Shown here: one piece after another, positions 1-64,000 of the stretch
Position numbering within the stretch: position 1 is the first letter of the stretch
Layout: each line of letters starts with the position of its first letter
Origin: Hymenobacter sp. BRD128
GTDB taxonomy: Bacteria; Bacteroidota; Bacteroidia; Cytophagales; Hymenobacteraceae
Assembly (NCBI RefSeq): GCF_013256625.1
Contig: NZ_CP053908.1
Span: 372,001-436,000 of the forward strand
Length of the DNA: 64,000 bases
Direction of reading: 5' to 3'
Translations under genes and position numbers: made by a program
Notes under the pieces: generated by a model
What the model was told of the DNA's origin: nothing
The model's database searches: none
Seen by the model: only the letters and a program-made list of their open reading frames with translations

Positions 1-571
1 GGTCGTAGAGCCAGTCTACGTTGGAGCCGCTGATGGTGGGTGCCTCGGGCCGGGGCGCGGTCGAATCGACGGCAAACAGCGGCTTGGGCTTGGGGCCCTT
101 CTTGGGAATTTTGACTACTGGCGGGGTGGGGCGCTTCATGTTGCGTAGCGCCCGGTTGATAATGGCGCGGTCGGGGCGGTCGGCCGTCACGCGCACCTCG
201 CCAAGCTGGATGGAATCGCGCACCAGCTTCACCTGCACCACCAGCTGCGAAAGCGTGGTGCCGCCCAGCACCAGCCGGTGCGGCTTGTAGCCCACGGCCC
301 GAAACAATACCGTATCGGTGGGTAGCGCCACAATAAAAAAGTCGCCTGCACCGTCGGCCGCCACGCCCCGGCGCGTGCGCTGAATTTGCACCGTGGCCCC
401 CGGAATCGCCTGCTTATTCTCGGCGGCCGAAACCCGGCCACTCACGCGCACGGTGGGCGTGGGGCTACCCGCCTGGGCCTGCACCCTGGTGGCGGCCAGG
501 GAGGTAATAAGCAGCAGGCTGATAGCTAGTAACCTGCGCTTAAGAAAAAGGGGGGCGGCCAGCAAAAACAC
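1..571 (-). CDS. Carboxypeptidase-regulatory-like protein, probably DUF5686 family (3' part outside window)
   Basis: Only the N-terminal ~190 residues are present; the frame runs off the left edge. It opens with a hydrophobic signal peptide ending near VQAQA. A carboxypeptidase-D regulatory-like beta-sandwich follows (VSGRV ... IPGATVQIQ ... DTVLFRAVGYK). The next segment, LGEVRVTADRPDRAIINRAL, resembles the junction into DUF5686, a family of Bacteroidota outer-membrane proteins of unknown role. No ATG is in frame near the signal peptide, so I chose the GTG at 571; an upstream TTG is possible. Export to the envelope is likely. Whether the protein ends in a DUF5686 barrel or a TonB-dependent receptor cannot be seen here. 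Confidence 0.7.
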   Translation of the reverse strand, partial: MFLLAAPLFLKRRLLAISLLLITSLAATRVQAQAGSPTPTVRVSGRVSAAENKQAIPGATVQIQRTRRGVAADGAGDFFIVALPTDTVLFRAVGYKPHRLVLGGTTLSQLVVQVKLVRDSIQLGEVRVTADRPDRAIINRALRNMKRPTPPVVKIPKKGPKPKPLFAVDSTAPRPEAPTISGSNVDWLYD

Positions 572-617
572 GAATCTTTTAACGCAACTTTCCTGCAAAG
601 CTGCCACCAAATGAGCC

Positions 618-653
618 AAAAAAAACCCGCGCCGTTGCAGACGCGGGTTTTTT
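618..653 (-). terminator. Intrinsic terminator after the 688-1377 lipoprotein gene
   Basis: An inverted repeat with CCCGCG/CGCGGG core arms (626-631 and 642-647) is flanked by A and T runs. Read on the minus strand it is a stem followed by a U tract, 35 bases past the lipoprotein stop codon. The flanking runs also make it plausible on the plus strand. Confidence 0.75.
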
Positions 654-687
654 GCAGACTAACAAGCCGCTTTCGCCGCCCGGGGGC

Positions 688-1377
688 TTACATTTTAGCT
701 TTATTGCCGGCGGCATCCTTCACTTTTACGGTGCCGTCATTTTTTACTTTTACCTTCGAGCCATCGGTCATTTTCGACTTGCCCTTGGCTACGGCCGCGC
801 CGCTGCCCATCGAGTTGTCGTCGGTGGTGGTCGTGGTGGTAGTTTCGGTAGTAGTCGAGCTGCTCATCGCCGACGAGCTGCTATCTGACGGCATGGTGGC
901 GCTCGACGAGGCGGCCGTCTGGCCGCTGGTATCGAGGTTGTTAGCCTCATCGTATTCCGGGCGCGACGACTGATAGGCCTGATACTGCTCGGGTACTACC
1001 AGGATAGTCTGGAATTCCTTATCGGTATCGGCATAATACTGGCGGCGGGCGGCGCCGAAGCCAGTCGTATCGGCCTTATACTTAGCCATCAGGGCGTCGT
1101 AGCGCTTCGAGCGCTCGTAATAAGCCTGGCGCAGCTTTTCGCGGGTAGCGGCGTCTTTGATTTTCATTTTCGTCGCAAAGCGGTCGGCCATGCGGTTGCC
1201 CCGCGCATGGTAAGCTTCGTCCGTCATCGGGCCGGTCGAAGCCGTGCTGGTGGTAGTGGTAGTAGCCGTCGAGTCCGACGGCGTGCCGGTAGTAGTCGTG
1301 GTAGAAGTCGAGTTCGATGAGCACGAACCCAGCGAGAAAGCTGCGGCGCTGGCCAGCAGCAACAAGGCATTTTTCAT
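688..1377 (-). CDS. Putative lipoprotein with Ser/Thr-rich linkers
   Basis: A 229-residue protein of unknown function. It begins with a lipoprotein signal peptide: charged N-terminus, Leu/Ala-rich core and lipobox LGSC, giving a mature Cys near residue 19. A Ser/Thr-rich spacer follows. The central helical stretch, about residues 50-135, is rich in charged residues and Tyr (for example TREKLRQAYYERSKRY). A second Ser/Thr tract is followed by a basic Lys-rich C-terminus with KVKVKNDGTVKVKD-type repetition. The two low-complexity linkers suggest a small helical domain tethered to a membrane and held away from it. It has its own terminator downstream. I do not recognise the central domain. Confidence 0.75.
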   Translation of the reverse strand: MKNALLLLASAAAFSLGSCSSNSTSTTTTTGTPSDSTATTTTTSTASTGPMTDEAYHARGNRMADRFATKMKIKDAATREKLRQAYYERSKRYDALMAKYKADTTGFGAARRQYYADTDKEFQTILVVPEQYQAYQSSRPEYDEANNLDTSGQTAASSSATMPSDSSSSAMSSSTTTETTTTTTTDDNSMGSGAAVAKGKSKMTDGSKVKVKNDGTVKVKDAAGNKAKM

Positions 1378-1486
1378 GGGAAGATGGGGAAATTTGAAGA
1401 GAACGGGTGTTTTGGTTCCGCGCTTTAACGAAATTGCCCCGTCGGGGGTTACCGCTAGCCCCTGACCTTCAGCGCGCGGCCGCTGG

Positions 1487-2734
1487 CTAGGCCCGCCGCA
1501 GCTCGAGCAGCGTTATTTCGGGCAAAAAGCCCATCCGGCCCGGAAAGCCCAGGTAACCCAGCCCCACGTTCACGTAAAGCTTTTGGGCGCCCTGCTCATA
1601 AATGCCGGCCCACTGCGGATAGGAGTACTGCACTGGGCTCCACTTGAAGCCGGGCAAATTGACTCCAAACTGCATGCCGTGGGTGTGGCCGCTGAGCGTG
1701 AGGTCGATGTCTTTATAGCCGAGCACCTGCGCTTCCCAGTGCGACGGGTCGTGCGAGAGCAGCAGCTTAAACGGCGCCTGGCCGCTGCCAGCGTGCGCCT
1801 GCGCCAGGTTACCGTGCTTGGGAAAGTTGGGGTGGGCGCTCCAGTTTTGCACCCCCAGCACCGCCAGCTCATCGGCCCCGCGCCGGATGGTGTGGCATTC
1901 ATCGAGCAGCAGCCGCCAGCCGATTTTGGCGTGGTTGCGGGCTAGCCGCTGCAGGTTTGCGCGCTTGGCCTCCGGGCTTTCCCACTGCACGTAGTCGCCG
2001 TAGTCGTGGTTGCCGAGGATGGAGAAAATCGGCAGGTCCGACCTGATGCCCGCCAGCGCCTCGATGTGCGGCTCGACCTCGGTGGCGCGGTCGTTCACAA
2101 GGTCACCGGTCATCACGATAAGGTCGGCGTTCTGGGCGTTGATGATGCGCACCGCCCGGCGCATCGGCTCCTGGTTGCCGTTGAACGAGCCGGTATGCAA
2201 GTCGGAGATTTGCAAAATTTTAAACCCCTCGAAGCTAGCCGGCAAGTTGGGGTAGCGCAGCACCACGCGGCGCACGGTGTAGTCGGTTTTGCCCTTCACC
2301 ATGCCCCAGATGAGGGCGAGCAGCGGCACCGCTCCCAGCCCCAGCGCCAGCCGGCTGATAAACTGGCTGCGCGAGATGGCCGGGGTTCCAGGGGCGCCGG
2401 TCGCGGGGCTAGCGCCGCCCCGCGCCGCCCAGCGCCCCAGCCGGGTGAGGTCTTCGAGCAAAAGCGGAAAAATGATAACTAGCTTGGCCGCCAGCAGCAG
2501 CAGGGGCGCGGCCAGCAGGTAGCTTTTTAGCGCCACGTTGCCATCGTGGCGGGTAGAGGCGGCCCAGAAGCACAGCGCCCATAGCCCCAGCGTGAGTGCC
2601 CAATAGCTAGCGGCGAAGCCCCGCCGGCTGGCGGCCGTGCCCGGGGCCAGGGCCGTGCGCACGGCCACGTAGCCGTAGGCCTCGGCCACGAGAATAAGCA
2701 GGAATATTCCCCAGAAAACAAGTCGGTTTCGCAT
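1487..2734 (-). CDS. Membrane-anchored metallophosphoesterase (YkuE/YaeI-like)
   Basis: Calcineurin-like phosphoesterase of 415 residues. Three or four hydrophobic segments occupy the first ~150 residues, the last being a Leu/Ala-rich helix around 130-146. The catalytic domain shows all the metal-ligand blocks in order: DLH (~178), GD (~210), GNHD (~241), SHD (~327) and GHTHG (~349). The family holds two divalent metals and cleaves phosphoesters; YaeI/YkuE relatives act on lipid or envelope substrates, but the substrate here is unknown. An in-frame TTG exists 12 bases upstream; the ATG at 2734 is the better start. It is divergent from radC across a ~110-base gap. Confidence 0.85.
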   Translation of the reverse strand: MRNRLVFWGIFLLILVAEAYGYVAVRTALAPGTAASRRGFAASYWALTLGLWALCFWAASTRHDGNVALKSYLLAAPLLLLAAKLVIIFPLLLEDLTRLGRWAARGGASPATGAPGTPAISRSQFISRLALGLGAVPLLALIWGMVKGKTDYTVRRVVLRYPNLPASFEGFKILQISDLHTGSFNGNQEPMRRAVRIINAQNADLIVMTGDLVNDRATEVEPHIEALAGIRSDLPIFSILGNHDYGDYVQWESPEAKRANLQRLARNHAKIGWRLLLDECHTIRRGADELAVLGVQNWSAHPNFPKHGNLAQAHAGSGQAPFKLLLSHDPSHWEAQVLGYKDIDLTLSGHTHGMQFGVNLPGFKWSPVQYSYPQWAGIYEQGAQKLYVNVGLGYLGFPGRMGFLPEITLLELRRA

Positions 2735-2846
2735 ACGATGAGCCAAACGGCCGGGCGCGGGTTTTGGTTGAGAGACCCCGCCCCCGCTGGGGCTGACGGG
2801 GGAGCGGGATTTTTATTTTACATTGCGGCTATAGTTTAGCGCCCGT

Positions 2847-3605
2847 ATGCTTCCCGACCAGCCGCTTTCAGCTCAAGATTTCGACGACGACCAGCTGCCC
2901 ACCGCGCCGTATACCACGCCGGCCAGCTTCGGCATCAAGAGTTGGGCCGAGGAAGACCGCCCCCGCGAAAAAATGATGCAGAAGGGCCGCGCCGCCCTTT
3001 CCGACGCCGAATTGCTGGCCATATTACTTGGCTCGGGCACCACCAAACTTACGGCCGTCGATGTGGGCATGCTCATGCTGCAAGCCGTTGATAATGATTT
3101 GAATGAGTTGGCGCGCCTCAGTATCAAGCAGCTGTGCCGCCACCCCGGCGTGGGGCCGGCCAAGGCCATTGCGGTGGTGGCCGCCTTGGAGCTGGGCCGC
3201 CGCCGCAAGGAGGCCGGCGCGGGCCGGCGCGTGGCCATCACCTGCTCGCGCGACATCTACCAGCTGGTGCGACCGGCGCTGCAAGACCTGCCGCACGAGG
3301 AATTCTGGGTTATTCTGCTCAACCGCGCCAACGTGGTGATGCGCCAGGAAAAAATCAGCAGCGGCGGCGTGGCCGGCACCGTGGCCGACCCCAAAATGAT
3401 TTTCAAGCAGGCGCTCGAAAACCTGGCCAGCAGCCTCATCCTGGTGCACAACCACCCGAGCGGCAACCGCCAGCCCAGCGGAGCCGATATCAGCCTGACC
3501 AAAAAGCTGAAAGAAGCCGGCAATTTTCTCGACCTGCCCATCCTCGACCACCTCATCTATACCGATAGCGGCTACTTCAGCTTTGCCGATGAGGGCTTGC
3601 TATAA
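2847..3605 (+). CDS. radC: RadC family JAB/MPN-domain protein
   Basis: 252 residues with the RadC layout: a UPF0758-type N-terminal helical region, a helix-hairpin-helix (PGVGPAKA, ~100-107), then a JAB/MPN metalloprotease-like domain. The metal motif HNHPSG is at 201-206 with Asp at ~214, the full H-x-H-P-x(n)-D signature. The JAB fold is usually a Zn-dependent isopeptidase; the true role of RadC is unresolved, and the old DNA-repair label is doubtful. The N-terminus has an acidic, unstructured extension of about 25 residues. A palindromic repeat begins immediately after the stop codon. Confidence 0.9.
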   Translation: MLPDQPLSAQDFDDDQLPTAPYTTPASFGIKSWAEEDRPREKMMQKGRAALSDAELLAILLGSGTTKLTAVDVGMLMLQAVDNDLNELARLSIKQLCRHPGVGPAKAIAVVAALELGRRRKEAGAGRRVAITCSRDIYQLVRPALQDLPHEEFWVILLNRANVVMRQEKISSGGVAGTVADPKMIFKQALENLASSLILVHNHPSGNRQPSGADISLTKKLKEAGNFLDLPILDHLIYTDSGYFSFADEGLL

Positions 3606-3681
3606 GTAGCGCGAACTTTGTGGTTCGCGACCCCGCGCCCGCCATATCGTTTGGGGTCGCGAACTACCAAGTTCGCGCTAC
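3606..3681. repeat. Long imperfect inverted repeat between radC and the DUF1684 gene
   Basis: Two 29-base arms (3606-3634 and 3653-3681) match at 27 of 29 positions around an 18-base spacer. The outer ends are GTAGCGCGAAC and GTTCGCGCTAC. It starts on the last base-pairs after the radC stop and ends 4 bases before the next ATG, so it would form a hairpin in the 5' leader of the DUF1684 gene. It looks like a dispersed palindromic intergenic element; no second copy lies in this window. Confidence 0.8.
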
Positions 3682-3685
3682 TGCT

Positions 3686-4321
3686 ATGCGTAAAATTCTT
3701 CTGCTTGCTGGCCTGCTGGCCGTGGTGGGCCTGCTTATCTACAATTTTTCGGGAAGCCAACCCATCGCTAGCCCTCTAGCCAAAACCGATAGTGCCTACG
3801 CCGCCCAGGTGCAGCAGGCCCGCGCGCAGAAAAACGCGGCGTTTCGCACGGCCGCAACCTCGCCTATTCCGGTGGCGCAGCGGGCGGCCTTTGGCGGCCT
3901 GCGCTACTATAAGCCCAATGCAGCCTACCGCGTGGTGGCGCGCCTCACTCGGGCTGCCGGCTTGGCCCCGCTGCCGCTAGCCCTCACCGGCGGCGCGGCC
4001 GATGCCTATGTGCGCTGGGGCACGGCCGAGTTTGAGCTGGATGGCCAGCCCCAGAAGCTGATTCTCTTGCAAAAGCAGGGCGAAACCAGGGAGCTATTTC
4101 TGCCCTTTACCGACCCCACCAATGGCCGGCAGACCTACGGTGGCGGCCGCTACCTCGACCTGCCGGTGCCCGCACCCGAAGCAAGTGCAATTACCCTTGA
4201 TTTCAACGCCGCCTATAGCCCGTTTTGCGCTTATAACCACGACTATAGCTGCCCTAAGCCTCCCGCCGACAATCGCCTCACGGTGCCGGTACTGGCCGGC
4301 GAGCAGCTAACTCCAGAGTAA
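3686..4321 (+). CDS. DUF1684 domain-containing secreted protein
   Basis: The 211-residue product has an N-terminal hydrophobic helix (LLLAGLLAVVGLLIY) acting as signal or anchor. The DUF1684 domain covers about residues 65-205, with the family hallmarks TYGGGRYLD, LDFN and the C-terminal pattern SPFCAYNHDYSCPKPP ... NRL ... AGE. The family is a predicted beta-rich fold of unknown function, common in Bacteroidota and Actinobacteria. A longer reading from 3620 would translate the palindromic repeat upstream, which is not plausible coding, so I placed the start at the ATG at 3686 before the hydrophobic segment. Confidence 0.85.
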   Translation: MRKILLLAGLLAVVGLLIYNFSGSQPIASPLAKTDSAYAAQVQQARAQKNAAFRTAATSPIPVAQRAAFGGLRYYKPNAAYRVVARLTRAAGLAPLPLALTGGAADAYVRWGTAEFELDGQPQKLILLQKQGETRELFLPFTDPTNGRQTYGGGRYLDLPVPAPEASAITLDFNAAYSPFCAYNHDYSCPKPPADNRLTVPVLAGEQLTPE

Positions 4322-4358
4322 ATAAGTAGCAGGGGCTAGCCGGGAAATGTGTGTGCGA

Positions 4359-4402
4359 GTTCGGTAAATAACCGAACTACTTGTAAACAGCCGGTACCTT
4401 TG
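4359..4402 (+). promoter_or_regulatory. Predicted pheT promoter with a small upstream dyad
   Basis: TACCTTTG at 4395-4402 matches the Bacteroidota -7 consensus TAnnTTTG and lies 41 bases before the pheT ATG. A perfect 7-bp dyad (GTTCGGT, 5-base spacer, ACCGAAC) sits about 18 bases upstream, where a regulator could bind near the -33 region. No clear -33 TTTG is visible. Confidence 0.45.
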
Positions 4403-4443
4403 CAACACGCGCCCGGCCCCAAGAATGCCCGCGCTTTTTGCAC

Positions 4444-6861
4444 ATGACTATCTCCTTCGACTGGCTCAAGACCCTCTTCCCCACCACGCTGCCCGCCGAC
4501 CAGGTGGCCGCTCTGCTCACCGGCTCGGGCCTCGAAGTCGAGAGCCTGGAAGAGTTGGAAAGCATTCCGGGTGGCCTGCGCGGTGTGGTGCTGGGCACCG
4601 TGCGCACCTGCGAGCGCCACCCCGACGCCGACAAGCTCAGCCTTACCACCGTGAGCGTGGGCGACGAAACCCCGCGCCAGATTGTGTGCGGCGCCCCTAA
4701 TGTGGCCGCCGGCCAGCGCGTGGTGGTGGCCCTGGAAGGCGCCACGCTGCACCCTAGCCAGGGCGAGCCATTCAAAATTAAGAAGTCGAAAATCCGCGGC
4801 GCGGCCTCCGAGGGCATGATTTGCGCCGAGGATGAAATCGGCCTGGGCACTTCGCACGCCGGCATTCTGGTGCTCGATACCGACCTGCCCGACGGCACGC
4901 CCGCCGCCGAATACTTCGGGCTGAGCTCGGATACGATTATCGAAATCGGCCTCACGCCCAACCGCGCCGACGCGGCCTCGCACTACGGGGTGGCCCGCGA
5001 GCTGCGCGCCCTGCTGGGCCAGCCCGCGCACCTGCCCGACGTGAGTGCCTTCGCCGCGCCCGCCAGCGGCGAGAATATCGGAGTCACAATTGAGGACGAC
5101 CAGGCCTGCCCGCGCTACGCCGGGTTGCTGCTTGATAACGTGCAGATGGGCCCGTCGCCCGAGTGGCTCCAGCGCCGCCTGCGCAGCATCGGCCTCTCGC
5201 CGATAAATAACGTGGTGGACGTCACCAACTTCGTGCTGCACGAGCTGGGCCAGCCCCTGCACGCCTTCGATGCCGACCAGATTACGGGCGCCGCCATCCG
5301 GGTGAAGCGCGCCGCCGCGGGCGAGAAATTCGTGACCCTCGACGGCACGGAGCGCACCCTGCTGGCCGACGACCTCGTGATTGCCGACGCCCACGGCGCG
5401 CCAATGGCCCTAGCCGGCGTATTCGGTGGCAAAACCTCGGGCGTGCGCGACGCGACTACCCGCGTATTCCTCGAAAGCGCCTACTTCGCGCCGGCCGTGG
5501 TGCGCCGCACCAGCCAGGCCCACGGCCTCAAAACCGATGCCTCGTTTCGCTACGAGCGCGGCACCGACCCCTACATGGTGCCCACGGCGCTGCGCCGCGC
5601 CGCGCTGCTGCTGCAAGAGGTGGCCGGCGCCCGCATCGCCGCGCCGGTCGTGGATGAGTTTCCGCACCTCATCCCTAACAACCAAGTGCGCCTGCGCCTC
5701 GACCGCGTGGCTAGGCTCATTGGCCAGGAGGTAGGGGAGGCGCGCATCCGCGAAATCCTGACGGGTCTGGGTATCCAGATTGAGCACGTGGCGGGCAACG
5801 AGTGGCTGCTGGCCGTGCCGCCCTATAAAGTAGACGTGACCCGCGAGGCCGACGTGATTGAGGAGATTCTGCGCATCTACGGCTTCAACAACGTGGCGCT
5901 GCGGCCCCACAACGCGGCCTCCTTCCTGTCGCCCTTCCCCAACCCCGACCCCGAGGTAGTGCGCCAGAAGGTGGCTAGCCTGCTCAGCGGCCAGGGCTTT
6001 TCGGAAATCATCACCAACTCGCTCACCAACTCGCAGTACTTCGAGAAAGCCGACGTGCCGGTTGAAAGCCTGGTCCGCATTCTTAATTACAACAGCCAGG
6101 ACCTGAACGTAATGCGTCCCGCGCTGCTGCATTCGGGCCTGGAGGTGGTGCGCCACAACCTCAACCGCCGCCAGCGCGACCTCAAGCTCTACGAGTTTGG
6201 CCGCACCTACCAGCGCACCGCCGCCGGCAAGTACCAGGAAAAGACGGTACTCGGCCTCTGGCTGACGGGCGCGGCCACGGCCGAAACCTGGCAGCACCCT
6301 AGCCAGAAAGCCGCCTTCCACGATGCGGCCGGGGCGGTGCAGCAGGTGCTGGCCGCGCTGGGCCACGCCCAGCCCGCGCCGCAGCCTACGCAGCACCCCT
6401 ACCTGGCCGGCGGGCTAGCCCTGCTGGTGCAAAACCAGCCAGTGGGCAACGTGGGCGCCGTGGCGCCGCAGGTGCTCAAGCGCCTCGACGTGAGCCAGCC
6501 GGTGTGGTATGCCGAGCTGGACTGGGACTGGCTGCTCAAAAAGTACAAGGCCAGCCTCGTGGCCCGCGAGCTGCCCAAGTTTCCCGAGGTGCGCCGCGAC
6601 CTGTCATTAGTCGTTGATAAGGGGGTGACTTTCGAGCAGTTGCGCACCATTGCGCAGCGAACCGAGAAAAAATTGCTGCAAGGCCTCAACGTGTTCGACG
6701 TGTACGAGGGCGACCGCCTCGAAGCGGGCAAGAAGTCGTACTCGGTCAGCTTCCTGCTGCAAGACCCTAGCCAGACGCTCACCGACCAGGCCATCGACCA
6801 GGTGATGCAGCGGCTCATTCAGCAGTTCGAAAAGCAGGCCGGCGCTTTAATTCGGAAATAA
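4444..6861 (+). CDS. pheT: Phenylalanine--tRNA ligase beta subunit
   Basis: An 805-residue PheT, the usual length. It pairs with PheS (not in this window) to charge tRNA-Phe in the cytoplasm. Visible regions in order: the N-terminal ISFDWLKTLFPT start typical of the family, an EMAP-II-like tRNA-binding domain (~40-150; CERHPDADKL, IRGAASEGMIC), the B3/4 editing-type domain (~205-390; VVDVTNFVLHELGQPLHAFD), the B5 domain, the catalytic-like core, and a C-terminal FDX-ACB anticodon-binding domain (~710-805; PKFPEVRRDLSLVVD). A TTG two codons upstream is in frame, but the ATG at 4444 fits family N-termini. Confidence 0.97.
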   Translation: MTISFDWLKTLFPTTLPADQVAALLTGSGLEVESLEELESIPGGLRGVVLGTVRTCERHPDADKLSLTTVSVGDETPRQIVCGAPNVAAGQRVVVALEGATLHPSQGEPFKIKKSKIRGAASEGMICAEDEIGLGTSHAGILVLDTDLPDGTPAAEYFGLSSDTIIEIGLTPNRADAASHYGVARELRALLGQPAHLPDVSAFAAPASGENIGVTIEDDQACPRYAGLLLDNVQMGPSPEWLQRRLRSIGLSPINNVVDVTNFVLHELGQPLHAFDADQITGAAIRVKRAAAGEKFVTLDGTERTLLADDLVIADAHGAPMALAGVFGGKTSGVRDATTRVFLESAYFAPAVVRRTSQAHGLKTDASFRYERGTDPYMVPTALRRAALLLQEVAGARIAAPVVDEFPHLIPNNQVRLRLDRVARLIGQEVGEARIREILTGLGIQIEHVAGNEWLLAVPPYKVDVTREADVIEEILRIYGFNNVALRPHNAASFLSPFPNPDPEVVRQKVASLLSGQGFSEIITNSLTNSQYFEKADVPVESLVRILNYNSQDLNVMRPALLHSGLEVVRHNLNRRQRDLKLYEFGRTYQRTAAGKYQEKTVLGLWLTGAATAETWQHPSQKAAFHDAAGAVQQVLAALGHAQPAPQPTQHPYLAGGLALLVQNQPVGNVGAVAPQVLKRLDVSQPVWYAELDWDWLLKKYKASLVARELPKFPEVRRDLSLVVDKGVTFEQLRTIAQRTEKKLLQGLNVFDVYEGDRLEAGKKSYSVSFLLQDPSQTLTDQAIDQVMQRLIQQFEKQAGALIRK

Positions 6862-6918
6862 GTATAGAAAACGAAGCTTTGGTGTAATGCCGAATGCGGA
6901 GCGGCGAGTAACATTGCA

Positions 6919-6978
6919 GGCCAGTCGGACTGAGAAAGGTAATCCTTTGTAAGTCGGGCTGGCCTTCTCATCTTTTTT
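6919..6978 (+). terminator. Intrinsic terminator after pheT
   Basis: A hairpin with outer arms GGCCAGTCGGACT (6919) and AGTCGGGCTGGCC (ending 6964), one mismatch and one wobble, has an inner AAAGG/CCTTT stem. It is followed by a run of seven T at 6972-6978. The M16 protease ATG is only 7 bases past the T run, so that gene must be transcribed from a promoter inside or upstream of this element, or by readthrough. Confidence 0.7.
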
Positions 6979-6984
6979 TCTGTT

Positions 6985-9900
6985 ATGAAAGCACATTTTG
7001 CCTACCCCTTGCTGCTTAGCTTGGCCGTGGTAGCGGCCCCCGCGGCTGCCCAGAAAAAGCCTGCCACCACCAAACCTGCCTCCGCAAAGGCCGTTCCGAC
7101 GGCTAAAATTGGCGGCGCCCGCCTCGTCGAGAAAGTGACTGCCAAGCCCGGCGAGCTGGTCATTCCCTACGAAAAGTATGTGCTGCCTAACGGCCTCACT
7201 GTCATCGTGGCCGAGGACCATTCCGACCCGCTGGTGCACGTGGATGTGACCTACCACGTGGGCTCGGCCCGCGAGCAGATTGGCAAGTCGGGCTTTGCCC
7301 ACTTTTTCGAGCATATGATGTTTCAGGGCTCCGACCACGTCGGCGACCAGCAGCACTTTAAGCTGGTGACGGCCGCCGGCGGCACGCTCAACGGCTCGAC
7401 CAACCAGGACCGCACCAACTACTACGAAACCGTGCCGAGCAACCAGCTCGAAACGGCCCTGTGGCTCGAAGCCGACCGCATGGGCTTCTTGCTGGATGCG
7501 GTGAGCCAGAAAAAATTTGAAATTCAGCGCTCGACCGTAAAAAACGAGCGCGGCCAGAACTACGACAACCGCCCCTACGGGCTAGCCAGCGAGTACGTGT
7601 CGAAGACGCTGTACCCGTATGGCCACCCGTATTCGTGGCTGACTATCGGGTACCTCAAAGACCTTGATAACTCGAACGTTGACGACCTGAAAAACTTCTT
7701 CCTGCGCTGGTACGGCCCCAACAACGCCACCCTGACGGTGGGCGGCGATGTGACGGCAGCCCAGGTGCTGAAGTATGCCGAGAAGTATTTTGGCCCCATC
7801 AAGCGCGGCCCGGCCGTGCCGGTACAGAAGCTGCCCGAGCCCGTACTCACCGCCGACCGCTACGTGAGCTACGAGGACAATGTGCGCTTCCCGATGCTGC
7901 AACTGGTGTTTCCGACCGTGCCCCACGGCCACCCCGACGAGGCAGCGCTGGATGCGCTGGCCGACATTATTGGGGGCGGCAAAACGTCGCTGCTTTATAA
8001 AAACCTGGTAAAGCCCCAGAAAGCGGTGCAGGCTCAGGCCTACCAGCGTAACTCGGAGCTGGCCGGTGAGTTTGCCATGATTGCGCTCAACGTGCCCACT
8101 ACGCGCCTCGATAGCACCGAGGCCATTATGCGCAAGACGCTGGCCGAAGTGGCGAAAACCGGCATCAGCGACGAGCAGGTGGCCCGCTACAAAGCCAGCA
8201 CCGAGGCCCAGCTCATCAACAGCCTGAGCAGCGTGAGCGGCAAAGTGAGCCAGCTGGCTGCTAATCAGACCTTTTTCAATAATCCTAACCGCCTACCCCT
8301 CGACCTTAAGGAACTGCGCAGCCTCACCAAGGCCGATGTGCAGCGCGTATTCAACAAATATATCCAGGGCAAGCACGCCGTCATTTTGAGCGTAGTGCCC
8401 AAGGGCAAAGCCGACGAGGTAGCTGCTAAGGATAACTATACGGCTTCAAGCGCCGGCTACGTAGCCCCTAACTACGGCTACGAGGGCCTGAAATACGTAA
8501 AAGCCACCGACACCTTCGACCGCTCGCAGCAGCCCAAGCCAGGTGCTAACCCGGTAGTAAAGGTGCCGGCCATCTGGCAGGATAAATTTGGCAATGGCCT
8601 CAAGCTCATCGGCACCAAAAACACCGAGCTGCCTACTACCACCATGCTGCTCACCATCGAAGGTGGCCACCGCCTGGAGCAGGCCAACGCCGGTAAAGCC
8701 GGGCTAGCCTCGCTCACGGCCCAGATGCTGAACGAAGGCTCGGCGAAATACACCGGCGAGGAGTTTGCCGCCGCCCTCGACCGCCTGGGCAGCATCGTGC
8801 AGGTGTTTGCCGGCGACGACAACACAATGGTATATGTGCAGAGCCTGACCAAGAACCTGCCTGCCACGCTCGCCCTGCTCGACCAGCGCCTGCTGCATCC
8901 GCGCTTCGACGCGGCCGACTTCGACCGGGTGAAAAAGCAGACCTTGCAAGGTATTGCCAACCAAGTGACCCAGCCCGTTACCATCGCCAACAATGCCTAT
9001 GCGCGCCTGCTCTACGGCCCAAGCGACATCATGGGCGTGCCGGTGAGCGGCACCACCGCTAGCGTCACGGGCATTTCCCTCGACGACGTAAAGCAGTTTT
9101 ACCAGCAGTACTACTCACCCAGCGTGAGCTTCCTCACCGTGGTGAGCGACCAGGCCCAGGCGGCCGTGGAGCCGGGCCTGGGTTTCCTCAAAAGCTGGGC
9201 GGCCAAGCCCGTGACGCTGCCCGTAGCCAGCACGCCCGCGCCGCCCGATAAAACCAAGATTTACTTTATCGACAAGCCCGGCGCGGCGCAGTCGGAAATC
9301 CGGGTGGGCTACCTCACGCCGCTCGCCTACGACGCCACCGGCGACTATTACCGCGCCTACCTCTCGAACTACCTGCTCGGCGGGGCCTTCAACTCGCGCA
9401 TCAACCTGAACCTGCGCGAGAACAAGGGCTACACCTACGGCGCCAACTCGGGCTACCGGGCTAGTCGCTACGCTGGTCCCTACACGGCCCAGGCTGGCGT
9501 GCGCGCCGATGCCACCGCTGCTTCGGTAAAGGAGTTTATGAGCGAAATCACGAACTACCGCAATGGTATTTCGGATGAAGAGCTGGCCTTTCTGCAAGCC
9601 TCGGTGGGCCAGAGCGACGCCCTGCGCTACGAAACCGGCCAGCAAAAAGCCAGCTTCCTGTCGCGCCTCGTCGAGTATAATTTACAGCCCGACTACGTAA
9701 ACCAGCAGGCCAGCATTCTGAAGGCGCTGAAGAAAGAAGACGTGCAGGCCTCGGCCCAGAAATACCTGCCCGCCGACAAGATGTATATTGTGGTGGTGGG
9801 CGACCGCGCCAAGGCCTTCCCCGGCCTCTCGCAGCTCGGCTACGACGTGCAGGAGTTGGACCTGAATGGCCAGCCCATAGTGGCTTCGGCGGTGCCCGCT

Positions 9901-10014
9901 GCTCCGGTAACTGGTGCGGCTAGCCCCGCCCTGCCGGCCCTGCCCGATGGCAAAACCAAGACCGAAACGCCCGACGGCGGCAAGGTTAAAACCAAGAAGA
10001 AGCGCGGCGAATAA
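6985..10014 (+). CDS. Periplasmic M16 (insulinase-family) zinc protease, two-domain
   Basis: 1009 residues with a signal peptide ending at AAAQ (~residue 22). The N-terminal M16 half carries the inverted zinc motif HFFEH at 106-110 and a downstream Glu in the KNERGQNYDN block (~188). The C-terminal M16 half (~515-930) lacks the zinc motif and ends in an R/Y substrate-pocket region (RENKGYTYGANSGYR), as in PqqL-type and other clam-shell M16 enzymes. These proteases degrade small peptides inside a closed chamber. The last ~70 residues are a Pro/Ala/Lys-rich tail. It is followed by a strong terminator and looks monocistronic. Confidence 0.93.
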   Translation: MKAHFAYPLLLSLAVVAAPAAAQKKPATTKPASAKAVPTAKIGGARLVEKVTAKPGELVIPYEKYVLPNGLTVIVAEDHSDPLVHVDVTYHVGSAREQIGKSGFAHFFEHMMFQGSDHVGDQQHFKLVTAAGGTLNGSTNQDRTNYYETVPSNQLETALWLEADRMGFLLDAVSQKKFEIQRSTVKNERGQNYDNRPYGLASEYVSKTLYPYGHPYSWLTIGYLKDLDNSNVDDLKNFFLRWYGPNNATLTVGGDVTAAQVLKYAEKYFGPIKRGPAVPVQKLPEPVLTADRYVSYEDNVRFPMLQLVFPTVPHGHPDEAALDALADIIGGGKTSLLYKNLVKPQKAVQAQAYQRNSELAGEFAMIALNVPTTRLDSTEAIMRKTLAEVAKTGISDEQVARYKASTEAQLINSLSSVSGKVSQLAANQTFFNNPNRLPLDLKELRSLTKADVQRVFNKYIQGKHAVILSVVPKGKADEVAAKDNYTASSAGYVAPNYGYEGLKYVKATDTFDRSQQPKPGANPVVKVPAIWQDKFGNGLKLIGTKNTELPTTTMLLTIEGGHRLEQANAGKAGLASLTAQMLNEGSAKYTGEEFAAALDRLGSIVQVFAGDDNTMVYVQSLTKNLPATLALLDQRLLHPRFDAADFDRVKKQTLQGIANQVTQPVTIANNAYARLLYGPSDIMGVPVSGTTASVTGISLDDVKQFYQQYYSPSVSFLTVVSDQAQAAVEPGLGFLKSWAAKPVTLPVASTPAPPDKTKIYFIDKPGAAQSEIRVGYLTPLAYDATGDYYRAYLSNYLLGGAFNSRINLNLRENKGYTYGANSGYRASRYAGPYTAQAGVRADATAASVKEFMSEITNYRNGISDEELAFLQASVGQSDALRYETGQQKASFLSRLVEYNLQPDYVNQQASILKALKKEDVQASAQKYLPADKMYIVVVGDRAKAFPGLSQLGYDVQELDLNGQPIVASAVPAAPVTGAASPALPALPDGKTKTETPDGGKVKTKKKRGE

Positions 10015-10038
10015 CGGCGTGGAATGAATTTTGCCCGG

Positions 10039-10066
10039 AAAGCCCGCCGCTTCGGCGGGCTTTTTT
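10039..10066 (+). terminator. Intrinsic terminator after the M16 protease gene
   Basis: A GC-rich stem, AGCCCGCCG/CGGCGGGCT with a 3-base loop, is followed directly by six T. It lies 25 bases past the stop codon. Confidence 0.9.
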
Positions 10067-10127
10067 GCAGCCGGTTGGGTCGGCATGCGTTCCCGCCCTA
10101 CCTTCGCGGGCTAAATCATCTTTTATT

Positions 10128-10427
10128 GTGGCTTCGTCTCAACAACTTGCTCAGCTCGACCGCCTGGAGCGGCAGGTAACCACCTTAGTGGCTGCCTATC
10201 AGCAGCTGCGCGAGGAGCTAGCCGATGCCCACACCACGATTGAACACCTGCGGGCCGACGAGCGTGAGCGAGAAAAACAGCTGCGCGAGTACCAAAACCA
10301 GGAAAACATTGTTAAACTTGTCCAGACTATAGCCGGCGGGGAACCCACCCAGGCCAACGAGCTGAAACAACGCCTCAACGAATACATCCGCGAACTAGAT
10401 AAGTGCCTTGCTTATTTGAGGGAATAA
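10128..10427 (+). CDS. Small coiled-coil protein next to zapA
   Basis: A 99-residue, strongly charged heptad-rich protein predicted to be almost entirely coiled coil (residues ~5-75; for example LDRLERQVTTLVAAYQQL). A short conserved-looking C-terminus follows (KQRLNEYIRELDKCLAYL). The frame extends further upstream, but that part covers the preceding terminator region; the GTG at 10128 follows a TACCTTCG box (10099-10106) and matches where the helix begins. It sits 37 bases upstream of zapA and is probably co-transcribed with it. This order (coiled coil, zapA, rny) suggests a role in division, similar in concept to ZapB, but no function is proven. Confidence 0.8.
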   Translation: MASSQQLAQLDRLERQVTTLVAAYQQLREELADAHTTIEHLRADEREREKQLREYQNQENIVKLVQTIAGGEPTQANELKQRLNEYIRELDKCLAYLRE

Positions 10428-10464
10428 TGCCCCTTCTCATATGAATACGTATCTTGCTCTCTAA

Positions 10465-10758
10465 ATGAACGACTTAGCTATCAAAATTCGCATTGCCGAG
10501 CGCGATTATCCCATGCGGGTAGCCGTGGCCGACGAGGAGCGCCTGCGCCTGGCCGGCCGGCAGCTCAGCGAAAAGCTGCGCGAGTTTCGGGAGCAGTACG
10601 GCATTCAGGACAAACAGGACCTGCTGGCGATGGTAGCCCTCGCCACAATGGCTGACTCCTTGAAAGTCAGCAAAGAAAAGGATGGAACCGATGCAGCCCT
10701 CACCGAGCGCCTGGCGCGCCTCGACGAGCTGCTGACTGGCGTGGTGCTGGCGGCCTAG
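10465..10758 (+). CDS. zapA: Cell division protein ZapA
   Basis: 97 residues with the ZapA layout: an N-terminal beta-hairpin domain (IKIRIAERDYPMRVAVADE), a conserved helix (LRLAGRQLSEKLREFREQYG), then the DLLAMVALATMADSLK helix and a C-terminal coiled coil. ZapA binds FtsZ and cross-links protofilaments in the Z ring. The gene lies between the coiled-coil gene and rny, the usual Bacteroidota arrangement. The length matches the family. Confidence 0.93.
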   Translation: MNDLAIKIRIAERDYPMRVAVADEERLRLAGRQLSEKLREFREQYGIQDKQDLLAMVALATMADSLKVSKEKDGTDAALTERLARLDELLTGVVLAA

Positions 10759-10893
10759 CGGGCCGCCGGGTAGCACCCGTGACTGATTCGTTGGCCCGGC
10801 CGGGCGCACCGAAGGCGAGCGGCCTTCGCGAGTGTTCCGGTTCCGGGTTTTTGCCGTGGCTATGGTTTTGATTCACTTCACTTCCATAACTCC
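10759..10893 (+). ncRNA. Structured zapA-rny spacer, possible small RNA
   Basis: This 135-base GC-rich spacer contains a perfect hairpin GAAGGC/GCCTTC (loop GAGCG), the palindrome GCCCGGCCGGGC, and a downstream GGTTCCGGGTTTTT stretch. It has no ORF. 6S RNA lies next to zapA in some bacteria, so a 6S-like or leader RNA is conceivable, but I cannot fold a convincing 6S central bubble by eye. Treat it as a structured spacer. Confidence 0.25.
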
Positions 10894-12594
10894 ATGTCTC
10901 AACTAATTTTATATTGCGCGGTTGCTGCCATCGTCGCCCTCGTGGTGGGCGTGCTGGTGGGCCGGCAGCTAGCCGGCAAAGCCCGGCAAGACCACGAAGG
11001 CGAAGCTAGGGCCAAAGCCCAGCAGCTACTCGAAGAAGCCGAAACCCAGGCCAACCGCACCCGCGACGAGCGCATTCAGCAGTCGAAAGACAAGTTTCGC
11101 AACCTCAAAAACGAGTACGAGCAGGAGCAGAAGCGCCAGCGGCGCGAGTTTGACACCGAAAGCCAGCGCCTCAAGGCCGCCCTCGACCAAGAGCTGACCG
11201 AGCGCCGCCAGGGTGTATTAGCCCAGGAGCAGAGCATCAAACACCTCACTGATACTACGCAGCGCCAGCTCGAAGCCCTGCAACACAAGGAGAAAGAACT
11301 GGAAGCCACCCGCGAAAAACTGGAAACCCAGGCCCAGCAGCAGCGCGAGCGCCTGGAGCAGCAAGAAGAAAAGCGCCAGCAAAAGCACGAAACTACGCTA
11401 GCCGACCTGCAGGCTAAACAGCAGCAGGCCGAGGCCCAAATCCACGAAGTACAGAGCCAACTCGAAAAAGTAGCCGGCCTCACCGCCGCCGAAGCCCGCG
11501 AGCAATTGGTGGAAAGCTTGAAGAACGAGGCGCAGCTTCAGGCTAGCTCCTACATCAAGGATACCGTGGCGCAGGCCAAGCTCACGGCCACTAAGGATGC
11601 CAAGAAGGTAGTGCTCGAAACCATTCAGCGCACCGCTTCGGAGCACGCCATCGAGAACTGCGTGTCGGTGTTTAACATCGAAAGCGACGATGTGAAGGGT
11701 AAAATTATCGGCCGCGAGGGCCGCAACATTCGGGCGCTCGAAGCGGCTACGGGCGTCGAAGTCATCGTAGACGACACGCCCGAGGCTATCATCATCTCGG
11801 GCTTCGACCCGGTGCGCCGCGAAATTGCCCGCCTCTCGCTGCACCTGCTGGTGAAGGACGGCCGCATTCACCCGGCTAGGGTGGAGGAAATTGTGGCTAA
11901 GACCACCAAAAAAATCGAGGAGGAAATCATTGAAATCGGCGAGCGCACGGTTATCGACCTCGGCATTCACGGCCTGCACCCCGAGCTGATTCGGATGGTA
12001 GGCCGCATGCGCTTCCGCTCCAGCTACGGCCAGAATTTGCTCCAGCACAGCCGCGAAGTAGCCAATCTCTGCGCCACAATGGCCGCCGAGCTGGGCCTCA
12101 ACGTGAAGCACGCCCGCCGCGCCGGCCTGCTCCACGACATTGGCAAGGTAACCACCGAGGAGCCCGAGCTGCCCCACGCCATTCTGGGCATGGAGATGGC
12201 CAAGAAGTACAAGGAGCACCCCGACGTGGTGAACGCCATCGGCGCCCACCACGACGAAATCGAGATGACGGCGCTCATTTCGCCCATCGTGCAGGCTTGC
12301 GACGCCATTTCGGGCTCGCGCCCCGGCGCCCGGCGCGAAATGATGGAGAGCTACATCAAGCGCCTCAAGCAGCTGGAGGAAACCGCTAGCTCGTTCAAAG
12401 GCGTCAACCAGACCTACGCCATACAGGCCGGCCGCGAGCTGCGCGTGATTGTGGACGCCGAAAACGTGAGCGATGACCGCGCCGGCGAGCTAAGCTTCGA
12501 GATTTCGCAGAAAATTGAGAAGGAAATGCAGTACCCGGGGCAGATTAAGGTCACGGTTATCCGCGAAATGCGCTCGGTAGCCTACGCTAAATAA
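10894..12594 (+). CDS. rny: Ribonuclease Y
   Basis: 566 residues, slightly longer than Bacillus Rny. Order of parts: an N-terminal membrane helix (~5-25), a long Gln/Glu/Lys-rich coiled coil (~30-200), a KH RNA-binding domain (~260-320) with [11 protein letters not shown], and an HD phosphodiesterase domain with the metal pair HD in HDIGK (~410) and a downstream HHDE. Rny is a membrane-bound endoribonuclease that starts mRNA decay. All catalytic residues are present. It ends with a strong symmetrical terminator and forms the last gene of the coiled-coil/zapA/rny cluster. Confidence 0.96.
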
Positions 12595-12613
12595 GTACTT
12601 GCTCAGCAAGGAT

Positions 12614-12656
12614 AAGTAAAGCCCCGTTAGCAGCTGCTAACGGGGCTTTACTTTTG
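12614..12656 (+). terminator. Perfect palindrome: rny terminator overlapping the next promoter
   Basis: A perfect 20+20-base palindrome (12614-12653) has no spacer, with core GCCCCGTTAGC/GCTAACGGGGC and a T-rich tail, so it can terminate transcription of rny. Its right end also contains TACTTTTG (12649-12656), an exact TAnnTTTG -7 box, only 10 bases before the ATG of the amidase gene. One sequence may therefore serve as terminator and promoter. Confidence 0.75.
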
Positions 12657-12666
12657 CCTGTGCTTT

Positions 12667-13557
12667 ATGAAAAATAATTTTTGTCGCCCAATTAGCTCCT
12701 CACGGCCCATTTACCTTAGTATGCTGGCATTAGCTGCGCTAGCTGCCGCCTGCGTGCGAAACCCCTACGCAGCAACCAATAAGATATATCGCCAGCAAGT
12801 AAAAACGCTGGTCCGCCAATTGCGCACCCAGCCTGCCCAGCCGCCCGCCGATAGCCTGCCCGCCACGCCCTACTGGGCCGGCACCGTCAATTTTAACCTG
12901 CGCAAGCCCAACTACGTCATCATTCACCACACGGCGCAGCACAGCACCGAGCAGACTCTCAAGACGTTCACGCTCGTTAAAACGCAAGTGAGCGCGCATT
13001 ATGTCATCGGGCGCGATGGGCAGGTGTTCCACATGCTCAACGACTACCTGCGGGCCTGGCACGGTGGCGTGGCCCGCTGGGGTGGCATCACCGATATCAA
13101 TTCGGTTTCGATTGGAATTGAGTTGGATAACGATGGCATTGAGCCTTTTCAGGAAGCCCAGCTGGCTAGCCTGCTGAAAGTACTGGCTAGCCTGAAACGT
13201 ACTTATAATATCCCGGCTGCTAATTTTATCGGGCACGGCGACATTGCGCCGGTGCGCAAAAACGACCCTAGCATCCTTTTTCCGTGGCAGCGCCTGGCCA
13301 CACGCGGCTTTGGCCTCTGGTACGACGCCAGCGTGCTGACCGATACCGCTGCCGCACCCTTCACGGCCGACTCATTCGGGGTACCGCTGCCCGGTCTCAC
13401 GCCCCGCGAGGCCCTGCGCATCATTGGCTACGATACGCAGGACCTGCCGGCCGCCATCCAGGCTTTCAAGCGCCACTTTGTGCAGACGGATACCAGCCCC
13501 GTGCTTTCGGAGCAGGACCGCCGCATCCTCTACAATATTTATCGCAAAAGCTTATAA
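12667..13557 (+). CDS. N-acetylmuramoyl-L-alanine amidase lipoprotein (Amidase_2 / PGRP fold)
   Basis: 296 residues with a lipoprotein signal (LAAAC, Cys29). The amidase_2 domain spans ~78-215. Zn-ligand candidates are His87/His88 in IIHHTA and His190 in GHGDIAP; the Glu of IGIELDN (~152) and the HYVIGRDG strand also match AmpD-type enzymes. The reaction is cleavage of the MurNAc-L-Ala bond in peptidoglycan. The lipobox implies outer-membrane or periplasmic recycling or remodelling rather than cytosolic AmpD. The C-terminal ~80 residues include GLTPREALRIIGYDT, resembling a small peptidoglycan-binding-like helix pair. Confidence 0.9.
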   Translation: MKNNFCRPISSSRPIYLSMLALAALAAACVRNPYAATNKIYRQQVKTLVRQLRTQPAQPPADSLPATPYWAGTVNFNLRKPNYVIIHHTAQHSTEQTLKTFTLVKTQVSAHYVIGRDGQVFHMLNDYLRAWHGGVARWGGITDINSVSIGIELDNDGIEPFQEAQLASLLKVLASLKRTYNIPAANFIGHGDIAPVRKNDPSILFPWQRLATRGFGLWYDASVLTDTAAAPFTADSFGVPLPGLTPREALRIIGYDTQDLPAAIQAFKRHFVQTDTSPVLSEQDRRILYNIYRKSL

Positions 13558-13563
13558 GGCAAT

Positions 13564-14064
13564 TTATTGATTGCCTTTTAGCTTGTCTTCGCCGCCATAC
13601 GGCGCGCCGGCGGTGATATCGCCGCGCAGGCCGCCCGTGCTCTGGCCGGGGCCGAAGCCCGGCTGCGGCGCGGTAGTCTCGTTTTCGATACCGGTGGGTA
13701 GTGGGCCATCCGGGGCTAGCGGAGCATTGGTAAGTGCGTCGGTAGGCACGGCGCTGGCATCGGTGCCGCCAGCGCCGTTTGCGCCGGTTATTTCCGCTAC
13801 TTTGGCCACGTATTGACGCTTGGCGTCTTCGGTCGAAGTGCCTTTGTATTTATCCCACGAGTCCCACTGCGCCTGCGACAGGCCGGCCGGGCCGCTGGCC
13901 TGGTCGGCCGCCGTAGCATCTACCTCACCGCTCTTCATGTTTACGTCGCCTTCGGTTGCCTGCTTGTAGAGGCCATATAGCTCGGTCATGTGCTGCGAAG
14001 CTTGGTCGGCGGGTAAGTTATTGACTTTCTGTGCGGCAGCGTCAAAATCCTGTTGTAAGCTCAT
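13564..14064 (-). CDS. Acyl-CoA-binding protein (ACBP-like) with disordered tail
   Basis: 166 residues. The first ~93 match the ACBP four-helix bundle: FDAAAQKVNNLPAD, then LYGLYKQATEGDVN (the YKQAT ligand motif, ~33-37) and WDSWDKYKGTSTEDAKRQYV (~67-86). ACBPs bind long-chain acyl-CoA esters in the cytosol and buffer or traffic them. There is no signal peptide. The remainder (~94-166) is Gly/Ala/Pro/Thr-rich and probably disordered. The gene is convergent with the amidase (7-base gap) and divergent from asnB. The loop between helices is longer than in eukaryotic ACBPs. Confidence 0.85.
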   Translation of the reverse strand: MSLQQDFDAAAQKVNNLPADQASQHMTELYGLYKQATEGDVNMKSGEVDATAADQASGPAGLSQAQWDSWDKYKGTSTEDAKRQYVAKVAEITGANGAGGTDASAVPTDALTNAPLAPDGPLPTGIENETTAPQPGFGPGQSTGGLRGDITAGAPYGGEDKLKGNQ

Positions 14065-14218
14065 CGGAATAATAGGGGAGATATAGCGAAAAAAAGACAG
14101 GGCCGCCCAGCAGCCCCCGCTGGGGTGTACTAGCAGAGCATGGCCGGGGTTGCGCCCGGCGAATGGCGAGATGAGTTCTTACCAATCCCAAGCGTAGCCG
14201 CGAGGCTAGCTTGGCCCC

Positions 14219-14226
14219 TATCTTTG
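14219..14226 (+). promoter_or_regulatory. Predicted -7 box of asnB
   Basis: TATCTTTG, an exact TAnnTTTG match, ends 10 bases before the asnB ATG, giving a very short leader. No clear -33 TTTG is seen upstream. Confidence 0.4.
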
Positions 14227-14236
14227 CTGCCTAGCT

Positions 14237-16141
14237 ATGTGTGGAATAACCGGCGCTTACGCCTTCTCCGACTCCGGCCGCTTGGCCCTGACCCGCTTGC
14301 AGGCGGCCACCGACGCCATTGTGCGCCGGGGCCCCGATTCGCAAGGTCATTTCGTGTATGACCAGTGCGGCCTGGGCTTTCGTCGGCTAGCCATCCTTGA
14401 CCTTTCGGCCGATGGCAACCAGCCGATGACCGACGCCTCGGGCCGCTATACCATTGTCTTTAACGGGGAGATATTCAACTTTCGGGAGCTGCGCGAAAAA
14501 CTGATTAAAAAAGGGTATCAGTTTCATTCGCAGACCGATACCGAGGTTATTCTGAACCTGTATATCAGCGAGGGGCGGGGATTTATCAAGAAGCTGAACG
14601 GCTTCTTCGGCTTCGCGATTTACGACAAGGAAGAAAACTCGCTGCTCATTGCCCGCGACCGCTACGGCGTGAAACCGCTGCACGTGTACCGCGACGAAGA
14701 CCAGCTGCTGTTTGGCTCCGAGCTGAAATCGCTGCTAGCCTTGGGCGTGCCGCGCAAGCTCGACTACGTGGCGCTGAGCCAGTATTTGCAGCTCAACTAC
14801 ATTCCGGGGCCAGCCACCATCTTCAAAGGGGTCAAGAAAATACTGCCGGGCTACTATCTCTTCATCCAGGGTGATAAGGTGGTACGTAAGCGTTGGTATA
14901 AAGTCCCTTACGACCCCAAGAAGGTGGCTAAAAACAAGCTTACCTACGACGAGCAACAGCTGAAGCTGGTGCAGCTCATGGATGAGGCCGTGGAGCGCCG
15001 CCTCGTGGCCGACGTGCCGCTGGGCTCTTTTCTGAGCGGGGGCATCGATTCGAGCGTAGTAACTGCGCTGGCTGCCCGCCATACGCCGCACCTCAACACG
15101 TTCAGTATCGGCTTCCGCGACGAGCCTTTTTTCGACGAAACCAAGTATGCCAACTTGGTAGCGAAGATGCATAACACTAATCACACGGTGTTCTCGCTGA
15201 GCAACAATGACTTGTACGAGCATATTTTTCAAATGCTCGACTACTTCGACGAGCCGTTTGCCGACTCTTCGGCTCTGGCGGTGCACATCTTGAGCCAGCG
15301 CACCCGCCAGCACGTGACGGTGGCGCTGAGCGGCGATGGTGCCGACGAGATTTTTGGCGGCTATAACAAGCACATGGGCGACTTCCGGGTGCGGCAGGGC
15401 GGCTTCAAGGCCGAAGCCGTGACGGGCCTGAACCTGCTCTGGGATATTCTGCCCAAGTCGCGCAACTCATATTTTGGCAACAAAATCCGGCAGTTTCAGC
15501 GCTTCTCGCGCGGTATGCTCAGCGGCCCCAAGGACCGGTATTGGGATTGGGCTAGCTTCGCTTCCGAAAAGGAGGCTAGCGACCTGCTTAGCCCCGCCAG
15601 CCGCCGGAAGGTGGATAAAAAAATCGCCGCCAAGCGTCGCAAAGACATTCTGGAGAATATCCACGCCGACGGCGACCTTAATGAGGTGCTGCTTACGGAT
15701 ACCCAGTTGGTACTGCCCTACGATATGCTCACGAAGGTGGACCTAATGAGCATGGCTAACTCGTTGGAAGTCAGAACACCATTCTTGGATTATAAAGTAG
15801 TCAACTTTGCCTTCTCGCTGCCCGTCAGCAGCAAAGTTGATGGCACGATGAAGAAGAAAATCGTGCAGGATGCCTTCCGGCCCATGCTGCCGCCCGAGCT
15901 CTACGACCGCCCCAAGCACGGCTTTGAAGTGCCCCTGCTCAAGTGGATGCGCGGCGAATTGCGCCCACTCATCGAGCAGGACCTGCTAGCCGATGATTTC
16001 GTAGCAGGGCAAGGTATTTTCGAGGTGGCTGCTGTGCAGAAGCTTAAAAAGCAGCTTTTCTCAAATAATCCTGGTGACGCCCACGCGCGCATCTGGGCGC
16101 TGATAGTGTTTCAATATTGGTGGAAACACTACATGGCTTAA
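14237..16141 (+). CDS. asnB: Asparagine synthase (glutamine-hydrolysing)
   Basis: 634 residues. Class II glutamine amidotransferase domain first, with catalytic Cys2 (MCGITG) and the RRGPDSQG and FNGEIFNF blocks. The synthetase domain follows, with the PP-loop SFLSGGIDSSVV (~265) and ALSGDGADEIFGGY (~370). The enzyme makes asparagine from aspartate, ATP and glutamine. AsnB homologues placed in polysaccharide loci often amidate sugar carboxylates or act in glycan assembly instead. Here it opens the glycan cluster, ahead of the UDP-glucuronate genes, so either role is possible. The length is typical of the cluster-associated form. Confidence 0.9.
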   Translation: MCGITGAYAFSDSGRLALTRLQAATDAIVRRGPDSQGHFVYDQCGLGFRRLAILDLSADGNQPMTDASGRYTIVFNGEIFNFRELREKLIKKGYQFHSQTDTEVILNLYISEGRGFIKKLNGFFGFAIYDKEENSLLIARDRYGVKPLHVYRDEDQLLFGSELKSLLALGVPRKLDYVALSQYLQLNYIPGPATIFKGVKKILPGYYLFIQGDKVVRKRWYKVPYDPKKVAKNKLTYDEQQLKLVQLMDEAVERRLVADVPLGSFLSGGIDSSVVTALAARHTPHLNTFSIGFRDEPFFDETKYANLVAKMHNTNHTVFSLSNNDLYEHIFQMLDYFDEPFADSSALAVHILSQRTRQHVTVALSGDGADEIFGGYNKHMGDFRVRQGGFKAEAVTGLNLLWDILPKSRNSYFGNKIRQFQRFSRGMLSGPKDRYWDWASFASEKEASDLLSPASRRKVDKKIAAKRRKDILENIHADGDLNEVLLTDTQLVLPYDMLTKVDLMSMANSLEVRTPFLDYKVVNFAFSLPVSSKVDGTMKKKIVQDAFRPMLPPELYDRPKHGFEVPLLKWMRGELRPLIEQDLLADDFVAGQGIFEVAAVQKLKKQLFSNNPGDAHARIWALIVFQYWWKHYMA

Positions 16142-16242
16142 AAACTCCAGGCTAATAATTTTTAAGCAAAACTTAGCTCACAAATGCGCTTTATCATTGC
16201 CGCTGAAGAGTTTTAATTCTGATTTAACCATTCTTTTTTTCA

Positions 16243-17583
16243 ATGAAAATCGCAGTTGTAGGAACCGGCTATGTCGGATTGGTAACGGGAACTTGCTTTG
16301 CCGAGGTGGGCATCAATGTAACCTGCATTGACATTGATGAGAAGAAAATTGCAAACCTGCGCAATGGAATTTTGCCCATCTACGAGCCTGGCCTGGAAGA
16401 AATGGTAAGCCGTAACGTGAAAGCAGAACGGCTACATTTTTCGACTAACCTTGGAGAAGCGATTAAGGGAGCTGACGTGGCCTTTATTGCGGTAGGTACT
16501 CCTCCGGGTGAGGATGGCTCAGCCGACCTGAAATATGTGCTCGCTGTGGCGCGTGGCATCGGCGAGAATGTTGATAATTATTGCGTTGTCGTGACTAAAA
16601 GCACGGTACCGGTTGGTACTGCCGCCAAAGTACGGACGGAGCTAGAAAGTGCTTTGGCCAAGCGTGGGGCCAGCGTCGAATTTGACGTGGCATCTAATCC
16701 GGAGTTTCTGAAGGAAGGCGCGGCTATCGATGACTTCCTTAAGCCTGACCGCATTGTGGTAGGCGTTAGCTCCGACCGGGCCGAGGAAATGATGCGCCGT
16801 CTCTACAAGCCCTTCCTACTGAATGGCCACCCGATTATCTTCATGGATATCCCGTCGGCCGAAATGACGAAATACGCCGCTAACTCCATGCTGGCGACTA
16901 AAATTTCGTTTATGAATGATATTGCTAACCTGTGCGAAATCATGGGGGCCGATGTAAATAAAGTGCGCCAGGGTATCGGTTCCGACGCCCGTATTGGTAC
17001 CAAGTTTATTTATCCCGGCATCGGTTATGGCGGCTCTTGCTTTCCTAAGGATGTGAAGGCACTCATAAAAACAGCTCAGGAAAACGGCTACCAGATGCAG
17101 GTGCTGCAAGCAGTGGAAGGCGTGAATGAAGCCCAGAAGGAGGTCTTGTTCAGCAAGGTAAAAAAACACTTTGGGGGCGACCTAAAGGGTAAAAAATTTG
17201 CTATTTGGGGCCTGTCATTCAAGCCCAAAACCGATGATATGCGCGAAGCCCCTTCGCTGGTTATTATTGAAAAGCTGCTCGCCGAGGGCGCTACAGTGTC
17301 GGCCTACGACCCGGTGGCCATTGCTGAAGCCAAGCACACACTGCACGATACTATTACTTATGCGAAGGACCAGTTTGAAGCCCTAGTGGATGCTGATGCT
17401 TTGCTGGTAGTGACGGAATGGCCCGAATTTCGGTCACCTTCTTTTGAGGTAGTTGGTCGCCTGCTCAAGCAAAAAGTAATTTTCGATGGGCGCAATATCT
17501 ATGACCCGGCTGAGATGAAAGAAGCCGGATTTGCCTACCATTGCATTGGTATCCGCACTACGCACGCTGAGCCAGTAGCGTAA
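16243..17583 (+). CDS. ugd: UDP-glucose 6-dehydrogenase
   Basis: 446 residues, family-typical. N-terminal Rossmann motif GTGYVGLVTG (~7-16), KSTVPVGT, the EFLKEG region, and the catalytic Cys266 inside GYGGSCFPKD. The C-terminal UDP-binding domain carries GLSFKPKTDDMREAPS. It oxidises UDP-glucose to UDP-glucuronate with two NAD+. The next gene, 36 bases downstream, is a UDP-glucuronate decarboxylase, so the pair makes UDP-xylose. GC content is lower than in the housekeeping genes around it. Confidence 0.95.
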   Translation: MKIAVVGTGYVGLVTGTCFAEVGINVTCIDIDEKKIANLRNGILPIYEPGLEEMVSRNVKAERLHFSTNLGEAIKGADVAFIAVGTPPGEDGSADLKYVLAVARGIGENVDNYCVVVTKSTVPVGTAAKVRTELESALAKRGASVEFDVASNPEFLKEGAAIDDFLKPDRIVVGVSSDRAEEMMRRLYKPFLLNGHPIIFMDIPSAEMTKYAANSMLATKISFMNDIANLCEIMGADVNKVRQGIGSDARIGTKFIYPGIGYGGSCFPKDVKALIKTAQENGYQMQVLQAVEGVNEAQKEVLFSKVKKHFGGDLKGKKFAIWGLSFKPKTDDMREAPSLVIIEKLLAEGATVSAYDPVAIAEAKHTLHDTITYAKDQFEALVDADALLVVTEWPEFRSPSFEVVGRLLKQKVIFDGRNIYDPAEMKEAGFAYHCIGIRTTHAEPVA

Positions 17584-17619
17584 CCAAATCAGTTAGCGAA
17601 CTCATAATTAAATTGCTAC

Positions 17620-18573
17620 ATGGATAATAAATCCGAAAAAAAGCGCATTCTCATTACTGGTGGCGCAGGCTTCTTAGGCTCTCACCTCTGCGACCGGTTT
17701 TTGGCCGAAGGTTACCACGTGATTGCGATGGATAACCTCGTGACGGGCAACTTGGCCAACATCGAGCACCTGTTTAAGCGGGAAGACTTCGAGTTTCACC
17801 ACCACGACGTCAGCAAGTTTGTGTTCGTGCCTGGTAAGCTCGACTACATCCTGCACTTCGCCTCGCCGGCCTCACCGATTGACTATCTCAAAATTCCCAT
17901 TCAAACCCTGAAGGTGGGTTCGCTCGGTACGCATAACCTGCTGGGTCTGGCTCGTGTAAAGGGTGCTCGCATGCTAATTGCCAGTACGTCGGAAGTATAC
18001 GGTGACCCAGAGGTTCATCCACAGGTAGAGGAGTACTGGGGCAACGTGAACCCGGTCGGGCCGCGTGGCTGCTACGATGAGGCCAAGCGCTTCCAGGAAG
18101 CTATTACGATGGCTTACCATAACCACCACGGTTTGGAAACGCGCATCATCCGCATTTTCAACACCTACGGCCCGCGCATGCGCCTTGACGATGGCCGCGT
18201 ATTACCAGCATTCCTCTCGCAGGCTTTGCGGGGCGAAAACCTCACGGTATTTGGCGATGGCTCGCAAACGCGCTCGTTTTGTTACGTCGATGACTTGGTA
18301 GATGGTATTTATCGGCTGTTGCTCAGCGATTACCACCTGCCGGTAAACATTGGCAACCCAGCCGAGATTACTATTAAAGAATTCGGTGAGGAAATTGCCA
18401 AGCTAACGGGGGTTGAGTTTAAGCCGACCTACCAGGCGCTGCCCGAAAACGACCCGATGAAGCGCCGGCCCGATATTACGAAAGCCAAAGAAATTCTGGG
18501 TTGGGAGCCGAAAGTAGACCGCGCCGAAGGCTTGCGCCGCACGCTGGAATACTTCAAGGAACACGTAAAGTAA
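17620..18573 (+). CDS. UDP-glucuronate decarboxylase (UDP-xylose synthase), extended SDR
   Basis: 317 residues. NAD-binding [10 protein letters not shown] near the N-terminus, then [22 protein letters not shown], and the catalytic Ser/Tyr/Lys set: ASTSEVYG, Tyr152 and Lys156 in YDEAK. The segments [14 protein letters not shown] and FNTYGPRM are diagnostic of the UXS group rather than GalE or dTDP-glucose dehydratase. It decarboxylates UDP-GlcA to UDP-xylose via a 4-keto intermediate. It forms an operon with ugd and ends at a clear terminator. Confidence 0.92.
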
Positions 18574-18598
18574 ATTATCACTGCCAATAATATCGCGG

Positions 18599-18641
18599 AA
18601 ACGGCTGAGCTGATGGGAATTTCCCGGGCTCAGCCGTTTTT
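18599..18641 (+). terminator. Intrinsic terminator after the UDP-xylose synthase gene
   Basis: A perfect 10-bp stem, ACGGCTGAGC/GCTCAGCCGT, has a 17-base loop and a run of five T. It closes the ugd-uxs unit. Confidence 0.88.
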
Positions 18642-18689
18642 GTAGTAAAGCCCAGCAGCAACTTATTATTTAGCCTGCCCGCCGACCGC

Positions 18690-19820
18690 ATGCCTACACC
18701 GGCCATTCCCTTTTACTCTGTACATGGCATGCACGCAGCAGTTCGTGACGAAATGCTGGCCACTATGGCGCGCGTGTACGACGCCGAATGGTATGTATTA
18801 GGGGAGGAACTCACCTTATTTGAGCAGGAGTACAGCACCTTCAACCAAGTAGCTCATACGATAGGAGTAGGCAACGGGCTGGAAGCCCTGACGCTGGCGC
18901 TGCGAGCTCTGGACATTGGGCCGGGCGACGAAGTGCTGGTGCCATCCAATACGTATATCGCCACGTGGCTGGCCGTCTCGCACACTGGCGCAGCGCCCGT
19001 GCCAGTCGAGCCAGACCCTGCCACGAGCAATTTGGACCCTAGCCGGCTGGAAGCCGCTATTACGCCGCGCACGCGCGCTGTGCTGCCAGTGCATTTATAT
19101 GGCCAGCCCTGCCGCATGACCGAAATCATGGCCCTAGCCCGGCGCTACTACCTAGCCGTAGTAGAGGACAATGCCCAAGCCCAGGGAGCTACGTTTGAGG
19201 GGCAGCTGACGGGCAGTTTCGGAATAACCAGTGGCACAAGTTTTTACCCTACCAAAAACCTGGGTGCCTTAGGTGACGCCGGCGCCATTATTACTAATGA
19301 TACGGCATTGGCCCTGCGCCTCCGGCAACTGCGCAACTACGGCTCTGACCAGAAAAATCATCATCAGCTGCTGGGCTATAATTCACGCCTTGACGAGTTA
19401 CAGGCAGCCATACTGCGCGTCAAGCTACGCTATCTGCCTGCCTGGATGGCACAGCGCCGCCAGCTAGCGGCGTGGTACAACCACTATCTGGCCGATTTGC
19501 CCGGCCTGCGCCTGCCAGTAATAGCGCCGGGAGCTGAGCCAGTCTGGCATCTTTACGTGGTACATTGCTCGCAGCGCGATGCCCTTCAACATCATCTGGC
19601 AGCTAACAGCATTAATACGCTCGTGCACTACCCAGTGCCACCGCACCAGCAGCCCGCCTACGCAACGCTAGGATTAGCTGCCGGTGCGCTGCCCATTGCC
19701 GAAGCACTGGCGGCCACCTGCCTCAGTTTGCCCCTGTGGCCTGGCATGCAAGAAGATAACATTGCTACAATAGCGGCATGCATTCGCTGTTTTTTCGGTA
19801 AAGTGAGTCCGCGAAACTAG
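18690..19820 (+). CDS. DegT/DnrJ/EryC1/StrS-family sugar aminotransferase
   Basis: 376 residues, PLP-dependent. Internal aldimine Lys189 lies in PTKNLGALGDAG; VEDNAQAQGA supplies the PLP-ring Asp. GDEVLVPSNTYIATWLAV and GYNSRLDELQAAILRVKLRYL are family blocks. These enzymes transaminate NDP-ketosugars, often at C-3 or C-4, for surface glycans. The ketosugar-forming dehydratase or isomerase is not in this window, so the substrate is unknown; FdtB/QdtB-type C-3 transamination is a reasonable guess. Like its neighbours it carries fewer GCTAGC sites than the housekeeping genes. Confidence 0.92.
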   Translation: MPTPAIPFYSVHGMHAAVRDEMLATMARVYDAEWYVLGEELTLFEQEYSTFNQVAHTIGVGNGLEALTLALRALDIGPGDEVLVPSNTYIATWLAVSHTGAAPVPVEPDPATSNLDPSRLEAAITPRTRAVLPVHLYGQPCRMTEIMALARRYYLAVVEDNAQAQGATFEGQLTGSFGITSGTSFYPTKNLGALGDAGAIITNDTALALRLRQLRNYGSDQKNHHQLLGYNSRLDELQAAILRVKLRYLPAWMAQRRQLAAWYNHYLADLPGLRLPVIAPGAEPVWHLYVVHCSQRDALQHHLAANSINTLVHYPVPPHQQPAYATLGLAAGALPIAEALAATCLSLPLWPGMQEDNIATIAACIRCFFGKVSPRN

Positions 19821-20019
19821 CCTGATTGTAATACTGCCAGTTGTTAATGAGGTATTAAGTTTTATGAATTTGAAAGGCTAGCTCATGCTGCTGAACAGGG
19901 TCTGCAAAAAGCTACCCAGCGCTGCTAAGCGTAAAAAACAAGGAGAAGAGTATCTGAATGGAAGCAGCTTTTGCAAAGCGCTATTTAGTAAGATGCCCTA
20001 ACGGACTTGAGATTATGGC

Positions 20020-20027
20020 TACCTTTG
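20020..20027 (+). promoter_or_regulatory. Predicted -7 box before the truncated cytidylyltransferase gene
   Basis: TACCTTTG, an exact TAnnTTTG match, lies 47 bases upstream of the GTG start at 20075. The gap 19821-20019 has no recognisable gene; a 38-codon ATG frame from 19884 resembles nothing I know. Confidence 0.35.
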
Positions 20028-20074
20028 TTCCTATTACCGCTGCTTTTAGTAAAAAACCTACTTAAGAAACCCTC

Positions 20075-20449
20075 GTGAAAGTCGTCATTCTCGCGGGCGG
20101 GCTCGGTACCCGCCTCTCAGAAGAAACTGTCCTCAAACCCAAACCAATGGTAGAGATTGGTGATATGCCCATTTTATGGCACATCATGAAAATCTACTCC
20201 GCCCATGGTTTCAATGACTTTATCATCTGCCTGGGCTACAAAGGCTACGTTATTAAGGAATATTTTGCTAATTACTTCCTCCATAAATCCGATGTGACCA
20301 TTAATTTGAAGGAAAATAAGTTGCAGGTACACGACTCTTACGCCGAGCCATGGAACATTACGCTTGTTGATACGGGCCTCGAAACCATGACAGGCGGGCG
20401 TATCAAGCGTATTGCGCAGCATCTCAATAATGAGCCGTTATTACCTTGA
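20075..20449 (+). pseudogene. rfbF: Truncated glucose-1-phosphate cytidylyltransferase
   Basis: The first 124 residues match RfbF strongly: nucleotide-binding [44 protein letters not shown] and [15 protein letters not shown] full enzyme has about 257 residues and makes CDP-glucose from CTP and glucose-1-phosphate for 3,6-dideoxyhexoses. Homology stops abruptly after NNEPLL; the next codons read P then stop, and the following DNA is AT-rich and unrelated. No continuation was found in other frames. The second half of the catalytic domain is lost, so it is almost certainly inactive. The break marks the left edge of the AT-rich island. Confidence 0.88.
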
Positions 20450-20965
20450 TTAGAAAAGACAAGAGTAATAGTCGTTTTTCTACTGCTCTCGTATTTTCAT
20501 TTGAGCAACCCTCTTAGATGTTTATTTCTTATGATATCAAACAAATATTTCATATGCTGTATAATTAGAAGTGAACTATGAAAATGATAATTTTCTGCAA
20601 ATTTAGCAGCACAGACTAATCTATGGTCCAGACAACACGTTATGGATGCATACATAAATTCCATTCGCATATTGATAGCGCGTATTATAAGGCGTATTTG
20701 CTCAATATGAAAAAAATATTCACTCACCAGCATAGGTAAGGACTTTAAGAATTTTGCATCTGCCCAATATTATTTTACTAATTCGTAGTAGATGTTTATA
20801 TATAAACATATTTACTTTTATAATAATTTTTGTTATTTTGTATAACTTGAATTATTATATATCTTGTTTTAATTTATTAAAACAAGATATAACGTGCTTT
20901 TAGTAATTGGAATTTATATCTCAGGCAATTAAAATAGTAATATTTCTAATGTTGCATTAAATGCT
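20450..20965. other. AT-rich non-coding stretch at the left edge of the island
   Basis: No intact gene seen. Short frames on either strand resemble nothing recognisable. Base composition drops sharply relative to the flanks. It contains the perfect hairpin listed at 20858-20891. Confidence 0.6.
20858..20891. repeat. Perfect 15-bp AT-rich hairpin
   Basis: The arms TATATCTTGTTTTAA and TTAAAACAAGATATA are perfect inverted copies around a 4-base loop. It could be a terminator-like hairpin or a mobile-element end; no coding region is near enough to decide. Confidence 0.75.
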
Positions 20966-21169
20966 GTGCCCTTGCGCCGCCCACTGTATACAAAAGGACT
21001 AGTAATAATCGAGTATAATGTTAGTATTGAAGAAGGAACATACATAATTTCAAAAGTTATTACCAGTGTTAATGCTATAGTATGTGCTAATGCATTGATT
21101 AAGAAATGCATATCTATAAACTCAGTAGTTGGCGATAATCTAGCACGTGTGATTCACATGCTAGCATAG
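20966..21169 (+). pseudogene. Decayed left-handed beta-helix (hexapeptide) acyltransferase C-terminus
   Basis: A 67-codon frame whose end, SVNAIVCANALIKKC followed by SINSVVGDNLARVI, aligns by eye with the usual close of serine/maltose-type O-acetyltransferases (GANAVVGAGSVV-type coil, then SVVVGNPAKVI). The upstream part, IEYNVSIEEGTYI, fits earlier hexapeptide turns with many substitutions. The N-terminal half is missing and the Gly positions that shape the coil are mostly lost, so I read it as a degraded fragment. It probably acetylated a sugar in the ancestral locus. Confidence 0.5.
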
Positions 21170-21348
21170 ATGTTTTGACAAGCAATAATACTTGAAAGTA
21201 TTTGATATTGCTTAAATTTATTTTAAAAATAATTCACGCTAATTAATTGAAGTTAATTGATGCTATCGGCTTCTTATTAATTAAGTAGCTTGTTAGTTAG
21301 AATTCAAGGAGTATTGTTTGATTGTCTTAGTAATAAATTGCGCAAAAC

Positions 21349-22425
21349 ATGCCCACTTTGTCATCCATTATACATAGGGTTTCTCAATTTATACCGCAAC
21401 AGATAAAAAGCGAAAGCTGGGATATCAAAAGTGCGGAAAGTCCATTTGCCTATACTTTGCCAGAAAATTATGATGAATTACCCGAAAATTTAAAACCTTA
21501 CTATAAATTAAGAAGTATTATTAAATCAACAAAAATTTTTGTTTTAAATAATGTTTTTTTATATAATGACGGAATAGTATTTAAAAATTTCAAATTCTTC
21601 ATTCCTAGTTTACCTGAAGAGTGGTTAATTGATCATGTTAAATATACAATTCTCATCAAACAGTGGTTTGCTAAGAAAAAATTTGTAGATGAGGAGCAGG
21701 TAGCACTAATATTCGACCAATGGTCATCAGCTAATTATTATCACTGGATTATCGATTCTTTGCCAAGATTGTTGCTTCTTCGCGATAATTTTCCTAAATG
21801 TAAAATACTTTTACCATACCCGATACCAGCATACATTCTTAAGACAACTACATTGCTTGGGTTTGAAGAATTTATTCCTGTTAAAAATCAAGAAGTTACT
21901 TATTTTAAAAATCTAATATTGGTTCAGCATACTTCTCCGCCAAAATTTCATAGTTCGATTATGATAAGGCGTTTGAGACAGGAGTTGCTAAGTTCACTGT
22001 CTATTACCGCAGGTGATAAGAGCAAAAGACTGTATATTTCTCGTTCTAAGCAAACTGTGCGCAGATTATTAAATGAAGATGATATTTTGCCTATTTTAAA
22101 AAGTAATAATTTTGAAATTATTACTTTCGAAGGTATGCCATTTGAAGACCAAGTACGAATGATAATTGCTTCTAAATTAATAGTGAGCACTCACGGAGCT
22201 AATTTGACTAATATACTTTTTGCTTACCCAGGAACTACTGTAGTAGAAATGCATAATAAGAATACAGATAATTTCTTGTACTTTAGGTTATGCACAAATC
22301 TGAATTTAAAATACTATTCAATACCTTGTGAAGCAAGCCAGTATATTGATAATGATGGAGATCTTGAAGTGAACGTTGAGTATTTTGAAAATGTGCTTAC
22401 GAGGGCCATTGCGAATTGTGTTTAG
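21349..22425 (+). CDS. GT61-family glycosyltransferase (AT-rich copy)
   Basis: 358 residues of the DUF563/GT61 family. Diagnostic segments: NYYHWIIDSLPRLLLL (~130-145), RLYISRSKQTVRRLLNED (~228-245), FEGMPFEDQVRMI, and the conserved STHGANLTNILFAYPGTTVVEM (~282-303). GT61 includes plant beta-1,2-xylosyltransferase and EOGT, so UDP-xylose made by the upstream ugd/uxs pair is a candidate donor; this is inference. It is cytoplasmic with no membrane helix. The gene is strikingly AT-rich with A/T-ending codons, unlike the second GT61 gene at 29707, which points to recent acquisition. Confidence 0.9.
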   Translation: MPTLSSIIHRVSQFIPQQIKSESWDIKSAESPFAYTLPENYDELPENLKPYYKLRSIIKSTKIFVLNNVFLYNDGIVFKNFKFFIPSLPEEWLIDHVKYTILIKQWFAKKKFVDEEQVALIFDQWSSANYYHWIIDSLPRLLLLRDNFPKCKILLPYPIPAYILKTTTLLGFEEFIPVKNQEVTYFKNLILVQHTSPPKFHSSIMIRRLRQELLSSLSITAGDKSKRLYISRSKQTVRRLLNEDDILPILKSNNFEIITFEGMPFEDQVRMIIASKLIVSTHGANLTNILFAYPGTTVVEMHNKNTDNFLYFRLCTNLNLKYYSIPCEASQYIDNDGDLEVNVEYFENVLTRAIANCV

Positions 22426-22660
22426 GTTTTAAAGAGTAATTAATATCATATGAATATTCGTTCATCTATTGATAAAATTTATATATACCCCTTTTTCGTT
22501 GCTGTTGGTTCTGTCATCTATGATAATAAAGCTTGACCCCTTAATTTCTATTCTATTGCTTCTTGCTTAACAATTACCGAATACCTAAAAATCGAGGAGT
22601 AATGGTATATGCCAAAGGTGGTATCGTATTATATAATTTTATTGATAAAATTGTGTACAT

Positions 22661-22706
22661 AGAAAATAGTTATAAAGATAATAATTATCATTTATAACTA
22701 TTTTCT
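22661..22706. repeat. 46-base near-perfect AT-rich hairpin
   Basis: Outer arms of 16 bases (22661-22676 and 22691-22706; AGAAAATAG... with ...CTATTTTCT) enclose an inner perfect palindrome GATAATAATTATC. Together they give a stem of about 22 bp with one bulged A. It may terminate the GT61 transcript or be a remnant of a mobile element. Confidence 0.75.
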
Positions 22707-22765
22707 AGCGTTTGTTTTCGTTCATCTGATACATTTTAACGTTAAAGAAATTATATAAATATATT

Positions 22766-22796
22766 ATTTAGAATTTTCTTTATAAAGAATCTAAAT
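22766..22796. repeat. Bulged AT-rich hairpin beside the IS3 relic
   Basis: ATTTAGA/TCTAAAT and TTCTTT/AAAGAA pair with a 3-base bulge and a 2-base loop. It ends about 60 bases before the first recognisable IS3 coding remnant, so it might mark an old insertion edge. Confidence 0.5.
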
Positions 22797-22850
22797 AAAT
22801 TATTTGTTACAGACTGAGGTGGTCGGGTACAAATAGACACCGAGCTAAGG

Positions 22851-23700
22851 CAGATTAAAAAGGTATCGGAGTTCGATTTCGAGCGGGGTAAAGTAGTCTA
22901 GAGCAGCGTGCAGTTGCTGAGTATTGTAGTAATGGTCTAGCTACTCGGCCAGTTCTTAGCGCGCTTCCTCCAAGTCGGTGAAGCAGGCTACTCGGGGCAG
23001 TAGTTCGGTTTTGAGGGTACTCCAGCTGCTCTCAGCCAAGGCGTTGTCGTAGGGGTTGCCAAGCCGACTCAGGCTGGAAATGGCCTGGGTGCGGTCGAGC
23101 AGGGTAGTAAAAGCGTCGCTGGTGTACTGGCTGCCGCGGTCAGCGTGCACGAGTAGGTCGAACGGGAGCCGGCAGACCACTACTGCTTGGTTAAAGGCGT
23201 TTAGAATCAAGTCCGTATGCAGCGATTCGCTGACGTGCTAAGTGTCACTCCGGCGACACCGTGCCCACCACACGGCGGGAAAAAGAGTCACGCTAGCAGG
23301 CCAGATACTCCCACTGCCCTGTGGCTAGGGCGAGGTTGGTAATGTCGCCGACCCAAATTTGGTTGGGAGCCGTGGCCACGGCTAGGTGGCGAGCTTTTTA
23401 GCGGCGGCCACAGCCTGCGGGTCGGCCTGGGTAGCGCGAGGCGGCCGGGAGCATGTAAGGCAATCAAAGCGAAGCGTTTCATCGGTCCGCAACTGCTTAT
23501 TTTCCTGCTCCAGCGCTTTGCTACCTGCGGGACGAGCTGCTTTGGCGCGAGTTGTCCGCACCCACTTACCTAATACGGCTCCGCTCATACCCAACGCCTA
23601 TGCTACCCGCATCATTGCTTGCCCATCCTGATGCACACGGCGAACCTCCTCGGTCCGAAATGCTGCATCATCCTTGGTGCGCTTCCGGCTTCCGGCTGGC
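22851..23700 (-). mobile_element. IS3-family transposase relic (orfA/orfB), many disruptions
   Basis: Read right to left on the minus strand. OrfA-like pieces (FRTEEVRRVHQDG, then GMSGAVLGKWV and ALEQENKQLR with an in-frame stop between) are followed by OrfB pieces: APNQIWVGDITNLALATGQW, FSRRVVG, and the 22956-23210 frame with VHADRGSQYTS, LSRLGNPYDNALAESS and STLKTELL. The last pieces are YYNTQQLHAAL and FTPLEIEL. These carry the first Asp region and the conserved D and E blocks of the DDE integrase core. Several stops, at least two frameshifts and a loss between OrfA and OrfB make it inactive. Clear terminal inverted repeats were not found. Confidence 0.82.
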
Positions 23701-23779
23701 TTTTCTGCTTCTATAACAAGGGAGATTTAATTTATATATATTCATTTTTACCCAACCGCCTCAGTGCTCATTTAACACC

Positions 23780-24090
23780 TATTATAGGCAGGTTTAGCCC
23801 ACGGCCCGCCTTGCGCTTGCCAAGCTCGAATACTCGGCTATGGTAACATCCGGGTGATGCTGTCCCTTAAACCAGCCAAACCTATGCTGCCCGCGTCGAA
23901 GTAGCGGGCAGCATAGGTTTGGCTGGTTTAAGGGACAGCAAGCCGCTGGCGTCTCACTGGTACACTAAATCCTTGATAAAAGCGTGGCTTACACCGAAGC
24001 GCCGGGCTACAGCTACCTTTTTTGGCTCCCGGCTGCTGGCAGTCAGCTACCATGCGGGTACGTAAATCAAGCGAGTAAGGATGTATACCC
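23780..24090 (-). mobile_element. IS630-family transposase relic (N-terminal part)
   Basis: On the minus strand the start YSLDLRTRMVADCQQPGA is the typical IS630 N-terminus. After a frameshift comes VAVARRFGVSHAFIKDLVYQ (helix-turn-helix), a stop, then LLSLKPAKPMLPA. Beyond a perfect inverted repeat the reading resumes as HPDVTIAEY, again a family block. No DDE catalytic part remains. Two frameshifts and an internal stop make it a dead fragment. Confidence 0.7.
23858..23940. repeat. Perfect 37-bp inverted repeat with a 9-base loop
   Basis: Arms 23858-23894 and 23904-23940 are exact inverted copies; the loop is GTCGAAGTA. The right arm is the LSLKPAKPMLPA coding segment of the IS630 relic and the left arm is the same segment flipped, so the element arose by inverted duplication inside the relic. 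It could extrude as a cruciform. Confidence 0.92.
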
Positions 24091-24282
24091 CCGCATACGG
24101 CTACCAGTCAGTTCTTGTTAAGCCATTCGCAAATATGCTGTAATATTTTTTGATTACTTGGTGACTGGCGTGGCTTTGTTCTTAATTGTATTATGCTGAG
24201 CGATAGCAGAATCGTTTGTGCCCGCCCCCTACCTCCGATATTAAACTATTTCTAGCGCAATCATATTAGCACTGTGAATTAG

Positions 24283-25284
24283 TTAGTTGAGAAAACTCGC
24301 AGTTTGATTTATCTCATCCAGAGTATCTAAAATTTTTCTGTCTTGGTCTTGGTCGAATTTCCGAGCGTATAAACAAGTACTCTCAACTAATTCATCCACA
24401 TCAGTAGCGACAAAGGTTGCAGGCCAAGGACCGGTGGGGCGTGTGAAGTTGACATATGCAACTGGTGGGGCAATCCTCTTAAAATTATTGGCTACTACTG
24501 TTTGAAAAAAAATTTCATCGGATAATAAGGTAAAGTCGTTGAAATCAAGAAAATACGGATTTTCTTTAATATATTTATTCAAAAAAGCGATTGTTTCGTA
24601 AGGGAGTGCCCACCACTGTGAGCCACCGTAGGGGAGTAGGTCACTGGGAAACTTGCGTTTAGATAATAGTTTGCGGAAAATAGCTGGTTGGCGTCTAAGG
24701 AGGCCTAACGCGCAACGCATATTGCGCATGCTCAAAAAATCGCGCGAGAAGATGGGTGGAATACTTACATTATCTTCTCGCTTGGTCGAAAGAAAGAAGG
24801 TGTAATGATTTAGTCTATCCATACCACCGTTAGATCCATATTCAGGATGAATCCAACTTTCACGGGCCAAGCCGCCGTGAATATTGGGTGCGGTATGGGA
24901 TGTGACAGGCAATGGGAAACATTCAATAAAATTAATGCCATAGTTTTTTTTGTAAAATTCTTTTACAAATATATTGCTTTTAATTGGATAGTCTTGACCG
25001 CTAATAAGAATAGTGTAGCCAGTGCGCTGGTCGGCTAAGATTTGGGCGATGCCTACTAAAGCTGCTTTTACAGCATTTACATGGCCCCACATTGTATTCA
25101 GCCGTTGAGGCCCTGTGAAGAAGAGGCATCGAGGGTTTTCAGCCAGCCCTGCCTGAAAAGGAGCCAACTCTACGGGGATATCAATGTTGATGTAGAATCG
25201 GGCTTCAGGGCAGTCAAGCCGCTTTATCATGCGGGTCAGCTGTTCAGGATTTTTATGGGCTAGAACAATGTAATTCAAGTGCAT
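24283..25284 (-). CDS. GT14-family (core-2/I-branching type) glycosyltransferase
   Basis: 333 residues. The start HLNYIVLAHKNPEQLTRMI, then FYINIDI, NTMWGHVNAVKAAL and ILISGQDYPIKS, match the Branch/GT14 family. That family includes animal beta-1,6-N-acetylglucosaminyltransferases and peptide O-xylosyltransferases. The later WWALPYETI and LLSDEIFFQTVVAN supply the SDE-type acidic site. No signal or membrane helix. It is transcribed opposite to the rest of the locus and is AT-rich like the island. Given the UDP-xylose genes upstream, either GlcNAc or xylose transfer is possible. Confidence 0.88.
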   Translation of the reverse strand: MHLNYIVLAHKNPEQLTRMIKRLDCPEARFYINIDIPVELAPFQAGLAENPRCLFFTGPQRLNTMWGHVNAVKAALVGIAQILADQRTGYTILISGQDYPIKSNIFVKEFYKKNYGINFIECFPLPVTSHTAPNIHGGLARESWIHPEYGSNGGMDRLNHYTFFLSTKREDNVSIPPIFSRDFLSMRNMRCALGLLRRQPAIFRKLLSKRKFPSDLLPYGGSQWWALPYETIAFLNKYIKENPYFLDFNDFTLLSDEIFFQTVVANNFKRIAPPVAYVNFTRPTGPWPATFVATDVDELVESTCLYARKFDQDQDRKILDTLDEINQTASFLN

Positions 25285-25369
25285 TGTGGATGGAGTAGAA
25301 AAAAATTAGGTATTAAAGGTAAATAAAAACAACTGATGCTTTTGGTCTTAAGGCTAACGCGCAGGCATC

Positions 25370-25396
25370 TTGATGTACGCTTATGGTGTATCTTTG
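25370..25396 (+). promoter_or_regulatory. Predicted promoter for the ABC exporter/glycosyltransferase operon
   Basis: TATCTTTG (25389-25396) is an exact -7 box and a TTG lies 16 bases upstream (25370-25372). The ABC gene begins about 155 bases downstream, leaving a long leader with no obvious ORF. Confidence 0.45.
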
Positions 25397-25551
25397 TTAT
25401 GCGCAAGTATACTGCAGAGCTTGCCTAAGCTGCAGGTGGAGTAGCTTGCAAGCCATTACTGATACTTGCAAACAAGAAGCATTTTGTCTTGTATGCTTAG
25501 CGTCGCTAAAAAGTAAAAGTAAAATAGTAAAGCAATAGTTTTTAAAACAGT

Positions 25552-27315
25552 ATGAGCAAAAATATAGTCTGGCGTTCTCTTGATAGTATCCGTTACTATT
25601 TGTCGCCAAATGATAAGCAAAAGTCCATTGCCATGTTATTTTGGCTTATATTGACTTCAGTACTTGATGTATTCGGCTTAGCCTCCCTTGTACCAGTCAT
25701 TATGGCAGCATCGCGACCTGGCTCTATTTTAAAAAATAGATATTCATATTGGCTATATAATGTACTGAATTTTAATTCAGAAAAGCATTTTCTGCTATTT
25801 CTAATGGTTGGCATTTTTTTGTTTTTCATTGCGAAGAACATATTATCGACGCTGATTAATTACCAGCAGGTGAAATTCAGTGCCCGATTGGCGGTACAAG
25901 TCGTTTCCAGTCAGTTTCAAAAACATATTAATCTTCCTTACTTGAAATTTAATGAGGTTGGGTCGCCCAATTTCATGAATAGTACACTGAATATTTCCAA
26001 CTCTTATGTTGCCGGTATTATTCGGCAATTATTTATTCTTTTCGCAGAAATTATTATTGTAATATTAGTAATTGTGAGCATGTTGGTTTACCAACCAATA
26101 CTGTTTCTTATTTTGGGTGCTGTATTAGTGCCTAGTATGGTGTTGATATATCGTCTGCTACGCAACCGAGCTAATGAAGTAGGTACAAAATTGAATTTGT
26201 TGCGACCGCTGAGTTATCCGCCTATTATAGAGTCTTTTATAGGATTTGTTGAGTTGCGACTTGCTGGTAAACAGCAGCAATTTAAGCAATATCTTATTGA
26301 TAATCAAGAGGCAATTCAGGAGCTAGAAGCCACTTCGTATTTGTATTCGCTGATGCCGCAGCGTCTTATCGAGATGGTAGCTATTGCGGCTATTGTGCTC
26401 ATATTTCTGTACTCACTTCTATTTGCTGATAATGCGGCGGAAATGGTGACTATTATTGGCTTATTCGCTGCGGCTGCTTACCGGCTGATGCCTTCGATGA
26501 ACCGCATTTTAACCTCTATAGTCTCACTACGGCAAAGTCAATACGTTCTTGATGACCTTATGCAAATGCGGGAATATCTAACTACAACCAAGCCAGCCCA
26601 ATTACCGCTGAAGTTTGAGCGCGACATAATATTTGATAACCTCTCCTTTACGTTTCCTGGGAGTGAAGAGCCCGTGGTTCGGGATATTTCTCTGTGTATA
26701 GCGCGGGGCGAAAAGGTTGGTTTCATCGGCACTTCTGGCTCTGGCAAAACAACCCTGATGAATTTGCTGCTGCGCTCATATACTGAGCAAAAGGGGGCTA
26801 TTAAAGTGGATGGTGTGCCTCTGACGCCAGAAAATGAATCTGCTTGGTTTAAATTAGTGGGCTATGTTAAACAGGATACTTTTTTGATGGAGGCCTCTAT
26901 TGGCGAAAATATTACACTGCGCGATGAGCAGATAGATCCTGAACGAATGAAGTACGCGCTGGAGCAGGCTTCCCTATCGGACTTCGTAGCTAGCTTGCCT
27001 GAAGGCATAAATACGCCGATTGGGGAACGTGGCTCGCGGTTATCGGGGGGGCAGCGTCAACGGGTGGGTATTGCCCGAGCCTTGTATAAACAGGCCGAAG
27101 TACTTCTGCTGGATGAAGCAACCAGTGCGCTCGATAACGAGACAGAACGAGAAATAAGTGAGTCAATTAGTAAGCTCTCACACACAAGTATTACCATTTT
27201 CATTATCGCGCACCGCCTGACTACGTTGAAGGGTTGTGATAGGATATATGAATTGAAGAACGGTCGTATATGGGCTGAGCACACGTATGCAAACTTAATG
27301 CAACAGCATGCCTAA
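25552..27315 (+). CDS. ABC-type glycan/lipid flippase, fused permease-ATPase (MsbA/PglK-like)
   Basis: 587 residues. Six hydrophobic segments fill the first ~330 residues (type IV exporter half-transporter). The nucleotide-binding domain follows with Walker A GTSGSGKTT (~393-401), signature LSGGQRQR (~497), Walker B VLLLDEATSALD and the switch His in IIAHRLTTL. The dimer would flip a lipid-linked substrate across the inner membrane. Placement at the head of a run of glycosyltransferases favours a PglK-like role with undecaprenyl- or lipid-linked glycans over general MsbA. No Wzx/Wzy pair is present in the window. Confidence 0.9.
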   Translation: MSKNIVWRSLDSIRYYLSPNDKQKSIAMLFWLILTSVLDVFGLASLVPVIMAASRPGSILKNRYSYWLYNVLNFNSEKHFLLFLMVGIFLFFIAKNILSTLINYQQVKFSARLAVQVVSSQFQKHINLPYLKFNEVGSPNFMNSTLNISNSYVAGIIRQLFILFAEIIIVILVIVSMLVYQPILFLILGAVLVPSMVLIYRLLRNRANEVGTKLNLLRPLSYPPIIESFIGFVELRLAGKQQQFKQYLIDNQEAIQELEATSYLYSLMPQRLIEMVAIAAIVLIFLYSLLFADNAAEMVTIIGLFAAAAYRLMPSMNRILTSIVSLRQSQYVLDDLMQMREYLTTTKPAQLPLKFERDIIFDNLSFTFPGSEEPVVRDISLCIARGEKVGFIGTSGSGKTTLMNLLLRSYTEQKGAIKVDGVPLTPENESAWFKLVGYVKQDTFLMEASIGENITLRDEQIDPERMKYALEQASLSDFVASLPEGINTPIGERGSRLSGGQRQRVGIARALYKQAEVLLLDEATSALDNETEREISESISKLSHTSITIFIIAHRLTTLKGCDRIYELKNGRIWAEHTYANLMQQHA

Positions 27316-27355
27316 GAGCAGCGCATTGGTGGCTCGGTTACCAACATAATATCAC

Positions 27356-28684
27356 ATGCACAACGCGAATAACTCATATTTAAAATTCTTGCAAGAAGAA
27401 CGGGTTCAGACTTGTTTGCAGCGCCAGCAGTTGGAAGAAGATTTAGAGCAATATATGGGGTTCGGAAAAGCGTTGCGCTATGCTTGTGTATATAGACTGG
27501 CCGCGCTACAGCTACGGGCTCAACAGTTTTCCCATCGTTTTTTCTCGGCCGAGCGCAGGTATATTCAGGCGCAGCAGCGGCTAGAACGAGCCAATTATAA
27601 GCCCTATCAGCTTGAGCTCATGCCCCCGGCTGTGTCCCAGCGCAAGCGGGTGGTACACGCTATTGCTTCGTTTGCGGTGGGCGGCTCGCAACAATTAATA
27701 GTAGATATTATTGAAGGTAGTAGTGACTTATATGAGCATCAGTTCATTCTTTATAATGACTACGAATGGAAATACTCTGCTGGGGTGCCCATTACCGAAC
27801 TGGCGTACATGCGCCATACCGAGGAGGCGCTAGCCCTCTTCCGCGAACTTAAGCCCGACATTGTGCACGTGCATTACTGGGGAAATCGAGTGAATGGCTA
27901 CGAGCACTGGCGCTGGTATCACCAGATATTCGAGGCAGCATTTGCTTACGGGGCGCATGTAACTGAAAATTGCAACAACCCCATTGCACCCTGTCTGCAC
28001 GAAAAGATTGAGCGGTATGCCTATGTAAGCAGGTATGCGCAGGATTATTCTGGTATTCCTTCGCCTAATAATCGAGTAGTATATTCGGGGTCAAACTTTT
28101 CGGTATTTACGCGTCCCGAGGAGCCAATGCCGAAGGACTGCATTGGCATGGTATATCGGCTGGACCGCGACAAACTGAATGTCGAATCGATAGATGTTTT
28201 TATCAAGGTTATTCAGCGCCGGCCGCAAACTAAGGCACTTATTGTGGGCAAGGGATACTACGATGAGCTATACCGACAAAAAGTAGCTGATGCTGGCCTT
28301 GCGGATAAGATTGAATTTACGGGCGTTATCCCTTATAGAGAATTGCCCGAATACTACCGGCGCATGTCGGTTTTTGTGGCGCCGGTGCATAAGGAGAGTT
28401 TTGGGCAGGTAACGCCGTTTGCCATGAATATGCGTATTCCAGTGGCCGCTTATGAGGTAGGCGCACTGCGCGAGATACTGGTGAGCGATGACGTTTTTGC
28501 ACCGGCCGGCGATAGCGATGCCCTAGCCGACACTATTGTGCGGCTGCTCGACCAGCCGGCTCGCCTAATGGAACTGGGACAGTTCAACCGGGAGCGGGCC
28601 CAACGACTATTTTCCCTCGAAGCAATGGTGCAGGCTTACCGGGAGATGTATGCTGAGTTGCTAGACCCGGCTAAAACCAACTAA
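27356..28684 (+). CDS. GT4-family glycosyltransferase with N-terminal helical extension
   Basis: 442 residues. The first ~95 are Gln/Glu/Arg-rich helix with no clear relative (coiled-coil-like). A GT-B core follows: VVHAIASFAVGGSQQLIVDI (donor/acceptor N-lobe), HVHYWGNRVNGYEHW, then the C-lobe with GMVYRLDRDKLNVES, ALIVGKGYYDELY, and the GT4 E-x7-E region (VAPVHKESFGQVTPFAMNMR). It is a retaining transferase using a nucleotide sugar; donor unknown. It is 40 bases downstream of the ABC gene and 5 bases before the next GT2, so one operon. Confidence 0.9.
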   Translation: MHNANNSYLKFLQEERVQTCLQRQQLEEDLEQYMGFGKALRYACVYRLAALQLRAQQFSHRFFSAERRYIQAQQRLERANYKPYQLELMPPAVSQRKRVVHAIASFAVGGSQQLIVDIIEGSSDLYEHQFILYNDYEWKYSAGVPITELAYMRHTEEALALFRELKPDIVHVHYWGNRVNGYEHWRWYHQIFEAAFAYGAHVTENCNNPIAPCLHEKIERYAYVSRYAQDYSGIPSPNNRVVYSGSNFSVFTRPEEPMPKDCIGMVYRLDRDKLNVESIDVFIKVIQRRPQTKALIVGKGYYDELYRQKVADAGLADKIEFTGVIPYRELPEYYRRMSVFVAPVHKESFGQVTPFAMNMRIPVAAYEVGALREILVSDDVFAPAGDSDALADTIVRLLDQPARLMELGQFNRERAQRLFSLEAMVQAYREMYAELLDPAKTN

Positions 28685-28689
28685 GCGCC

Positions 28690-29667
28690 ATGCCAAATAT
28701 CCAGCCGCTCATCAGCGTTATCATTCCGTGCTACAACTACGCGGCCTACATCCATGATGCCATTGAGAGCATCTTAGCCCAGACTTACAAAAACTGGGAA
28801 ATACTTATTATCGACGACGGCTCGAAGGATAACACAGCCGCCATCGTGCAGAAGTATGCCGACCAGGATGCCCGCATTATTTATCACTATCAAGCCAACC
28901 AGGGCCTGTCGGCGGCGCGCAACACCGGGCTAGGCCTGGCCAAAGGGGAGTATGTACAACTGCTGGACGCTGATGATTATCTGGCCCCTGAAAAGCTCGC
29001 GCTGCACTCAGCAGTGCTGCGCGAGCGCCCAGAAGTAGCCTTAGTATTTGGCGATACCTATAATTTTCAGCATGCCGAAGTGGTGGCCGAGCGTACGATA
29101 GTCCCGTTGCACCTGCAAATGGGACCTGTTTCGGGGCAAGGCCAGGAGTTGGCCTTGCACATGGCCCACGACAATATGTTTTTGCCCGGCAACCCGGTTT
29201 TTCGTAAGTCGCTGGCCGACCAGATTGGCAAGTTCAGCGAGCAGCTGTTTTCGCTCGAAGATTGGCACTTTTGGTACCGGGGTGTGCTGCTGGGCGCAGC
29301 TTATGCCTACGATAACCGCCCGGGCACCGAGTTCTATGCCCGCACCCACGGTAATAATATGTCAGGCAATCGGTACAAGATGTGGAAGTACAAAATTCAC
29401 GCCCGCAGGCTACTCATCGAACAATTGCAAAGCCAGCTAACTACCCAGGCTCCTGCTGGCCTGAACTTAGAAGCGCTGCTAGCGAAGCATCTGGTGCTGC
29501 TTTATGAAGAGCAGGCGCGCTTCAATCTGCTGTTTGAAAGTGTAGGCCAGGGCGTGGCCAATACCGTTCGCTATTTCTTAAAAGGCGAAAAGCCAGGTCA
29601 CATCTGGTATGACAGCGCTTATTGGCTGAAGGAGCGCCTGCTGGGTCGCAATAAAATCAGCGCGTAA
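28690..29667 (+). CDS. GT2-family glycosyltransferase
   Basis: 325 residues. GT-A fold: LISVIIPCYNYAAYIHDAI at the N-terminus, ILIIDDGSKDNT, NQGLSAARNTGL, and the metal-binding LLDADDYL (DxD at ~95). The acceptor region includes LPGNPVFRKSL and SLEDWHFWYR (ED-type catalytic base). Inverting, Mn/Mg-dependent. No membrane helix. Translationally close to the GT4 before it (5 bases). Confidence 0.93.
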   Translation: MPNIQPLISVIIPCYNYAAYIHDAIESILAQTYKNWEILIIDDGSKDNTAAIVQKYADQDARIIYHYQANQGLSAARNTGLGLAKGEYVQLLDADDYLAPEKLALHSAVLRERPEVALVFGDTYNFQHAEVVAERTIVPLHLQMGPVSGQGQELALHMAHDNMFLPGNPVFRKSLADQIGKFSEQLFSLEDWHFWYRGVLLGAAYAYDNRPGTEFYARTHGNNMSGNRYKMWKYKIHARRLLIEQLQSQLTTQAPAGLNLEALLAKHLVLLYEEQARFNLLFESVGQGVANTVRYFLKGEKPGHIWYDSAYWLKERLLGRNKISA

Positions 29668-29706
29668 CCCGATGCGAGTGCTTAGTATGTCACGGATTGC
29701 ACACAC

Positions 29707-30615
29707 ATGATTATCTGGCTAAAAAATCACTGGCTGCTCGCCGACGGAGCCATCTTTCGGCAGCTGCGGGTAGTGCCCGACTCTATGGTGCTAACCGAGC
29801 ATCGCCGCATCTGGCTGCACAACTGGAAGGGTTTGCTGCAAATCTGGCTGCGCTTCGCCAAAAAGCGTCTGCCTGCCGGCAAGCCCTATGTACGGGTGCA
29901 TACTTCGTACCGCGGCTACTACCACTGGCTGCTGGAAAGTATTCCCAAGCTGCTGGAAGCCCAGCGCACCATTCCGGCTTTTACCCTACTGCTGCCCGCG
30001 TCGTATACCGATGCCTTTTATACCGACACGTTGCGCCTGCTCCAACTCACGGCAGTGGAGCGCCTGCAGCCCCAAACTATGTACCGGGTGCCAGAGCTAG
30101 CCCTGCCGCTCTTGCCCGAAGCCCAGGGCAACTACTCGGCCCAAACCATGCGGGAGGTGAAAGCCGTGCTTCTGGCTGCCGCCGGAGTAGGGCAGGAGGC
30201 ACCGGCCTCGCCCACGCGCCTCTACATCAGCCGGCGCAAAGCGCCGCGCCGCAAGGTGCTGAACGAGCTTGAGGTAGAGCAACTGCTGAGCCGTTATGGC
30301 TTTCAATGCGTATGCTTTGAGGATTTTGCCTTTGAAGACCAGCTGCGGCTGTGCGCCAGTGCCAACGTGCTGGTGAGCATGCACGGTGCCGGCTTGTCAA
30401 ATATGATATTCATGCCCGAGCGGGCGACGGTGGTAGAATTTCGTAAGTATGACGACGGCCATAATTACTTCTTTACCCGGCTAGGTGAGGTTCTGGGCTA
30501 CCAGTACCACTTGCTATACTGCCCGGCGGCCGATGAGCAGCAGTCGGTGCAAGATGCTGACTTGTACGTAGATATTGCGGCACTCGATACCGTTTTACAG
30601 CAGTTGCCCGCTTAA
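29707..30615 (+). CDS. GT61-family glycosyltransferase (GC-rich copy)
   Basis: 302 residues, homologous to the AT-rich gene at 21349 but shorter at the N-terminus and in native-like base composition. Shared blocks: YHWLLESIPKLLEAQ, RLYISRRKAPRRKVLNELE, FEDFAFEDQLRLC and VSMHGAGLSNMIFMPERATV. Cytoplasmic GT-B-like enzyme; donor unknown, xylose possible given ugd/uxs. A second frame over its first half (from 29697) is a shadow. The stop lies 31 bases before the next GT2 start. Confidence 0.9.
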   Translation: MIIWLKNHWLLADGAIFRQLRVVPDSMVLTEHRRIWLHNWKGLLQIWLRFAKKRLPAGKPYVRVHTSYRGYYHWLLESIPKLLEAQRTIPAFTLLLPASYTDAFYTDTLRLLQLTAVERLQPQTMYRVPELALPLLPEAQGNYSAQTMREVKAVLLAAAGVGQEAPASPTRLYISRRKAPRRKVLNELEVEQLLSRYGFQCVCFEDFAFEDQLRLCASANVLVSMHGAGLSNMIFMPERATVVEFRKYDDGHNYFFTRLGEVLGYQYHLLYCPAADEQQSVQDADLYVDIAALDTVLQQLPA

Positions 30616-30646
30616 GCGCAGGCCGTTGCCTCATATACTCCAGGCC

Positions 30647-31630
30647 ATGACCCCGGTGAAAGTTTCTGTCCTGATTCCAGCTTACAATGCGGCACCCTAT
30701 ATCGAGCAGACCCTGGATTCGGTGCTAGCCCAAACCTGGCCGCACGTGGAAGTGGTAGTAGTAGATGATGGTTCACGGGATGACACCCTAGCCAAGGCCC
30801 GGCGCTATGCCAGCGAGAAGGTGCAGGTGGTGTCGCAGGCCAACGCGGGGGCTAGTGCGGCGCGCAATCGAGCCTTTGCCCTGGCCACCGGCGACTACAT
30901 TCAATACCTCGACGCCGATGACTTGTTGCACCCCGACAAAATTCGGGCGCAGCTGGCCTGCCTGCAGCAGCACCCGGGCGCGCAGCTAGCCGCCTCGGCC
31001 TGGGCCATGTTTTACCACGAGCCCGACGAGCAGGCCCTGCGCCCCACCGTGCTATGGCAAGACTATACTGACCCCGTGCAGTGGCTCGTAACGGCCTGGG
31101 AAAACGGCGTATGGATGCAGCCTTCAGCCTGGCTCACGCACCGCGCCCTCATTGAGGCGGCCGGCCCCTGGGATGAGGCCATCTCATTGCACGACGACGG
31201 TGAGTTTTTCAGCCGCGTATTGCTGCAAACCCAGAACATCGTCTTTTGTCCCGCTGCCAAGTCGTTTTACCGCAAGGGCCTCAGCGATTCGCTCAGCAGT
31301 ATTCGCAGCGAGAAAGCTACCCGTTCGCACCTAGCAGTGTGCCAATCGTATGAAGCGCACCTGCTAGCTGCCCGCAATACCCCTCAAACGCGCTTGGCCT
31401 GTGCCAACAATTACCAGCGCCTCATTTACGAGTATTATCCTCAGCATGCCGAGGTGCGCCGGTTGGCGGCGGCCAGGGTCCAGGCGCTGGGCGGCAGCAC
31501 GGCCGCTCCGTTTACAACCCCTGCTTTTCGGCTGGTAAATAAATTGCTGGGCTGGCAGCTATCGAAGCGCCTGCAAGATTTTGTGTATACTCATAACCTA
31601 AACCCCGCCGCCTGGCTAGGCCGCCGGTAG
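30647..31630 (+). CDS. GT2-family glycosyltransferase
   Basis: 327 residues. VSVLIPAYNAAPYIEQTLDS, VVVVDDGSRDDT, NAGASAARNRAF, and YLDADDLL with the DxD metal motif (~95). The catalytic region includes LHDDGEFFSRVLL. The frame is open 24 codons further upstream into the previous gene, but family N-termini and spacing favour the ATG at 30647. The C-terminal third is helical with no recognised domain. Confidence 0.92.
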   Translation: MTPVKVSVLIPAYNAAPYIEQTLDSVLAQTWPHVEVVVVDDGSRDDTLAKARRYASEKVQVVSQANAGASAARNRAFALATGDYIQYLDADDLLHPDKIRAQLACLQQHPGAQLAASAWAMFYHEPDEQALRPTVLWQDYTDPVQWLVTAWENGVWMQPSAWLTHRALIEAAGPWDEAISLHDDGEFFSRVLLQTQNIVFCPAAKSFYRKGLSDSLSSIRSEKATRSHLAVCQSYEAHLLAARNTPQTRLACANNYQRLIYEYYPQHAEVRRLAAARVQALGGSTAAPFTTPAFRLVNKLLGWQLSKRLQDFVYTHNLNPAAWLGRR

Positions 31631-31647
31631 GAATCTTCCTTCTTCCC

Positions 31648-32649
31648 ATGCCCAAAGTATCCGTAGTGCTGCCCGTCTATAACGTAGCGGCCCATATTCG
31701 GGGTACCATCGAGAGCCTGCTGCGGCAAACTTATCCGGATTTTGAGCTGCTGATTCTTGACGACTGCTCGACCGACGATACTGTGGCGCAGATTCAGCAG
31801 CTTGCTGACCCACGGCTGCGCCTCATCCGCAACGGGCGCAACCTAGGGCGTGCCGGCACCGACAATGCCGCCTTGCCGCACGTGCAGGGCGAATACATTG
31901 CCAAAATGGATGGCGACGATATTTGCCACCCCGAGCGCCTGGCCAAGCAGGTGGCCTACCTCGACGCGCACCCTGAGGTAAATATCGTGGGAAGCTTCAT
32001 GCAGAACTTCGGGGCTAGCACCTACCTTAACCGCTATCCTGCCCAACCCGCCGATACGCAGGTGCTGACCTTGTTTACCCTCCCCACCGGCAACCCGTCG
32101 GCGATGATGCGTACCAGCTTGTTTCGCGAGCAGGGCCTGCGCTACAACGCCAGCCTGCGCCAAACGGAGGACTACGATTTTTGCGCCCGCTACATTCGGC
32201 AATTGCGCATTGCCACCATTCAGGAGGCGCTCATCAACTACCGGGTGCCGGTGCGCACTCAGAAGCAAGCTATTCTGAACGAACGCGAGAGCGTATCAGA
32301 CCACGTGCGCGAGCAATTGCTGCGCGACTGGGGCATTCCCTTCACCGCGCGCGAGCTGCACGTATACAATACCCTGGCGATGCTGGAGCGCCCGCCCGGC
32401 GACGTGACGCTGGCTGAAGTAGACGCGTGGTTGCGTAAGTTGCTTGCCTTCAATGAACGGCAGCCCCTATTTGAGCCAGCAGCCCTGCAGCGGGGGTTGG
32501 GCGAGCGCTGGTTTGAGGTGTGCTACACTTATCCGCAGCGCCGGCTAGGGGCGTTGCGAGAGTTCAGAAACAGCCCTCTGGCCGCCTATAGCGCAGTGGC
32601 TGGCCGGCAGCACCTCAAATTTATTGTGAAAGCCTTTCGGCAGTTTTAG
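31648..32649 (+). CDS. GT2-family glycosyltransferase
   Basis: 333 residues. VSVVLPVYNVAAHIRGTIES, LLILDDCSTDDT, NLGRAGTDNAAL and IAKMDGDDICHPERL (DxD ~91). The block LRQTEDYDFCARYI supplies the ED catalytic pair. It is of the WfgS/EpsE-like type common in Bacteroidota exopolysaccharide loci. 17 bases after the previous stop and 3 before the next start, so translation is probably coupled. Confidence 0.92.
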   Translation: MPKVSVVLPVYNVAAHIRGTIESLLRQTYPDFELLILDDCSTDDTVAQIQQLADPRLRLIRNGRNLGRAGTDNAALPHVQGEYIAKMDGDDICHPERLAKQVAYLDAHPEVNIVGSFMQNFGASTYLNRYPAQPADTQVLTLFTLPTGNPSAMMRTSLFREQGLRYNASLRQTEDYDFCARYIRQLRIATIQEALINYRVPVRTQKQAILNERESVSDHVREQLLRDWGIPFTARELHVYNTLAMLERPPGDVTLAEVDAWLRKLLAFNERQPLFEPAALQRGLGERWFEVCYTYPQRRLGALREFRNSPLAAYSAVAGRQHLKFIVKAFRQF

Positions 32650-32652
32650 TGT

Positions 32653-33900
32653 ATGAATTCTTCTTCCCGCAACGTTTTATTGGTTATTCCCTGCTTTGGG
32701 TTTGGGGGCGCGCAACAAGTATTTCACGACCATAGCGTGGAGCTGTCAAGCCGCTTCCAGGTCACGGAATGCGTGTTCAACCTGGACTTGCCCGACGTAT
32801 ACCCCAGTGGCAACCCGGTAATAAGCCTGCAAGTAGAGGCAGCCGCTGGGCTGAGCGGCAAACTCAAAAGCTTCTGGCAGCGCATCCAGCATCTGCGCCG
32901 CATCAAGCACGAGCAGCACACCGATATCAGCATTAGCCACCTCGAAGGCGCCGACTACGTAAACCTGCTAAGCCGCGTGGGAGAGCGCACGATTGCGGTT
33001 ATTCATGGTTCGAAGGTGCACGACGACAGCATGGTTGGGTGGACAGGCTGGCTGCGGCAGCATATTCTGCTGCCTTTTATCTACCGCCTGCCCGACCATA
33101 TAGTGACCGTGAGCCGCGAACTGCGGCAAGAATTGGTTGGGGTATATGGCATTAAGCCCGAGCGCGTTACGGTTATTAATAATTTCTTTTATCCCGAGCA
33201 AATTTTGGCTAAGGCCAACGAGCCCATCGAGCCGCAGTACGAGGCGCTCTTCAGCGCGCCGCGCGTGATGGTAACCTCGGGCCGCTTCGCTCCCCAAAAA
33301 AACCAGGCGCCGCTGCTCGATGTCTTTGCCACGCTGCTGCGCGAGCAGCCAGGCAGCAAATTGGTTTTTCTGGGTGATGGCGACCTGCGCGACAAGCTGG
33401 TGACCCAGACGCTGGGGCTAGGCCTGCGCCTTTACCAAGCCTGGAACAACGACCCGCTAGACCAAGAATATGATGTATACATGCTGGGTTTTCAGAAAAA
33501 CCCCTTCAAATACATCCGGCGGGCTGGGTTATTCGTTTTTCCTTCTGAATGGGAAGGCTTCCCGTTGGCACTCTGCGAAGCCATGATTTGTGGCACCCCG
33601 GTTATCACCACCGACTGCCCTACCGGCCCTCGCGAGATTCTGGCGCCTGCCACGCCTCCGACTAAGGTAGCCGCTACCACCGAATGGGCTGATTACGGCG
33701 TATTGATGCCCCTGCTCGACCCTGATTTTCGGCAGCACGCGCTTGCCGAGTGGGTTGCTACGCTAAAGCAACTGTTGGCCGACGGTGAAAAACGCGCCCA
33801 CTACGCCCGGCAGGGCGCACAGCGGATGCAGGATTTCACCGCCGAAAAGATGTTTAGCAAGTGGCTAGCGGTAATCGACCAGGTGCTAGCCAAAAAGTAG
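32653..33900 (+). CDS. GT4-family glycosyltransferase
   Basis: 415 residues, GT-B. N-lobe VLLVIPCFGFGGAQQVFHDH; SISHLEGADYVNLL and IAVIHGSK. C-lobe VTSGRFAPQKN, LVFLGDGDLRDKL, then VFPSEWEGFPLALCEAMICGTPVITTD with the E-x7-E motif. Retaining transferase of the GalNAc/GlcNAc PglA/PglJ-like type; donor unknown. It is the last gene of the co-directional run that starts at the ABC exporter; the following gene is on the other strand with only one base between stops. Confidence 0.92.
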   Translation: MNSSSRNVLLVIPCFGFGGAQQVFHDHSVELSSRFQVTECVFNLDLPDVYPSGNPVISLQVEAAAGLSGKLKSFWQRIQHLRRIKHEQHTDISISHLEGADYVNLLSRVGERTIAVIHGSKVHDDSMVGWTGWLRQHILLPFIYRLPDHIVTVSRELRQELVGVYGIKPERVTVINNFFYPEQILAKANEPIEPQYEALFSAPRVMVTSGRFAPQKNQAPLLDVFATLLREQPGSKLVFLGDGDLRDKLVTQTLGLGLRLYQAWNNDPLDQEYDVYMLGFQKNPFKYIRRAGLFVFPSEWEGFPLALCEAMICGTPVITTDCPTGPREILAPATPPTKVAATTEWADYGVLMPLLDPDFRQHALAEWVATLKQLLADGEKRAHYARQGAQRMQDFTAEKMFSKWLAVIDQVLAKK

Positions 33901-33901
33901 C

Positions 33902-35575
33902 CTAGCGACCCAGCAAAGCACGCAGCCGCGTCCAGGCAACGACCGGGATGAAGCGGTAGCGTTTGAAATCAATCACTGTGTGCTGCTCGTCGATGCGCGA
34001 CATGGTGTGCAGGCCGTCGGGGTATCCGGGGTGCGGCGAAGTTAATTCGACGGCGGCCCGCTCGGCGTATAAAGCAGGAGTAAGGGTCAGTATCTCGTTG
34101 ATGACGATGCCGCCGCCGTAGCCCCGCGAAAAGTCCTGAGCCGGGCGGTACCAGCGCCCCTCGTGTTGAAAGGGCGTGCCGGCGGGGCGGGCGCTGCGTA
34201 CATCGGTTTTTACCGGGTTTTGCGGGTGTTGTTGCCAGGGACCGGTCAATTGGTCGGCGTAAGCCACGTAGAGATTTAGGTCGGGGTCGCGGTCCTTGCG
34301 GGTATAAAACAGCCAGTAGCGCCCCTCGTGCTCAATAACGGTGGGGTCGACACCTGGCAGCGCTAGGCCTGGCAGCGCCGCCGCCGCTGGCTGCTGGCGG
34401 GGAGCGCTTAGGTCGTAAAGGGCAATCTTGTCATCGGCCGCCGACTCAGGCAGGCAGTAATTGCCAAACAGGTAGGGATAAGAGAGGTGATAAGGAAAAT
34501 CCATGACCGACTCGGCCACAGCACCTGCTTGCCACGGGTAGCGGAGCCGGGCAATGGTGCCCCGGTTTACGCGGTAATCGAACGACTCAAAATAAATCCA
34601 GGTACCATTAGCCTCGGGCCGACCAAAGCAGTCGGCAAAAAACGTGGTGCGGTTGGGCAGCGGGGCAGTATCGACGGAAATTCCACGCAGTTGTTCGGGC
34701 TGCAAAAAGTCCTGGATGGGCCGCGCCACTACCCCAATGTTCCATTCTTCGGCCCGTAAGAAGGTTTCGTAGGCCTTCCGCAGTTTATTGCGCAGCACTT
34801 TAGCCGCAAAAATTAAGAACTGCTTATTAGTGGGCGGGTAATAGATGGGCGCGTTGGTTGGGGTAGCCGTGGTAAAGTCTAGCTGGGCTGGGTCAAGTTG
34901 CAGTTGCCGGCAGATGGCCGCTGGCCAGTGCGCACTTTCGTCATACACCATGTCGATGGTGCCGGTATAGCTGTAAAATTTGGTGCGAAAAAACCCTTTC
35001 TTTAGCACTACGCCACCGTCAAGCTTGTCAGTAAGTCGCTGCAGGATGGCGCCCGTAACGGGGTCGTTACGATAAATTTCCCAGAAGCAGGGCGGTGCCC
35101 CACGATAGTGCATTTCATCGTCGTGATGAAACGACCACACCCCAAAGCGTGGCGTAGCTAAAATTTTGCCCCGAATAATATTGTAAGCAAAACGCAACAC
35201 GAAGTCTAGTTGGTAGCTGGCTACATTTTCAATATCAGCTTCCGTAAAATACTGTGAGAATTTACCCTTTAGCTGCACGGTACAGGTGAGGGCAGGCGTG
35301 CGAGCTATCAGGTCAGCAATGCCCACCCGACGGGTGGCGGCTGGCTTATAAAGCAGCTTGCTGTAGGCGGTAAACAGCAAGCGCCGTGGACTAATGCGCG
35401 CCGCCCGGCTAGCTACGCTCATGGCTCGGCCCAGTACTTGACCCTCTACAATAAGTAGGTCCAGCGAAACTCCCGGCGTGGCCAGCAGCCGGTCAATAAC
35501 CTGTCGCTCCCAGGCGGCCAGGTGGTTACCATTGCACATTATCCCGAATCGTATCTTAGGAAAGGGCTGATTCAT
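33902..35575 (-). CDS. Formyltransferase-like / GINT-type propeller fusion
   Basis: 557 residues with two parts. Residues ~10-200 resemble formyltransferases of the methionyl-tRNA/UDP-sugar type: a FRFAYNIIRGKIL region, then FHHDDEMHYRGAPPCFWEI (~149-167), TGAILQRLTDKLDGG (D186). Catalytic His and Asp are recognisable, but the usual Asn of the N-H-D triad seems replaced. Residues ~270-545 look like the five-blade-propeller-like region of plant glucosamine-inositolphosphorylceramide transferase and GH43-type proteins (LSYPYLFG, GVDPTVIEHEGRYWLFYT, GRWYRPAQDFSRGYGGG). A role in N-acylating or attaching an amino sugar is inferred. It is convergent with the GT operon. Confidence 0.72.
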   Translation of the reverse strand: MNQPFPKIRFGIMCNGNHLAAWERQVIDRLLATPGVSLDLLIVEGQVLGRAMSVASRAARISPRRLLFTAYSKLLYKPAATRRVGIADLIARTPALTCTVQLKGKFSQYFTEADIENVASYQLDFVLRFAYNIIRGKILATPRFGVWSFHHDDEMHYRGAPPCFWEIYRNDPVTGAILQRLTDKLDGGVVLKKGFFRTKFYSYTGTIDMVYDESAHWPAAICRQLQLDPAQLDFTTATPTNAPIYYPPTNKQFLIFAAKVLRNKLRKAYETFLRAEEWNIGVVARPIQDFLQPEQLRGISVDTAPLPNRTTFFADCFGRPEANGTWIYFESFDYRVNRGTIARLRYPWQAGAVAESVMDFPYHLSYPYLFGNYCLPESAADDKIALYDLSAPRQQPAAAALPGLALPGVDPTVIEHEGRYWLFYTRKDRDPDLNLYVAYADQLTGPWQQHPQNPVKTDVRSARPAGTPFQHEGRWYRPAQDFSRGYGGGIVINEILTLTPALYAERAAVELTSPHPGYPDGLHTMSRIDEQHTVIDFKRYRFIPVVAWTRLRALLGR

Positions 35576-35885
35576 AAGTATAAAGAAGCGCGCGGTTAAG
35601 CGACGCAGCCGGCTTACCGCAGCGGCCCGAGTGGCGAACCGCTAGTAACATAAGCCCGGCAAAGTTAGGCCACGATGCCATATGGGCTATCGCCATCCTA
35701 GTACACCCTAGAGGGATTGGGCTATTCATGCAAAGTACGGTTACCTTTGCTTAGCTCATTGATTTATCCTTGCATTAATAAAAAAGGTCCTTGCAAGTTA
35801 TTAGATACAATTTTTTGTTTATATAATATGGTAATATGTTTTGATATTTTAAATTGATATAGTTAAAATTTTTTAATAATTTGAC
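35576..35885 (+). promoter_or_regulatory. Divergent spacer with a predicted -7 box for the acyltransferase gene
   Basis: 310 bases between divergent genes, no ORF. TACCTTTG at 35742-35749 is an exact plus-strand -7 box, leaving a leader of about 130 bases that is very AT-rich near its 3' end (35790-35880). Confidence 0.4.
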
Positions 35886-37061
35886 ATGATTAATTCTATT
35901 ACTGCGCCAGTTAACTCTACAAAATCACCTGAGGTTTTGGCTAGGGGGCGCGTATTTTTTCCTAACCTGGATGGCCTACGCTTCTTTGCCTTTTTGTCCG
36001 TTTTTCTATTTCACTCCTTTTATACGCCTTATTCCGCCGTATCGCAGTCGGCGGTGTATAAGGTGTTTTATAACCTGACAAGGCCTGGCCACTTGGGAGT
36101 CAATTTTTTCTTCGTGCTGAGTGGTTTTTTAATTACCTATTTGCTGCTCAGTGAGCGAGCGCTTACCGGGCGCATTGCCATAGGTGCTTTTTATATGCGG
36201 CGCATTCTGCGGATTTGGCCCTTGTACTACTTAATAGTACTGCTAGGTTTTGTAATATATCCTTGGGCGAAAGTGCATTTTGGCCAGCATGGCTACCACG
36301 AAACGGCACAAGTCGGATACTTTCTGGTTTTTCTTAGTAATTTTAATAACCTCTACCACGGTTCCGAAACGCCTACGTTAACTCTCCTCTGGTCCGTATC
36401 GGTTGAGGAGCAATTTTATGTGGTCTGGCCATTGCTGGTAGCTATAGTACCTACCCGCCGTTTAGGCTGGCTCTTTGGGGGCGTTATTATGCTGAGCCTG
36501 GTCTTCCGGGCACTGCATTGGAATGAGCCTTTGGTACTTGGGTTTCATACACTGGGGCTTATTGGTGACATGGCCCTGGGTGGGCTGACTGCTTGGTTGT
36601 GTTTTCGCGACGAGCGCCTCACCTCTGCGGTGGCCCGGCTGCCCCGCTGGGCTATCGTGTTAACGTATATGGCTGGCATCACACTTTGCTACTATACATA
36701 TAGCCTTAGCGCCGTGCCTGGCTATTCAGTAATAGAGCGCCTGCTATTAGGATTATTCTTTGCTTTTGTGCTGCTCGAGCAAAATTATGCGCAGCATTCG
36801 GTTGTTAAAATGACGCAACTGCGTTTTCCTACTTACTGGGGCACTTATACTTACGGCCTGTACTGCCTGCACTACCTGGCCTTGCTGCTGGGCATTTATT
36901 TGATGACTCGGCTAGGGTTAAACACTACTCCGCTGGGTGTGATACTTGGCGATAACCTGCTGGGCCTTGCTATAGCGCTCTTCGTTAGTTGGGTCAGCTT
37001 CACGTATTACGAAAAGCCATTTTTGAAATTAAAGAATCGTTTTGCATTTATTACTAAGTAA
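35886..37061 (+). CDS. Acyltransferase family 3 (OafA/YrhL-like) membrane O-acyltransferase
   Basis: 391 residues with about ten hydrophobic segments. Family blocks: FFPNLDGLRFFAFLSVFLFH with the catalytic-type His (~41), GVNFFFVLSGFLITYLLL, FYMRRILRIWPLYYLIVLL (R-x10-type arginine motif), and LLWSVSVEEQFYVVWPL. These proteins move an acyl group, often acetyl, onto surface sugars across the inner membrane. There is no C-terminal SGNH domain, so acylation would be completed by the membrane part alone. It belongs to the glycan locus by position. Confidence 0.92.
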   Translation: MINSITAPVNSTKSPEVLARGRVFFPNLDGLRFFAFLSVFLFHSFYTPYSAVSQSAVYKVFYNLTRPGHLGVNFFFVLSGFLITYLLLSERALTGRIAIGAFYMRRILRIWPLYYLIVLLGFVIYPWAKVHFGQHGYHETAQVGYFLVFLSNFNNLYHGSETPTLTLLWSVSVEEQFYVVWPLLVAIVPTRRLGWLFGGVIMLSLVFRALHWNEPLVLGFHTLGLIGDMALGGLTAWLCFRDERLTSAVARLPRWAIVLTYMAGITLCYYTYSLSAVPGYSVIERLLLGLFFAFVLLEQNYAQHSVVKMTQLRFPTYWGTYTYGLYCLHYLALLLGIYLMTRLGLNTTPLGVILGDNLLGLAIALFVSWVSFTYYEKPFLKLKNRFAFITK

Positions 37062-38202
37062 TGACTGGCGGGCTGACGCTATGCTTGGCTGGATGGTAGC
37101 ATTGTAGCTATTTGTTGTAAAAAGCCGAGGTAGATGAATTTAATTAACCTAGCTCTGCTCGCCGCACCTTAGTAAGTGATAACTATATGGTCTTAAAGGG
37201 GACGCTTAAAGCTAGCCCGAATTTGCTAGGCGATAGTCAGACTAAATATTCTAGCTTGCTGGAATTTAAATTGATGCTGCCCGATGGCGGCGCGGGCACT
37301 ACATTGGTAGCTTGCGAATTATATAGTACATATTCCTTTTGTAGAACTTAAGTAAGCGCCTCTATAGCCGGCTGCGCTACGCCACCATGCCGTTGTGTAG
37401 TAGCTGGCGAATGCGTGTGCTACCTCGGAAGCAAGCAGTGTGGGCACACTTGGATGATTTTTTCAATATGGCTGGGCCGGCATTACGAACAACTGGCTAG
37501 GCGGTTTTAAGCAAGCCGACATCATACTATAATATCTATGAAATGGAGTCATTTTTGTTGACTTACCGCCATACCTTATTTGGCGGCACAACGCTAGTCG
37601 CCTGTTGCCAGGGTCTGCGCGAACTACTCGGACGTGAGCAGTCGGACTTATTTAGTGTCTAATATGAACCGCCCGGAAATGCCTGTTGCCATCTCAGAAT
37701 TGGTAGTCGCTGATAATAGGCACTTGCGCTTTGTCGCTGCCGACTACACCTATCGTAAGCTTAAAAATATCTGCCCTTCGCTATTTTTTGACATTTTTGA
37801 TACTTTTATATTATTGCTGAGCTTACCGCAGTATCCCGCTAAATATTTGCAGTCGGCCAAGACTTTCTTATTTCCATCTTGCTGAAAATACTTCCTGATA
37901 GCACTGAGCGGACCACTGAATTGTTGCTTGCTGACACTAAGTGCTGCTTGCCGGATGGAACCTCGGGAAATACTGTCCCTACAGAGTGTAGTTGCCGTTC
38001 AACTGTTATGACGCCTTTAAGCTGGGGTACATAGTTTATTGTTACCTATACTAACTTAGCTTGTCGACCTGTTCCAAGCAAACTACTTTAGATACAAGTA
38101 ACTCTTGACTGTTTAGCTGATTTTACACTGCATAAGTATTTAGGGCGGAAAGCCACAAATAAATGGAGAATTTTATACAAGAGCGAATTTTTGCGCATTG
38201 GT
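37062..38202. other. 1.1-kb stretch without an intact gene, probably decayed coding DNA
   Basis: No intact ORF that I can defend. Short frames with many stops (a 55-codon piece near 37190-37350, another at 37540-37665 containing LLTYRHTLFGG and GLRELLGREQ, an 83-codon frame at 37634-37885) have mixed but coding-like composition. None matches a family I recognise. The likely reading is an old gene or gene pair broken by indels. Confidence 0.45.
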
Positions 38203-38226
38203 TATATTTGGTAAAGGAGGTAGGTC
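38203..38226 (+). promoter_or_regulatory. -7 box and strong Shine-Dalgarno before the GTG-start GT4 gene
   Basis: TATATTTG (38203-38210) is an exact -7 box. It is followed at once by AAAGGAGGT (38213-38221), an unusually strong ribosome-binding site for this phylum, 5 bases before the GTG. The ribosome-binding site decides the start at 38227. Confidence 0.6.
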
Positions 38227-39372
38227 GTGGTTGAGATTTTGCCCACTGTACTAGTCGTAGATAATTCACGGGCTGTGACGGGAGCCGTAAATGCTATACA
38301 ACACGCCACTACACCTTTATGCAAGCAATTTAACTTTATATACGTGCTGCCTACCGGGAGCACAGCCCGCTTAATGCTAGAAGCTAAAGGATACAGAGTA
38401 TATGAACTTCCCTTTGTAGAAATTAGCCGACGAAAGGCTGACCTGCTGCGCTACCCTTTCGCCTTATTATTTAACGGTTGGCGACTAGCGCGATTAGCGT
38501 GGCGCGAAAGAGCTAGGATTATACATCTAAATGACTTTTATAACCTAACGGGCTATGTGGCGCGGTTACTCTGCATTGGCAATCTGCGAGTAGTAACGCA
38601 CGTGCGCTTTTTACCGCAAAGTTTGCCGCAGTCATTGGCGCGTATTTGGCGTTGGCTTAGTTCCCATTTAGCGGCGCGCACAGTATGTGTGTCACAAGCT
38701 GTGGGGAATTATTTTGATAGTGTGCCCAATGCCCGCATAATCTACGACCCATTGCCGAATGCTGAGCGGTATTCGATTCCTCAGCACGCGCCTCGGACTG
38801 ATGGCACTATAGAGCTGCTGTATCTGAGTAATTACATTCAGGGCAAGGGGCAGGATTTGGCACTTTCCGCCTTTGAGGCAGCTTATGCAGCAAATCCAAG
38901 CTTGCGTCTGCGTTTTGTTGGTGGCGATATGGGGCTAGAAAAAAATCGCAAGTTCCGGCAGCAGCTGGAAGCTGCTGCCCAGCAGGCCGGCCTAGCGGCC
39001 GTAATATATTTTAACGGGTTTGCTACCGATGTAGAGGCAGCCATTAAAGCGGCCGATATAGTACTGAACTTTTCGGAGTCAGAATCATTTTCGTTGACTT
39101 GCCTCGACGCGCTATATTATGGTACGCCATTGATTGCCAGCGACTGTGGTGGTCCTGCTGAATTGTTTGAACATGGTCGCTCGGGCTTACTAGTACCTAA
39201 CCGTGATGTCGCCGCTATGACAAAAGCTATTAATGAGCTGGCTTCTGATGCCAACTTGCGAGCCCAGTTTGCAGTAGCTGGACGAGATTTTGTACGACAA
39301 AAATTTGCTCCGGCTAACACCTATTATGCTCTAGGTCTTCTTTACAAAGAATTACTAGCCAAGGGCAGCTAG
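38227..39372 (+). CDS. GT4-family glycosyltransferase (GTG start)
   Basis: 381 residues. VLVVDNSRAVTGAVNAI replaces the usual GG loop in the N-lobe; IIHLNDFYNLTGYVARLL follows. C-lobe: LLYLSNYIQGKGQDLAL, LRFVGGDMG, and NFSESESFSLTCLDALYYGTPLIASDCGG with the E-x7-type acidic pair. The strong Shine-Dalgarno upstream fixes the start. Codon use is more A/T-rich than in the 25-34 kb operon. Donor unknown. The next gene begins 57 bases downstream and is probably co-transcribed. Confidence 0.9.
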   Translation: MVEILPTVLVVDNSRAVTGAVNAIQHATTPLCKQFNFIYVLPTGSTARLMLEAKGYRVYELPFVEISRRKADLLRYPFALLFNGWRLARLAWRERARIIHLNDFYNLTGYVARLLCIGNLRVVTHVRFLPQSLPQSLARIWRWLSSHLAARTVCVSQAVGNYFDSVPNARIIYDPLPNAERYSIPQHAPRTDGTIELLYLSNYIQGKGQDLALSAFEAAYAANPSLRLRFVGGDMGLEKNRKFRQQLEAAAQQAGLAAVIYFNGFATDVEAAIKAADIVLNFSESESFSLTCLDALYYGTPLIASDCGGPAELFEHGRSGLLVPNRDVAAMTKAINELASDANLRAQFAVAGRDFVRQKFAPANTYYALGLLYKELLAKGS

Positions 39373-39429
39373 CTGCTGAATAGATATTCTATAGGCAAGT
39401 GTAAATAATCTACTCAATTCTCCTCCACA

Positions 39430-40506
39430 TTGCGCATCTTATTTCTTATTCCATATCCATCAGGGCAAGCACCTTCGCAGCGCTTTCGGTTCGAACAGTA
39501 TTTAGACATACTGCGTCAAAAGGGCCACGTATATAAATTAGCGCCCTTTTTGGACGATACAACTTGGCGCATTTTATACCAGCCTGGCCAGGCTGTTCGC
39601 AAGGCGTTAGGTATTTTACGTGGCTTTGGGCGGCGACTAGGCCATGTGTTGGCTGCTCTTAGATATGACTTCATATTCGTGCATCGGGAGGCCGCGCCTC
39701 TCGGACCGCCCATATTCGAATGGTTGCTAGCCAATGTGTTGCGGAAAAAAATTATTTATGATTTCGATGATGCCATCTGGCTGTCTAATACTTCAGAGGC
39801 TAATAAAATGGCCGCTGGGCTAAAATGGCACCACAAAGTAGAGAGTATTTGCCGGTGGGCCTATAAAAACAGTTGCGGAAATGAATACCTAGCTACGTAT
39901 GCCCGGCAGTTTAATGCTAGCACAGTCGTAAACCCAACTACTATTGATACGGTGCATCTCCATAATCAAGTGCGTGACCAGCTGGCGCTTGGCCCGCTTG
40001 TTATCGGCTGGACTGGCACACACTCAACTCTCAAATACTTACTGCCGCTAGTGCCTGTGTTGGCGCAGCTTGAGGCGGAAGGTTTTGAATTTGAATTTCG
40101 GGTTATTTCTAATCAGCCGCCCGAGTTTAACCAGCCTTTGCGTTCATTACGCTTTGTGCCGTGGCAGAAAGCCACCGAAATTCCCGACTTGTTGACGTTT
40201 CATGTTGGTTTAATGCCATTGGAGGATGACCCATGGGCAAAAGGCAAATGTGCTTTTAAGGCTCTACAGTACATGGCGTTGGGCATTCCTGCCCTGGTGT
40301 CGCCGGTCGGCATGAATACCGAGGTCGTACAGGACGATTACAATGGTTACATCTGCCGGACTCCATCGGAGTGGCATCAGCGATTAAGGCAACTGCTAAC
40401 CGATTCTGCGCATCGACAAGCACTAGGGGCTGCCGCCCGCGCTACTATAGAGCAGCGATATTCAGTAAACGCGAATACCCCTAACTTCTTGCAGTTATTC
40501 AGCTAG
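39430..40506 (+). CDS. GT4-like glycosyltransferase (TTG start)
   Basis: 358 residues. RILFLIPYPSGQAPSQRFRFEQYL at the start is typical of a GT4 subgroup lacking the GG loop. It is followed by FVHREAAPLGPPIFEWLL, IIYDFDDAIWL (conserved acidic strand), IGWTGTHSTLKYLLPL, and VGLMPLEDDPWAKGKCAFKALQYMALG, where the GT4 E-x7-E is recast as D-x-W-A-K-G-K. The subgroup is common in Bacteroidota polysaccharide loci. No ATG lies near the family start, so TTG at 39430 is used. It is the last gene of the glycan locus. Confidence 0.87.
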   Translation: MRILFLIPYPSGQAPSQRFRFEQYLDILRQKGHVYKLAPFLDDTTWRILYQPGQAVRKALGILRGFGRRLGHVLAALRYDFIFVHREAAPLGPPIFEWLLANVLRKKIIYDFDDAIWLSNTSEANKMAAGLKWHHKVESICRWAYKNSCGNEYLATYARQFNASTVVNPTTIDTVHLHNQVRDQLALGPLVIGWTGTHSTLKYLLPLVPVLAQLEAEGFEFEFRVISNQPPEFNQPLRSLRFVPWQKATEIPDLLTFHVGLMPLEDDPWAKGKCAFKALQYMALGIPALVSPVGMNTEVVQDDYNGYICRTPSEWHQRLRQLLTDSAHRQALGAAARATIEQRYSVNANTPNFLQLFS

Positions 40507-40621
40507 TATAATATGGTGTGGGCAGGCAGAGAGTAAGCCTGCACTACTCCTCAGCAACTGGACAGCTTAGCGGAGAATATTTCATAATAGGGTTATGGTT
40601 GAATGCGAAGTGTGCGCATAC

Positions 40622-42948
40622 TTACTGCACTACTTCCACCCAGCCCTTAAAGCGGCGGCCAGTGGTATAAGTCAGCAGGTAGTAGTACATGCCCGCCGCG
40701 TTTTCGCCGGCCCAGTGAAAATTGCGGTCGCCCGACTCGTACACCAGCCGGCCCCAGCGCGAGAATATTTTGATGCCCGCGAAGCGCGCGTCGCAGAAGT
40801 CGGGCGGTAGGCTGCTCATCGTGAATACGCGGTTGGCCAGGTTAGGGCCAGTGGGCAGAATGATGTTGGGTGGAGTGAAGGCCAGTGTATCGGGGTCAAT
40901 TACCGCGAAGCGCACGGTGCGCGTCTGGGGCTGGGGCCGGCAGGTAGCTTCCTGCAACTGAAATGTGACAGTGAGTATCTGGGCCTTGCCGCCCAGCACG
41001 CTGGCCGCGTCGCAGCCCGGCAGCCACGCAAAGGTGCCGCTGGCCCGCCCCGCCGGGCTAGGCGTAGTAGTGAAGCGCATGCCCGCGCTAGCCAGGTCGA
41101 AGCCTTGTCCGGCGGCGCTCAGCGTCAGCACGTCGGTGTCGGCGTCGAAGCCGGTGAGGGTGGCGGTGTAGGGCTGGCCCAGCGGCAGCCGGATGAGCGG
41201 CGGGTCGGCCGGGGCGGGGCTAGCCGGGGGAGCGTGGTGGTGAGCACCGGCGGCGTGTTGGTATAGTCCACAATCACCGGAATACTGAGCGGGGCCGAGG
41301 CTAGGTTTTCGCCGCAGGGCGTGGTCGAAGTTGCCGTAAAAATTAATTGCCGCACCGTGCCCGGCGGGTCGGTGATGGCCCGGCAATCGACGGGCCAGGT
41401 GAACCGCGCCCGGCGCGTGGTGCCCACCTGCCCCTGCGGTACAATAACGGCCCCCAGCGCACTGGGCACGAAGCTGCTAGGACTACCAGTGAGCGTAAAC
41501 AGGATGGGGTCGCTGTCGGGGTCAGTGGCGATGAGGTCAAAGGCCAGCGTCTGGCCGGGGCGCACGTGCAGCGGCAGGGTAGGGCCGGCGGTGCTGATGA
41601 GCGTTGGCGGCGCATTGGGCGGCGGCACGCCGATAAAGGCCACGTGCACCGTGTCGTGCTTAGGCAGCGAGCAGCCATTGTCGGCCACCAGCACGTCGAG
41701 GTAAGCTACCTTGCCCTTGGTGTCGGTGCATTCCGAAAAGCACAGCGATGCTACCAGCGTATCGGGCTGGCCCACCGCGTGCACCGTGCCGCTGGTGGCC
41801 GTGGTAAATGTGGGCAGCGGCCCGGTATAATGCACGGGCAGCAAACTCAGCGTGAGCTGCGAGCGGGGGTCAGGGTCGGTGAAGCGCAGGCGCACGCAGT
41901 GCGGGCCGCCCACCACGAGGCGCAGCGTGTCGCGGCCCGGCCGGTACACCGCTTTGCCGCTGGTGCCGGGCAAGAGCAAAAGGCTGGGAGGCAAGTTCTT
42001 GGGGCAGTTCAGGACCTGCAATTGAAAGTCGCGCCGCGTCTCGCCAATCTTCTCGCCCTTGCGAAATTCCTGGCAGCGCACCCCAAACACAAACAGCCCC
42101 GTGGCCGTGGGCCGCACCGTGAGCCGCCCCGTGTGCGCCCCGATGGTGAGCGCCGGCGCGCCCGGAATCTGGCTAGCCACGCTGCGGCCCGCCGCCCAGA
42201 TTATTTCGGTGTAAGGGGCGCTGGTGGCTTGGGTGGGCTTAGGGTCGGTGGGCGTCGAGTGGCCGTTGAGCGGCGTTACCATATCGTAGACCAGCGAGTC
42301 GCCATCGGGGTCCTGGCCGGCAAAATCATAAGTAAAGACCTCGCCCAGGCAAGCGTAATCGGCTAGCGGCGGAAATACGCGCGGCGTCGAGTCGCGAAAC
42401 GTTTGGCCACGCCGCGTCACGGCCGGAAACTCCAGGTAAAACGTCTGGGCCGCATTGGCCGGCGCGATAATATTGCTGATGGTGATGTTGCGGCAGCAGC
42501 GCTCCACGGCCGCGTAGTAGCCCTGCGCGCCGTTGTAAGTGCCCGCCGGCAGCTCAATAGTGTTGCGATACACCAGGGCTTTGGTGCTGAGCGAGCCCAC
42601 TGTGCACGCCGGGTTAGTGTAGCTTACGAAAGACGTGCTGCTCAGCGGCAGGAGCACATTGGCCAGGCGGCGGTTGGTAGCCTTGTCGAAAATGCCGGCC
42701 GTGAGGTCGGTATCAAGGGCCCCGGGGCTGCCATTTACGGCGTCAAAATACAGGTTCAGCGTTAGCTGATAGGTGTCGCCGCTGAGGTATTGCAGGTCCA
42801 TCTCGCCGCCCACAATGTGGGTGGCCCGCGCCGCCGGGGCGCTCAGCAGGACCAGCCCGAGCAACCATAGTACCCCGCCGACCCGGCGCGGGCTAGCCCG
42901 GTGGGCAAGGGCTCTGATGAGGATAAGCGCAGCGTATAGTCTCGTCAT
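40622..42948 (-). pseudogene. Gliding-motility-associated C-terminal (CHU_C) surface protein, frameshifted
   Basis: Two overlapping minus-strand frames make one protein of ~775 residues. The first (42948 down to ~41230) has a signal peptide ending ARATHIVGG, the start THIVGGEMDLQYL typical of these proteins, and Ig/cadherin-like repeats (AGQDPDGDSLVYDM; FTDPDPRS; ATDPDSDP). The second carries the last repeat and the CHU_C end: FTPPNIILPTGPN ... IFSRWGRLVYES ... FHWAGENAAGMYYYLLTY ... KGWVEV. The frames join at a G5 run (41226-41230); one extra base there restores a continuous reading. CHU_C domains are T9SS type B sorting signals, so the protein would be cell-surface. It may be a true pseudogene, phase-variable, or a base-call error. 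Confidence 0.82.
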
Positions 42949-42999
42949 AAAAAAAGCCGGCAGTCGGACCCGGATAAGCAAGAAAAGGCAAGCCAAACT

Positions 43000-43057
43000 G
43001 CTACCCGAAGATAAGCCCCGGCCAATAGTCGGCCGCAGCCACTTATCTTCGGGTAGC
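43000..43057. repeat. Perfect 16-bp inverted repeat in a divergent promoter region
   Basis: GCTACCCGAAGATAAG (43000-43015) and its exact inverse (43042-43057) flank a 26-base loop that itself holds CGGCC/GGCCG. It sits midway between the divergent starts at 42948 and 43100, so it is within the 5' leader of both genes. Confidence 0.85.
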
Positions 43058-43099
43058 TACCTGGCTCAACGCGAAAGGCTAGGCGCTAAGTGCTTGGTT

Positions 43100-45142
43100 A
43101 TGCGCAAAAATTTACTGCTACTTTTCTGGCTGGTTAGCCTGGCTGGCCGGCCGGCCACCATCCGCGCCCAGCTCCCCACCGCTAGCCCCGATGCCGCCCT
43201 GGCCTGCCGCCAAGCGCGCCTACGCTCGGCCTCGGCCACAACTGCCGTGGCCGGCGTATCCGGGCGCCACCGCCTCAAGATGGACCGCTACGATGTGCAA
43301 TTTTACCGCCTCGACCTCACGCTCGATAATACTTCGCGCACTATCACCGGCTCGGCGCTGCTGCGGGTGCGGGTAGGCGCGCAGCCGCTCGATTCGCTGG
43401 CCTTCGAGCTGTACCAGGCGCCGGCGGGCTCGCCGGCCGGCACGGCCACCCTCGTTATCGACTCGGTAGTGGCTGGCGGGCGGCGCTCGCCGGGGGTGTT
43501 GCGGCAGGGGCAGGCGGCCACGGCCGCGCTGGCGCAGCCCGCGCCGGCCGGCACCGTGCTCAATACCCGCATCTACTACCACGGCACGGCGCCCAATGGC
43601 AACACCAATGCCATCGGCAACGCCTTAAACACGGCTACCAGCTACCGGCGCGACGGGGTCGATTATCCGTACCACGTGACCTGGAGCCTGTCGGAGCCGT
43701 TTTCGGCCCACGAGTGGTTTCCGTGCAAGCAAGTGCTCACCGATAAGGCCGACTCGTCGGCGGTGTTCGTCACTACGACCTTGCCTAATAAGGTGGGTTC
43801 CAACGGCGTGCTGGCCCGCACGGTGCAGCTGCCCGGCGGCCGCGTGCGCTACGAGTGGCACGAAAATCATCCCATCGACTACTACCTCATTTCGGTGGCC
43901 GTGGCGCCCTACGTGGAGTATGTGACTACCGCCAGCCCCGTGGGCGGGCCGCGCGTGCCCATCATCAATTACGTCTACGACCAAGCCTCACTTACGCGCT
44001 ACCAGGCCGACATCGACCGCACGGCGGGCTTTCTGGAGAATTATTCGCAACTGTTTGGCACGTATTACTTTGCCGATGAAAAATACGGCCACTCGATGGC
44101 ACCCATCGGCGGCGGGATGGAACACCAGACCATGACCACGCTCCAGGATTTCAGCTTCACGCTGGTGGCCCACGAGCTGTTTCACCAGTGGTTTGGCGAC
44201 AACGTGACCTGTGCTTCGTGGGAGGATATCTGGCTCAATGAGGCGTTTGCTTCCTACGGCGAGTATTTGTCGCGGCAGGCCTTCGACACGCCTGCCAACG
44301 CCCGCGCCTGGATGGACGATGCCCAGACCCGCGCCCAAAGCAATGGCACCGGTACCGTGCGCGTGCCCGACACCACCAACGTCAGCCGTATTTTCAACTA
44401 CAACCTGACCTATAAAAAAGGCGCTGCCGTGGTGCACCTGCTGCGCTACCTCTGCCACGACGATGCCCGGTTCTTTCGCGTGCTGCGCGCCTACCAGCGC
44501 CAGCTGAGCGGGCGCACGGCACATACCCTTGACTTACAGCACTTTTTTGAGGCTGAGCTGGGCCAGCCGCTCGATTATTTTTTTCAGCAGTGGTACCAGG
44601 GCGAGGGTTTCCCCGCGTTCAATGTGCGTTGGAACCAGGTGGGCATTGCCTTGTATGTGCAGGTGAGTGAAACGGCCTCGGTGCCCGCCAGCACGCCGTT
44701 TTTCCAAACCGAAGTCGATTATCAGCTCACCTTTCAGGATGGCAGCACCCGCACCGTGCGCCTGAGCCAAACGCAGGCTAGCCAAGGCTTTACCGTGCCC
44801 GTGAGCGGCACCGTGGCCACCATCACCGTAGACCCCGCTGGCTGGCTGCCCGACCTGCCCGGTACCGTGCAGCGCGACAACGCGCTGGTGCTGGCCACCC
44901 GTACCGCTAGTGCGGCGGCAATAGCCCTGTATCCCAATCCGGCCCGCGACTATCTCACTATCAGTGGGCTAGCCACGGCCGCCACGGCCGAAATCTGCGA
45001 TGCCACCGGCCGCGTGGTGCAACGCCAACCGCTGGCTAGCCCGCAACTCAGCACGCAGGCCCTGGTGCCCGGCCTGTACCTGCTGCGGGTGCTGGGGCCG
45101 GCGGGCGAGGCGCTGGGGCAGGGGCGATTCGTAAAGGAATAG
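43100..45142 (+). CDS. M1-family aminopeptidase with T9SS type A sorting domain
   Basis: 680 residues. Signal peptide (MRKNLLLLFWLVSLAG...IRAQ), N-terminal beta-saddle domain, then the M1 catalytic domain with exopeptidase loop GGGMEHQ (~333) and zinc site HELFH (358-362) plus Glu381 in LNEAFA. The C-terminal ~80 residues (LYPNPARDYLTI ... IYDATGR-like ICDATGRVVQ ... GLYLLRVL) form a T9SS type A sorting signal, so the enzyme is exported and anchored or released. It removes N-terminal residues from extracellular peptides. A longer upstream frame overlaps the divergent gene; the ATG at 43100 precedes the signal peptide. Confidence 0.94.
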   Translation: MRKNLLLLFWLVSLAGRPATIRAQLPTASPDAALACRQARLRSASATTAVAGVSGRHRLKMDRYDVQFYRLDLTLDNTSRTITGSALLRVRVGAQPLDSLAFELYQAPAGSPAGTATLVIDSVVAGGRRSPGVLRQGQAATAALAQPAPAGTVLNTRIYYHGTAPNGNTNAIGNALNTATSYRRDGVDYPYHVTWSLSEPFSAHEWFPCKQVLTDKADSSAVFVTTTLPNKVGSNGVLARTVQLPGGRVRYEWHENHPIDYYLISVAVAPYVEYVTTASPVGGPRVPIINYVYDQASLTRYQADIDRTAGFLENYSQLFGTYYFADEKYGHSMAPIGGGMEHQTMTTLQDFSFTLVAHELFHQWFGDNVTCASWEDIWLNEAFASYGEYLSRQAFDTPANARAWMDDAQTRAQSNGTGTVRVPDTTNVSRIFNYNLTYKKGAAVVHLLRYLCHDDARFFRVLRAYQRQLSGRTAHTLDLQHFFEAELGQPLDYFFQQWYQGEGFPAFNVRWNQVGIALYVQVSETASVPASTPFFQTEVDYQLTFQDGSTRTVRLSQTQASQGFTVPVSGTVATITVDPAGWLPDLPGTVQRDNALVLATRTASAAAIALYPNPARDYLTISGLATAATAEICDATGRVVQRQPLASPQLSTQALVPGLYLLRVLGPAGEALGQGRFVKE

Positions 45143-45144
45143 GG

Positions 45145-45798
45145 CTAGCCCTTGTAGTACTCCGCAATGCGCGCCACAATGGCCGCGTCGGCCACCGGCT
45201 CGTCGAAAACAGCCTTTAGCAGCGTCTCGAACGACTGGGGCGGCGTGAAGCATGCCTCGTGCAACGGGTTAGTGCTGAGTCGGATAAACAGGGGCCGGTC
45301 GTTTACCCGCACCAAATCGAGGGTAATGAGGCCGAAGCGCTGGTCGCAGCGGCCACTCTCGGCGCAATCGGTTGGGTTGGGCTTGAATAGCTGCTTGGTC
45401 GTGAGCTCGTGCAGCTGCTGGTGGCGGCGCTGGCGGCAGTCGTGGCAGGCCCGGTGGTAGCCCAGGCCGGCGATACGCTCGCCCAGTAGCCAGAATAGGT
45501 TCAGGAAGTTACCCGGCCCAATTGTGGGGTCGTAGAAAAAAAGCGCGCCCTGGCGGCCAGCGTCTTGCAGGATGTCGACCCGGAAACCCCGCCGCCCGCC
45601 GGCCCCGCCCTTGCGCAGGTGGTAGGCCTTAAAGTAAGGCCCCAGCCAGTTGCGGTACACGCGGGCCGCTACCCAATCGGCGTGCCGTTGGGCCTGGGCG
45701 GGCGTGGGCTCGGCGGCGGGCTGCCAGTCGGCACCCGCGCCGCCGTGGCGCCGCTGAAAAAGCTGTTGAAGAAACTGGAGCACTGCGGAGGAAAACAA
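45145..45798 (-). CDS. Conserved-looking hypothetical protein with clustered cysteines
   Basis: 217 residues, no recognised family. No signal peptide or membrane helix. The middle contains GFRVDILQDAGRQGALFFYDPTIGPGN (split here for length) and a Cys/His cluster CHDCRQRRHQQ followed by DCAESGRCD about 25 residues later. These four cysteines plus His could bind zinc or form disulfides. The end is DEPVADAAIVARIAEYYKG. Start is TTG at 45798; a GTG five codons in is an alternative. The stop codon is 2 bases from the convergent M1 peptidase stop. Confidence 0.6.
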   Translation of the reverse strand: MFSSAVLQFLQQLFQRRHGGAGADWQPAAEPTPAQAQRHADWVAARVYRNWLGPYFKAYHLRKGGAGGRRGFRVDILQDAGRQGALFFYDPTIGPGNFLNLFWLLGERIAGLGYHRACHDCRQRRHQQLHELTTKQLFKPNPTDCAESGRCDQRFGLITLDLVRVNDRPLFIRLSTNPLHEACFTPPQSFETLLKAVFDEPVADAAIVARIAEYYKG

Positions 45799-45872
45799 CC
45801 TGAATGGGTGAAAAACACCGGCTCTGGCAAATAGTTTCGGGCCAGCGGGGGCGACTGGGTCCCAAAAAAGCC

Positions 45873-45907
45873 AAAAAATAGCGGCCCTTCCACCAGGAAA
45901 GGCCGCT
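45873..45907 (-). terminator. Intrinsic terminator after the DUF2147 gene
   Basis: The arms AGCGGCCCTTCC (45880-45891) and GGAAAGGCCGCT (45896-45907) pair with one mismatch, followed on the minus strand by six U. It lies about 20 bases past the DUF2147 stop. Confidence 0.8.
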
Positions 45908-45928
45908 GCAAAAATTGGGTAAGGGAGT

Positions 45929-46372
45929 CTATTTAACCCGCGTCCAGGTCTGCGACTTGCCGATGAGCGAGAAGCCGATGTAGCCTTTTACCTCCATTGT
46001 GTTAGCCGATTCCATCTTCATGTAGCACGAGTAGGTTTTGCCGCTTTCGGGGTCGTATATTTTGCCGTTATCCCACTTGTTATCATCATCATAGCTAAAG
46101 CCTTGCATGAATATCAGGCCCAGGCGCGGGCGGCTGCGCAGCTTGGGGTCGGGGTTTTGGCTGTCCGTTTTGGGCTTGCCGGTGGCCGGGTCGTTGGGCA
46201 CGGTCAGGGTCACGATTTTACCGCACAGCTTATCGCCGCACTTATAAATCTCGAAGGTGGCTTTTTTCTCAGCGTTGGTCCAGATACCGAGCGGCGACAG
46301 CGTTTGGGCGTGGGCTGCGGTGCCGGCCACGCCCAGCCACAGGGCGAGCAGAAAGAGGAGAGACTTATGCAT
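45929..46372 (-). CDS. DUF2147 domain-containing secreted protein
   Basis: 147 residues: signal peptide ending at AAHAQ (~23), then the DUF2147 beta-barrel-like domain with GIWTNAEKKATFEIYKCG, KLCGKIVTL, MQGFSYDDDNKWDNGKIYDP, GKTYSCYMKM and KGYIGFSLIGKSQTWTR. The family is periplasmic or extracytoplasmic and lipocalin-like, of unknown ligand; it is widespread in Bacteroidota and Proteobacteria. Two conserved Cys (CGDKLC) may form a disulfide. It is single-gene, with its own terminator. Confidence 0.92.
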   Translation of the reverse strand: MHKSLLFLLALWLGVAGTAAHAQTLSPLGIWTNAEKKATFEIYKCGDKLCGKIVTLTVPNDPATGKPKTDSQNPDPKLRSRPRLGLIFMQGFSYDDDNKWDNGKIYDPESGKTYSCYMKMESANTMEVKGYIGFSLIGKSQTWTRVK

Positions 46373-46738
46373 CTTGCGACGGTGAAGAAGTAGTGAAGGG
46401 TGGATGAGAAAGGAAATCTACGGGAAAAAGAGTGCTAAACCGGGAAAGGCAATTATACGGCCATTTTTAGAAAGCCCGCGCGGGCGGCGACCCCAGAGGG
46501 CTAGCCGGCCAGCGTCGCAAAAAATGAAAAGGAACGAAAAACTAATGCGCTTGACTATCAGGAATATGCTAAAAATGCTGGCTCCGACGCCCTAAAATAT
46601 CTGGGAAAGCATTGAACCTCGGCGGCGGCAATTAACTTTAACCCTCAGTAGCGAGTGCTACGGCCCCGGCCAAGCCGCCCTAAGTTGCTGGGAAGCGCGG
46701 CCGAGGTTATGTGGAACCATAAAGAAAGGAGGTACAAA

Positions 46739-46810
46739 ATGTCTAGTAGTCCCAACCAAATCCTGCCGAGCCTGTCCAATGTAGTACGCTTCACCGCCGT
46801 ACTCGCCTAA
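46739..46810 (+). CDS. 23-codon small ORF with extended Shine-Dalgarno
   Basis: It encodes MSSSPNQILPSLSN followed by VVRFTAVLA. The ATG is preceded by AGAAAGGAGGT (46725-46735), complementary over 11 bases to the usual 16S rRNA 3' end and far stronger than other starts here. Codons 11-14 form one arm of a long stem with 46855-46865, so translation would remodel the surrounding RNA. It could be a leader peptide, a small protein, or a chance frame. No homologue is recognised. Confidence 0.4.
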   Translation: MSSSPNQILPSLSNVVRFTAVLA

Positions 46811-46924
46811 ACACACAGCTCGGCGGAGGGCGCTACGGTAGCGTGGCCCCCTTTCGTTGGACAGGTCTTACTGTGAGACGCCGGCGCTGTACCCCAGCGT
46901 TGCCGCTCGGTAAGATTTGAAGGA

Positions 46925-47881
46925 TTAGATGCCCGGCCTGGCCCGATGGCGCGCACTAGCGCGCCGGGGCCGGCCGGGCATCGTTTTTTTAGTGCTTGTT
47001 GACTTTTGCCGAGCTAGCGGCGCTGGCTTTTTAGGTAAAGCTTTGCGCGTAATAGATACTGATTTTTTAGTTGTAGTGGTTTCAGTAGCAACGTGCCGAC
47101 GGGCAGCAAGCGTAGCCTTAGCGGTAGTTTGTGGGTGTAGTCGCGGCCGCGTGGGCAAGGGTACTACCCTAGCAGGCAATGACACGGCGGGCGCGAGGGC
47201 CGCTTCAGGGGCCATTGGTGGCAACGCAGCGACGGCGCCGGCCGGATGCGCCAAGGCCGATGCAGAAGTAGCGGGCCGGCCAGCCGCAAAGGTCGTGGCG
47301 CTAGCCTTCCCGCCGCCATCGAGCACGCGCCGTACCTGCATAAAGCGGCGCTCATAGCCCGAGTTTTCGAGCTGGCTGATTTTCACGCCCGACTCGCGCC
47401 GGGCCGACGAGGCGTGCACAAAGCGCAGCGGCGTTTCGCCCAGGGCCGAGATGACGATGCCCGCGTGGCCGGCCGTGGTGCTGCCTTCAGCCGTGCCGGT
47501 AAAGACTACAATATCGCCGGGCTGGGCCTGGGCGCGGGGCACCGGCCGGCCGGCCTCGATGAGCAGGGCCGTGGCGTGCGGCGTAGCCACGCCAAAGTGC
47601 CCGAACACGTAGGTAATAAAGCCTGAGCAGTCGAAGCCCGTGGCTGGGCTAGTACCAGCCCACACGTAGGGCGTGCCTAGCTGGCGCAGGGCAAGGCGCA
47701 CAATGCTGTCGCGCCGGGCCGGGCCGGGCCGCGCCGGGCTAGCCGAGCGCCCCGCCACCAGCACGATGGGCGCGGCTGCCTCGCGGCTAACGCCGGGTGC
47801 CAGCGTTGACTTGAGCACTAAAAACCGAAGCCCAAGCAAGAGCAGCAGTAAACTGCCAAAAATCAACCAGATAGTACGCAT
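46925..47881 (-). CDS. NlpC/P60 (C40) peptidase with low-complexity tail
   Basis: 318 residues. A membrane anchor (~4-22) precedes a C40 domain (~58-170): Cys85 in GFDCSGF, His139 in TAGHAGIV and His156 in FVHAS, the full catalytic set. These enzymes cut gamma-D-Glu-diamino acid bonds in peptidoglycan peptides. The remaining ~150 residues are Ala/Pro/Thr/Lys-rich and end in a basic Arg/Ala tail. The last ~22 codons coincide with the plus-strand terminator, so the tail sequence may be shaped by that element. Likely periplasmic, inner-membrane tethered. Confidence 0.9.
   Translation of the reverse strand: MRTIWLIFGSLLLLLLGLRFLVLKSTLAPGVSREAAAPIVLVAGRSASPARPGPARRDSIVRLALRQLGTPYVWAGTSPATGFDCSGFITYVFGHFGVATPHATALLIEAGRPVPRAQAQPGDIVVFTGTAEGSTTAGHAGIVISALGETPLRFVHASSARRESGVKISQLENSGYERRFMQVRRVLDGGGKASATTFAAGRPATSASALAHPAGAVAALPPMAPEAALAPAVSLPARVVPLPTRPRLHPQTTAKATLAARRHVATETTTTKKSVSITRKALPKKPAPLARQKSTSTKKTMPGRPRRASARHRARPGI
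46928..46990 (+). terminator. Strong intrinsic terminator, overlapping the C40 peptidase 3' end
   Basis: GATGCCCGGCC/GGCCGGGCATC outer arms (46928-46938 and 46972-46982) enclose a CGCGC/GCGCG inner stem and are followed by GTTTTTTT on the plus strand. There is no T run on the minus side. It therefore belongs to a plus-strand transcript, yet it lies inside the last ~22 codons of the convergent gene. Confidence 0.85.
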
Positions 47882-48000
47882 AATAAGAGAATCGGCCCGG
47901 CGGCCTTGCCCGCTTAACGGCCGGGCCGGACTGGAAGTTGACCCGAATTACCCCAAAAAGATTCGGGGGCCAGCCCGGCCGGGGGCGTTACTTTGCGGGC

Positions 48001-49896
48001 ATGTTCGCATCTACTTCTGCCTTTTGCCGCCTGGTCACCCTAGCCGGCCTCCTGGCGGCCGTGCCCGCCGCCGCCCAAACGAAAATCAAAACCAAAGTAA
48101 AGCCTGGCTCGGCCCCTGCTTCGACTGCCGCGCCAGCCAGGGCTGCCAGCGTCGGCGCTCCCGGTGGCAGCCTGCGCTACACGCTGGCCATGCCGGCCCC
48201 GCAAACACACTACTTCGAGGTGCGGATGGATTTGCAGGGCTTCGGCCAGGAATATACCGACCTCAAGATGCCGGTGTGGGCGCCGGGCTCGTACCTAGTG
48301 CGCGAGTTTTCGCGGCACGTGGAGCGCTTCAAGGCGCAGGGGGCCAACGGCCAGGCGCTGGTCGTGGAAAAGCTCGATAAGAATACCTGGCGCGTGCACC
48401 ACGCCGGCCAGGGCACGTTCCGGGTCGATTACGGCGTGTATGCCTACGAAATCAGTGTGCGCACCAGCTACATCGATGCCGACCACGGCTTTGCGCTGGG
48501 CAGCAGCATCTTTATGTACCCGGCCCAGGCCAAGAGCCTGGCTAGCCAGGTGACGGTGCAGCCCGCCGCCGGCTGGGCCACGGTGAGCACCGCCCTGCGC
48601 CCAGCGCCGGGTATGCAGAAATACGTGTACCAATCGACTAATTACGACGAGCTGGCCGACTCACCCATCGAAATCGGCAACCAGAAGGTGCTAAGCTTCA
48701 CAGCCAATAACACGCCGCACCAGCTAGCCATGTACGGCCCGTACCAGCTGGCCGACGAGCCCCGCTTCCTGGGCGATATGAAGAAGATAACCGAGGAAGC
48801 GCAGCGCGTGGTGGGCCAAAACCCCCTCGACCACTACCTCTTCATTGTGCACCACCTCGACGCGGGGGGCGGCGGCCTAGAGCACCTGTACTCGACTACG
48901 CTGGGGGCGCGGCCGGGCACGTACTCAAATGAAACGGCCTACAAAAACTTTCTGCGGCTCGTGGCGCACGAGTATTTCCACCTCTGGAATGTGAAGCGCA
49001 TCCGGCCGGTGGCGCTCGGGCCTTTTGACTACGACCACGAGAACTACACGCACATGCTGTGGGTGAGCGAGGGCCAGACCGAATACATGGCCAACCAGAT
49101 TGCCCAGCGCGCGGGCTTCTACACCGCCCAGCAGTACTACGACCAGCTGGCCACCGTGCTCGGGGGCGTGGAAAACCAGCCCGGCAACAAGCTGCAGCCG
49201 GTGGCCATGTCGAGCTTCGACGCTTGGATTCGCGCCTACCGGCCCGATGAAAACTCGCGCAACTCCGAAATCAGCTACTACGACAAGGGCGAGATGGTAG
49301 GCCTGGTACTCGACCTCATGCTAGTGCAGGCCACCAACGGCCAGAAGCACATCGACGACGTATTTCGCCTGCTCTACGATAAGTATTACAAGGGCCTGAA
49401 GCGCGGCTTCACCGACCAGGAATACCAGGATGCGGTGGCCCAGGTGGCCGGCCGGCGCTTCGACGACTTCTTCCAGAACTGCGTGTACGGCACCCGCACC
49501 CTCGACTACAGCACGGCCCTCGGCTACGTGGGCCTGACCCTGACCAGCGCCCCCGCCAGCCCCAACGGCAGCCTGGGCGCCACCATCGCCAACCGCAACG
49601 GCCACTACGTGGTAACCAGCGTGAAGCGCGACGGCACCGCCTGGAACGGCGGCCTCAACGTGAACGACGAGGTATTGCAGCTCGGTGGTGCCGCGCCCAC
49701 CGACGAAAGCGTGAAGCAGGCCCTCTTCAGCAGCGCGCCCGGCACGGTACTGAAAATGCAGGTGAAGCACAACGCCTTCACTCACGACCTGAGCCTGACC
49801 CTGCAACCCGACCCCGAGCGCGCCTACCAGATTCAGCCCGTGGCTAGCCCCACGCCCGACCAGCAGCGCCTGCTGGCCAAGTGGCTGGGTAAGTAG
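48001..49896 (+). CDS. M61 glycyl-aminopeptidase-type metalloprotease with PDZ domain
   Basis: 631 residues. Signal peptide (LAGLLAAVPAAAQ), N-terminal M61 domain with YEISVRTSYIDADHGF, then zinc motif HEYFH (323-327) in AHEYFHLWNVKRIRP and the third ligand region WVSEGQTEY. A PDZ domain occupies ~520-600 (GATIANRNGHYVVTSVKRDG, GLNVNDEVLQLGG). M61 enzymes release N-terminal Gly/Ala; here export is to the periplasm or beyond. The frame is open upstream to 47938, but the ATG at 48001 precedes the signal peptide and follows a TTACTTTG box. Confidence 0.93.
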   Translation: MFASTSAFCRLVTLAGLLAAVPAAAQTKIKTKVKPGSAPASTAAPARAASVGAPGGSLRYTLAMPAPQTHYFEVRMDLQGFGQEYTDLKMPVWAPGSYLVREFSRHVERFKAQGANGQALVVEKLDKNTWRVHHAGQGTFRVDYGVYAYEISVRTSYIDADHGFALGSSIFMYPAQAKSLASQVTVQPAAGWATVSTALRPAPGMQKYVYQSTNYDELADSPIEIGNQKVLSFTANNTPHQLAMYGPYQLADEPRFLGDMKKITEEAQRVVGQNPLDHYLFIVHHLDAGGGGLEHLYSTTLGARPGTYSNETAYKNFLRLVAHEYFHLWNVKRIRPVALGPFDYDHENYTHMLWVSEGQTEYMANQIAQRAGFYTAQQYYDQLATVLGGVENQPGNKLQPVAMSSFDAWIRAYRPDENSRNSEISYYDKGEMVGLVLDLMLVQATNGQKHIDDVFRLLYDKYYKGLKRGFTDQEYQDAVAQVAGRRFDDFFQNCVYGTRTLDYSTALGYVGLTLTSAPASPNGSLGATIANRNGHYVVTSVKRDGTAWNGGLNVNDEVLQLGGAAPTDESVKQALFSSAPGTVLKMQVKHNAFTHDLSLTLQPDPERAYQIQPVASPTPDQQRLLAKWLGK

Positions 49897-49910
49897 TTGT
49901 AGGCGGTTAG

Positions 49911-50067
49911 CTCGCCCCCGGCCCCGCTCCAAAAGAGCGGGGAGCCACGGCGGAATCGACGGCTAATCATTAAAGCAAAAAGGCTTGCAGCAACTGCTGC
50001 GAGCCTTTTTTAAACTGACTTTTAATTGTTAGGCTCCCCGCTCTTTTGGAGCGGGGCCGGGGGTGAG
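49911..50067. repeat. 36-bp inverted repeat flanking a terminator
   Basis: Arms 49911-49946 and 50032-50067 are inverted copies with a single mismatch. Each arm also contains its own hairpin (CCCCGCTC/GAGCGGGG). The 85-base interior holds the M61/DsbD bidirectional terminator. The arms read like two inverted copies of a dispersed intergenic palindrome. Confidence 0.85.
49977..50011. terminator. Bidirectional terminator between M61 and dsbD
   Basis: AGGCTTGCAGCA/TGCTGCGAGCCT stem with a 2-base loop is flanked by AAAA and TTTTT, placed between convergent genes. Confidence 0.85.
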
Positions 50068-50076
50068 GTTTGAGGG

Positions 50077-51813
50077 CTAGCGGTACGCCTTTAGCCCGCT
50101 ATCCAGATACTTCACAAAATCAGCCACTTCGTAGTCGGCGCCCTGGGGCGGCACCAGCACCTGGCCGTCGCGGCCCAGCAGCACATAGTAGGGCTGCGAA
50201 TTAGTGTTGAAGCGGCTGGCTTGCAGGTCGCTGTACTTGTTGCCGATGGTGCGGATGGTCTTGCCGCTGAACTTCGACACGGTTTGCTCGGCGGCGGGCA
50301 GTTCGGTTTTGTCGTCGACGTAGAGTTGGATGAGCACGTACTTATCGCGGATAAGCGGCAGCACCTGCTTGTCGGGCCACACGTTGGCTTCCATCTTGCG
50401 GCAGTTCACGCAGGCGTGGCCCGTGAAGTCGATGAGCACTGGCTTGCCCACCTGCCGGGCGTAGGCCATGCCTTCGTCGTAGTCGAAAAAGGCCGGCAGG
50501 CCGAGCGGCGCGTGAAATAAGTCGGCGTACTTATGCGGCGCGGTGCTGGCCGGCGCGGCGCCGCTGCCCACCGCTGGCGCGAGCAGGCTAGGGGTGTAGA
50601 GGTCAAAATCCTGAGTATCCTGCGGGGGTAGAAAAGCCGACACGGCCCGCAGCGGCGCGCCCCACAGCCCCGGCACCAGGTAGAGCGTGAAGGCCAGCAC
50701 GATAATCGACAAAAACAAGCGTGGCAGGGTGATATACGCCAGGTCGCTGTCGTGCGAAAAGCGTAGCTTGCCGAGCAAATACAGCCCCATCATGCCAAAA
50801 ATAACCACCCATAGCACCAAGTACACCTCGCGGTCAAACCACTGCCAGTGGTAGGCCAAATCGACGTTAGACAAAAACTTGAGCGCCAGCGCCAGCTCCA
50901 GAAAGCCCAGCGTCACTTTCACTGAGTTCAGCCAGCCGCCCGACTTGGGCAGCGAGGCCATCCAGCCCGGAAATAGCGAAAACAGCGTAAACGGCATAGC
51001 CAGCGCCAGCGCAAAGCCAAACATGCCTACTGCCGGCCCCAGCAGCTGCCCCATGCTGGCCGCCTGCACCAGCAGCGTGCCAATGATGGGACCGGTGCAC
51101 GAAAAAGACACCAGCGCCAGCGTAGCCGCCATGAAGAAGATGCCCAGCAGGCCACCCTTATCGGCCTTTTCGTCCATCTTATTGGCCCAGGCCGTGGGTA
51201 GCATAATCTCGAATGCGCCCAGAAACGACGCGCCAAACACCAGCAGCAGCAGGAAAAAGAAGAAGTTGAAAATGCCGTTGGTAGCCAGGTTATTCAGCGC
51301 ATCGGCCCCAAAAAGCACCGTAATAAGCAGCCCCAGCGCCACGTAGATGACAATAATGCTGGCCCCGTACACCAGCGCGTTGCGAATGCCCCGCGCCCGC
51401 GTACCCGAGCGCTTGGTAAAGAAACTCACCGTCATGGGCAGCAGCGGGAAGATGCACGGCATCAGCACGGCCGCAAAGCCACCTAATAGCCCGGCCAAAA
51501 ACGTGACCCACAGTGAGGTCTGAGCAGCGGCCGGCTGGCTAGCCTTGGCCGTGGGGGCGGGGCCAGCCTTGGCATCTGAGTTAGTCGCTGGGCTAGCGAC
51601 TGGCCCGGCGGTGGCCGTGTCGGCCGCTTTAGCAGTGGGCGCGGCCTCCTGCACCGGCGTAAACTGAATGTCGGCCGTCGAAACCGTATCCTGGGCCAGG
51701 GCGGGTGGCGTGGCAAAAACTCCGGCTAGCAGCCACAGCCCCAGCAGCCAGGCCGTCGGGGCCTTTAACGAGTGCAGGAGCCTAGTGGCTCCTGCTAAAG
51801 CTGGTATACGCAT
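50077..51813 (-). CDS. dsbD: Thiol:disulfide interchange protein DsbD (beta-gamma part)
   Basis: 578 residues. Signal peptide, then a Pro/Ala/Thr-rich linker (~45-100), then the eight-helix DsbD/CcdA membrane domain with the redox pair Cys120 (MPCIFP) and Cys239 (FSCTG). A C-terminal thioredoxin-like domain carries Cys468 and Cys471 in GHACVNC. Electrons pass from cytosolic thioredoxin through the membrane to periplasmic partners. The N-terminal alpha domain normally fused in enterobacteria is missing; the adjacent upstream gene (51825-52274) encodes it. The spacing of 11 bases indicates one operon. Confidence 0.93.
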   Translation of the reverse strand: MRIPALAGATRLLHSLKAPTAWLLGLWLLAGVFATPPALAQDTVSTADIQFTPVQEAAPTAKAADTATAGPVASPATNSDAKAGPAPTAKASQPAAAQTSLWVTFLAGLLGGFAAVLMPCIFPLLPMTVSFFTKRSGTRARGIRNALVYGASIIVIYVALGLLITVLFGADALNNLATNGIFNFFFFLLLLVFGASFLGAFEIMLPTAWANKMDEKADKGGLLGIFFMAATLALVSFSCTGPIIGTLLVQAASMGQLLGPAVGMFGFALALAMPFTLFSLFPGWMASLPKSGGWLNSVKVTLGFLELALALKFLSNVDLAYHWQWFDREVYLVLWVVIFGMMGLYLLGKLRFSHDSDLAYITLPRLFLSIIVLAFTLYLVPGLWGAPLRAVSAFLPPQDTQDFDLYTPSLLAPAVGSGAAPASTAPHKYADLFHAPLGLPAFFDYDEGMAYARQVGKPVLIDFTGHACVNCRKMEANVWPDKQVLPLIRDKYVLIQLYVDDKTELPAAEQTVSKFSGKTIRTIGNKYSDLQASRFNTNSQPYYVLLGRDGQVLVPPQGADYEVADFVKYLDSGLKAYR

Positions 51814-51824
51814 TACAGAAGAGG

Positions 51825-52274
51825 TTATTTAACGGGAATGCTGAACGCGACCTCGTCGGGCGGCAGGCATTTCTCGTCGTTGCAGGCCATAAATTCGAGG
51901 TTGCCTTTCACCGTTACCGGGCCTTTACCGGTCAGCTTCACTTTCTGCTGAAAAATAACCGAGCTGGTGAAGTAGCTCACTTGCATGTTGAATGCCTTCT
52001 CAAACTTCGCAATCGGCTTCGGCTCCTGCGGCAGGCCCACCAGAGTGTAAGCTTGCGAAGGGGTAAACTTGATGGTGGTTTTCACCGGGCCGCCATCCTT
52101 CACGGTTTGCGAGTACACGTGCCAGCCCGCATCGATGGTGGCTTTGAGGAACACCACGGCCTCGGTCGGACTGGTTTTTTTGGCGGCGTAGCTCCAGTGT
52201 ACGGGCGTCAGAATCTGGGCTTTGGCCTGCGAGGCGCCGAGCAGGACCATACCTGCCAACAAGATTTTTTTCAT
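51825..52274 (-). CDS. Stand-alone DsbD alpha (DsbC-binding) domain protein
   Basis: 149 residues: signal peptide ending near QAKAQ, then a DsbD N-terminal immunoglobulin-like domain with AGWHVYSQTV, GGPVKTTIKF, FEKAFNMQVSYF and the redox pair in MACNDEKCLPP (Cys131, Cys136). In E. coli this domain passes electrons from the DsbD gamma domain to DsbC and other substrates. Here it is a separate secreted polypeptide encoded immediately upstream of dsbD. An ATG-less longer frame starts at 52289; ATG at 52274 begins the signal peptide. Confidence 0.9.
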   Translation of the reverse strand: MKKILLAGMVLLGASQAKAQILTPVHWSYAAKKTSPTEAVVFLKATIDAGWHVYSQTVKDGGPVKTTIKFTPSQAYTLVGLPQEPKPIAKFEKAFNMQVSYFTSSVIFQQKVKLTGKGPVTVKGNLEFMACNDEKCLPPDEVAFSIPVK

Positions 52275-52516
52275 GAATACAAAAGGCAATAAGCGGCCCC
52301 GTAGTTGCGCTAAAACAAAGGTAGTGCCCGTTTTATTTCAGTAGCAGCCATTGCTGCCATACTACCCGTTGCCGGGCCTGGTTGTTTGAAGCAGCCCGCC
52401 CGCAGCAATAAATATGCGGCGGCCGCAGGGCCGCTTGCCACCTCAGTTGCCCGCCGGCTAGCCTGCCCGCCATTAAGCCGGGCCCGCCGCTGCGAGCCGG
52501 GCTTCGGCCGCCAGCC

Positions 52517-53323
52517 TCAAAAATCGCTCGGGTCCTTTGAGTGCTGGGGCTTTTGCAGCGTCAGGGCAGTTTGCAGGCTGTCGAGCAGGTGGTGCACATC
52601 GCGAATAGCCTCGGCTTTCAGGTCTTCCCAGGGTTTGCGGCTGCCCAGGCCCGCGTAGCCAAAGAGATTGGCCCGGTCATTTTCCAAGGGTCCGCCCGAG
52701 TTGAGGTGGGGGGTGGCACCGGCGTCGTGCGTCAGGTCGGTGAGCACGTACTTGAAGCGGCCGTCCTTCACGTAAATGCTGAGGGTGTGATGCACCACGC
52801 CGGCGTAGGAGCTGCGTGGCACATTGTCGTAGGTCTGGTGCAGGGTAACGATGCGGGTGCCGTGCAGCACCAGCTGGCCGGTGGCGGGGTCTTGCTTTAC
52901 CAGCTCCGCATTGGAAAGCGGATAAGCCTGGGTTACCCAGGCGCGGGCCCGCTCATAAAGCACCGCCTGGCTAGCCCCCGGCACCGGCACTACGCCCTCG
53001 TAGGTAATGTGCTGGGTGTGGGCATCAATGGGCACCGGCTCGGTGTCGCGCGGGTCGTAATCGCTAAGCTTGGCAGTCGGCGTTATATAAAGGAAGCCGT
53101 CGAGCTTTACCACCATCCAACCCGGCGAAAACGGTCCGACCACAATGGCCTCCGCCTGGCTGGGCAGGTAGCGGCTGGGCCGGTGCAGCGTGTCGGCGCT
53201 CGGGTAGAGCGGGGCTTTGGTCAGGCCCACGTGGTAGGTAACGGGCTTGCTGGTTTCGCGGAGCTTTTGGGCCATTGTGGCCGCCGGCAAGGTTAGCAAA
53301 CACCCAAGCAGAATAGCTTTCAT
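52517..53323 (-). CDS. DUF4468 domain-containing secreted protein
   Basis: 268 residues. Signal peptide (LLGCLLTLPAATMAQ), an N-terminal SH3-like stretch (~27-85) and a DUF4468 domain (~105-215): ITYEGVVPVPGASQAVLYER, RAWVTQAY, IVTLHQTYDN, HHTLSIYVKDGRFKYVLTD. DUF4468 is TBP-like and nearly confined to Bacteroidota; function unknown. The first part resembles the small barrel before DUF4468 in homologues. Monocistronic by position, divergent from nothing, 124 bases upstream of the Kup stop. Confidence 0.85.
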   Translation of the reverse strand: MKAILLGCLLTLPAATMAQKLRETSKPVTYHVGLTKAPLYPSADTLHRPSRYLPSQAEAIVVGPFSPGWMVVKLDGFLYITPTAKLSDYDPRDTEPVPIDAHTQHITYEGVVPVPGASQAVLYERARAWVTQAYPLSNAELVKQDPATGQLVLHGTRIVTLHQTYDNVPRSSYAGVVHHTLSIYVKDGRFKYVLTDLTHDAGATPHLNSGGPLENDRANLFGYAGLGSRKPWEDLKAEAIRDVHHLLDSLQTALTLQKPQHSKDPSDF

Positions 53324-53446
53324 ACGCTAAAAGTAGCGGCAACCAGCCGTACAGGCATTTGCTCCGGCCTGAAAACGCACAGTCGCCCGCCGGCCGCCCG
53401 GCTAGGGCATCCGGCGGGCGAGCCGCAGTTACATCCCCTCAAGACC

Positions 53447-55399
53447 TTATTTCACCCGCGTCAGGGCCACCTCCCGTACCGGGGCAATTACCAGCGGCAC
53501 CTTCTCCATCTTCACCGACGAGGTGTCGAGGCCGAAGTACTGAGCTTCGCCCGAAATGAACTGCTTGATGTAGAAGTAGGCCTGCATTACGAGCTTTTCC
53601 TGGGTCGGAAAGTCGTTTTCGACCGAGAGGTACTTTTCCAGCACCACGAAGCGGAAATCGCCCGTCACGTGCTGCTTGCTGAGTGAGGCATAGCGCGAGG
53701 TAATATCCACTTCCTTGTTACGCACCAGGTCTTCGACCACCTTGCGGAAAAACAGGTTGATGCGCTGCTGCACCCGAAAGCCCAGCCGGAAATTGATGCG
53801 GAACACGTCGTCGGGCGCCAGCTCGGTCACCTTGTATTCCATCGTGTACGGCTCGTCGGTAGTATCGACGTGGATAAACCAGTAGATGTCAGCGCGCTTA
53901 GGCCGCTTCTGAAAGATGGAATAGATGATTTTCTGCTCAATCTCGCTGGCCCGCTCGGCCGAGGTCAGGAACACGAGGTGGGTGGCGTACTTCGAGATGG
54001 AGTCATCGTTGCTGAGCTGCTTGAGCGGCTCGATGTAGGGCTCCATCTTCACGAAGTCGGTGAGGCGGCGCTTGATGTAGAAGGCCTTGAGCCACACGTA
54101 CATCACGCTCATCAGGGCCGCGCCAATCATCAGCGACACGTAGCCGCCCTTCGGAAACTTGATGAGGTTGGCCAGCAAAAAAGAGCCTTCAATCACGCCG
54201 TACACCACCACGAACAGGGCCACCAGCGGGAAGGCCACGCGCTTCACCCTGCTCAGCCACACGGTAAGCAAAATCGTGGTCATGAGCATGGTAAGCGTAA
54301 TGGCCAGGCCGTAGGCCGCCTCCATCTCGCTCGACTCGCGGAAGTGCAGCACCACCCCGATGCAGCCAATGAGCAGCAGCCGGTTCATGCTGGGCACGTA
54401 GAGCTGGCCCTTCACGTCGGTAGGGTAGTTGAGGCGCACTTTGGGCCACATATTCAGGCGGATAGCTTCGGCTACCAGCGTAAACGAGCCCGTGATGAGC
54501 GCCTGCGAGGCAATGATGGCCGCCACCGTGGCTAGCCCAATGCCGAAGAGCAGAAACCACGGCGGCATGAGCGCATAAAACGGATTTTGCTCGCCTATCA
54601 TCTGGCCTTTGTGGGCGAGCAGCCACGCGCCCTGGCCCAGGTAGTTGAGCAGCAAGGCGGTTTTTACAAAAGCCCAGCTGATGCGGATGTTGCCCTTGCC
54701 GCAGTGCCCCAGGTCGGAGTACAGGGCCTCGGCCCCGGTTGTACACAGAAAAACCGACCCGAGCAGCCAGAAGCCACTCGGGTAGTGCACCAGCAATTGA
54801 TAGGCATAATACGGATTAATAGCCCGCAGAATGGTCGGGTTCTGGGCAATCCAGACCGCGCCGAGCACGCCCAGCATGGTAAACCACAGCAGCATAATCG
54901 GCCCGAACGCCTTGCCTACTATCTGAGTGCCAAAGCTTTGCAATAAAAACAGGCCCGCGATAATGCCAATAACGATGGGCACCGTCGGGATGGTCGGGTA
55001 AATAGCCCGCAAGCCTTCTACCGCCGACGCCACCGAGATGGGCGGCGTAATTACGCCATCGGCCAGCAGCGCGGCCCCACCGATAATGGCCACCGCCGAA
55101 AGCCAGGCCCCGCGCCGCCGCACTAGGGCGTAGAGCGAAAAAATGCCGCCCTCGCCGTTGTTATCGGCATTGAGGGTAAGCAGCACGTACTTGATGGTGG
55201 TCTGGAGCGTGAGCGTCCAGATAACGCACGAGATGCCGCCCAGCACCAGGGCTTCGTCAATCAGACCGGGCGTGTGGCCGCTTTTTAGGATGGACGACAT
55301 CACGTAGAGTGGCGACGTGCCGATATCGCCGTAGATGATACCCAGCGCGATAAGCAGCCCCGCCCCGGAAATGGCGGTGTGCGAGTGTTTAGAACTCAT
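53447..55399 (-). CDS. kup: Kup-family potassium uptake protein
   Basis: 650 residues, standard length. About 12 membrane segments over ~1-440, starting with LLIALGIIYGDIGTSPLYV, the most conserved Kup block; TLQTTIKYVLLTLNADNNGEGG follows, with the conserved acidic residues. The hydrophilic C-terminal region (~450-650) includes SKYATHLVFLTSA and the PKRADIYWFIHVDTTDEPY block. Kup is a K+/H+ symporter used for potassium uptake at low pH or low osmolarity. All key motifs are intact. It has no partner gene nearby. Confidence 0.95.
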   Translation of the reverse strand: MSSKHSHTAISGAGLLIALGIIYGDIGTSPLYVMSSILKSGHTPGLIDEALVLGGISCVIWTLTLQTTIKYVLLTLNADNNGEGGIFSLYALVRRRGAWLSAVAIIGGAALLADGVITPPISVASAVEGLRAIYPTIPTVPIVIGIIAGLFLLQSFGTQIVGKAFGPIMLLWFTMLGVLGAVWIAQNPTILRAINPYYAYQLLVHYPSGFWLLGSVFLCTTGAEALYSDLGHCGKGNIRISWAFVKTALLLNYLGQGAWLLAHKGQMIGEQNPFYALMPPWFLLFGIGLATVAAIIASQALITGSFTLVAEAIRLNMWPKVRLNYPTDVKGQLYVPSMNRLLLIGCIGVVLHFRESSEMEAAYGLAITLTMLMTTILLTVWLSRVKRVAFPLVALFVVVYGVIEGSFLLANLIKFPKGGYVSLMIGAALMSVMYVWLKAFYIKRRLTDFVKMEPYIEPLKQLSNDDSISKYATHLVFLTSAERASEIEQKIIYSIFQKRPKRADIYWFIHVDTTDEPYTMEYKVTELAPDDVFRINFRLGFRVQQRINLFFRKVVEDLVRNKEVDITSRYASLSKQHVTGDFRFVVLEKYLSVENDFPTQEKLVMQAYFYIKQFISGEAQYFGLDTSSVKMEKVPLVIAPVREVALTRVK

Positions 55400-55483
55400 G
55401 TGATAGAAGTAATGGCTTGGTCAAAAAGCGGCAGGAAGAAAGGCCCAGTAACGAGTAAAAACAGCAGGATGCCAGAACGGGCT

Positions 55484-56275
55484 TTACGCAGGTGCGTCGG
55501 CAATGGCTGGGTTTGGAGCCGGCGGCTCGTCAGCCGGCCGGCTCGCGGCGGCCTCCGCCGCACGCGCGGCCTCTACGGCGGCCAGCAGCGCGGCAGCCTC
55601 GGCGGCGGCCTGGTCGTGGGCGCGGTAGATGCGGCGGTTGGCCTCGCCCACCAGGCGCCGCCACCCGTCGGCGTCGCCGGGCAGGGCAAAGTGCACCGCC
55701 TCGCGGCCCAGCAGCCACAGCCGCAGCCGGTTGGTACCCCGGTGGCCGTAGAGTAGCATCAGGGCCGTAGCCAGCAGGCCGGCCATAGTAGGCAGCGTGC
55801 GCAGCCAGTTATTTAAGAATAAAATAAGGACGATGGCTAGCCCCATTCCCCCGAGCAAGTACCACAGTAGCCAGCGCACCGGTTGCACCTCGGCCCGCTC
55901 TAGCTCGCGCAGGCCAAACGTGTGGCCCAGCACCGTGAGCGAGGTAGCCGTGAGGGTCAGGCGGCCATCGGGGCTGCTAATTGTAGGTGGGGGTGGCAGT
56001 TCAGCCGCCGCGGTTGCCACCGGCCCCAGTGCTGGTTCGGGCAGGGCGCCGGGGGCAGTCGTCGGGGCCGGCTGGGTTTCGGCCGCCACCAAAGCCGCCA
56101 CCGGCGCGGGGGCAGCCGGTGGCGGGGTGGAGGTAGCAAGTGGGGGCGGGGCGGGGCTAGCGGGCATAGCCGTGCTGTGCCGGACCCAGGTGGGCGCGGT
56201 GGCAGCGGTGGCCGTGGCGCCCGCTAGGGGGGCGGGCGCCAGCAGCGCCTCGTCCGGTACATCCCCGTCTGGCAC
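55484..56275 (-). CDS. Two-TM hypothetical protein with Pro/Ala-rich N-terminus (GTG start)
   Basis: 263 residues, no recognised family. Residues 1-95 are Pro/Ala/Thr-rich and probably disordered. A small beta unit (SPDGRLTLTATSLTVLGHTF, ~98-118) precedes two membrane helices (~135-155 and ~162-182). A cytoplasmic-looking helix then ends in an Ala-rich tail. The layout (short beta strand unit, two TM, then basic stretch) recalls small bacterial DUFs that pair a PH-like strand with two TM helices. The GTG start is 6 bases after the FKBP stop, so translation is coupled to it. Confidence 0.6.
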   Translation of the reverse strand: MPDGDVPDEALLAPAPLAGATATAATAPTWVRHSTAMPASPAPPPLATSTPPPAAPAPVAALVAAETQPAPTTAPGALPEPALGPVATAAAELPPPPTISSPDGRLTLTATSLTVLGHTFGLRELERAEVQPVRWLLWYLLGGMGLAIVLILFLNNWLRTLPTMAGLLATALMLLYGHRGTNRLRLWLLGREAVHFALPGDADGWRRLVGEANRRIYRAHDQAAAEAAALLAAVEAARAAEAAASRPADEPPAPNPAIADAPA

Positions 56276-56281
56276 CGGAGC

Positions 56282-56920
56282 TTAATTGTTTACTTTCAGC
56301 AACTCTACGTCGAAAATCAGCGCCGAGTCGGGGCCGATGTCGCGGCCGGCACCGCGCTTGCCGTAGGCCAAGTCGGAGGGGATGTAGAGGCGCCACTTCG
56401 AGCCCTCGGGCATGAGCTGCAGGGCTTCGGTCCAGCCCGCGATTACGCCATTTACCGGGAAGGTAGCCGGCTGGCCGCGCTGGTAGCTGCTGTCGAATAC
56501 GTTGCCGTTGATGAGGGTGCCGTGGTAGTGCGTAGTCACCGACGAGCGCAGGGTAGGCTTTTTGCCGGTGCCCTCGGTCAGCACTTCGTACTGCAGCCCG
56601 CTGGGCAGGGTCGTTACGCCCGGCTTGTTCTTGTTTTCGGCGAGAAAGGCTTCGCCTTCGGCTTTGTTATTCATGGCGTTGGGGTTTTGGGTGTCGTCAT
56701 CATCGTCGTCTTCCTGGCCGCCGCCGAGCTGCTCCTGCAGCTGCTGCATAGCAGCCTGCATCTGCTCCTGGGTGAGGCGGCTGGGCTGGCCGGAAAGCCC
56801 TTCCTTGAGGGCGGCGGCCAGGGTGTCAATGTCCAGCTCCAGGCCTTGCTGGGCAAAGTTGCGGGCCAGGTCGCGGCCAATGATGTAGCTGACCTGCTGC
56901 TGATTGGTGTCGAGCGTCAC
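56282..56920 (-). CDS. FKBP-type peptidyl-prolyl isomerase (FkpA/Mip-like)
   Basis: 212 residues. N-terminal dimerisation helices (~5-80) are followed by a Gly/Asp-rich linker with a run of six Asp and then the FKBP domain (~100-212): LPSGLQYEVLTEGTGKKP, VTTHYHGTLINGNVFDSSY, VIAGWTEALQLMPEGSKWRLYIP, DLAYGKRGAG, ALIFDVELLKV. It catalyses cis-trans proline isomerisation. There is no signal peptide from this start, so it may be cytoplasmic. A longer frame from 57055 would cross the upstream terminator, so GTG at 56920 is chosen. Confidence 0.88.
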   Translation of the reverse strand: MTLDTNQQQVSYIIGRDLARNFAQQGLELDIDTLAAALKEGLSGQPSRLTQEQMQAAMQQLQEQLGGGQEDDDDDDTQNPNAMNNKAEGEAFLAENKNKPGVTTLPSGLQYEVLTEGTGKKPTLRSSVTTHYHGTLINGNVFDSSYQRGQPATFPVNGVIAGWTEALQLMPEGSKWRLYIPSDLAYGKRGAGRDIGPDSALIFDVELLKVNN

Positions 56921-57020
56921 GGGTAAATGAGCGTAAAAGTGCCGGCTCACTAGAGCCGGCCAGGCGTGAAAAATGGGAAATGAGGCCGCGAAGGTCGGCA
57001 CTGCTGCCGGCTTCTTACGC

Positions 57021-57046
57021 AAAAAGCCCCGCCGGGGGCGGGGCTT
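57021..57046 (-). terminator. Intrinsic terminator after the 44-residue ORF
   Basis: AAGCCCCGCC/GGCGGGGCTT with a 3-base loop, followed by five U on the minus strand. It lies between the small ORF at 57078 and the FKBP gene. Confidence 0.85.
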
Positions 57047-57077
57047 CAGCGGCAACTATGGTGGGAAACCCGGTGGC

Positions 57078-57212
57078 TTAGAGGTAGTAATGGTCCTCTT
57101 CGCCGTGCAGGTGAAAGGTCAGATTGAGGCTAGCCAGCTGCGCCCTCAGGTAGCGGAGCGAGCCCAGGCCGCTGAGCAGCAGCAACGAGGATAGGGCAGT
57201 GGTCTTTTTCAT
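57078..57212 (-). CDS. Small 44-residue secreted or membrane peptide
   Basis: It begins MKKTTALSSLLLLSGLGSL, a signal-peptide or membrane-anchor-like start, and continues with a short polar part ending HGEEDHYYL. No relative recognised. ATG, stop and a strong terminator 32 bases downstream support a real gene, as does the hydrophobic start. The product would be processed to a very short peptide or stay as a small membrane protein. Confidence 0.5.
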   Translation of the reverse strand: MKKTTALSSLLLLSGLGSLRYLRAQLASLNLTFHLHGEEDHYYL

Positions 57213-57302
57213 GAGAACTGGTTGGTTAAATAATTAAAACGCAGGGCAAAGATACGGAAAATGCTCATAAAATGTTAGGCGTGCCGAGTAATTTGGTCTT
57301 GC

Positions 57303-57887
57303 TTACGGGTTAGCTACTGGCAGGCGGGCGAGCCATTCTGCTTCATTATCCTGCATCTGAGTGAGGTGGCGCCGGGCATGCTGGGCAAGAAAATAAACAT
57401 ACTCATACACGTTGAGCTAGCCCAACTCATTCACCGACATCGTGGTTTGGTAAAGCAGACCTTCGCCGTGGGGCAGCCGGGCAAGGCAGCCGAGTAGTTG
57501 GGCTAGCTGCTCGTGCAACTGCTGCCGCACTACGGCTTGCTGCCGCGGATTGGTGCGGGGCTCCATATGCTCGGGTCGTTGCCACGGAAAGGCATGGAGT
57601 GTGCCAATAGCCGCCAGCTTTTCGCGCGGAAACTGATAGCCGCTTACTTCCAGTAGCAGGTCGCGGCCTTGCACGTTAGCCAAGGTTTTTGCAGTGCCTT
57701 TCTCAATCAGGATGAGTAAGTAGTGGTTGGTGAGCCCAATATGGTTGAGTACCTCATTGATTGCCCATCCCTGGTCGCTGGGTACGAACGCACGCAAGCT
57801 AGCCGGCCGTTCAAACCACGCATCTACTCGTGCGAATACATCTTGCAGTTCAGTTTGCAGCTCAGCAAGCAGTAAGCTAATTTCCAT
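57303..57887 (-). pseudogene. DinB-superfamily protein interrupted by an in-frame TAG
   Basis: The first 156 codons (57887 down to 57417) encode a DinB-like four-helix protein (INEVLNHIGLTNHYLLILIE; PRTNPRQQAVVRQQLHEQL). A TAG at 57417-57419 then stops it. Reading on in the same frame gives LNVYEYVYFLAQHARRHLT and MQDNEAEWLARLPVANP to a second stop at 57303, exactly the last helix with the H-x3-H metal ligand of the family. The stop lies within GGGCTAGC, the over-abundant motif of this genome. Either a nonsense mutation or readthrough; without the tail the metal site is incomplete. Confidence 0.78.
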
Positions 57888-57897
57888 TGCTGGGGAG

Positions 57898-58314
57898 CTA
57901 ACTCGAATGGTCGGCCACGATGACCCACTTGCCATTCAGCTTTCTGAAAATCAGCAGAAATTGGCCCTGGGCATCGCCGGCTTTTGCGTTGGGCCGGGCC
58001 AGGTGGAAGTGGCCCACTACCTGCGCCACATCGGCCCCGAGCGGGGTGATGCGCAGCCGGCTGAAGTCGAGCTTGCCCATTTGGGCGGCGCTGGGGTAGC
58101 TCTTCTTATAATTATCGAGAGTAGGCTGCCAGCCGTAAGTAACGCCGCTCCTGCCGATAAACACCAGCGAGTCGGAATGCCAGTAGCCGGCCATGAAGGT
58201 GGGAATGTCGCCCCGGTTCCAGGCGGCCGTTTGGGTAGCGAGTACCTGGGTGATGGCCTGGCGTGGCGTGGGCGGGCCGGCTAGGGCGCAGCCGAGGGCA
58301 AGAGTGAAGAGCAT
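57898..58314 (-). CDS. SnoaL/NTF2-like (DUF4440) secreted protein
   Basis: 138 residues: a short signal peptide or N-terminal hydrophobic stretch (LFTLALGCALAG, with a possible lipobox-like GCA), then an NTF2-like fold: QAITQVLATQTAAWNRGDIP, FMAGYWHSDSLVFIG, LDFSRLRITPLGADVAQVVG, GQFLLIFRKLNGKWVIVADH. DUF4440/SnoaL members are small cone-shaped domains that are enzymes or ligand binders; role unknown. Its stop lies 10 bases upstream of the DinB start, on the same strand, so the two are probably co-transcribed. Confidence 0.85.
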   Translation of the reverse strand: MLFTLALGCALAGPPTPRQAITQVLATQTAAWNRGDIPTFMAGYWHSDSLVFIGRSGVTYGWQPTLDNYKKSYPSAAQMGKLDFSRLRITPLGADVAQVVGHFHLARPNAKAGDAQGQFLLIFRKLNGKWVIVADHSS

Positions 58315-58330
58315 ACATTGATTGAAAAAA

Positions 58331-59092
58331 CTACCGGTTCAGCAAGGTAGCCACGTAGGCGGTGCCGCCCAGCGCCCGCATGTTGCGCAGCACCCGCAAC
58401 TGCTTAGCGCGGGCCTGCGGCCCCGGCTGCCCGGCCCGGAAGCGCAGCGGATTGGGCAGCACGCCGGCCAGCAGCGCTGCCTCGGGGGCACTGAGGTCGC
58501 GGGCCGACTTATGAAAATAGCGCTGGCTGGCGGCCTCCACGCCGAAAGTACAGTCGCCCATCTCGGCCACGCTGAGGTACATTTCCATGATGCGGCGCTT
58601 GCTCCAGAGCAGCTCGATGAGCACTGTGAAATACGCCTCGGCGGCTTTGCGCACGTAGGAGCGGCCCTGCCAGAGAAACACGTTTTTGGCCACCTGCTGC
58701 GAGATGGTGGAGCCGCCGCGCACGGGCTTGCCCTCGGCGCGGTGCCAGTTGTACTGCGCGGCCTTCCACATGCCGTCTACGTCGAAGCCGTGGTGAATGA
58801 GAAAGCGCTGGTCCTCAGCCGCCACTACCGCCAGGGGCACGCTGGGAGCCACCTCATCGAGCGAGGTGAAATTGTAGCGCGCGTGGCGCGGGTCGGCCTG
58901 AATGCCGATGTAGCCCAGCCCCACCGGCGGGTGGGCGCGGCGGTCGAGCATGAGCCAGGTAGCCGGCGGGGCTAGCCAGCGGTACAGCAGCACCCAGGCC
59001 ACCGTGAGCAGAAAGAGCGCCGTCACGGTTTGCAAGGCCACGCGAAAAACCGTGCGCCACGACGGCAGAAGAGTTTGAGCAGAGTGCGCCAC
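58331..59092 (-). CDS. mtgA: Monofunctional peptidoglycan glycosyltransferase
   Basis: 253 residues, GT51 family without a transpeptidase domain. A membrane helix (~18-38) is followed by the catalytic domain with Glu93 (AAEDQRF), RGGSTISQQVAKNVFL, the second Glu region (LIELLWSKRRIMEMYLSVAEMG) and the FGVEAASQRYFHKSA block. It polymerises lipid II into glycan strands at the outer face of the inner membrane. The start is GTG at 59092; no better ATG is available. It is 15 bases downstream of the App1-like gene on the same strand. Confidence 0.94.
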   Translation of the reverse strand: MAHSAQTLLPSWRTVFRVALQTVTALFLLTVAWVLLYRWLAPPATWLMLDRRAHPPVGLGYIGIQADPRHARYNFTSLDEVAPSVPLAVVAAEDQRFLIHHGFDVDGMWKAAQYNWHRAEGKPVRGGSTISQQVAKNVFLWQGRSYVRKAAEAYFTVLIELLWSKRRIMEMYLSVAEMGDCTFGVEAASQRYFHKSARDLSAPEAALLAGVLPNPLRFRAGQPGPQARAKQLRVLRNMRALGGTAYVATLLNR

Positions 59093-59107
59093 GGGGTAAA
59101 AATAAGG

Positions 59108-60244
59108 CTAGCCGTGCTCCTGGCGCACCCGCGCCAGCCCCTGAGCCGTGATGAAACCGTGGGTTTCGGCGTGGGTGGCGGCGGCCACGTAGTCGGGCAC
59201 CAGCAGCAGCTCCACGCCCGTATCGCGGCGCAGGGCCTCGGCCAAGGGCGCCACGCGGACGGCGCGGGCCGGCACGCCCACGTCGCGGATGTATACTACC
59301 CGAATGCGGCCGGGGTGCCGGCGCACCACCTCGGCGTAGATGTCGGGGTCTTGCTGACCGCTGTCGCCGAGCAGAATAAACGTCAAGTCGGGGTAGGTAT
59401 CGAGTATTTGCGTAATTTCCTTGAGCTTGTGGCCGTGGTGGGGCGAGTTGCCCGCCGTGCGGGCTTCCGAGCCGGGGGTGCGGCCCAGCAGGGTTTCGCG
59501 CAGCAGCAGCGGGCCGGGCGGCACGCCTTGCAGCCGCAGAAAGTCGTCGAGCACGTCGTACAGATTCCAGGGCGACGAGCTGACGTAAAAAAACGGGTTG
59601 TCGGGCCGGCCGCTTTGCCCGTGCAGCAATGCCTGGTAGAAGGCCGCCACGCCCGCCAGGGTTTCGTGCGAATGGGCATTGCGCAGCAGCACCGTGCGCA
59701 GCATGCGCAGCAGGTGGGTGGCGCGCGTCACTATCACGGTATCGTCGAGGTCCGAAATGACCCCGAACTCGGCCGTGGGCGGCGGAATGAGCACCTGCGC
59801 CGTGCCTTCTACCTGCCCCAGCAGGCCCCGAAACCGGCGCGGCAGCCGGGCCAGCCGCACCGGCACCGGGTGCCACAGATAATCGACCGATGGCGGCAGC
59901 GCGGGCGGGTCGAGGCGCAGGGTAAAGTAGCCGGTGGGACCGGTAGTCACGGGCAGCTCCAGGTGCTGCGACAGCGAGATAACGACTTCCGCCCCCGGGA
60001 TTTCGCGGCTGTTGAAGCGCCGGTACATGGCCTGGAAGTTGCGCCAGGGCGAGTCGGCGTCGGTTTGGGGGGTAAGGCCGCGGTCGGCAAGCAGGCGGCC
60101 CTTCACGTAGAAGCGGTGCGGGGTGCCGTAGCTGCGGTACACATCGAGGTGCAGGGGGCGCAGCCGGCCTAGCCGCGCCGCCACGCGCGTTATCGACGCA
60201 TCGACCCATTCCCACCCATCGGCTAGCCACTGACCAAACTCCAT
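59108..60244 (-). CDS. App1-like (DUF2183) phosphatidate phosphatase family protein
   Basis: 378 residues. An N-terminal beta-rich segment (~30-150) precedes a HAD-like domain with the DxDxT-type motif SDLDDTV (~164-170), the YVSSSPWNLYDVLDDFL block, HKLKEITQILDTYPDLTFIL, then GDSGQQDPDIYAEV. DUF2183 is the catalytic domain of yeast App1, which dephosphorylates phosphatidate. The bacterial substrates are unknown; membrane lipids are a fair guess. No signal peptide. It probably shares a transcript with mtgA (15-base gap). Confidence 0.88.
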   Translation of the reverse strand: MEFGQWLADGWEWVDASITRVAARLGRLRPLHLDVYRSYGTPHRFYVKGRLLADRGLTPQTDADSPWRNFQAMYRRFNSREIPGAEVVISLSQHLELPVTTGPTGYFTLRLDPPALPPSVDYLWHPVPVRLARLPRRFRGLLGQVEGTAQVLIPPPTAEFGVISDLDDTVIVTRATHLLRMLRTVLLRNAHSHETLAGVAAFYQALLHGQSGRPDNPFFYVSSSPWNLYDVLDDFLRLQGVPPGPLLLRETLLGRTPGSEARTAGNSPHHGHKLKEITQILDTYPDLTFILLGDSGQQDPDIYAEVVRRHPGRIRVVYIRDVGVPARAVRVAPLAEALRRDTGVELLLVPDYVAAATHAETHGFITAQGLARVRQEHG

Positions 60245-60331
60245 CTGGCAAACCTACGGCGGGCGGGGTATTCCAGCCACCTCGCCTTTCTTTATCGAAT
60301 TGCGTAGAACCCGGCTTTACATCCTGCTGCT

Positions 60332-61450
60332 ATGCCCGCCGCCCACCCCCAGCCCCGCCCCAAAACCCGCAAAAAGCACCTGCCGCCCGTGCACGAGCTG
60401 GCCGCCCACGAGCTCTACAAAGACCCCGCCCGCCAGGCCGAGCTGGCCGGCCTGCGCTACGCCACCGACGCCGGCCCCGGCCTGCGCCGCGAGGCTAGCG
60501 GGGCGCACGAGTTTGTGTATTTTAATGCGAAAGGGGAGAAGATTGCCGATGAAAAGACGTTGGCCCGCATTCACAGCTTCGTGATTCCGCCGGCCTGGAC
60601 GGATGTGTGGATTGCGCCCAATCCGACTTTTCACCTTCAGGTGACGGGCCACGACGCGGCCGGCCGCAAGCAGTACCGCTACCACCCGGCCTGGGATGCG
60701 GCCCGCTCGCTCACCAAGTTTTCGCGCCTGCTCGCCTTCGGCCAGAAGCTCGGCGAGCTGCGCCGCCAACTGCGCAAGGACCTGGCCCGCCTGGGCCTCG
60801 ACCGCGATAAGGTGGTGGCCCTGGTGCTTACGCTCATGGACCAGTCGTTTATCCGCATCGGCAACGAGGAATACGCCAAGAAAAACAAGAGCTACGGCCT
60901 GACTACGCTGCTCGACGACCACGTTGCATTCAGCCACGGCGACGTGCGGTTTTCGTTCGTGGGCAAAAAAGGAGTAAACCACGACGTTACCATCCACGAC
61001 CGCAAGCTGGCTAGCCTGGTGCGCAAGTGCAAGGAGATTCCGGGTCAGCACCTGTTTCAGTTCTACGGCGCCGATGGTCAGCGCCACCCACTCGAATCGG
61101 GCCACGTGAACGACTACCTGCATCGGCACACCGGTATCGCCTTGTCGGCCAAAGACTTTCGCACCTGGGGTGGCACCGTGAAAATGGTGGAATGCCTGGA
61201 GCGTGTGCTGACCGGCGACGTGGAGCTAATTCCCGAAAAAGCTATTCGCCAGGCTACCAAGGAGGTAGCCAGTAACCTTGGTAATACGCCCACCGTGTGC
61301 TCGAAGTACTACATCCACCCGCAGGTAACGGAGCTGTTCAAGTCGGGCCGCCTTATTGAGTACCTGCGCCGCCACGACGCCGACCCGCAGGACCGCGACG
61401 AGCTTTCGCCCACCGAGCACCTGGTGCTGGAAATGCTGGCCGAGGTATAA
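60332..61450 (+). CDS. DNA topoisomerase IB
   Basis: 372 residues, typical of bacterial (poxvirus-like) TopIB. N-terminal part with FVYFNAKGEKIADEKT and IPPAWTDVWI. Catalytic domain with the pentad residues: RIGNEEYAKKNKSYG (Arg), the GKKGVNHDV Lys strand, a later basic/His region, and Tyr327 in SKYYIHP, which forms the 3'-phosphotyrosine. It relaxes supercoils of both signs without ATP. Divergent from the App1-like gene across an 87-base gap. All catalytic positions look intact. Confidence 0.95.
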   Translation: MPAAHPQPRPKTRKKHLPPVHELAAHELYKDPARQAELAGLRYATDAGPGLRREASGAHEFVYFNAKGEKIADEKTLARIHSFVIPPAWTDVWIAPNPTFHLQVTGHDAAGRKQYRYHPAWDAARSLTKFSRLLAFGQKLGELRRQLRKDLARLGLDRDKVVALVLTLMDQSFIRIGNEEYAKKNKSYGLTTLLDDHVAFSHGDVRFSFVGKKGVNHDVTIHDRKLASLVRKCKEIPGQHLFQFYGADGQRHPLESGHVNDYLHRHTGIALSAKDFRTWGGTVKMVECLERVLTGDVELIPEKAIRQATKEVASNLGNTPTVCSKYYIHPQVTELFKSGRLIEYLRRHDADPQDRDELSPTEHLVLEMLAEV

Positions 61451-61459
61451 CGAACCGGC

Positions 61460-61485
61460 TAGCCGGCCCTACTGCCGGCCGGCTA
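61460..61485. repeat. Convergent-end hairpin with GGCTAGCC-like arms
   Basis: TAGCCGGCC and GGCCGGCTA form a perfect 9-bp stem around an 8-base loop. It overlaps the MFS stop codon and lies 9 bases past the TopIB stop. It lacks T runs, so it is a weak terminator candidate at best. Confidence 0.5.
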
Positions 61486-62718
61486 GGCCATTGTGGGCTT
61501 AGGGGCGGGGGCGGGCTGCGGCCGGCGCAGGTTGCGCACGTACAGCAGGCCGATGCCCAGGGCCAGCAGGCCTTCGGCCAGCACCGTGGGCCGCACGCCC
61601 ACGTGCTGCGATACCGTGCCCACCAGCACGCTGCCCAGCGGCAGCGCGGCCGTGTACACGAGCACGTAGAGGCTGATAACCCGCCCGCGCATGGCCGGTA
61701 GCACCAGCGTTTGCAGCAGCGTCACGTTGATAGTGGTCTGGGCCATCATGCCGAAGGCGCCCACCACCAGAAACGCCAGTGCCCCCAGGTACCAGGGCGT
61801 GTAGGCAAACAGCAGCAGCCCCGCGCCAAACACAAACGTGGTGGCGGTTATCGTTTTATTCAGGTTGGTGCCGGGCTTTAGCGAAGTCAGGTACAGCGCC
61901 CCGATGAGCCCGCCCAGCCCGATGGCGCCGTCGAGCAGGCCGAAGGTGGTGGCCGTGCCGCCAAAGATGTCCTTGGCATACACTGGCAGGAGCGTGGTGA
62001 AGGGCAGCACCAATAGCGCCGTAAGGCCTAGGGTGCTGATGATGAACCGGATATCGGGCGTAGCCAGCACGTATTGGAAGCCTTCCGTGAGTTCTTCCAG
62101 GATATTTTTAGCAGATGCCTTGGCTACGAAAGCCGGCAGGCGCATGGCCAGCAGCGAGGCGATAACGGGCACAAAGCTGAGCGTGTTCAGGCCAAAGCAG
62201 GTGGCCGCCCCGAGCCGCTCGATGGCCAGGCCCGCCAGCGCCGGCCCCAGCAGCTTGCTGAGGTTGAGCATGGTCGAGTTGAGCGCCACCGCGTTGGCCA
62301 CGTCCTGCTTATCGGCCACCAGCTCATAAACCAGCGACTGGCGCGCCGGCACGTCGAAGGCATTTATGAGCCCCAGCACGGCGCTCAGGGCCAGTATTTC
62401 CCACACCGCGTCGGCCCGTCGGTACACGGCCAGCGTCAGCAGCCCGGCCTGGGCCATCGACAAAATCTGGGTAAGCAGCAGCAGGCGGTAGCGGCTGTAG
62501 CGGTCGGCCACCACGCCCCCGAGCAGCGAAAACAGGGCCGATGGAAACAGCGTGGCAAACACGCTCACGCCCAGCATAAACTTGGAGTGCGTTTGGGCAT
62601 AGATAACCCAGCTCACGGCCGTTTTCTGCATCCAGGTGCCGACCAGCGACAGCGACTGACCGGCAAAAAACAGGCGATAGTTGCGGCTGCGAAACGCGCG
62701 CAATGCGTCAGTAATCAT
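61483..62718 (-). CDS. MFS transporter (EntS-like, MFS_3 group)
   Basis: 411 residues, about 12 membrane segments. RNYRLFFAGQSLSLVGTWMQ at the start, the cytoplasmic loop GGVVADRYSRYRLLLLTQ between TM2 and TM3, and FDVPARQSLVYELV are typical of the MFS_3 group of exporters for siderophores or drugs. The substrate is unknown. It lies 12 bases downstream of a MarR gene on the same strand, with a palindromic operator ahead of both, so it is likely a MarR-controlled efflux pump. Confidence 0.92.
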   Translation of the reverse strand: MITDALRAFRSRNYRLFFAGQSLSLVGTWMQKTAVSWVIYAQTHSKFMLGVSVFATLFPSALFSLLGGVVADRYSRYRLLLLTQILSMAQAGLLTLAVYRRADAVWEILALSAVLGLINAFDVPARQSLVYELVADKQDVANAVALNSTMLNLSKLLGPALAGLAIERLGAATCFGLNTLSFVPVIASLLAMRLPAFVAKASAKNILEELTEGFQYVLATPDIRFIISTLGLTALLVLPFTTLLPVYAKDIFGGTATTFGLLDGAIGLGGLIGALYLTSLKPGTNLNKTITATTFVFGAGLLLFAYTPWYLGALAFLVVGAFGMMAQTTINVTLLQTLVLPAMRGRVISLYVLVYTAALPLGSVLVGTVSQHVGVRPTVLAEGLLALGIGLLYVRNLRRPQPAPAPKPTMA

Positions 62719-62730
62719 TCCGGGCGGTAA

Positions 62731-63171
62731 TTAGTTGAACTCGACAAGCCTAGCCATCACCCCCAGGCTTTGGTGCAGCATTTGCAGCTCGGCGGCCGAG
62801 CAGGTTTGCGCCAGGGCCTGGCCTAGCCAGTCGTTCAGCTCTTGCTGCATGGCAATCACGTGGGCTTGCCCTGCTGCCGATAGCGCAACGAGCACCTTGC
62901 GCTTATCCGTAGCCGAGGCCTGGCGCGTGATGTAGCCCAGCTCGGCCAGGTGATTGAGTATTTGGGACATAGCTTGCGTGGTGACTTTTTCGCGCGCCGC
63001 CAGCTCGCTGGGCAGCAACGGCTGCTGCTGGGTGAGCTGCTTGATAACGGCTCGCTCGGTGAGCGAAAGCGTGGCGTGCAGCGGCGAGTGCGCGCGCAGC
63101 TTCTTGACGAGCCGGCTCACTACCGTGCGCAACTCGGTGGCTAGGTGCTGAGTGTCGGGCAAGGCAGGCAT
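62731..63171 (-). CDS. MarR-family transcriptional regulator
   Basis: 146 residues with a winged helix-turn-helix: VIKQLTQQQPLLPSELAARE, TTQAMSQILNHLAELGYI (recognition helix) and ASATDKRKVLVALSAAGQ (wing). Flanking helices form the dimer. MarR proteins usually repress their own operon and a linked pump until a small ligand or oxidant is bound. The perfect palindrome at 63183-63219 and the MFS gene directly downstream fit that model. No Cys sensor is evident in the domain. Confidence 0.93.
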   Translation of the reverse strand: MPALPDTQHLATELRTVVSRLVKKLRAHSPLHATLSLTERAVIKQLTQQQPLLPSELAAREKVTTQAMSQILNHLAELGYITRQASATDKRKVLVALSAAGQAHVIAMQQELNDWLGQALAQTCSAAELQMLHQSLGVMARLVEFN

Positions 63172-63182
63172 TTAGAAAGAAA

Positions 63183-63219
63183 TTTTAGTAAGCTACTTTA
63201 CAAAAATAGCTTACTAAAA
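63183..63219 (-). promoter_or_regulatory. Predicted MarR operator (perfect 13-bp dyad)
   Basis: TTTTAGTAAGCTA (63183-63195) and its exact inverse (63207-63219) are separated by 11 bases, 12 bases upstream of the marR ATG. MarR sites are typically dyads of this type; the 24-base centre-to-centre spacing suggests two half-sites or two dimers. Confidence 0.75.
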
Positions 63220-63249
63220 GTGAAGTGAAGGTGACGCTGGCGCATTGTC

Positions 63250-63302
63250 ACAAAAATTGCAGCCCGGCCAGCCCGCGCGAAAAAGCGCTGGGCTAGCCGG
63301 GC
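63250..63302 (-). terminator. Terminator-like hairpin after the partial right-edge gene
   Basis: A GC-rich stem (63262-63278 with 63285-63302, one bulge, including GGCTAGCC) is followed on the minus strand by GCAATTTTTG. It lies about 28 bases past the stop of the gene ending at 63330. Confidence 0.6.
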
Positions 63303-63329
63303 TGGCGCGAGGCGGTCGGCGGCGCTACG

Positions 63330-64000
63330 CTACTCGTCGGTGAGGCGGTCGTAGTTGTCGAAGCGTTCCTTCTTTTTGGTCGGCGCCGGCGTATTGAGCG
63401 TGCCGTTCGACTCGGGCTCGTAGCGCAGGCGGCGGTGCGAGGCGGCGCGCAGCACATCCTGGCCGGCGCCGGCGTGCACCACTAGTTTCAGGCCGTCGCC
63501 CGTCAGGTCAAACTGGTCGTCGCCCCCCAGCCCTTCGAGGGTGAGGCGCTTGGTTTCGCGGGTGTAAAATGTGCGCTGGTAGAACAGCGAGTCGGCGCCG
63601 AGCGTGCGGTTGTACACGCGCACGGTGGTCGAGTCGGGCATGCGCGCTACTACGAAGTGGTCGGGCAGTTCGGTGCCAGCCACCACGGGGCGCTCGGCTT
63701 TCAGCGCATAATACGTCTGGGCCAGCTGGGGCAGCGCATCGCGGCGGCTCTGCAAGTCGCGCAGCAGGCGCGGGCCTTCGAGGGCATACACGGCAGGCGG
63801 CAGCTGGCGCACGGCGCGGGCCAGGGTCGAGTCGGGCAGGTGGGCCACCGCAAAGCTGGCCGCCGCCGCAAAGTCGCGCCGCGTGAGGGCATTGAGCCCG
63901 CGCTGGTCTACGTAGCGGCCCTGGCCGGTGAGGGCCGGAATGTCGTGGTATTCGTGCTTAAACGTAACGAAGTGCCGCACGGTAAATTTGCGCGTCATCA
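63330..64000 (-). CDS. C-terminal part of a large Bacteroidota surface or phosphoesterase-type protein (5' end outside window)
   Basis: The frame is open to the right edge, so only the last ~223 codons are present. Visible: a helical block (AVRQLPPAVYALEGPRLLRDL), a beta-rich part with VVARMPDSTTVRVYNRTLG, and FYTRETKRLTLEGLGGDDQFDLTG, then a short basic tail ending in DNYDRLTDE. The E-T-K-x-L-x-L-x-G-L-G-G-D-D pattern is typical of the C-terminal beta region in large exported Bacteroidota proteins that often also carry a metallophosphoesterase and an outer-membrane barrel. I cannot see those parts, and no barrel follows. Confidence 0.5.
   Translation of the reverse strand, partial: MTRKFTVRHFVTFKHEYHDIPALTGQGRYVDQRGLNALTRRDFAAAASFAVAHLPDSTLARAVRQLPPAVYALEGPRLLRDLQSRRDALPQLAQTYYALKAERPVVAGTELPDHFVVARMPDSTTVRVYNRTLGADSLFYQRTFYTRETKRLTLEGLGGDDQFDLTGDGLKLVVHAGAGQDVLRAASHRRLRYEPESNGTLNTPAPTKKKERFDNYDRLTDE

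Follow-up and report, generated by a model that had tools for sequence, protein, structure and literature searches.

What is encoded between two minus-strand genes of Hymenobacter sp. BRD128, in DNA that folds too well for a spacer? A preliminary description of the window (the whole stretch of 64,000 nucleotides analysed, C1:372001-436000 of a 4.88-Mb genome, from whose first base all positions are counted) had proposed an undescribed structured RNA of ~385 nt on the plus strand, lying between the two genes and ending in a strong terminator with seven T. The organisation of the fold is confirmed, as the 386-nt stretch has a folding energy of -182.8 kcal/mol (z -6.44) and 0 of 100 shuffles are equally stable. 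The terminator likewise stands, in the form of a GC hairpin and its T run (Table 1). The two minus-strand ORFs do flank the RNA, and the end of the right-hand ORF (46925-47881) lies within it. The last codons of this NlpC/P60-like ORF are antisense to the RNA terminator (46925-46990), and because of this overlap the hairpin may stop transcription from both directions. From sequence comparison we hold, with moderate confidence, that the locus is a free-standing structured small mRNA gene of ~345 nt, probably read by ribosomes that lack bS21 and thus have a free anti-Shine-Dalgarno.

Table 1. Positions of the features of the RNA gene in the window
Feature	Position	Strand	Description
Promoter	46611..46640	+	ATTG -N18- TAACTTTA; presumably Bacteroidota-type -33/-7 boxes
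Predicted transcript	46646..46990	+	~345 nt; start placed from the promoter, end from the terminator
Hairpin P1	46648..46661	+	GUAGC-GAGU-GCUAC
Helix P2 enclosing P3	46664..46706	+	P2 46664-46671 / 46699-46706; P3 46678-46680 / 46690-46692
Extended Shine-Dalgarno	46723..46733	+	AGAAAGGAGGU; perfect 11-nt complement of the 16S rRNA 3' tail
Small ORF	46739..46810	+	23 codons + TAA: MSSSPNQILPSLSNVVRFTAVLA
Long ORF/3' UTR hairpin	46748..46926	+	H1 + H2
H1	46748-46752 / 46922-46926	+	AGUCC/GGAUU
H2	46758-46771 / 46905-46918	+	codons 7-11 with GCUCGGUAAGAUUU
3' box	46905..46926	+	GCUCGGUAAGAUUUGAAGGAUU; conserved in two alignments, the rows of one picked by AGGATT
Intrinsic terminator	46928..46990	+	GC hairpin + seven T (T run 46984-46990)

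Boundaries, distribution and 5' helices

The promoter was assigned by applying what we take to be the Bacteroidota consensus for -33/-7 boxes. Among 172 distinct upstream regions, the pattern TKTG-N17-21-TWnnTTTR occurs in 128, with exactly the N18 spacing in 121, compared to a mean of 1.15/172 and a maximum of 4/172 in 20 rounds of shuffling. The window itself is one of the 44 non-matching regions, its first box ATTG making it a near miss. The boxes put the start near 46646 and hence predict a transcript shorter than the ~385 nt of the preliminary description. Farther upstream, some 50 bases ahead of the first promoter box, lies a short dyad, TGACTATCA (46552-46560). Of the 17 genus rows listed (61 aligned), 14 carry it as TGANNNTCA, and it may be the binding site of a regulator acting on the RNA gene.

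Within the genus, both neighbours are retained on the minus strand: homologues of what is presumably a small secreted-protein gene at 60 of 61 loci, and homologues of the presumed NlpC/P60-like gene at 59 of 61. The homologue of the window's downstream gene is convergent to the RNA at 59/61 loci of the genus and, elsewhere in the family, at 8/8 (g6), 4/4 (g4), 13/13 (g5), 3/5 (g2), and 0/1 (g3) loci. Outside the family, either of the window's neighbours is found in 0 of 8 order-level loci. This arrangement across loci makes an independent RNA gene, rather than a leader, the most likely interpretation.

Conservation extends well beyond the one strain from which the preliminary description was drawn. 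A 481-nt DNA query has exactly one match in each of the 61 genus genomes, and a 366-nt query (BLAST) matches 157 of 204 family genomes, covering all six genera. One genome (G099; listed contamination 5%) shows two equally good matches on the same contig, C110, at ~13 kb and ~178 kb. At the level of the order, two covariance models, R1 and R2, match 87 and 88 of 390 genomes, respectively. Of the 88 genomes matched by R2, 79 belong to the family and include BLAST misses (e.g., G133, G143, and G147), and no family member is found among the 20 R2 misses listed, a list that leaves 282 further misses out. Of 395 genomes of the class, R2 matches 7; four belong to the genus, and the other three lie outside the order and have weak E-values of 2.8e-5 to 6.0e-4. 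Two of these three (L284 and L286) were read and display, by eye, P1/P2-like hairpins, the Shine-Dalgarno (SD), and an ORF of ~20 codons, with a less clear 3' box.

In addition, the pattern GAAAGGRGGTN{2,5}TGTCTARTCC, which excludes the usual form of the window's genus with its extra codon, retrieves 90 stretches from the genome_contigs collection. Their titles name Pontibacter, Rufibacter, Adhaeribacter, Chryseolinea, Ohtaekwangia, Rhodocytophaga, Cesiribacter, Nafulsella, and Anditalea, and we take most of them to be Cytophagales genera or families. Odd labels among the pattern matches are "uncultured Bacteroides," "uncultured Chitinophaga," and a SAR324 MAG, the contig of the last (L263) being perhaps a binning error. 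The searches covered the genus, the family, the order, the class Bacteroidia, and this exact-pattern scan of contigs; the plasmid collection held no similar DNA.

The 5' domain was assessed in alignment A1, comprising 46 rows from six genera picked by hand for diversity. Hairpin P1, paired in 61 of 61 genus members, has 98.3% of its cells paired in A1, with both-side changes at 2 of its 5 pairs. Both-side changes are also seen at all 6 counted pairs of P2 and at 2 of the 3 pairs of P3. Drawn as eight pairs from the window, P2 has 83.8% of its cells paired across the genus, with complete pairing in 7 of 61 members, the window sequence itself carrying one C-A mismatch. For P1-P3 together, 93.4% of A1 cells are paired, versus a shuffle mean of 79.8% and 34-51% for slid partners. 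A tree-aware pair test gives E<0.05 for 7 of the 14 pairs, and the single best score among all column pairs of A1 belongs to a structure pair. In tree simulations that keep the changes per column, 0 of 1,000 match the observed pairing, and double changes number 19 in the data versus at most 9. These statistics, obtained with our own scripts and not with R-scape, demonstrate helices covarying beyond phylogenetic expectation and mark the locus as a structured RNA gene.

The reading frame and its pairing partners

Absent from the preliminary description is an extended SD followed by a 23-codon ORF, whose start ATG (46739) lies five bases past the SD. The 16S tail GGATCACCTCCTTTCT occurs at 3 places in the window's own genome, each after a 16S end, and AGAAAGGAGGU complements the tail ACCTCCTTTCT at these three ends without a mismatch. 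The tail reads ACCTCCTTTCT in all loci where the 16S end was found (17 loci of 7 genomes). With RNAduplex, the predicted pairing with the 16S tail is -17.7 kcal/mol for the window RNA and -6.4 kcal/mol for the rpsU of the same genome. The former falls below the published limit for very strong pairing (below -13 kcal/mol, computed with another program).

The extended SD is invariant in 46 of 46 A1 rows, which were not chosen by SD motif, and altered in three other homologues read (L145, L156, and L159). L156 was on this account excluded from the duplex, ORF-length, promoter, neighbour, openness, and stem-pairing counts; by eye, its ORF is open for 22 codons. In L145, from a Rhodocytophaga-like genome (G207), the SD core reads GGGGG in place of GGAGG. 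Two patterns did not find the 16S end of this one-contig genome, where a matching change in the 16S tail would, if true, represent strong intermolecular covariation. The pattern AGAAAGGAGGTN{1,8}TG has its sole match in the window's own genome at this locus and matches in 204 of 204 family genomes. Such matches are no proof of presence, since G151 and G180 carry the RNA with a changed SD and match elsewhere, and since the backwards control also matches (0-4 times per strand, 9 times in one genome). The SD has a predicted mean unpaired probability of 0.47 versus 0.34 for codons 3-18 and is the more open of the two in 68 of 94 cases, a difference that lends weak support to its exposure.

The ORF is intact in 109 of 109 loci (43 distinct, with repeats of one genome among the 109) and likewise in each of 80 loci at greater distance. 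The latter were found by a pattern that fixes the SD, the start, and codons 2-4, so that only the remaining ORF is independent evidence. ORF length stays within 18-23 codons in every one of the 118 distinct sequences, drawn from 207 loci (mean, 22.1; sd, 1.2), versus 4-42 codons in frame +1 (sd, 7.8), and the range is also 18-23 codons in 22 clusters differing at at least 16 of 54 bases. Differences per pair at codon positions 1/2/3 are 1.03/0.37/3.24 within the genus (41 distinct sequences); the divergent clusters show a weak bias of 2.92/3.40/4.07. The frame length and the bias in the genus indicate that the frame is under selection as protein-coding sequence, and they speak against the noncoding character that the preliminary description implied. 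The peptides carry charged and polar residues, by eye without a clear membrane segment, and their C-terminal half is highly variable between families. Five of them were searched against Pfam and NCBIfam, without a match. The window's genus usually has one codon more than its relatives. Within the genus, GTAC/GTAC, GTCC/GGAC, and GTTC/GAAC alternate in ORF codons 16-22 (46784-46802), where by eye an apical hairpin seems to be preserved even though this entails V/G/E substitutions in the encoded peptide.

Much of the ORF is predicted to pair with a 3' box that directly precedes the terminator, beginning at codon 4 (codon 3 where the extra codon is absent). This pairing was examined in alignment A2, comprising 40 rows from across the order, picked by hand for diversity. 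A2 rows were required to carry AGGATT 90-197 nt past the start, and the constancy of the H1 3' arm is therefore partly by construction. We observe 90.7% of A2 cells paired, versus 26-51% for slid partners, and both-side changes at 13 of 14 H2 pairs. In 94 distinct pairs (197 loci, 11 of 208 having been dropped from the comparison), the duplex of an ORF with its own 3' arm averages -19.7 kcal/mol, versus -13.1 kcal/mol when partners are swapped between diverged loci and -8.6 kcal/mol when they are shuffled. Swaps equalling the own partner make up a median of 4.4% (mean, 11.6%), and there are none for 18 of the 94.

None of 1,000 A2 tree simulations reaches the observed pairing, and double changes number 9 versus at most 8. 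By this measure both domains of the RNA exceed the simulations. At the level of individual pairs, 0 of 19 reach E<0.05 in the tree-aware test of A2, and no structure pair is among the 25 top-scoring column pairs. We regard the predicted helix between ORF and 3' UTR as well supported as a whole and its single pairs as unproven. A G-U pair of H1, present in 31 of 40 A2 rows, fits the plus strand only, because it would be A-C on the other strand. The locus would add a new RNA family whose small ORF contains a stretch serving both as codons and as part of a conserved helix.

A possible role of ribosomes with a free 16S tail

One study (PMC9976891) reports that the 16S tail is held in Bacteroidia by bS21, bS18, and bS6, and that Flavobacterium johnsoniae ribosomes without bS21 favour mRNAs with an extended SD. 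The known case is rpsU, marked by pairing below -13 kcal/mol with the program used there, and ~20% of Cytophagales, mainly Cyclobacteriaceae, fit the rpsU criteria of the same study. A second source lists one Hymenobacter species among SD-scarce organisms (PMC10783764). The RNA described here resembles the F. johnsoniae rpsU mRNA in its extended SD pairing with the 16S tail, at a similar predicted strength and in an SD-poor phylum. It differs in encoding a short, unrelated peptide of 23 aa instead of bS21, and in being a stand-alone gene with conserved 5' helices and a hairpin between ORF and 3' UTR.

The bS21 gene of the window's own genome is located apart from this RNA, at C1:3356054-3356212, and its product keeps Tyr54, which is present in 7 of 7 bS21 sequences read, this one included. 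The rpsU of this genome lacks a strong SD, and the SD of the RNA is as strong as that of Flavobacterium rpsU. Of 28 genomes (16 with a model match and 12 without), 27 have no extracted rpsU upstream pairing better than -7.3 kcal/mol. The idea that the RNA substitutes for a missing rpsU SD is weakened, because a strong rpsU SD is likewise missing from the 12 genomes examined in which no model match occurs, which argues against a simple exchange of roles. In the one exception, G867 from outside the order, the upstream of a bS21 paralogue (L316) pairs with the 16S tail at -18.6 kcal/mol; this genome has three bS21 matches, one of which (L314) is uninformative.

Given the rpsU/bS21 data and the pairing strengths, the simplest mechanism would be a small mRNA preferred by 30S subunits with a free tail. 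Ordinary Bacteroidota ribosomes, their anti-SD held by bS21/bS18/bS6, would initiate poorly on this RNA because its coding sequence is folded. A 30S subunit with a free tail, either lacking bS21 or immature, could capture it; translation of the ORF would then open the hairpin, and the product may be the peptide, the released 3' arm, or the two together. More tentatively, as a possibility to which we give less than even weight, the gene may be a core RNA-peptide gene of the Cytophagales, reaching further into Bacteroidia, that senses specialised ribosomes: engagement of its extended SD would be restricted to 30S subunits whose anti-SD is liberated, and their passage would unlock the hairpin and release a regulatory peptide or RNA arm. 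If true, bS21-lacking ribosomes would regulate more than the making of bS21. The published use of the free 16S tail in Bacteroidia is rpsU autoregulation (PMC9976891), and here the extended SD belongs to a different gene. What else bS21-lacking ribosomes translate becomes a directly testable question.

Known RNAs and rival explanations

Open-access literature, surveyed by title and the start of the abstract, yielded nothing describing this RNA, and the part available of a 2010 list of 104 structured RNAs (PMC2864571) has no Bacteroidetes entry that we equate with it. An Rfam scan (4,227 models) of window positions 46000-47600 gives two weak matches, none at gathering score, the best being to a miRNA model (E 0.029; 23.8 bits versus a gathering score of 70). 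Six homologous loci likewise give two weak matches each, none at gathering score, and RNase P, SRP, and 6S RNAs have no match at gathering score in the Rfam scans of the region. The RNA resembles tmRNA in its size of ~350 nt and in the short reading frame inside a structured RNA, and differs in starting from its own SD and start codon. ARAGORN detects no tRNA or tmRNA in the window, and the genome's only tmRNA (RF00023) match above cut-off lies elsewhere (C1:359631-360002; 119.1 bits), this RNA being near C1:418650; tmRNA was rejected on these grounds. Together with the conservation, the covariation, and the promoter spacing, these negative results uphold the central proposal of the preliminary description, an undescribed plus-strand RNA with its own terminator.

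Dual-function small RNAs such as SgrS/SgrT combine a small ORF with a structured RNA under its own promoter and terminator. This RNA does the same, and differs in that its ORF appears to be tied up in hairpin pairing with the 3' UTR. The type I toxin mRNAs hok and aapA are folded mRNAs with a small ORF and long-range pairing, and all three traits recur in this stand-alone, highly folded RNA. A structured type I toxin-antitoxin mRNA with 5'-3' pairing and a small toxic peptide is nonetheless very unlikely here. Type I modules have a patchy spread, whereas this RNA occurs once per genome in all 61 genus genomes tested and keeps its location in the family; no antitoxin is known for it, and the charged and polar peptides are not evidently hydrophobic. 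A leader-like ORF followed by a terminator could also suggest a cis-regulatory leader (riboswitch, attenuator, or uORF) of the downstream gene. We rejected cis-regulation of this neighbour and consider it extremely improbable, since the gene lies on the minus strand in the window, its homologue is convergent in most family loci, including 59 of 61 in the genus, and neither neighbour accompanies the RNA in the 8 order loci outside the family.

The noncoding fold of the preliminary description, nested around the nine-pair stem AACCTCGGC/GCCGAGGTT (46615-46623 / 46700-46708), draws on a strong predicted single-sequence fold, and the stem does exist in the window. Across the genus, however, just one of 61 members forms all nine pairs, and 64.2% of cells are paired; the 5' arm sits between the promoter boxes (46611-46640), hence upstream of the predicted start, and the 3' arm overlaps, and would compete with, the covarying P2. 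The stem was rejected as a core on these grounds, and a noncoding RNA built around it merits almost no credence. Just as little falls to the idea that the RNA imitates the 30S platform (16S helices 23/24) and binds a ribosomal protein. It was suggested by AGGATTAGAT, common to the RNA and the 16S 790 loop, and was rejected because a same-strand match of at least 10 nt arises in 9 of 40 shuffles; the AGAT extension is, moreover, absent from the loci of other genera that were read. A more serious contender, although we judge it unlikely, is a mainly regulatory RNA whose extended SD would trap free 30S subunits by their 16S tail, acting as a sensor, decoy, or store, with translation only opening or clearing the hairpin and the peptide a by-product. 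The near invariance of the nucleotides of the SD and first codons in A1, the constraint of pairing on much of the ORF, the variable C-termini of the peptides, and the elaborate helices beyond the ORF would all agree with it. In favour of a translated small mRNA, the length of the ORF is kept in 118 of 118 sequences and differences in the genus gather at codon position 3, neither of which a pure decoy would need.
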